The translations under genes were made by a program, and so were the position numbers. From positions 1-25,130 of IMG/VR virus record IMGVR_UViG_3300041809_002511: a stretch of DNA of 25,130 nt; one strand, given 5' to 3'. This DNA comes from a virus. Under the pieces are notes generated by a model, which did no database searches, was not told the origin of the DNA, and saw only the letters and a program-made list of their open reading frames with translations. Within the stretch, counting starts at the first letter, position 1, and each line of letters begins with the position of its first letter. Positions 1-25,130 of this stretch are shown here, in pieces.

Positions 1-1053
1 AAGCTAATTAAAGAGCCGGGCGCGTACAAAGTCATGGATACCAACGGCCAAGAGCATGTGGGCTACGTCGTCCCGACGCTCTTGGGCGCCGGCGGCTTCG
101 AGCTCCCGATTTCGTTGTTTACGAATGGCAGCGTGTTCGCTGTGCAAAGCGATATGTGGGGTGTGCCCGCGGGAAACATCACGCTGCCCGCAGGGCCCAT
201 CGGGCACAGCGGCGCGTTCTACACGATGGATGGCGCGGGCGCGCGCATGATGACCCCCGTTGACCTTCAAGACTCCGTCACGCTCGGTGATCAACCGCGC
301 ACGTACAACGGAACAACCTTCGAGGGATTCCCCGTGCAGGTGTCCGTGCAAGACAACATCACGGATCTCATTCCTGTCGCAGAAGACCGCGTGCTCATTC
401 CGGCCAGCTGGAAATGGCTGCCTCTCGATGGCGTCGCACAGGTACAGCTGGTGAGCGGCGAACAAGCCGAGTCCCTCCATCCAGAGGATAAACTCGCGCA
501 GGTGCGCGTTGTCTCTGATGGCATCTCGTTTACGCTGGATGGTGTCCCGCTAAACAAGACGGCTGCCGACCAACGCAGTTTTCTCAATTTAGACGACACC
601 ATGTTCCTGCTCGCGGGCCTCGGCGTCGACCTGAAGTACGGCACCCAGAAACTCGCAGAAGCAATTGCGCTTCAGCGTCCGACGTTCATCAAAATCGCGC
701 GTGTTGTGGAGCACAAGGCCGATCTTTTCAGCAAAGCCATGGAAAAGGCAGCGGGCGTGATCGAGTCGATCGCGGGCCTTCGGCAACCGCTACTTCTCAA
801 GGAGGCTGCGAGCTTCCCCGATCCGCAGATGGTGGATACCGTCCTCAGTCTCGGGTTCATCAACCCGGAAAACATCATGACGTTCGTCAGCTACTTGCCT
901 GACCTCGAAGACGTGCAGGAAAAGTTGTGCGAGTTGTTGTTCGGCGTACGCCTGGGGCTCACGAACGTTCCGCAGTCTGCGGTGGAACGCGCGGTGCGCT
1001 CAATCGAAGAAGTGATTGAGGGCTTGAAGATCTTGGGCTTCCAGGGCTCTTGA
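1..1053 (+). CDS. Hypothetical phage protein, 5' end outside window
   Basis: The frame is open from base 1 (first codons read KLIKEPGAYK) to the TGA at 1051-1053, so the start lies to the left; 350 codons are visible. The first half looks beta-rich (many Gly, Val, Thr; a GHSGAFYTMDGAGARMM stretch near residues 70-86). The second half is alpha-helical, with several Lys-x-Ala sites (LNKTAAD, MEKAAG, LLKEAAS) like those in the head proteins further on. That shared signature suggests a virion-associated protein. No enzymatic motif was recognised and it does not look like a portal. It ends just before a hairpin terminator, so it closes its own transcription unit. The reading frame is certain; the function is unknown. 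Confidence 0.85.
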   Translation, partial: KLIKEPGAYKVMDTNGQEHVGYVVPTLLGAGGFELPISLFTNGSVFAVQSDMWGVPAGNITLPAGPIGHSGAFYTMDGAGARMMTPVDLQDSVTLGDQPRTYNGTTFEGFPVQVSVQDNITDLIPVAEDRVLIPASWKWLPLDGVAQVQLVSGEQAESLHPEDKLAQVRVVSDGISFTLDGVPLNKTAADQRSFLNLDDTMFLLAGLGVDLKYGTQKLAEAIALQRPTFIKIARVVEHKADLFSKAMEKAAGVIESIAGLRQPLLLKEAASFPDPQMVDTVLSLGFINPENIMTFVSYLPDLEDVQEKLCELLFGVRLGLTNVPQSAVERAVRSIEEVIEGLKILGFQGS

Positions 1054-1063
1054 TTCGGCGGCT

Positions 1064-1095
1064 AAAAGAAAACAGCCAAGAGGCTGCGTTCTTTT
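1064..1095. terminator. Bidirectional hairpin terminator
   Basis: Arms 1064-1077 and 1082-1095 pair around a 4-base loop (AAGA). Five G/C-containing pairs next to the loop (CAGCC with GGCTG) are followed by a two-base mismatch and seven A/T-rich pairs (AAAAGAA with TTCTTTT). The A-run on one side and T-run on the other make it a possible Rho-independent terminator on both strands. It sits exactly between the converging ends of the upstream plus-strand gene and the minus-strand gene ending at 1102, where a bidirectional terminator would be expected. Confidence 0.7.
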
Positions 1096-1101
1096 CACAG
1101 A

Positions 1102-1377
1102 TCAGAGCGGGAAGTACAGCTCCCACAGCACACTCCCGTAAGCGCGAACAGCGCGCCTTGCAGCTTTGAGCGTGGCGATGCTTACGCCCGTCTCGAAGGC
1201 CGTAAGTGCCACGCGCATCGTTTCTTCGGCGTAATCGGCGACCTTGTCGGCGATGCGTTCTTGTTTGGCGAGATACGTCGCCTTGAATGTGGGCCGGAAG
1301 GCTTCGTTGAATTGCGAAACTTCTTCTTCGATGCGGCTCGGGAAATTGATAATGTTGGAGGCAGTAGAAGTAGTCAT
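1102..1377 (-). CDS. Small hypothetical protein on the minus strand
   Basis: This encodes 91 residues from the ATG at 1377, chosen because AAAGGA lies 6 bases upstream on the minus strand; a longer in-frame extension to 1419 lacks such a site. The protein begins MTTSTASNIINFPSRIEEE and is then mostly helical and moderately charged, with an Ala/Arg-rich helix (TLKAARRAVRAYG) and a hydrophobic end (LWELYFPL). No family was recognised. It is convergent with the gene to its left (terminator between them) and divergent from the gene starting at 1473. A short gene on the opposite strand with its own terminator in a structural region is typical of a phage moron, but this is inference. Confidence 0.65.
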   Translation of the reverse strand: MTTSTASNIINFPSRIEEEVSQFNEAFRPTFKATYLAKQERIADKVADYAEETMRVALTAFETGVSIATLKAARRAVRAYGSVLWELYFPL

Positions 1378-1472
1378 GGGAGATCCTTTGGTGTGAAGTA
1401 GGAGAGATTTCCCCTTCATCTTTGTTATGCCCGAGTTGCTGCTTATTTTGCAGTATTTGTTATGGTGCTTCT
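1378..1472. promoter_or_regulatory. Divergent intergenic region with direct repeat and promoter-like element
   Basis: This A/T-rich gap separates divergent genes and so should hold promoters for both. The 9-base word TTTGTTATG occurs twice, at 1421-1429 and 1456-1464. The second copy is part of TGCAGTATTTGTTAT (1449-1463), which resembles TGCTGTATTCTTTAT at 5626-5640. Both begin 24 bases before the start codon of a plus-strand gene that lacks a Shine-Dalgarno site. I infer a phage promoter (-10-like) element; no clear -35 box was found. Confidence 0.4.
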
Positions 1473-2399
1473 ATGATCCGTAGAAGCCCCGCCGAGTATT
1501 ACATCAAGTATTTGTTGCTTTTGCCCGACAAGCTTTCGGACGAAGACATCGCGCGTACCTTGCGCCAGAATCAGCTCGATTACCCTGGCGCGAATTATTT
1601 GCGACAGCTACGTGCGCAGCTGCGGCCACCCACGCCTTTTCATCCGACGATCGAATCGGACGTCGCTTCATACCGCTATCTTGTACAACAGCGGGTGCAG
1701 CGCTTGTTCTTTCGAGATCGGCACGTTGATATGGCCCTGCGGCTTTTGCAGCAGTCTCGTGGAAAAGAGCTTATCGAGGCGCTGATCCTCGCCACGGAGC
1801 CTCTCGCCATTATCCTTCCACGCCTTCGCCGTTTTGGCTTTGAAGTCACTCCGAAAGCTATCGAGTACTACGAGCACTTCTTTTTCAACATAAGCCTCGT
1901 AGACCAGACGGAGATGCGCGCGCTGATGACTGTCCGTGTGGAGGACATGCAGCTCGAGGGGGACGATAAAGAAGCGCAGATTCGCTACAAGGCGATGAAG
2001 CAATCTATGTACACAGATCCCCGGTACATTATTGTCAATTCAGGGACGCCCGGCATCGCGATGATGCGCCTTCAGATGCGCCATGGGTTGATGCCTTCAC
2101 GCGTGGATTATGGACGTATGGCGGAAACCGCGCGCACGTTAGGCGTGATGGCGACCGTAGAGTGTGCATTACGCCAGGGGCCGAAGGATGCACAGAATGC
2201 GCGGGACTATTCCACGGTGGCCGTGAACATGGACGCGCTTTTGCGACAACGCGGAGACGGCGACGATACCCTACGCAAGACGCTTCTAACCCTGGCGACT
2301 GTCGATGAGCCCACATTAAATGTCATGCAGCTGACTGGCGGCAACTACACCGATAGTATAGATATCGCTGCGGAGGAAAAAGATCATGCAGACAAGTGA
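1473..2399 (+). CDS. Hypothetical protein upstream of terminase; possible small terminase-like DNA-binding protein
   Basis: This encodes 308 residues from the ATG at 1473 (MIRRSPAEYYIKYLLLLPDK). A TTG at 1422 would add 17 Cys-rich residues that look untranslated. Residues about 18-50 (LSDEDIARTLRQNQLDYPGA onwards) have the pattern of a helix-turn-helix, and the rest is largely helical. Position just upstream of the terminase large subunit and a possible DNA-binding N-terminus would fit a small terminase role, but this is an inference without family recognition. No Shine-Dalgarno site is visible; a promoter-like element lies 20-24 bases upstream, so the mRNA leader may be very short. The stop overlaps the next gene by 14 bases, suggesting translational coupling. 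Confidence 0.75.
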   Translation: MIRRSPAEYYIKYLLLLPDKLSDEDIARTLRQNQLDYPGANYLRQLRAQLRPPTPFHPTIESDVASYRYLVQQRVQRLFFRDRHVDMALRLLQQSRGKELIEALILATEPLAIILPRLRRFGFEVTPKAIEYYEHFFFNISLVDQTEMRALMTVRVEDMQLEGDDKEAQIRYKAMKQSMYTDPRYIIVNSGTPGIAMMRLQMRHGLMPSRVDYGRMAETARTLGVMATVECALRQGPKDAQNARDYSTVAVNMDALLRQRGDGDDTLRKTLLTLATVDEPTLNVMQLTGGNYTDSIDIAAEEKDHADK

Positions 2400-2826
2400 A
2401 CGGTATGTGCGCATCGCCGAAGCCGAAGGAAAAGATGTACCCGCCGCTATCCAAAGCGCTGGGGGGTTAGCCGTACCCAAAGCGCTGGAATTCAAACCGA
2501 GTGCATTTCGCTACTTCAAGGCGGAATACGCGCTCTCCGACAGGGACGTGATCATTCATTTCTACGTCTCGGATCCGGTGCGCGCCCAGTGGGATACGAC
2601 GCAAATTGAGCGCTGGTGGCTACGCGATTTTGCAGCGACACTAAGTACGGTCGCTCAAGATTACTTCCAGGCGACAGTGCCCCGTATCGTGGCGAAGTAC
2701 ACGCCGGAGGCTGCAAGCTGGTGGTTTAAGGCGCAGGGTTACGATTACCTTCTCGACTTGGAGGCGTTCCTTCGCGCTTTTTACGAGCGGCTTGACGAAA
2801 CTCTTCACTCCGCGCTTGTTCCATAA
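2386..2826 (+). CDS. Hypothetical 146-residue protein
   Basis: The start at 2386 (MQTSERYVRIAEAEGKDV) is supported by GGAGG about 10 bases upstream, inside the preceding gene. The protein is mixed alpha/beta, aromatic-rich in the centre (IERWWLRDF, SWWFKAQGYDY) and has no recognised domain or membrane segment. It follows the preceding gene with a 14-base overlap, so the two are probably co-translated. Its last 101 bases overlap, tail to tail, the minus-strand gene at 2726-3115. Role unknown; a packaging or head-assembly accessory is possible from position only. Confidence 0.75.
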   Translation: MQTSERYVRIAEAEGKDVPAAIQSAGGLAVPKALEFKPSAFRYFKAEYALSDRDVIIHFYVSDPVRAQWDTTQIERWWLRDFAATLSTVAQDYFQATVPRIVAKYTPEAASWWFKAQGYDYLLDLEAFLRAFYERLDETLHSALVP

Positions 2827-3115
2827 GCTGTTTTTCTAGTGGGTACGGCTTGAGGACAAAGAGAATGTGCGTTTCGCAGAACTTAATATGCTTCGCGCGC
2901 CACCCCACACCGAGTGCCGCCTGTCGGATGATCCCACGGGCGGCGGCTCGCATAGCTTCTGGCAAACCTTTGGTCTGGAGGAGGGCCCTGTGCTCCTTCT
3001 TTTCGCTGTCCGCCTCTAGCCCGTGCCCTCCAGGGAAGTGGGGGCCCGCGCTACTTAGCCAGCGCCAGATTTCTTGTAGGGCTTCTTTCGGATCGTCTGT
3101 TTCGTAGGTCTCCAT
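2726..3115 (-). CDS. Hypothetical protein on the minus strand, start codon overlapping terminase
   Basis: This encodes 129 residues from the ATG at 3115 (METYETDDPKEALQEIWRWL), with AAAGGG 11 bases upstream on the minus strand. The region 2827-3113 holds no credible plus-strand gene, while this frame gives a protein-like sequence: an acidic N-terminus, an Arg/Ala-rich helix, then KHIKFCETHILFVLKPYP and a basic tail. No family was recognised. Its start codon and that of the terminase share the palindrome CATG at 3113-3116, so the two genes are back to back with overlapping starts. The last third overlaps the preceding plus-strand gene in antisense, so the true end could be under constraint from both. 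Confidence 0.55.
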   Translation of the reverse strand: METYETDDPKEALQEIWRWLSSAGPHFPGGHGLEADSEKKEHRALLQTKGLPEAMRAAARGIIRQAALGVGWRAKHIKFCETHILFVLKPYPLEKQLMEQARSEEFRQAARKKREGTPPSREGNRNPAP

Positions 3116-4922
3116 GTGCGCAGCCACCCTTTCGAACAATACAAGTACCACGCAGCTGTATACCGCCGCGGAAATAGAAGACACAAACGATACGTGGCCC
3201 GACGAGACGCCTTTCATACCGGAAGGGGACGAACCCGTAGACGAAGAGCTTATGCCCGCCGTGAGCATGCAGGATCTGCCGACTGTTCCCAGCTTAATTC
3301 CTTCGAAGTTTACAGAGCGCGCGTTCATGATGCCGAGAGACGACGGATTAGGCTACGGACCTTTTTCGTTTGAAGGGCGCAGGCACCTCCCAAAGATCTA
3401 CGATACACGCGCGCGACGTATACTGTTAGTCTGTGCGCGTCAAGTTGAGAAGTCGACCTTACTGGGAAACCGTGCGTTATGCTACTCCGCACTAGTTACC
3501 GCGATGCGTATACTGTACGTGAGCCCGTCCTCGACGCAGACCAAGACGTTCAGCAACGACCGCATAAAAGAGCCGATCGAAACAAGTCCTATCCTGCGGC
3601 AATTCACAACGACGATGCTCTCGCAGAACATCTTCGAAAAGCAGTTCATCAACCGCTCGAAGATCACGATGCGGTACGCGTACCTCAACGCGGACAGAAC
3701 CCGAGGAATTCCTGCGCATAAGCTATACATCGATGAGGTGCAGGACGTTCTGCGGGACAACATCCCGGTTATTGAGCAGTGCACATCGCACGCCCCGGAT
3801 CAGTTGAAAGGCTTTGTGTACGCAGGTACGCCGAAGAGTCTCGACAATGTTATTGAGGAGTACCGAGCAAATCAAAGTACGCAGAATGAGTGGATGGTAC
3901 CCTGCGAGGGTTGCAACAAGTGGAACAATCTGGGGGAAAGAAACATAGGGAAGAAGGGTCCCATTTGCGCCACGTGTGGGAAAGCGATCAATCCGCAGAG
4001 CGAGCGCGCGCAGTGGGCGCCGTTTGTAGATCAGGATGAAGAGCAGATCAAGGTGCCGTGGCAAAGCTATCGTATCTCGCAGTTGATGGTCCCCTGGCAA
4101 ATCAGAAACTGGGGCGAGTTGATTCACAACTACGAGCATTATCCCCGTGCGCGTTTTCTGAATGAGTGTTTGGGGATCTCGTATTCGTCAGGAACGCGTC
4201 CGCTCACACAGGCACAAGTACGTGCGCAGTGCGGAACGCACTCGATGAATGACCTAGAAAAACTGCGGGCACTGTCTAACTCAGAGCCCTTCTTTTTTGG
4301 CATAGATTGGGGCTCGGGCGACCGCAGTTATACGGTCCTTACCATCAGCACGTACGTCAATAACCGCTTTCGCGTGGTTTACGCGCATCGCTTTGTCGGT
4401 GAAGAAGCAGACCCCGAAGTGCAGACGCAGAAGATTATCGATCTCGGGCGCGAGTTTCATGTGGCGTTGATTGGCGCCGACTACGGGTACGGCTTCGGGC
4501 TCAATCAGCGTCTAGTGCGCGCGTTCGGGGCACAGAAGGTTCACACCTTCCAGCATATGGCGCGCATCAATCGGCGCGTGTTCTGGGACGCGAAGATGCT
4601 GCGTTGGAAGATTCACCGTACGGAAGTCATGAGCGCCATCTTCGAGGCGATCAAAAAGGGCAAGGCCGAATTTCCTCGCTGGGAGGAATTCCGCCAGCCA
4701 TTCGCAGAGGACTTTACGAACATCTACAGCGAGTACAACGAGCGGCTACGCATGATTATGTATGACCACAAAGCGGGGAGTCCCGACGACTCGTTTCACT
4801 CGTTCATGTTTGGCTGGCTCGCCTCCATGATTATGATCCGTCGCCCTGACATTATTGCACCGTCCCAAGAGATCGACGGCGTCCCCGTCTCTGCGTATCG
4901 CGGGCCTACAGATCAAGGATAG
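3114..4922 (+). CDS. terL: Terminase large subunit (packaging ATPase and nuclease)
   Basis: This 602-residue protein is the motor that pumps phage DNA into the prohead and cuts concatemers. Visible motifs, in order: an acidic disordered N-terminus (1-60); a Walker A-type loop CARQVEKST (107-115), with Glu where Gly is usual; Walker B LYIDEV with Asp207/Glu208; coupling motif YAGTPKS (236-242); a zinc ribbon with Cys264, Cys267, Cys285 and Cys288; then an RNase H-like nuclease with Asp398 (FGIDWGSGD), Asp455 (GADYG) and Asp558/Asp559 (SPDDSFHS). The zinc ribbon between ATPase and nuclease resembles GpA-type terminases. No good ribosome-binding site precedes 3114, so a later Met (47 or 52) remains possible; the N-terminus is poorly conserved in character. 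It ends 5 bases from a converging gene. Confidence 0.95.
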   Translation: MCAATLSNNTSTTQLYTAAEIEDTNDTWPDETPFIPEGDEPVDEELMPAVSMQDLPTVPSLIPSKFTERAFMMPRDDGLGYGPFSFEGRRHLPKIYDTRARRILLVCARQVEKSTLLGNRALCYSALVTAMRILYVSPSSTQTKTFSNDRIKEPIETSPILRQFTTTMLSQNIFEKQFINRSKITMRYAYLNADRTRGIPAHKLYIDEVQDVLRDNIPVIEQCTSHAPDQLKGFVYAGTPKSLDNVIEEYRANQSTQNEWMVPCEGCNKWNNLGERNIGKKGPICATCGKAINPQSERAQWAPFVDQDEEQIKVPWQSYRISQLMVPWQIRNWGELIHNYEHYPRARFLNECLGISYSSGTRPLTQAQVRAQCGTHSMNDLEKLRALSNSEPFFFGIDWGSGDRSYTVLTISTYVNNRFRVVYAHRFVGEEADPEVQTQKIIDLGREFHVALIGADYGYGFGLNQRLVRAFGAQKVHTFQHMARINRRVFWDAKMLRWKIHRTEVMSAIFEAIKKGKAEFPRWEEFRQPFAEDFTNIYSEYNERLRMIMYDHKAGSPDDSFHSFMFGWLASMIMIRRPDIIAPSQEIDGVPVSAYRGPTDQG

Positions 4923-4927
4923 TGGAG

Positions 4928-5623
4928 CTAGCGTACATGTTGATTGATGGTTCGAATGAGATCGGTATCCGCCTCCGCGATAGCATTCTTCGCGGCGGCT
5001 TCCCCACGACTTTGCCGGATGTAGAGAAAGGCAGCTTGTCGCAAAGACCGACGCGCCAACGACAGCTCCGTGTAGGCCTCTTTGATATCTCGATCATCGC
5101 GATGGCCGGCGCAGTATTTGTACATCTTCTCCGCGAGGGACAGCAGCGCGGACCATGGCTCGGGATCGTCGGTATAGACCTCGATCAGGTGGAGCGTTTC
5201 TTCGTGCACGCTGAAGAAGACGGCGCACCAATCGACGATCTCCAGAACATCGGAGGGTGGCTCCTTCAGCGTATTGTGCACACGGTCCATCAGCTCCGTG
5301 ATTTCCGCTTCGTTGTGCTGGAAAGCGGGTGTGCGCAGAAGGAGTGTGCGCTCCAAACGCGCCAGACGCCGCTCCAAACCGGCACGGGTCGATTGTTCGG
5401 CGATAAGCGCCTTATGAAGCTGCGGCACCGTGATGTTCTGCACCCGTGAATCTGCGAGCGCCTGCACTTCGTCGGCGGAAAGCAGCAGCGTGCAGTTCAA
5501 TCCGGATACGCGGCGTAGAAGGCCGTCGCGTACCGTTCGATAGACTTGGGAGCGTCCTACGCCTAAGATTTTGGCAGCGGCGTCGACGGAGATAGCGGCC
5601 TCGTTCGTTCCTATGCTTTTCAT
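4928..5623 (-). CDS. Helix-turn-helix DNA-binding protein with coiled coil
   Basis: This encodes 231 residues from the ATG at 5623; a GTG at 5644 would add 7 residues but has no ribosome-binding site and lies almost on the next gene. Residues about 11-41 (ISVDAAAKILGVGRSQVYRT onwards) are a clear helix-turn-helix of the MerR/excisionase-like type. It is followed by a Leu/Arg-rich coiled coil (about 68-98, GLERRLARLERTLLL) and a helical C-terminal region. It could be a transcription regulator of the adjacent genes or a small-terminase-like protein, since it abuts the terminase gene tail to tail. The opposite frame (4922-5449) is also open but gives a less protein-like sequence. DNA binding is well supported; its target is not known. 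Confidence 0.8.
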   Translation of the reverse strand: MKSIGTNEAAISVDAAAKILGVGRSQVYRTVRDGLLRRVSGLNCTLLLSADEVQALADSRVQNITVPQLHKALIAEQSTRAGLERRLARLERTLLLRTPAFQHNEAEITELMDRVHNTLKEPPSDVLEIVDWCAVFFSVHEETLHLIEVYTDDPEPWSALLSLAEKMYKYCAGHRDDRDIKEAYTELSLARRSLRQAAFLYIRQSRGEAAAKNAIAEADTDLIRTINQHVR

Positions 5624-5649
5624 CGTGCTGTATTCTTTATACACAAGTT
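5624..5649. promoter_or_regulatory. Short divergent control region with promoter-like element
   Basis: Only 26 bases separate the divergent starts at 5623 (minus) and 5650 (plus). The element TGCTGTATTCTTTAT begins at 5626 and matches the one at 1449-1463 in 12 of 15 positions, at the same distance from the downstream start. It also contains a GTAT-N5-ATAC inverted repeat (5630-5642), a possible operator for the adjacent helix-turn-helix protein. Promoter function is inferred. Confidence 0.4.
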
Positions 5650-6621
5650 ATGAGCCAATACGACCTTCCCTCGCAAACGCTTCTACAACAATCGTCCGCG
5701 CGAGCCGTGAGCGGGGAAGAGTTGGAGACGTACGGAAAACATGCCGCCGACTTGTACGGCAACGGCGCCCAGCCTTCTCTCAATGAAGCTGTTGTCGAAA
5801 CGATCAAGAGCGCCGGTCTTGCTCCCGAACAAGTGCGGCGCGTGGTGGAGTTCGCGAATACGCACGCTTGGATCTCTGAGTTCAAGAAGGAGGGCACGGC
5901 GAACAAGTTCGTTGTGTTCGAACAAGGCCCCGCAGAATTCAATACGGTCCTCCAAGATCTCAATGATGGCGGTGGGGGTACCGTCTTCGACCGTGGAAAC
6001 CTTGATTATTCACACACTCCAAACGTGAAGACGTCCTCGGCACGCGCCATGAGTAAGACGGCGGCGGCGCAAAGTGAAGCCGACGCCATTTTGGCGCAGG
6101 CGTTCGCGGTAGACCAACAAGCGCCCGCAATCCCCTACGCCAATGCGATGGGAGATGTCCAGGACCTGCGCGACAAACTTGCGGGTGTGCGCGATGCGAT
6201 GACCTCTGAGATCGGTGCGCTCGAAGTGGATCTTTTGTCGGTCACCGAGGACATGTACCAGTACGTGAAACAGGCGGCTCTTGAAGGCACGTCGCTCGGA
6301 ACGATCGTGCAAGCGTGGCACCAGGCACTCGCGCCGGATCCAGAGCTGGTGAAGGCCGCTTTTGCGATCTTTACTCCGCGGCTTTGTAAAGAGGTGCATG
6401 GGTCTCTTGACGCGATAGGTGCCTCGCTTGAAAAGACGGCAGGTACACGATCTATCGTGAACCCCGATCACCCGTTGGTCCTCTCCTTCAGTGTTTACAG
6501 TGACATGGTCCAGAAGCTTGCGCAGCTGCGTTCCGTGCAGCAACAGGCGCTGGAGGGCATCAAGCAGCTTACGGACTACGAGCTCTCTGTCGATAAGCAC
6601 TATGGCGAGGTGGTTCGATGA
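5650..6621 (+). CDS. Hypothetical virion-type protein with Lys-x-Ala sites
   Basis: This 323-residue protein starts MSQYDLPSQTLLQQSS, with no Shine-Dalgarno site but a promoter-like element 24 bases upstream. Residues about 28-75 form a helical domain (GLAPEQVRRVVEFANTHAWI). A low-complexity Gly stretch follows (near 106-110), and then helical segments that look coiled-coil-like (155-215, 280-315). Lys-x-Ala sites occur at NVKTSSARAMSKTAAAQSE and LEKTAGTR, as in the capsid-block proteins. The stop overlaps the next start (ATGA), so the two are translationally coupled. It sits where portal genes are often found, but no portal features were seen. Probable internal head or structural protein; function unknown. 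Confidence 0.8.
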   Translation: MSQYDLPSQTLLQQSSARAVSGEELETYGKHAADLYGNGAQPSLNEAVVETIKSAGLAPEQVRRVVEFANTHAWISEFKKEGTANKFVVFEQGPAEFNTVLQDLNDGGGGTVFDRGNLDYSHTPNVKTSSARAMSKTAAAQSEADAILAQAFAVDQQAPAIPYANAMGDVQDLRDKLAGVRDAMTSEIGALEVDLLSVTEDMYQYVKQAALEGTSLGTIVQAWHQALAPDPELVKAAFAIFTPRLCKEVHGSLDAIGASLEKTAGTRSIVNPDHPLVLSFSVYSDMVQKLAQLRSVQQQALEGIKQLTDYELSVDKHYGEVVR

Positions 6622-7076
6622 ACCCAATCGATGAATACTTGATGGCTAAAACTGCGGACGAGGGTGGTTGGAAAGCGGGATTGCGTAATGCCGCCATCAC
6701 CACGGGTGCGGGCCTTGCGGTGGCCGGGGCCCCTGTCGCCGCCAAAGCGATCTACAACGCCGTCGCAAAGCGGTCACGTTTCAACAACATGCTCGCCAAC
6801 AACGAGGACTTGCAAGCGATGCATGCAACTAACCCCGCGCAGTTTCAGCTGATGTTCAATTCGCTTCACAACATGGCGCCCGAGTACGCGGCCGACCCTC
6901 TCGTCGCCGGAGCGCACATGCGTAAGATGATGAGTAATCCCGCAGGGGCTGGGCTGACACTCACTGAAGCGCGGTCTGGCGCGATGAAGCAGCCCGAACA
7001 AGATTCTGTGACCAAAGCGCTTCAAGGGATGGCACCCAACGTGGCGAAAGACTTTGCGGCAGGTGTCCGCGGATAG
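6618..7076 (+). CDS. Small hypothetical head-type protein with N-terminal Lys-x-Ala tag
   Basis: This 152-residue protein begins MNPIDEYLMAKTADEGG: a short amphipathic helix ending in a Lys-Thr-Ala site, the same layout as the starts of the genes at 17894 (TFLDVLVKKAS) and 20429 (AFLDELIKIAD). Residues 25-48 form an Ala/Gly-rich hydrophobic segment (TTGAGLAVAGAPVAAKAIYN) that could be a membrane or zipper helix. The remainder is helical and Met-rich. It starts by ATGA overlap with the preceding gene and lies 12 bases upstream of the prohead protease. Probably a minor head protein by context; no family recognised. Confidence 0.75.
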   Translation: MNPIDEYLMAKTADEGGWKAGLRNAAITTGAGLAVAGAPVAAKAIYNAVAKRSRFNNMLANNEDLQAMHATNPAQFQLMFNSLHNMAPEYAADPLVAGAHMRKMMSNPAGAGLTLTEARSGAMKQPEQDSVTKALQGMAPNVAKDFAAGVRG

Positions 7077-7088
7077 TCGATAAACGCC

Positions 7089-8714
7089 ATGCTCAAAGTC
7101 AGTACCTTCCTTCGACGTAACGAGCTCGGATACACGGCAATACCGCTCTTCGGAACGAAGGAAACGGATCGTGAGTTCGAGAAGACCGCGAGTGGGCAGC
7201 TTCTCCCCGCGGTTTCTTCGTACATAAACAGCCTGCGCCCGAAGAAGGGATCGCAGTATGTGCTTGTGAACGCCCTTGGCGCGAGTGAGTATTTCGGCTC
7301 GAACATAAATGGAGATGCATTTCCAGAAAATGGGCTTATTCACTGTCCGTCCGGGTGGACGAACAACCCCGTCGTCGATCGTGCTTTAGCTACCGATTGG
7401 GCGTACGGCTTTCCGACGTTCTATAACGCACATGCTTTTGCTCACCACAAGAATAAAGATCCAAGTCGTGCGTATGGCGACGTGGAGGTAGCCATCTGGA
7501 ATGATGGTATGAAGCGCGTCGAGCTGGTCATCCGCGTGGACTATGATAAGTGCCTGCAGTTTGGCGGAACGTCGGTGTGGGACAAGCTGACTGCGGGAAT
7601 GTATCCCGACGTTAGCATGGGAACAAAGGTCCCGTTCGATACCTCGTCCATCACCCTCGATTGGGATACGTACAACAAGGCGTGGGCCACCTTCGATCCG
7701 AAAAAGCACAAGAGCCCCGGACTGGCCATCCTCGAGTGGCACAAGAAAAAACCCATCACGGGACTCTCCATCACGCGGGATGACTACGACGACTATTGCC
7801 TAAAGCATATGAACCAGATCTTCCCTGACGGAAGAAAGGTATTCGTCTACAACGACTTCCCGCGCTTCTTTGACATTAGCTTCGTGTTCATTGGCGCCGA
7901 CCGGACGGCGAAGGTCATGGTCTACATCGCGCGCAATGGCGCTGTAGAAAGTGAGCCGAGTACAAAGGTCGCTGCGGCTCTCGGGTATGTAGAAGATACG
8001 TTCGAGAAAGCTGCGGGGTTGAAGGACGCCAAGGACAAGAGCGCGGAGATGGACAAGGAAGTTCTCTCTGTGCCGGCTGCGGCCAAGGCCGTTCCGCTCA
8101 TGACGAAGAACGAGCCGGATCTTTCGAGCGATATGCTTAATGCGCTCGCCGCAGTCCCTCTTGACAGCGCCCTTAGTACCGTGAGCGGCCTCGGGATGGT
8201 TCTACGCCCACGTGAGTTTCAGCGAATCATCCTTATACGTTCTGGGGACGGACCGTTGGCGGATGCCCTTGATGAAAAGAACAAGACATTCCCGCAAGTC
8301 GAGGACGCATCTCCTTGTGCGCTATCGCCCGATTCTTTCATGCCAGCGCTGGCACGCTTACTGATGCCGCTGTTCATGGACCGGACCGCGCTCGCACCCG
8401 CAGTAGAACATCGAGTGACCATTATTAGCGCGAGTCCTGACGATAGTAGTGAGCCGCCTTCTTCCCATAGCTCGGAACTACTCCGTAAGATCGGAGCTGC
8501 CTATAACGGATACAGGGAGAAGGTCTTGGAGTTCGTTCCTCACAGCCAGAACCTCATTCAGAAGACAGCGACTGCACGAGATGTCGATCTTGTAAAAGTT
8601 GCTGCCGCTGATCCTGCAGATACGTTCACCCCCCTCTCCTACTGCTACCTGCGTGACGCCTTCAAGAACGAGATTGTTCAAGAGGGCCCTGCACGGAGTA
8701 CACTCACCAACTGA
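7089..8714 (+). CDS. Prohead (capsid maturation) protease, S78-like, with long C-terminal extension
   Basis: This 541-residue protein has the layout of HK97-type prohead serine proteases: a beta-rich N-terminal domain, a His cluster in FYNAHAFAHHKNKDPSRAYG (His115, 119 or 120 as catalytic candidates), the strand pattern VEVAIWNDGMKRVELVIRVD, and a catalytic Ser176 in YPDVSMGTK. These enzymes cleave scaffold and capsid proteins inside the prohead. The protease part ends near residue 285. The C-terminal 250 residues are unlike the core and carry Lys-x-Ala sites (FEKAAG, IQKTATAR, VKVAAAD), as does the N-terminus (FEKTASG). These could be self-processing sites. Family proteases are usually much shorter, so the extension may be a scaffold fusion. 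It precedes the scaffold-like gene, as expected. Fold assignment is good; the catalytic residues are inferred. Confidence 0.85.
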   Translation: MLKVSTFLRRNELGYTAIPLFGTKETDREFEKTASGQLLPAVSSYINSLRPKKGSQYVLVNALGASEYFGSNINGDAFPENGLIHCPSGWTNNPVVDRALATDWAYGFPTFYNAHAFAHHKNKDPSRAYGDVEVAIWNDGMKRVELVIRVDYDKCLQFGGTSVWDKLTAGMYPDVSMGTKVPFDTSSITLDWDTYNKAWATFDPKKHKSPGLAILEWHKKKPITGLSITRDDYDDYCLKHMNQIFPDGRKVFVYNDFPRFFDISFVFIGADRTAKVMVYIARNGAVESEPSTKVAAALGYVEDTFEKAAGLKDAKDKSAEMDKEVLSVPAAAKAVPLMTKNEPDLSSDMLNALAAVPLDSALSTVSGLGMVLRPREFQRIILIRSGDGPLADALDEKNKTFPQVEDASPCALSPDSFMPALARLLMPLFMDRTALAPAVEHRVTIISASPDDSSEPPSSHSSELLRKIGAAYNGYREKVLEFVPHSQNLIQKTATARDVDLVKVAAADPADTFTPLSYCYLRDAFKNEIVQEGPARSTLTN

Positions 8715-8798
8715 TTCGGCACGCGCCGGCGTGTAGGTGGGTAGCCCCCGCCAAGGAATACGCACACTGACCCAAGGCTCATACGGAGATACAGAACA

Positions 8799-9590
8799 AT
8801 GTCAGGAATGAATCCCACCCTCGCAGCTTTCTACAACACGAATGGTGCCGGCGATGCCGCCCGCCAAGAACAAATCAAGATTGCGCATCTTGACCTCTTC
8901 GCAAAAGCGGCCAGCGCACAAGGCTACGATTTGACGACGATGGCACCGGCGCAAGTCGAGGAGCTCTACGCAGCGTTCAGCACCAAGCTCGCTGAAGGCG
9001 CGGAAGCCCTTGAGCACGCAGGTGAGGAAGAAGAGGAGAAGGGCGAGAAGGACGAGGCCAAGGGCAAGACCGAAGAGGAAAAAGGCGAGAAGGAAAAGGA
9101 AGAGGCCGAGGAAGAAAAAGAGGCCCAAGCCCAATACGCCGCCATGAAGCAGTGGCAAGACAAGGTCGCGGAAGCGGATCACCTTGGCCGCGTGATGGCG
9201 CACTCCTTCACGGACGAACGCAATAAGATTGCTGCTGCGGCGAAGGTCGCCGGCACGCTTCCTCCGGCGCTGGCAGCGCACAACGCAGCGGCGAAACCTC
9301 CGGCGAAAAAGAAGGGAGCCGGCACCGAGGAAGAGCCCAAGACGGCGTCAGCCGCGCCGGACTTCGATCGACAAGCGGCGCGCTTGGCTATCAAGATTGC
9401 AAGCGACAAAGGCTTCGATGGCAACGAGGCCCTGCAACGCATGAACGCGCTCTTCGCGCTCGGCGTCCCCCCGATGGCGAAGACGGCGTCTGCCCTCGGT
9501 AGCTACAACGATGCAGTGAGCGTGCGCGCCCTCGAATTCCTCGAGGCCGCGAAGTACCCGGTGGATTGGTCGCAGGTTTTCGGGCGCTAA
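8799..9590 (+). CDS. Scaffold-like acidic coiled-coil protein
   Basis: This 263-residue protein is preceded by GGAGAT about 9 bases from the ATG. Residues 75-112 are almost purely Glu, Lys and Ala (a long charged helix), flanked by helical Ala-rich regions. Lys-x-Ala sites occur at FAKAASAQ (35-42), PKTASAAP (180-187) and MAKTASALG (226-234). High charge, helix content and position between protease and major capsid protein are typical of scaffold or prohead core proteins, which hold the shell in place during assembly and are then cleaved and expelled. No specific family was recognised, so the scaffold role is inferred from composition and gene order. Confidence 0.7.
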   Translation: MSGMNPTLAAFYNTNGAGDAARQEQIKIAHLDLFAKAASAQGYDLTTMAPAQVEELYAAFSTKLAEGAEALEHAGEEEEEKGEKDEAKGKTEEEKGEKEKEEAEEEKEAQAQYAAMKQWQDKVAEADHLGRVMAHSFTDERNKIAAAAKVAGTLPPALAAHNAAAKPPAKKKGAGTEEEPKTASAAPDFDRQAARLAIKIASDKGFDGNEALQRMNALFALGVPPMAKTASALGSYNDAVSVRALEFLEAAKYPVDWSQVFGR

Positions 9591-9597
9591 GGCAGTC

Positions 9598-11982
9598 ATG
9601 GCACAGGGATTTAGAAAGCGCGCAGATGCAATAGGATCGGGTACCGCCGATCCCAGTACGGCACCTGCGCGCGCTACCCCTGTACCGCAGACCGCGATCG
9701 CGAACAACCCGGCTCCGGGACAACGAGGTCCGGCGGGTCTCGGCGGACGGACATCCTACTCGCGCGTGAATACAGGGCTCCCGCCTACTCCCGACACCGG
9801 AGCAAGTGCGCAGAAATCAGAAGCCCCGCGAGGCCTCGAATTTTTACCCAAGACTGCCTCACAGGAGAATACAATGACTACGACCAGTGGACGACCCTCC
9901 CTGCAAGATTTGATTAAGCAAGCGATGGCGGGCGCGGCGTCACAGGCAAGTGTGAACATCGAAGCCGCCCGACAAATCGCGAACGCAGGGGGAACCCCGC
10001 CGGCCACGGTCAAAACGGCTGCCGCGCGACCGACTCCGGAGTCAATTCCTACGCCGACGCTGAATAAACTTGCGTCAGCTCTTGATTACATCGCACGCCA
10101 GGGGAACCCGAAGCTTGCCGCCATTGAGCTCGATTCAGGAACGACGCCAGGTGTGGGTCCCGGCGAGGGTCCGAACGCGCTGACCGTCATGCAGTCAGAA
10201 GTCGGCGGAGCGAATATCGATGCTGGAGAGCTGGGGTCTGCCCGTGAACAACCTCCGATGGTTCCTGCGCAGCAGAAAGATCCGACGCGTCCGTCCGACC
10301 CCGGTACGGGCCTCGCGACCAACGACGCGATGGAGCACCCTGAGCAGCCCGTCGAACCGATTCACAACGAAAAGGCTACGTTGACGTCCGAAGCGCAGAA
10401 GACCTCTTCTGCGTATGCGACCAACCTTGTGGCGCTTGGCCTTGCCAAGATTGCCTACGATGAAAAGGGTACGCCGCGCCTTGTGAAGGCTGCAGGTATC
10501 GGCGGTGCCTTGGGCGGTATCGGCGGTGCTTCCCTCGGCGGTGTCGGCGGGGCGGCCCTCGGGGGCAAGCTGCTCGGACCTGCCGGCGTGGTCGGTGGAG
10601 CCCTCTTGGGTATGGGTGTCGGCGGCGCTCTTGGAAGTAAGGCAGGAGAGGGCGCCAGCTCCCTTTTGGGCGGCGGGCAGCCGAAAGAAGCTTCCACGAA
10701 ACCAAAGACGACGAAGACAGCCGCCGAAGCAAGTACACCGTTGGCTCGTAAGGGCAGCACGGCGGCGGGTCTGGCGGGGAGCGCGGTAGGCGCGGTCGCT
10801 GGCGGCACTGCGGGGCACCATCTCGCGAAAGCCCTCGGTCATAGTGCCCTGGGCAGGGCGCTCGCTACGGGTGTCGGCGGCGTTCTTGGCGCCGGTATTG
10901 GACATCATCTTGGCGGTCGCGTCGGCCACATCGTAGGCGGTGCTACGGACAAGGGCCTAGACCGTGTGGAGCACGCTATCCATGGCAAGAAGGAGGCTTC
11001 GGCGATTGAGAAAGCCGCAGCTGCTATGGCGAAGATCGCAAAAACTGTACTGGCGGCGGAGACACCGCAGTATTCCGCAGAAGACATCCAACGGCTGCGG
11101 AACGCTGCGGCTGCCGGGGGTCTTGGTGGGGCTGCGGGTTCTGCGCTGGGTGGGCCGATTACCGCAGGTCTCGGTGGCGCTCTTGGTGGCGGGTTTACTT
11201 CGGCGGGCGCTTCCGGTGCTCTGCATAGCGGCTTGTGCGCCGGCTGGGGTAACATTGGCGGGAGCACCGCGGGAGTCCTCGGCGCCAAGATGCTAGGAGG
11301 CAATGAGGCTACCGCGCGCGGTCTCGGACGTCTAGGCGCGCTAGCAGGTGGCGGTCTCGGGGGGATGTACGGCGCGCATGCCGCGATGAAGAACCAGATC
11401 GCACAGGAGCACGAAGCCGCAGCGAAACAAGCCTCGATCTACGAGCGTAATCTCACAGCACTCGGCTTGCGGAAGACCGCAGAAGACGCGATCTTCCCGG
11501 CACAAATCGATGCCGCGCGCATCAGCGACGTAGGCCCGAATCCCCCGGACGGGGCGACGGAGAGCGGAGAAGGACAACCTTCTGAACCGAGCGACGTCAC
11601 TTCGCAAAAGCGCTTGATTGACTCGAACCAGGCGGCGATCAACGCCACTCGCCGAGAGACCAAGGCCGATCCGAAGAGGGACCTCAATCAAATCTTGAAC
11701 GAGCCGGCACTGTCCGCGAGTACGGATCAAACGCTTCAACGAGTTCTTGAACACACCGACTCCGCCGGCGCGAAGATCGCGCAGGCGAACGCGGCTTCTT
11801 TGGAAAAGACCGCAGCGGCACGCGTCGTTCTGGATCGGCTCGCGCAAATGCACAACGTGAAGACGGGCGCTGCTCCCACGGCGGCGCCCCCGAAGAAGAA
11901 AAAGACGTCTATGATGGGCGGCGGTGGGGCACCGAGTACTCCACAGGCATCTTCAGGCTTCAATGCCGGGAGCGGAATGTAG
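9598..11982 (+). CDS. Large glycine-zipper head protein with many Lys-x-Ala sites
   Basis: This 794-residue protein has a disordered Pro/Ala/Thr-rich N-terminus (1-260), three Gly/Ala-rich segments with GxxxG spacing (about 297-358, 385-450, 502-596) and a helical, charged C-terminus. Such glycine zippers occur in membrane-inserting proteins and amyloid-like packing helices. A pattern Y-x-x-N-L-x-A-L-G-L-x-K-x-A occurs twice (273-285 and 615-628), and KAAAAMAKIAK (472-482) also has counterparts in the proteins at 15725 and 17894. About ten Lys-x-Ala sites are spread along it. It lies between scaffold-like and capsid genes, so it is probably an internal head protein, perhaps ejected with DNA; this is inference. 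The ORF is certain, the family unknown. Confidence 0.75.
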   Translation: MAQGFRKRADAIGSGTADPSTAPARATPVPQTAIANNPAPGQRGPAGLGGRTSYSRVNTGLPPTPDTGASAQKSEAPRGLEFLPKTASQENTMTTTSGRPSLQDLIKQAMAGAASQASVNIEAARQIANAGGTPPATVKTAAARPTPESIPTPTLNKLASALDYIARQGNPKLAAIELDSGTTPGVGPGEGPNALTVMQSEVGGANIDAGELGSAREQPPMVPAQQKDPTRPSDPGTGLATNDAMEHPEQPVEPIHNEKATLTSEAQKTSSAYATNLVALGLAKIAYDEKGTPRLVKAAGIGGALGGIGGASLGGVGGAALGGKLLGPAGVVGGALLGMGVGGALGSKAGEGASSLLGGGQPKEASTKPKTTKTAAEASTPLARKGSTAAGLAGSAVGAVAGGTAGHHLAKALGHSALGRALATGVGGVLGAGIGHHLGGRVGHIVGGATDKGLDRVEHAIHGKKEASAIEKAAAAMAKIAKTVLAAETPQYSAEDIQRLRNAAAAGGLGGAAGSALGGPITAGLGGALGGGFTSAGASGALHSGLCAGWGNIGGSTAGVLGAKMLGGNEATARGLGRLGALAGGGLGGMYGAHAAMKNQIAQEHEAAAKQASIYERNLTALGLRKTAEDAIFPAQIDAARISDVGPNPPDGATESGEGQPSEPSDVTSQKRLIDSNQAAINATRRETKADPKRDLNQILNEPALSASTDQTLQRVLEHTDSAGAKIAQANAASLEKTAAARVVLDRLAQMHNVKTGAAPTAAPPKKKKTSMMGGGGAPSTPQASSGFNAGSGM

Positions 11983-11984
11983 TC

Positions 11985-12377
11985 ATGGCAAAGACGAATC
12001 AATTGGACCAAGTGAAGGTCGCGCAAATTCAACGAGACGCCGCAATCGCCCTGATCAAAACAGGCGCAGAGCGCGACGCGCTCCTCGTCGCCAACCAAAA
12101 ATTGGCGGCCGACAATCAACTTCTACGAGGTCGCATGGTCGCCGAAAAGGTGGCGATGGACATGCACGATAAAGGTATCCATACCGATATCAAGTACGCA
12201 GACCTTGTGGACCAACTCGAGAAACGGGCGCACGCAGATCCACAAGGATTTGCGACACTTCGTGAGGCGGTCAATCTCACGGGGCCGGACATGCTGAAGA
12301 CGGCCTCCGTCGCCAGCGAGGTCCATGCGCCCAACGGCTCGGACCTCGAGCGGTACATCCTCGGGGACATCGGCTGA
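11985..12377 (+). CDS. Small coiled-coil head-assembly protein
   Basis: This 130-residue protein starts 3 bases after the previous stop, with GGAG about 13 bases upstream. Residues 5-60 form a strong helical coiled-coil pattern (QLDQVKVAQIQRDAAIALIK, later LLVANQKLAADNQLLRGR). A Lys-Thr-Ala site (MLKTASVAS) lies at about 103-111 near the C-terminus. Helical, short and next to the capsid genes, it resembles accessory scaffold or head-assembly proteins; no family was recognised. It is probably co-translated with the preceding gene. Confidence 0.75.
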   Translation: MAKTNQLDQVKVAQIQRDAAIALIKTGAERDALLVANQKLAADNQLLRGRMVAEKVAMDMHDKGIHTDIKYADLVDQLEKRAHADPQGFATLREAVNLTGPDMLKTASVASEVHAPNGSDLERYILGDIG

Positions 12378-12413
12378 TTTCGCTACGCATTTTCATTCAA
12401 TAGGAGAACTCCA

Positions 12414-12959
12414 ATGGCATCAGGTACACAACGTGTGAATTTTCGGCCGGTGACTGACGTGATCCCGACCATCCGTCGCGACATCCCCTTGTTCGACCCG
12501 ACGCTTTGCAATCCGCAAAATGCATTGTCGTTGCTCGATGGCGAGTGGATGACGCTGGATCCCGGTACCGGCAAGCTGATTCGATCAGCGGCTATTACCG
12601 CGGTCGGCACGTCCGCACTCCAGGTTTTCTCGTGGCCCTTGTGGGCGGAGAACGGTCGCTATGACGTGCAGGCGATGGCTGACACGAAGATGCCTCTCAT
12701 TTGGCTGAACCAATGGGAGTTTGAAACGCTCATCTTCGACGCAGCCGCCATCGTTGGTAGCGGCGCCGCGATCACCACACGCTCTCAGCCCGTCAAGGTC
12801 GCCAGCATCTCGCTCGGCGGCGTCTACGGAACGAAGACCCTCAGCGGTCTTGTCGGCAAGGCGTCGTCCGGTGACACCGACCAAACAGTCGCCTACGTCA
12901 CGCGCCTGCCCGCCGAAAACAGCGGGTGGCTGCGTATCCGTGGCGGGATGCTTTACTAA
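12414..12959 (+). CDS. Probable capsid decoration/stabilising protein
   Basis: This 181-residue protein begins MASGTQRVNFRPVTDVIPTI, with a good AGGAGAA site 6 bases before the ATG. It is beta-rich, with LDGEWMTLDPGTGKLIR (41-57), PLWAENGRYDVQAMADTKMP (75-94) and a closing LRIRGGMLY. Head decoration proteins that clamp capsomers are typically small, beta-rich and encoded just upstream of the major capsid gene, as here. Strong ribosome-binding sites on both genes fit proteins needed in hundreds of copies. The decoration role is inferred from position, size and expression signals rather than a recognised motif. Confidence 0.65.
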   Translation: MASGTQRVNFRPVTDVIPTIRRDIPLFDPTLCNPQNALSLLDGEWMTLDPGTGKLIRSAAITAVGTSALQVFSWPLWAENGRYDVQAMADTKMPLIWLNQWEFETLIFDAAAIVGSGAAITTRSQPVKVASISLGGVYGTKTLSGLVGKASSGDTDQTVAYVTRLPAENSGWLRIRGGMLY

Positions 12960-12988
12960 CCCGCGCACCGCGCGCTTCAACGTACTAG

Positions 12989-12994
12989 AAGGAG
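12989..12994 (+). promoter_or_regulatory. Very strong ribosome-binding site of the major capsid gene
   Basis: AGAAGGAGATTCATATG places a full AAGGAG 6 bases before the ATG at 13001. It closely resembles the leader of T7 gene 10, another major capsid gene, and is the strongest such site in the window. It fixes the start codon and supports very high translation of the following gene. Confidence 0.85.
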
Positions 12995-13000
12995 ATTCAT

Positions 13001-14122
13001 ATGGCATCGGCACGTTCTGTCAACGACTTGTTCAACACACGCCTCGGGGAACCGGGGGGCAAAGAGAAGCTCGCGCAATTCGGCGGCTCCTATATCCGCG
13101 ATCGTCTTCGCGAGGTTTCGTTCGTTCGCAAGATCGTGCCGCCGGAGCAGGTCACGCGTACGGACTGCCAACGCTCCACCAAGCACGACACCCTCGTGAA
13201 GATTGTGGACGTCGAGCCGCAATCGCGCGCGATGGCCATCAGCTTCCGAGGCGCGCCCACCGCCCGATTCATTCGTGGCGAAAAAGCGGAAATCGCGTTC
13301 TTCACCATCAGCTCCGAAGTCTTTCAGAAGACGGAACAAGAGCTCCTGGCGTACGAAATGCCCATCACGAAGGTCATCGAGGAGAACTCGGTGAAGGACA
13401 TCCAGGAAATCGAAGACCGCGAGTTCGTCATCCACAGCGAGGCGGCCGTCCAAGCGCTTCAACAGGAAGCCAATGGCGGAACGATCACCACGCTCAATGC
13501 GCTGGCGCTTCAAGGGTCGTCGCCCCCCGTGGAATTCTCCGTGCGAAAAGGCGAACTCGCGCGCACGGCCACAACGGACGATGCGACCATCCACCCGCTT
13601 CAGCGCAAAGACCTCGTTGAGGGCTTCAAGCTGATTGACGGCAATCGGCTTCGCTGCGAGCGCTTCCTCCTCACCGAGGTGGACTTCGACGACGTTCTCT
13701 CGTGGACCGTGGAAGACAACGGCGACCGCATCCAGTCAGAGACGACCGTCGACGGCTACAAGTACAACCTGCTTGTCGGGCGCCCGTACATTCGTACGGT
13801 GAAGACCGACATCCTTCGACGCGGCAACATCTACTTCTTCACGGCGCCGGAATTCTTCGGCAAGTTCTACGTCTTGAACCAGACCAAGTTCTACATCGAC
13901 AAGGTGGCGAACATGATCACGTTCCAAGCGTGGGAAGACATCGCGATGGCCGTGATCAACATTGCGTCCGTGCGCAAGATCGAACTCTATTCGGCAGACG
14001 CCTCGGCGAACAACACCGACGGCTTGCTCTCGAACTTCATCCCGGTGACCGAAGACCAACTTGGCGCGATCAACAACCGCGTGGGCGAAGGTCTGAAGTT
14101 TCCCCAGGTCGTGAGCAACTAG
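13001..14122 (+). CDS. Major capsid protein
   Basis: This 373-residue protein forms the icosahedral shell. Evidence: position after protease, scaffold-like and decoration genes; the strongest ribosome-binding site in the window; length typical of HK97-fold capsid proteins; a terminator directly after it. The N-terminal helix (NDLFNTRLGEPGGKEKLAQF) resembles the N-arm; the centre is mixed alpha/beta with a long helix (about 100-155); the C-terminal half is beta-rich (YNLLVGRPYIRTVKTD, GNIYFFTAPEFFGKFYVLNQ). No Lys-Thr-Ala site is present, unlike its neighbours, so it may escape the processing proposed for them. HK97 fold is inferred from context and pattern; alternative roles are unlikely. Confidence 0.85.
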   Translation: MASARSVNDLFNTRLGEPGGKEKLAQFGGSYIRDRLREVSFVRKIVPPEQVTRTDCQRSTKHDTLVKIVDVEPQSRAMAISFRGAPTARFIRGEKAEIAFFTISSEVFQKTEQELLAYEMPITKVIEENSVKDIQEIEDREFVIHSEAAVQALQQEANGGTITTLNALALQGSSPPVEFSVRKGELARTATTDDATIHPLQRKDLVEGFKLIDGNRLRCERFLLTEVDFDDVLSWTVEDNGDRIQSETTVDGYKYNLLVGRPYIRTVKTDILRRGNIYFFTAPEFFGKFYVLNQTKFYIDKVANMITFQAWEDIAMAVINIASVRKIELYSADASANNTDGLLSNFIPVTEDQLGAINNRVGEGLKFPQVVSN

Positions 14123-14153
14123 GGACAGCTCGCTTCTTTTTGGCCCATGACGA

Positions 14154-14184
14154 GGGCATCGGCGCCAGTCGTCGATGCCCTTTT
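14154..14184 (+). terminator. Rho-independent terminator after the major capsid gene
   Basis: GGGCATCG (14154-14161) pairs perfectly with CGATGCCC (14173-14180) around an 11-base loop and is followed by TTTT (14181-14184) and a pyrimidine-rich tail. It lies 31 bases after the capsid stop codon. It would limit readthrough, so capsid mRNA is made in excess of the downstream neck genes. Confidence 0.8.
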
Positions 14185-14206
14185 CCTTTCGGAGTACACT
14201 ACGCAC

Positions 14207-14752
14207 ATGAGACCCGAGCTGCAAAAGACGTTCTACATCCACAACACAACACGCCATCCAGCGACACGCGATCTCCGACGGAGCTTGCATGGTCCGGAAT
14301 CAAGTACGAAGAACCTCTTTATTGGGGGCATCCTGCGCCTTGTTCGTGGGCGTCCTGTCGCCGTGTCCGAGGCATTCGTTCGGCAGCACCAAGCGGAGCT
14401 CGCAGACAAAGAAGCCAAGGGGCTGCTCGCAGTATACACGCACAACAGCCTCCGCATCGATCTCAGTACTCTCGAAGTAAAAAAGAACGCGCGTGTGGAA
14501 GTACTGCCACCGCCGGAGGAGCAAGAGGAAGAAGCGCCGCAAGAGGACGCTTCTCTTGAAGATACCGCCGTGGGCGCCTCTTGTCCGGACGATGCGCCGC
14601 TTAAGGAGCTCGCCGAAGAAGCACAGGGAACCAGCGAGCTGCCTGCTTTCGCGATGGCATTTGAGGGTGCGCCCGAACCCTCCGACGACCCTCCGACAAG
14701 CCCCGAAGTGCCTGAAGGACATGCGCCCTCCGGCAGAAAGCGGCGTCGGTAA
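14207..14752 (+). CDS. Hypothetical protein with acidic disordered tail
   Basis: This encodes 181 residues from the ATG at 14207 (MRPELQKTFYIHNTTRHPAT). An in-frame ATG at 14147 lies before the terminator hairpin and lacks a ribosome-binding site, while GGAG lies 12 bases before 14207, so the shorter form is preferred. Residues 1-95 look like a small folded domain; residues 100-165 are Glu/Pro/Ala-rich and probably disordered; the end is basic (SGRKRRR). The stop overlaps the next start (TAATG). No family recognised. Position after the capsid gene suggests a minor head or head-completion factor. Confidence 0.65.
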   Translation: MRPELQKTFYIHNTTRHPATRDLRRSLHGPESSTKNLFIGGILRLVRGRPVAVSEAFVRQHQAELADKEAKGLLAVYTHNSLRIDLSTLEVKKNARVEVLPPPEEQEEEAPQEDASLEDTAVGASCPDDAPLKELAEEAQGTSELPAFAMAFEGAPEPSDDPPTSPEVPEGHAPSGRKRRR

Positions 14753-15258
14753 TGGAACGTCTGCAGAGCGTCGTATCGGTAAGCCCTGTCACGCAGGCCT
14801 TCACGCAAGTCGTGCGGCTGTTCATGCGCGATCATCCGCAGCTAAATCGCTTGGTCAAGGGAGAAGAATCCAGTGACCGAATGATCGCGTGGGCCATCGT
14901 GGACGCTCTGTCGGACTTCAATGGAACGCCGCCGCTACTCGGCACCTTTCGGCTAGAAGACCTGATCATGCGCAATCAACAGGCACTCCTTACGCGCATG
15001 GTGACTTGCTCGCTTCTTGAATCGGTAGGCCTGCTGCAGACAAGAAACCATGTCAACTACTCCAACGGCGGCATCAACGTCGGCGTCAACGACAAGACCC
15101 CCTTGATCATGAACTGGCTCCAGTACTTCAAGGGCACCACCGAGCAAATGAAGTTGCGGGTCAAGACGTCCTTCAACATCGAACAGATTTTGGGACCCAG
15201 TAACGTCGGACTTCACAGCGAGCTGTACGCTGTGAACGCTTTGTACCTCAGCTACTAG
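14752..15258 (+). CDS. Probable head-completion / connector protein
   Basis: This 168-residue protein, coupled to the preceding gene by TAATG, is helical in its first 105 residues (MIAWAIVDALSDFNGTPPLL, LTRMVTCSLLESVGLLQTR). It then has a beta-type segment (NYSNGGINVGVNDKTPLIMN) and a C-terminal helix. Small helical proteins just downstream of the capsid gene often form the adaptor ring between portal and tail. The role here is inferred from size, helicity and position; no signature motif was recognised. The next gene starts 8 bases on. Confidence 0.6.
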   Translation: MERLQSVVSVSPVTQAFTQVVRLFMRDHPQLNRLVKGEESSDRMIAWAIVDALSDFNGTPPLLGTFRLEDLIMRNQQALLTRMVTCSLLESVGLLQTRNHVNYSNGGINVGVNDKTPLIMNWLQYFKGTTEQMKLRVKTSFNIEQILGPSNVGLHSELYAVNALYLSY

Positions 15259-15266
15259 GAGCTTCT

Positions 15267-15722
15267 ATGTTGTACATATATGAGCGCGATACCCTCAAGG
15301 ATGTAGAGTTTCTTCTACAGGGCGGGGTGACCGGTGGGCGTGTCACTGTAAATCAGCGTGGGACGACACCCGGTTTGAGCGGCACCACGCTCATTTTTCT
15401 TTCACCCGCCGTGACGGTGACCTTCAGCGATACGTCCGGCGTCGGCCTGAATCCACAAGACATTGTGAACCAGATCGTTGCGGTAAACAGTACGATTGTA
15501 CCGTTCTGGCGCGGGGGTTGCTTGAACCTGCTTCTAACGCCGGCCGCTGCTTCTAACGTGGCCGTTTCATACGCAGGCACCGCGAATCCGATCTTCGGGT
15601 TTAGTTCCGCCACGGACAATGTCGGCGTGTTCTACGCCGGACCTACAGGACTTATCCCGCGGCTGGTGTCCGTCGATCCTAAAGCGCGTTTGGACGGCTA
15701 TTATGTCGTCGTGGAGCGGTAA
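15267..15722 (+). CDS. Small beta-domain protein related to tail sheath insertion domains
   Basis: This 151-residue protein has a clear AGGAG 6 bases before the ATG. It is beta-rich, and residues about 50-73 (VTVTFSDTSGVGLNPQDIVN, then QIVAV) match the sheath protein at about 99-122 (IAFSDPSATGLTASTVVYQI, then NAM): FSD-x-S-x-x-GL and V-x-QI-x-A are shared. The strand-helix-strand unit continues with a GFSSATDNVGVF-type closing motif. This suggests a free-standing copy of a domain also inserted in the sheath, perhaps a neck or surface component. No enzymatic motif. The relationship is seen in the sequence; the role is inferred. Confidence 0.7.
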   Translation: MLYIYERDTLKDVEFLLQGGVTGGRVTVNQRGTTPGLSGTTLIFLSPAVTVTFSDTSGVGLNPQDIVNQIVAVNSTIVPFWRGGCLNLLLTPAAASNVAVSYAGTANPIFGFSSATDNVGVFYAGPTGLIPRLVSVDPKARLDGYYVVVER

Positions 15723-15724
15723 CC

Positions 15725-17884
15725 ATGAACAGCTTTGAGCGTGACCTATTCGGCGAACAAGCCCAGATTCCTCTGCACGAAGCCAGTGCTTATTTTCTGT
15801 CGATGCGCCGTCCGTCTTTTCAGAAGACTGCGTGCGCATTGACGAAGACTGCCGGCTGGGAAGACCCGCCGGATGAAACCGGTGTTCTTGAGGGGCAGTT
15901 CGAAGTCCCCGTCGAGAACGCCGTGAACTTGATGGGCAACGCAGCGATGATGCTGCTGCGTCTAATGACGGCCACTATGGTCTACGCGGAGAGCGTTCGC
16001 GGTGCCTACGCCGGTGACGTAAAGAACGCCCTTCGGTGTAACGAGTACGATCACAAGCGCGCTTTTGAATACTTGATCGGGCGCATGACGGTTCTTGCCG
16101 GCGCGCCGCACGTCCCCGAGATCGACATGCCCCCTCCCAGTACGGAGCCTATCGCCGTCGCCCAGCGCATGATCCGCGCTGAGCAGGAGATGCTCAATGC
16201 GTACCACGAGTTGGTCGCTGTTCTGGGCAAGAATCCGATGAAGGAAAAGATCAAGTGCTTCATGGGTAACTGCCAAGAGCACCTCGATGCGTATTGGATG
16301 GCTATCCCACCGGAGTACGGGGTTAAGCCTACAACGCCGCAGCCTCCGGTTATGCTGGCGAAGCACGAAGAAAACGAGACGCCCGAACAAGAAGCTGCAG
16401 AGAGCCCCGAATTCGAAGAAGCCGAGCAGGCGGCGGGTGTCGAAGAACCGGCAGCGGAAGAAGCGCCTCCGGACGTGAAAACGGCCGCTGCGCGCATGGT
16501 GAAGTGGGCGAAAGAAGGCGCGACGGACGCCGAACTCAAAGAAGTCGGTCGGCAGCGTGCGGTCACAAACATCTCCGCCGAGCATCATCGAGAATCCGCC
16601 CGCCGCGGAGAACGCGCGGGGCGTACGATCGGCATGCTTGGTGGGGCTGCAGGCGGTGCGGCCCTTGGTCACGTGTTGGGCAAAGGGCACCCGGCGGCGA
16701 CTCTTGGCGGGGCGGCTCTGGGCGGCGTCGCGGGTCGCCATCTTGGGTCAGAGGTGGGCACCGAGGCCGATATCGTGCGGCACCGAAAGACGGGCGCGAT
16801 CTCCAAGATGGCTGCGGCGATGGTTGCCTGGGCAAAGCAGGCCGACGATCTCTCTGGAGGCATGCCCGATGCGGAGGCGCCCATGGCATCTCCGACAGAC
16901 AACGCGGAACTCGCGCCGGTCAACTACATGAACGCGGAGTTGATGGGACAACAAGCGCAGAACCGCAATGAGGCGAAGTTCTACCGACAGCAGGTACAAC
17001 AGGCGCAGTTGACGGCGCAGCAGACGCAGGAACAAGCCGCGCAGCAGGTACAAGCTGTCCAGCAGCAAGCCGCGCAAGCCATGCAAGATGCGGCGACCGC
17101 CGACACCAAGGTCAAGGCCGCTCTCGACGAAGCTACACGGGCGCACGATGAGGCCCTTCAGCAAACAGAAACCGCCGCGCGTATGCGGATGGCTACCCAG
17201 AACTTGCGCATGCAGCTGATGCAACTTGCGTCGGTCGACCCCGATGAACAAGCAGCCTTGAGCCTGGCAGCGACGACGGGCGCCGCCAGCATGACGGGTT
17301 CCAATGAAGCGATGGCGCCGGATGCCGGCCTCGCGAACGGACCTCCGAATCCGACGGCGGCCGGCGACAGCGGTGGGGGACCTCCGGGTGGACCGGCAGG
17401 CGCCGCCCCTGATCTGCAGACAGCGCCGGGAGCCGCGCCTCCCGCAGGCTCGCCAGACATGAACGCTAATGCTGGCGGTCCTCCAGGACCCGATCCCAAT
17501 ACGGCGAGCTCCACGTCGAACTTGTCGAACAAGACGGGGGCTGCGCGTCGCCCCAAGATCAAGACAGCCGGTGCCCTCGGTGCCGGTGTGGGTGCCGCTT
17601 TAGGCGCGGGGGGCCAGGCGCTCAAGACGGGACTTGGTGCGCGCGCGGGTACCGCATCCATTGCGGCACAAGTCGCGAAGCTCGAAGGCGCTCAAGACGG
17701 CGGCTACCGTGCGGCGGCGGCTTTAGCCAACGCGCGGTCGGCGCTCGCACAACGGGAATTGGCGGTTGCCCATCCCACGCAGACTGCTTTACGTAGTGCC
17801 GGCGGTGGCGCGCTCAAAGGCGCGGTCTTAGGCAGTGCCATTGAGACGCACGGCCGCGATCTTTACAACCTGTTGTCGCAGTAG
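15725..17884 (+). CDS. Large virion protein with N-terminal ferritin-like helical bundle and glycine-zipper regions
   Basis: This 719-residue protein begins 2 bases after the preceding stop. Residues 1-50 hold Lys-Thr-Ala sites (FQKTACALTKTAGWED). Residues about 62-195 resemble a ferritin-like four-helix bundle: a helix ending MVYAES, then EYDH (Glu107, His110) with LIGRMTVLAGAP, then RAEQEM (Glu153) and NCQEHLDAYW (His186). The usual Glu three before the last His is Cys183, and the helix A metal Glu is not obvious, so a di-iron site may be degenerate. After an acidic linker come KTAAARMVKWAKEG (252-265), a glycine zipper (304-337), KMAAAMVAWAKQAD (361-374), a Gln-rich coiled coil (403-500), Pro/Gly-rich linkers and a second Gly/Ala segment (576-590). 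It is probably an internal head protein. Confidence 0.7.
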   Translation: MNSFERDLFGEQAQIPLHEASAYFLSMRRPSFQKTACALTKTAGWEDPPDETGVLEGQFEVPVENAVNLMGNAAMMLLRLMTATMVYAESVRGAYAGDVKNALRCNEYDHKRAFEYLIGRMTVLAGAPHVPEIDMPPPSTEPIAVAQRMIRAEQEMLNAYHELVAVLGKNPMKEKIKCFMGNCQEHLDAYWMAIPPEYGVKPTTPQPPVMLAKHEENETPEQEAAESPEFEEAEQAAGVEEPAAEEAPPDVKTAAARMVKWAKEGATDAELKEVGRQRAVTNISAEHHRESARRGERAGRTIGMLGGAAGGAALGHVLGKGHPAATLGGAALGGVAGRHLGSEVGTEADIVRHRKTGAISKMAAAMVAWAKQADDLSGGMPDAEAPMASPTDNAELAPVNYMNAELMGQQAQNRNEAKFYRQQVQQAQLTAQQTQEQAAQQVQAVQQQAAQAMQDAATADTKVKAALDEATRAHDEALQQTETAARMRMATQNLRMQLMQLASVDPDEQAALSLAATTGAASMTGSNEAMAPDAGLANGPPNPTAAGDSGGGPPGGPAGAAPDLQTAPGAAPPAGSPDMNANAGGPPGPDPNTASSTSNLSNKTGAARRPKIKTAGALGAGVGAALGAGGQALKTGLGARAGTASIAAQVAKLEGAQDGGYRAAAALANARSALAQRELAVAHPTQTALRSAGGGALKGAVLGSAIETHGRDLYNLLSQ

Positions 17885-17893
17885 GAGTCTGTC

Positions 17894-19525
17894 ATGCTCG
17901 ATACGTTCTTGGATGTCCTCGTCAAAAAAGCGTCGAACAAGGAAGCCGAAGATCGGCTTGTAAAAGCCATGGAAGGTTTGCCGCTGGAGGACCTGCAGAA
18001 GATCGCAGCCTCCGGCGTCAAACTTGCGTTCATCGGCGATGGCAACGAGGAACACGAGTGGCTCTGTAGGTACGAGGAGACACCCTTGTACGACAAGGCG
18101 CTGGAGCTCCAGAAGGAACTTCTCGGTATCGAAGCAAAGCGCATTGATAAGCGCATGAATCGACCGCCGGAACCCGAGGCAGAAGACCTCTACGCCATGG
18201 AAGACATGGTCCGCCTGAAAAAGCGCCAGCTCGATCTCGAACTCTCAGAGCTTCGTCACAAAGAAGAAACGGGCGAAGGCGGGGAAGAAGAGGAGCCTGA
18301 GGAGCCTGCGGAATCGGAGGCGCCGCCTGAAGAGCCCGCCGCTCCGCCTGTTCCGACAGAAGCCCCCGCGGGTGCTCCGAACGAAAAGCCCGATGGAGAA
18401 AAAGAAGCCGCTGCGCGCTTTGCGAAGTGGTTGATCCAAGATGCACAGCCTACTTGGTCGCCGAAGACCGCCGCCGCCAAACCTACGAAGAAAAAGGTGA
18501 GCGGCGTCGCTTGCACAAAGACGGCTTCAGCGCACATGCCGACGACACTCCTATCAAAGGAAGCCGCGTCCTCCATCGACCTTGCGGGTCGCGCGCTCGC
18601 ACATGCGGAGTTTGCGAAGACGGCGGATGAAGGCGACGTGAACGCTCTTGCAGCCCTTCGAGGTCACTTACAAAATGCGCAAGATGTGGCGAACCTAGCG
18701 GCGAACAGGCAACAGATGAGCGGCGATGCATGGGGGCGCTTTGGTAAGGGCGTGGGCTATGGCGCGCTGGGAGGCGGCTTATTGGGGGCTGGAGCTGGCG
18801 CGCTTCATAGCGTTCTCACAGCCGAGGACCCTTTGGGTGGTGCCGTTATCGGCGGTGTCGCGGGCGTACCCGTGGGCGCGGTGCTGGGTGGGGGAATAGG
18901 TTCTCACATAAATCAAGGCAAGGCGCTCGATGTGGCACGAGGCGCCGCGCAAAACTACGTCGATCAGTACTATCCCGGGGTGAAGGTGGGCAACGAGCTC
19001 ACGACAGCAGCACGAGACAAGATCAAGCCGAAGAATTTCGCAGTACCCGCGAAGAAAAGCGATACCGGCGAGGGTAAATACCCTATTGAGAACGCCTCCC
19101 ACGCGGCCAATGCGCTCACGCGTGTTCGACAGAACGGATCTCCGACGGAAAAGTCTGAAGTCTTCAATGCCGTCGCCAAGAAGTACCCCGGGATGGCCGA
19201 ACGATCGAGCATTCCAGCAGTGAAGAAGGATGCGGACAAGCAAGCCTCAATCGAAATCAAGAAGGCTGCGGCGGCTATGGCGAAGATGGCTCTTGGCGGC
19301 GAGCCTACGGTCTTGGACCGCGTGGGTGGCGGTATCAAAGGCGTCCTCAGTGACGGGGCCTCTGGCGCAGTATCTGGCGCGGGCATTGGCGCCGCGACTG
19401 GCGCTATTACTGGCGGTGGTGTAGGCGCCATCCCGGGAGCTATCGCAGGAGTAGGCACAGGAGCTATCGGCGGTGCCCTCACGGGCTTGTATAAGGGCGT
19501 GACGAATCCGAACGGCGATAAGTAA
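17894..19525 (+). CDS. Large glycine-zipper virion protein with small C-terminal helical domain
   Basis: This 543-residue protein has AGGAGT 7 bases before the ATG and begins MLDTFLDVLVKKASNKEAED, an amphipathic helix plus Lys-x-Ala tag. Residues 62-125 are charged helix and 126-165 are a Glu/Pro/Ala linker. Then come KEAAARFAKWLIQ (170-182) and PKTAAAK, TKTASAH, SKEAASS and AKTADEG sites; a glycine zipper (286-336); a small domain KYPIENASHAANALTRVRQN onwards (395-433) that resembles the His-Ala-x-Asn-Ala-Leu helical units seen in other phage structural proteins; then KKAAAAMAKMALGG (456-469) and a final glycine zipper (477-535). Its last base overlaps the next start (TAATG). Probably an internal head protein; the family is unknown. 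Confidence 0.7.
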   Translation: MLDTFLDVLVKKASNKEAEDRLVKAMEGLPLEDLQKIAASGVKLAFIGDGNEEHEWLCRYEETPLYDKALELQKELLGIEAKRIDKRMNRPPEPEAEDLYAMEDMVRLKKRQLDLELSELRHKEETGEGGEEEEPEEPAESEAPPEEPAAPPVPTEAPAGAPNEKPDGEKEAAARFAKWLIQDAQPTWSPKTAAAKPTKKKVSGVACTKTASAHMPTTLLSKEAASSIDLAGRALAHAEFAKTADEGDVNALAALRGHLQNAQDVANLAANRQQMSGDAWGRFGKGVGYGALGGGLLGAGAGALHSVLTAEDPLGGAVIGGVAGVPVGAVLGGGIGSHINQGKALDVARGAAQNYVDQYYPGVKVGNELTTAARDKIKPKNFAVPAKKSDTGEGKYPIENASHAANALTRVRQNGSPTEKSEVFNAVAKKYPGMAERSSIPAVKKDADKQASIEIKKAAAAMAKMALGGEPTVLDRVGGGIKGVLSDGASGAVSGAGIGAATGAITGGGVGAIPGAIAGVGTGAIGGALTGLYKGVTNPNGDK

Positions 19526-20424
19526 TGGCCGGACTGGAGATCCGCAAGGCGCGCGTACTTTCCCTGTCGCTCGATTACAACCAGATCACCTGGGACATCG
19601 GCGAGACGACAGAGGATGTACTGGACTACGCCTTTCAGATCTTCCGGTCCGAGTCTGTCTCCGGCCCGTACGACGTCGTCTCGAAGGAGCTCGAAGACAC
19701 CTTCTTGTTCATTGACGATCTTGTGAAGGTCGGCAACATCTACAGGCAGTACCACTATAAGATCGTCGTTCGGAACAAGGCCACAGGCGCCGTCAAAGAT
19801 TTCGGGCCGTACCATAAGGAACCGGAGCCTACGCTCATTGCAGCCGAACTGCGCACGCATCTCAATATCTTGATGCACGAGTATATTGGGCGTCGGTGCT
19901 GGCTCCTTCCCGTGCGCACGTTCGGTCAACGCTGTTCCTGTTGGAACGCGCTTCTGCAAAAACAGCGTATCAGCGGCTGCCGCCAGTGCTGGGATACTAC
20001 GTTTGTGCGCGGCTACCATAAACCGATCGAGATTTGGATCAGTATTGACCCCACGCCGGCCGCGCAGCAGCCGACGAACATGGGGCGGCTGCAGCAGCAG
20101 TCGACGACGGCGCGTATGTCGTATTACCCACCGGTCAAGCCGGATGATGTCATCGTAGAAGCCGAGAACATTCGGTGGACGGTCCGTAGTATTTCTTCTA
20201 CACAGGAACAGCGCACGGTCGTCACCCAAGAACTGCAGATGGCCCGCATCGAATCGACGGACGTCGAATACCTCATTCCGATCGATCTTGGGATGCCCAT
20301 GCAGGATTTGTTGTACACGCCTTCGCGTAACTACACGAATCCATCGACGTTAGACAACGCCCCGCCAGATGAAATAGACTATCCAGGTATCTTCACGCTT
20401 TACCCGAACCCCACGTACCGGTGA
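19525..20424 (+). CDS. Neck/connector candidate with FN3-like domain and Cys cluster
   Basis: This 299-residue protein starts by TAATG overlap. Residues about 5-95 have a fibronectin type III-like pattern (ITWDIGETTEDVLDYAFQIF, later YHYKIVVRNKATGAVKDF). A helix (103-119) leads into EYIGRRCWLLPVRTFGQRCS and a Cys cluster (Cys125, Cys137, Cys139, Cys152, Cys155) followed by TTFVRGYHKPIEIWI. This Cys pair arrangement before a Gly-Tyr motif resembles small zinc-binding loops of phage neck/connector proteins. The C-terminal part is beta-rich (about 195-285). Without a recognised family, head-tail connector is inferred from position between head proteins and sheath. Confidence 0.6.
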   Translation: MAGLEIRKARVLSLSLDYNQITWDIGETTEDVLDYAFQIFRSESVSGPYDVVSKELEDTFLFIDDLVKVGNIYRQYHYKIVVRNKATGAVKDFGPYHKEPEPTLIAAELRTHLNILMHEYIGRRCWLLPVRTFGQRCSCWNALLQKQRISGCRQCWDTTFVRGYHKPIEIWISIDPTPAAQQPTNMGRLQQQSTTARMSYYPPVKPDDVIVEAENIRWTVRSISSTQEQRTVVTQELQMARIESTDVEYLIPIDLGMPMQDLLYTPSRNYTNPSTLDNAPPDEIDYPGIFTLYPNPTYR

Positions 20425-20428
20425 GGAC

Positions 20429-20824
20429 ATGGACCCGACCACCTACAGCGCCTTTCTGGACGAACTGATAAAGATCGCGGATGTAGATCCGATCACGGAT
20501 TCGCAGTCCGCCGTGCAGCCTGACGAACAAACACCTCCGATGTATCGAGAGCACCCCGCAGCGACGTTGGCAAAGGGCATCGGTACGTTCGCCGTTGGAG
20601 CTGGTCTCGGCTACGCCGGTGGGCACTTGGCAGACCGCGCGGTTCGTGCGTTCGGCGGCGAGGGCATCCCGCGCTACATCGTCGATGCTGTCGGCCCCGT
20701 AGCGACAGGAGCCACCGGGTTGGGCTTTTCCTATCTCCAGCACAAAATGATGGATAGGATCAAGGCCAATACCCAGAAGGGGCCCACCCGCGATGAGCAA
20801 CTCGCCCAAGATACCGGGTTTTGA
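20429..20824 (+). CDS. Small glycine-zipper protein with N-terminal Lys-x-Ala tag
   Basis: This 131-residue protein begins MDPTTYSAFLDELIKIADVD, an amphipathic helix closed by a Lys-Ile-Ala site like those at the starts of the genes at 6618 and 17894. Residues 45-66 (TLAKGIGTFAVGAGLGYAGG) and 88-103 (GPVATGATGLGFSY) are Gly/Ala-rich hydrophobic segments with GxxxG spacing, possible membrane helices. It has a 32-base overlap with the next gene. No family recognised. The tag and zipper suggest it is packaged in the virion with the larger proteins of the same type. Confidence 0.7.
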   Translation: MDPTTYSAFLDELIKIADVDPITDSQSAVQPDEQTPPMYREHPAATLAKGIGTFAVGAGLGYAGGHLADRAVRAFGGEGIPRYIVDAVGPVATGATGLGFSYLQHKMMDRIKANTQKGPTRDEQLAQDTGF

Positions 20825-21731
20825 ACAAGCAAACCAGTTCGAAGGCAGCTTCAAGTACACGCCGCTGGAATGGCTGCGCGGTCTCTTCGTGGGCTTTCTA
20901 CAAGGCCTGTTCGGTGCAGCGCCCATAGGGAGCTACCACTGGGAAGAAGACCGGCAAACGACAGACATCGTGATTCAGGATGAAGCTCCCGTGAGCGAAG
21001 AGACGATGCAACAGCGTCCTCTTATCGTCATCACACGCGGGCCGATTCAGTTCTACTCCTTTGGGATGGACGATCTCCACGAGTACCGGATGGACATCAA
21101 CCGCAAGACCAAAGGCATCCTTGTACCGGGGACGATTACTATCAACTGTTGCTCGCGAACACCCTTAGAAGCGGAGAACATCGCGTGGACCGTCGGAGAG
21201 CATCTTTGGCTGCTGCGTGACCTTCTTATTGGGACGGGACGCTTGTTCGATGTCGGGCGCCAAATACAAATCGGTGCACCGTCCCCCGCGGGCTCCATCA
21301 TCGCAGACGACAACGGTCACAAGTGGTACGCCGTCGCAGTCAGCGTGCCCTTCCAGTTCACGCGAACAAGTGCACGCACACCTTTGGGGGACAGGATTAT
21401 ACAGAACATCCACGCGCGTCTGTCCCCAAGGTTCGGGGGCAAACCCGCACAAGGTGGACCGCCCCCCGTCGGAGGCCACGAATATCCAGTAGACATTACA
21501 CGCTATCCGCCACCGCCGATCGTCAACGCCCCTGACGCTAAAGGGGCCACAGCTTCTTTTGCGCAACAAGGAGCCGCAATACAAAAGCAGCGGCACCCGC
21601 TTTACCCGGACAAAGAAGTGACGATCCGTACGGTGCGCCCCTATCGACCAGGGCTTCATTCAAACGCGCCTCCGGCCGCATGTTCAATTCCCATACGGCG
21701 TCCTCACATGGAACAATTCTCGAACAAGTAG
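20793..21731 (+). CDS. Neck or tail-terminator candidate
   Basis: This 312-residue protein starts inside the preceding gene. A short hydrophobic helix (LEWLRGLFVGFLQGLFGAAP, 25-44) is followed by a mixed alpha/beta domain (about 50-215) with IVITRGPIQFYSFG, TITINCCSRTPLEAENIAWT, a helix (VGEHLWLLRDLLI) and VAVSVPFQFTRTS. The C-terminus is Pro/Gly-rich and probably disordered. The strand-helix-strand arrangement and the position directly before the sheath resemble tail-terminator or neck proteins that join tail tube/sheath to the head; this is inferred. The ORF is well supported by its protein-like sequence, though its ribosome-binding site is weak and may rely on coupling. Confidence 0.65.
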   Translation: MSNSPKIPGFEQANQFEGSFKYTPLEWLRGLFVGFLQGLFGAAPIGSYHWEEDRQTTDIVIQDEAPVSEETMQQRPLIVITRGPIQFYSFGMDDLHEYRMDINRKTKGILVPGTITINCCSRTPLEAENIAWTVGEHLWLLRDLLIGTGRLFDVGRQIQIGAPSPAGSIIADDNGHKWYAVAVSVPFQFTRTSARTPLGDRIIQNIHARLSPRFGGKPAQGGPPPVGGHEYPVDITRYPPPPIVNAPDAKGATASFAQQGAAIQKQRHPLYPDKEVTIRTVRPYRPGLHSNAPPAACSIPIRRPHMEQFSNK

Positions 21732-21763
21732 TTGGTCACGCATGAAAGGAACGCGCTAGTAAA

Positions 21764-23839
21764 ATGACGGCCGCCCCCTCTTCCCTCCCGCGCCCTGGCG
21801 TTCAAGTCGTTCAGCAGTTTAGGGCTACCACTCCCACGGTGATTACGCCGACGCTCGTTCCGAACATCGTCGGTGTTTGTAAACAAATCGTCGATGTGCT
21901 GGTCTCCGACGGTGCTGGCGGACAAATCTTGAACTCGGAAGCGCTTATCAGCCTGCCTGCGCTTTTTGTCGCAGAAGCTGCCTCGGGCACACCGGCTGTC
22001 TACACGGGCCTCGACGGTCTGGAGCTTGTTCTAAGCATCAATGATGGCGTCGATGTCCCCATCGCGTTTTCGGACCCATCCGCGACAGGACTCACGGCCT
22101 CGACGGTCGTTTATCAGATCAATGCGATGCTGCAGCAACAAGGCGTGACTTCCGGGCAGGCCGTACTTCTGACCGACACAACGTGGGAGTTCGTCACGTT
22201 CGGCAAAGGACAGTTTCAATCCATTCTGGTCGACACCGGCACATCGCCCGTTGTCGCGACGGCGTTCGGCATCGGCATCGGACACACGTACGTGGGAATT
22301 GGTAACTACGACCAGTACGAAACGACGATTCCTGAAGTCGCTTTTCCCGATCCGCGTAGCAACTTGGCAGAACTCGCCATTGAGGCAGACAGCGTGCGCG
22401 TGTTTCTGTCGACGGGCAGCGGCGTAGGTATCAAAGAAGCCACGCGTACGGACACCTTTTTGCGCCGTGGGGTTGTAGCTACGTCCGCAGTACTGACATC
22501 GACGACGGACCTCACGGGGCTCACGTATCCGACGGCACTCCTCGGAAAGACGCTCACAATCAACGTGGATGGCGGCACGGATCAAACCATTACGTTCCCT
22601 GCGGCGGATGTTACTGGCACCGATGGCGTCGTCGCCGTCAGTGGAACAACGGTCACATTTACTTCCGCGACATTGGTTTACGCGGACTGCTACGTCGGGC
22701 AGACATTTACCTTTGTGGATTCCGTGCACGCGGGGAATACAGGCACCTTCGTTCTCACCGAGGTCAACTTGGTGGGTTCGCCACACGTGCAGTTCACCAA
22801 CGCAAGTGCCGTCGCTTCAACCGGCGTTCACTGGACCATCGTGTTCCCTGCGGATGCGGCGGACGTCCTGGCCTTTGTGCAGGCGGGTTTTTCTGGTGTG
22901 ACCGCGGCCCTCGATATCACGGGGGAGTACCTATCCATCACGGACAACTCCACGGGCACAAGTAGCGTGCTTACTTGGCGCTCGTCGAGTACCGCGCCGA
23001 TCGCTTTCCTTGTCGCCTCGAGTACAGGCGTTAGTATCGCCGCAATCGACGACGGCAATGGCGACGCGTACACGCCCCTTCTGCAGTTTGCAGGCTACAA
23101 CTTCACAGCAGCCGCCGCGAACGCGGTGCTTACGGCATCTTCGGCGCCGACGTACTCGGGCCTTGGCGGAAAGACGCTCACGATCAGTGATGGCGGCCAG
23201 CCCCAGACCATCGTGTTCACAGGCAGTGAGACGACAATCGCAGGCGCTACCAATAGCCTACAAGCGACCATTCAAGCCATCGTGGGCATTGCTGCCGGCG
23301 GAAATATTTCGGTGACAAGTTCGAGCGGCAAACTCGCGCTCACGAATACCAACTACGCCGGTGAAGACTCTATCGTGCATATCGTGGGCGGTACAGCCCT
23401 CGCGCTGCTCGATCCTGGCGTCACGCCGACGCTCGTTGCTGGCGCCGATGCCCGCGGCAATCCCTACCCGCCGGCCCCCGGCGATGAAATCTGGATCGAC
23501 GGCGCGCTCTATGCGCACGTGACGAAGGTTGCCTACGGGGGTAATGCAGCGGTCTTGCGCATCGACGCACAGGTGCCCGTCAACCCAGATGTGGGCACGC
23601 ACTTTTTCATCCAAGCGAAAAACCTTGTGATGCCCCCGCTTACAAACCGACCGATTCCGGACTTGTACTTGGACCTGTCGGACAACGTGTACATCAAGGC
23701 GAGCCTTCTGCGCGACTTTACCGGCGCGCCTATCTCACGGCGCGCCTATCTCAGTGAACACACCCATCTACTTGTCCTACAGCGCCGTGCGCCTGGATAC
23801 GACGGCTCTCGCAACGAATCCCGGTCTTCTACGCTATGA
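21764..23839 (+). CDS. Contractile tail sheath protein, N-terminal part (frameshifted)
   Basis: The tail sheath surrounds the tube and contracts to inject DNA. The 691-codon frame begins with the sheath-type start RPGVQVVQQFRATTPTVITP. It then carries several inserted beta-sandwich-like units: about 87-170 (FSDPSATGL), 258-300 (GKTLTINVDGGTDQTITF), 360-425 and 466-550 (GKTLTISDGGQPQTIVF). The core resumes near 560-658 (GDEIWIDGALYAHV, LSDNVYIKASLLRDF). After residue 658 a tandem 16-bp duplication shifts the frame; the last 33 codons (RRAYLSEHTHLL...) are out-of-frame readthrough ending at 23839. AAGGA lies 13 bases before the ATG, a poor spacing, and a 5-codon mini-ORF (21742-21759) sits in between. 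Other sheaths are roughly 400-700 residues; this one would exceed 1,100 if repaired. Confidence 0.8.
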   Translation: MTAAPSSLPRPGVQVVQQFRATTPTVITPTLVPNIVGVCKQIVDVLVSDGAGGQILNSEALISLPALFVAEAASGTPAVYTGLDGLELVLSINDGVDVPIAFSDPSATGLTASTVVYQINAMLQQQGVTSGQAVLLTDTTWEFVTFGKGQFQSILVDTGTSPVVATAFGIGIGHTYVGIGNYDQYETTIPEVAFPDPRSNLAELAIEADSVRVFLSTGSGVGIKEATRTDTFLRRGVVATSAVLTSTTDLTGLTYPTALLGKTLTINVDGGTDQTITFPAADVTGTDGVVAVSGTTVTFTSATLVYADCYVGQTFTFVDSVHAGNTGTFVLTEVNLVGSPHVQFTNASAVASTGVHWTIVFPADAADVLAFVQAGFSGVTAALDITGEYLSITDNSTGTSSVLTWRSSSTAPIAFLVASSTGVSIAAIDDGNGDAYTPLLQFAGYNFTAAAANAVLTASSAPTYSGLGGKTLTISDGGQPQTIVFTGSETTIAGATNSLQATIQAIVGIAAGGNISVTSSSGKLALTNTNYAGEDSIVHIVGGTALALLDPGVTPTLVAGADARGNPYPPAPGDEIWIDGALYAHVTKVAYGGNAAVLRIDAQVPVNPDVGTHFFIQAKNLVMPPLTNRPIPDLYLDLSDNVYIKASLLRDFTGAPISRRAYLSEHTHLLVLQRRAPGYDGSRNESRSSTL
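23722..23753 (+). repeat. Perfect 16-bp tandem duplication inside the sheath gene
   Basis: CGGCGCGCCTATCTCA occurs twice without a gap (23722-23737 and 23738-23753). Each copy contains the 8-base palindrome GGCGCGCC. Because 16 is not a multiple of three, the second copy shifts the sheath frame by one base. Deleting one copy joins ...FTGAPIS to VNTPIYLSYSAVRLD in a single open frame. Confidence 0.95.
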
Positions 23840-25130
23840 AGACACGACAACGCTCGACAACGATCTCGGACCTACAACGGCCGACAATCCGCTGACACTC
23901 GGGATGTTCTTCGCGTTGATCAACGCGCCGGGCATTCAGGTTACCGGCCTCGGCGTCGACGAAGTCAGTGATCTCGAACCCTTTGGAACAGTGGAGGCCT
24001 TTACCCGTGCCGCCGAATTCCTTGAGGGCTTTGAGGTGTACGCCATCGCGCCGTTGACGCACGACATGAGCATCGCGCAAATCTTCAACACCCACGTGCA
24101 GTTCATGTCCGAGCCCACGTCGCGCGGTGAGCGCATCGTCATCTTCAATCCGTCGATGCCGACCAACGCCCTCGATAACCTTGTCGCCAGTGCCACAAAT
24201 GGCGATGCACTAAGTACGACGACGTTCGATACCAAGATCAACAACCTCACGACGCTGCTACAGAATGCCGGCGTCAGCCCAGTAGGCGTCATCCCCGTCT
24301 CGGCCGGCGTCTTCCTTGAAGTCGCTTCGAGCTCGCTGGTGTTCTCCGTACTTCAAGTGAGCGGCTCGCAGATCACGGTGCGCACTACCGCAGGACAATT
24401 CCCCAGCGGCACGAACAACGACGACTTCTACGCAGAGACTACGCTGCCTTTGCCGATCATCGCGGCGACTTTCTCCATCTTCGTGCGCGGTCTGCCTCTT
24501 GTGACCGTCTCGGGAACCATGGACAAGAATGCCGTCGCAGCCACGGTCAATGCTATGGGTGCATCCTTCTCACAACGCCGGTTCTGGATGACGGAACCGG
24601 ATCGTTGCACGGCGACTATCGGCGGCGTCACCCAGATCATCGACGGCTTCTACCTTAATGCGGCCCACGCGGGCGCAATTGGGCAGCAACCTCCACAACA
24701 GTCATTCACCAACTTCCCCCTCACTGGTTTCGTCGGCGTCAAGGGCAGCAATGACACCTTCAGCGAGTCCCAGCTCGATGTCATGGCGGGCGGCGGGGTC
24801 ACCATCTACATTCAAGACGTCGCGTCTTCGCCGGTGTACGCGCGTATGGCGCTTACTACGGATCTCACCAGCGTTGAAACGCGCACGGATTCGGTCACCA
24901 AGGTCGTCGACTTCACCGCGAAGTTTATGCGTTCTTCCCTGCGTTCCTTCATCGGGCGCTTCAACATCGCACAGGGCTTCTTGGATACCTTGGGCCTTGT
25001 GACCCAGGGCTTGTTCGGGTTCCTCGGCGAGGCGGGCGTGCTGATCGGCGGTTCTCTCGACAATGTCATTCAAGATGAAAACGAGCGAGACAGTGTCCTG
25101 CTCGACTGCACCTTAGATGTACCTATTCCA
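23754..25130 (+). pseudogene. Contractile tail sheath protein, C-terminal part (out of frame, cut by window edge)
   Basis: From 23754 (GTG AAC ACA CCC) the third frame is open to the last base, 459 codons with no stop. It reads VNTPIYLSYSAVRLDTTALA, then a helical/beta core (VSDLEPFGTVEAFTRAAEFL; MSIAQIFNTHVQFMSEPTSR). It ends with the region best conserved in sheath proteins: GGGVTIYIQDVASSPVYARM, LTTDLTSVETRTDSVTKVVD and RSSLRSFIGRFN. No start codon with a ribosome-binding site precedes it, so it cannot easily be a separate gene; it is the continuation of the frame broken by the 16-bp duplication. The stop lies beyond the window. Confidence 0.85.

Follow-up and report, generated by a model that had tools for sequence, protein, structure and literature searches.

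Why should a long virion gene carry, inside its coding sequence, a short stretch of DNA written twice, head to tail, with a length that is not a multiple of three? The window analysed here is the entire virus record (25,130 bases), a single metagenomic contig, and this phage is represented by that one record. Near its end, the duplication separates the two parts of a tail sheath gene into different reading frames. The duplication is very probably a one-off, non-functional lesion, that is to say, an accident rather than a functional element.

The duplication and the gene that it breaks

The 16-nt unit CGGCGCGCCTATCTCA is found in two perfect head-to-tail copies at 23722-23753, with TTTAC before and GTGAA after them; the sequence therefore confirms the claim of the initial annotation that an exact 16-bp tandem duplication shifts the frame of the sheath gene. 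Copy 1 (23722-23737, plus strand) ends the correct frame with GGC GCG CCT ATC TCA (G A P I S), homologous to GAPISV in the relative L005, while copy 2 (23738-23753, plus strand) represents the extra, frame-breaking 16 nt, missing in every spanning relative. The period-16 run has exactly 16 matching positions and no extension, which corresponds to two units, and neither a partial third copy nor a flanking microhomology pair was detected at its ends. Besides, CGGCGCGCCTATCTCA is the sole 16-mer present twice in the window. The duplication is not expected by chance, because none with a period of 12 or more (exact, in tandem) was obtained in 60 third-order Markov resamplings of the window.

As written, the N-part of the gene (21764-23839, plus strand) encodes 691 aa: blastp to relatives supports 658 correct codons, up to 23737, which are followed by 33 out-of-frame codons and a stop. 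The C-part (23754-25130, plus strand) runs in the shifted frame for 459 codons until it is cut by the contig end, and is 51-74% identical to relatives. The frame is broken at 23738, between the added domains and the C-terminal core, so that the N- and C-terminal parts of the sheath core do not share one reading frame in this record, as they do at this site in all spanning relatives. No compensating frame change was found in the record; each part keeps its own frame and the two align to adjacent residues. Removal of one copy yields a joined frame of 1,117 codons (658 + 459), in agreement with the more than 1,100 initially proposed. The C-terminus had also been described as intact, and the C-part is indeed clearly homologous to relatives, but it is incomplete: judged by the stop of the relatives, the contig end cuts off about 10 codons.

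The identification of the broken gene as a tail sheath is well supported, since family and fold matches agree. The C-part matched PHROG 279 (tail sheath; E=1.2e-6), as did 16 of the 24 intact relatives (best E=2.4e-12). On the other hand, no Pfam sheath match was obtained, and a profile of the C-part gave no match against PDB sequences. The fold of the intact relative L005 was modelled with an input of 24 relatives (mean pLDDT 83.7). The model matched the sheath 3hxl (E=7e-5) and tail chains of phage 812 (best E=2e-6) in PDB, and its fold also resembles the sheath structure 8fvg (E217). The TM-scores were low, which is to be expected because the protein is much longer and has added domains.

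Sheaths with added domains are frequent in large phages (PMC9230969), and the gene can be compared with the multi-domain "type 3" form of the contractile tail sheath of those phages. The C-part and 16 of the 24 relatives share the family with it, but the relatives studied here are unusually long. Their length, about 960-1281 aa from stop to stop, suggests that added domains have been gained and lost. Related to this, about 70 residues (283-353) of the N-part (window 21764-23737) are missing in L002-L004, and fold matches to the flagellar cap FliD, together with one weak Flagellin_IN match, suggest hook-IN-like domains.

The neighbourhood fits a structural cluster, as it contains the terminase large subunit (3114-4922) and the major head protein (13001-14122). 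Contigs of the relatives reach about 210 kb, and for this reason the record probably belongs to a large contractile-tailed phage, of which it covers only a part. Other features of the window were also observed. An imperfect 21-nt tandem array at 9030-9118, rich in GAA/AAG and coding for an E/K-rich stretch, lies within the ORF 8799-9590. About 370 bases at 1054-1421 have no clear plus-strand gene and hold a minus-strand ORF of 105 aa (1102-1419). The ORFs 20429-20824 and 20793-21731, which both match relatives, overlap by 32 bases; probably the overlap is natural or a start has been misplaced.

The site in related phages

The comparison of the same gene in related phages, proposed as a check in the initial annotation, was carried out with the C-part. 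A search of IMG/VR with it gave 33 relatives, and its profile gave 82 loci (80 viral contigs and two contigs of metagenome-assembled bacterial genomes). One of these loci is cut by a contig end before the site, which leaves 81 spanning relatives. All 81 have one uninterrupted frame through the site, with at least 434 codons open upstream, and neither a frame break nor a tandem repeat nor 16-nt copy-number variation was found at the site in any of them.

At the residue level, residue 658 of the N-part aligns with residue 583 of L002, and residue 1 of the C-part with residue 584 (pairwise alignment). The same adjacency is repeated in L003, L004, L005 and L011. In the multiple alignment the duplication sits in a short loop; relatives differ in the length of this loop by up to 9 residues, always in frame. 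In the L005 model the site falls between strands 561-563 and 580-590. Only one exact tandem duplication with a period of at least 10 was found in the sheath ORFs of the relatives; it is 12 nt long and keeps the frame.

From the single frame of all spanning relatives and the adjacency of the aligned parts it follows that the single copy is ancestral and that only this record has the second one. One copy is the normal state of this sheath gene, which is sound apart from the break that the repeat causes. The possibility that relatives might share two copies, kept in frame by a compensating change, had been raised as the finding that would speak against a frameshift; no relative has two copies. 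A shared feature of the phage group is likewise discarded, as no relative carries the duplication.

Some searches gave no result: the N-part alone had no match in IMG/VR, nor did an exact 22-nt probe (left flank plus unit); a DNA search of phage records had no match, and a kin search for a virus record found nothing. Apart from this site, a sheath frameshift was observed at 5390-5410 of L111 (IMGVR_UViG_3300042731_004843), near the position equivalent to residue 715 of the L005 sheath; an exact tandem repeat of at least 10 nt is not present there.

Origin of the second copy

The initial annotation had proposed an assembly error, a defective phage or prophage, or a slippage switch as possible explanations. 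The first two remain, whereas the switch has no positive support: there are two units, no partial third copy and no variation in relatives. It is about an even chance that the second copy is an error of the assembly, the reads or the library behind this contig, and this origin is slightly favoured; a recent null mutation, really present in the molecules that were sequenced, is a serious, somewhat smaller possibility. The artefact is in line with the expectation that an intact sheath is essential, with the origin of the record as one metagenomic contig and with the absence of a frame break in the other genes examined; the unrelated frameshift of L111 indicates that records of this kind contain occasional frame errors. 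On the other side, a short-read assembler based on k-mers longer than 16 would not normally produce two copies unless reads cross the junction, which favours some real two-copy molecules. The lack of any sign that the two flanks come from different phages points the same way. Ordinary null frameshifts caused by tandem duplication, like assembly duplications, also consist of perfect adjacent copies with a length that is not a multiple of three, here private to one record; the difference is that no microhomology is present at the ends in this case. A literature search for tandem duplications within tail sheath genes gave no account of such a lesion.

Two broader explanations of the lesion were considered and rejected. 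Of the window genes, 21 others were examined; all are open, and their matches to relatives, some of them over part of the gene length only, show no frame break. General decay of a prophage is therefore not supported, and the lesion is a single, isolated one. A chimeric join of different phages is not indicated either, as the nearest relatives and the third-codon GC are similar on both sides of the duplication.

Each copy holds the palindrome GGCGCGCC, which had been suggested to promote strand slippage. Its presence in both copies is correct, but it is also found unduplicated at window positions 13250 and 16100, and single at the same sheath site in the relative L012. About 4% of the 16-mers of the window hold some 8-bp palindrome, so its occurrence in the unit may be a coincidence. 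Taken together, these single occurrences and the frequency of 8-bp palindromes discard the palindrome as a sufficient cause. Fold prediction gives a hairpin for the two-copy state only (23723-23746), with GGCGCGCC as the 8-bp stem and TATCTCAC as the 8-nt loop. Its stem consists of G+C and its energy is -12.9 kcal/mol on one strand and -13.6 on the other (z about -4). Folding of the single-copy unit gave no hairpin; therefore, the hairpin may help the loss of a copy and cannot explain its gain. Any duplication of a palindrome would yield it as a by-product, and it shows no sign of function. Slippage and microhomology-mediated duplication gain no support either, because they normally leave a partial copy, absent here; a run of exactly two units would better suit an uncollapsed contig overlap or a random duplication.

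A functional role of the repeat (switch, ribosome hopping or separate start) is unlikely even when these readings are taken together. The least improbable of them is a reversible switch, in which the tandem repeat expands and contracts and the sheath is on or off in part of the phage population; we consider it improbable. As 16 is not divisible by three, gain or loss of one copy toggles the frame, and the strong 8-bp hairpin of the two-copy state could favour the loss of one copy. In slipped-strand phase variation, as in icaC of Staphylococcus aureus, copy number also sets the frame, but this process uses several simple repeat units of 1-10 nt (PMC4117637), and here there are only two units of 16 nt and a site that is invariant in copy number among the 81 spanning relatives. 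Reversible microhomology-mediated tandem duplications have been described in the coding gene ssp1 of fission yeast (review PMC13207564) and, as in this case, a short segment is written twice in a coding gene and the frame is lost. Nevertheless, the end microhomology pair that typically flanks such duplications, and leaves a partial third copy, is absent from the run of exactly two units, and there is no sign of reversion. The lack of a hairpin in the single-copy unit and the single GGCGCGCC at two other window sites and in L012 also speak against a switch, and it is not obvious how switching off an essential virion protein would be of benefit. A wider version, in which the repeat is a real unstable allele with a reversible sheath off/on state, caused either by frequent copy loss driven by the GGCGCGCC hairpin or by ribosomes hopping between identical codons, is just as improbable.

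Two further readings, both very remote, would leave the DNA as it is and obtain the sheath at the level of translation. Ribosomes could leave a codon in copy 1 and re-pair 16 nt further on in copy 2, in a hop like that of T4 gene 60, or could shift frame, to give a full-length sheath. Each copy-1 codon is found again exactly 16 nt further downstream, in the frame that a hop requires, and the two copies can pair in a hairpin; T4 gene 60 is known to combine identical take-off and landing codons with stem-loops (PMC11194080). These matching codons, common to both cases, are automatic, since any perfect duplication produces them. Unlike T4 gene 60, the site has no stop codon beside the take-off codon at any candidate, and the longer RNA context favours another fold that is not unusually stable (z = -1.45). 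A conserved recoding signal, as expected of programmed bypassing or frameshifting, was not found, with a frame break in 0 of 81 spanning relatives. Alternatively, the sheath might be split into two proteins, the second one starting at the GTG at 23754, where an open frame begins directly after copy 2. This GTG is preceded by ggcgcgcctatctca, without a Shine-Dalgarno-like sequence, while AAAGGA lies upstream of the true start at 21764; the GTG corresponds to the valine codon of GAPISV in relatives, none of which is split at this site. A promoter-like site for the C-part was not found, and a separate start is consequently rejected for want of both a ribosome-binding site and a promoter-like site.

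Meaning for the phage and for its record

The lesion is thus most likely of an ordinary sort, an error or a mutation, rather than an element of a new kind. A 16-bp stretch in a length-variable loop of the sheath is written twice, which puts the conserved C-terminal core out of frame, and the gene as written would produce a truncated 691-aa protein without that core. The sheath core is assembled from both N- and C-terminal parts (PMC9230969), so the truncated sheath should be inactive, and a phage with such a protein should be unable to form a contractile tail. The duplication, the frame break, their absence from every relative and the lack of compensation are seen in the sequences; we infer both the loss of function and the cause of the duplication.

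If the duplication is an accident, it matters little. It is at the same time a caution, because small private duplications can break the gene content read from single metagenomic phage contigs, and comparison with relatives exposes such breaks quickly. A real two-copy allele able to revert would, on the contrary, offer an uncommon example of frame control acting on an essential virion protein.
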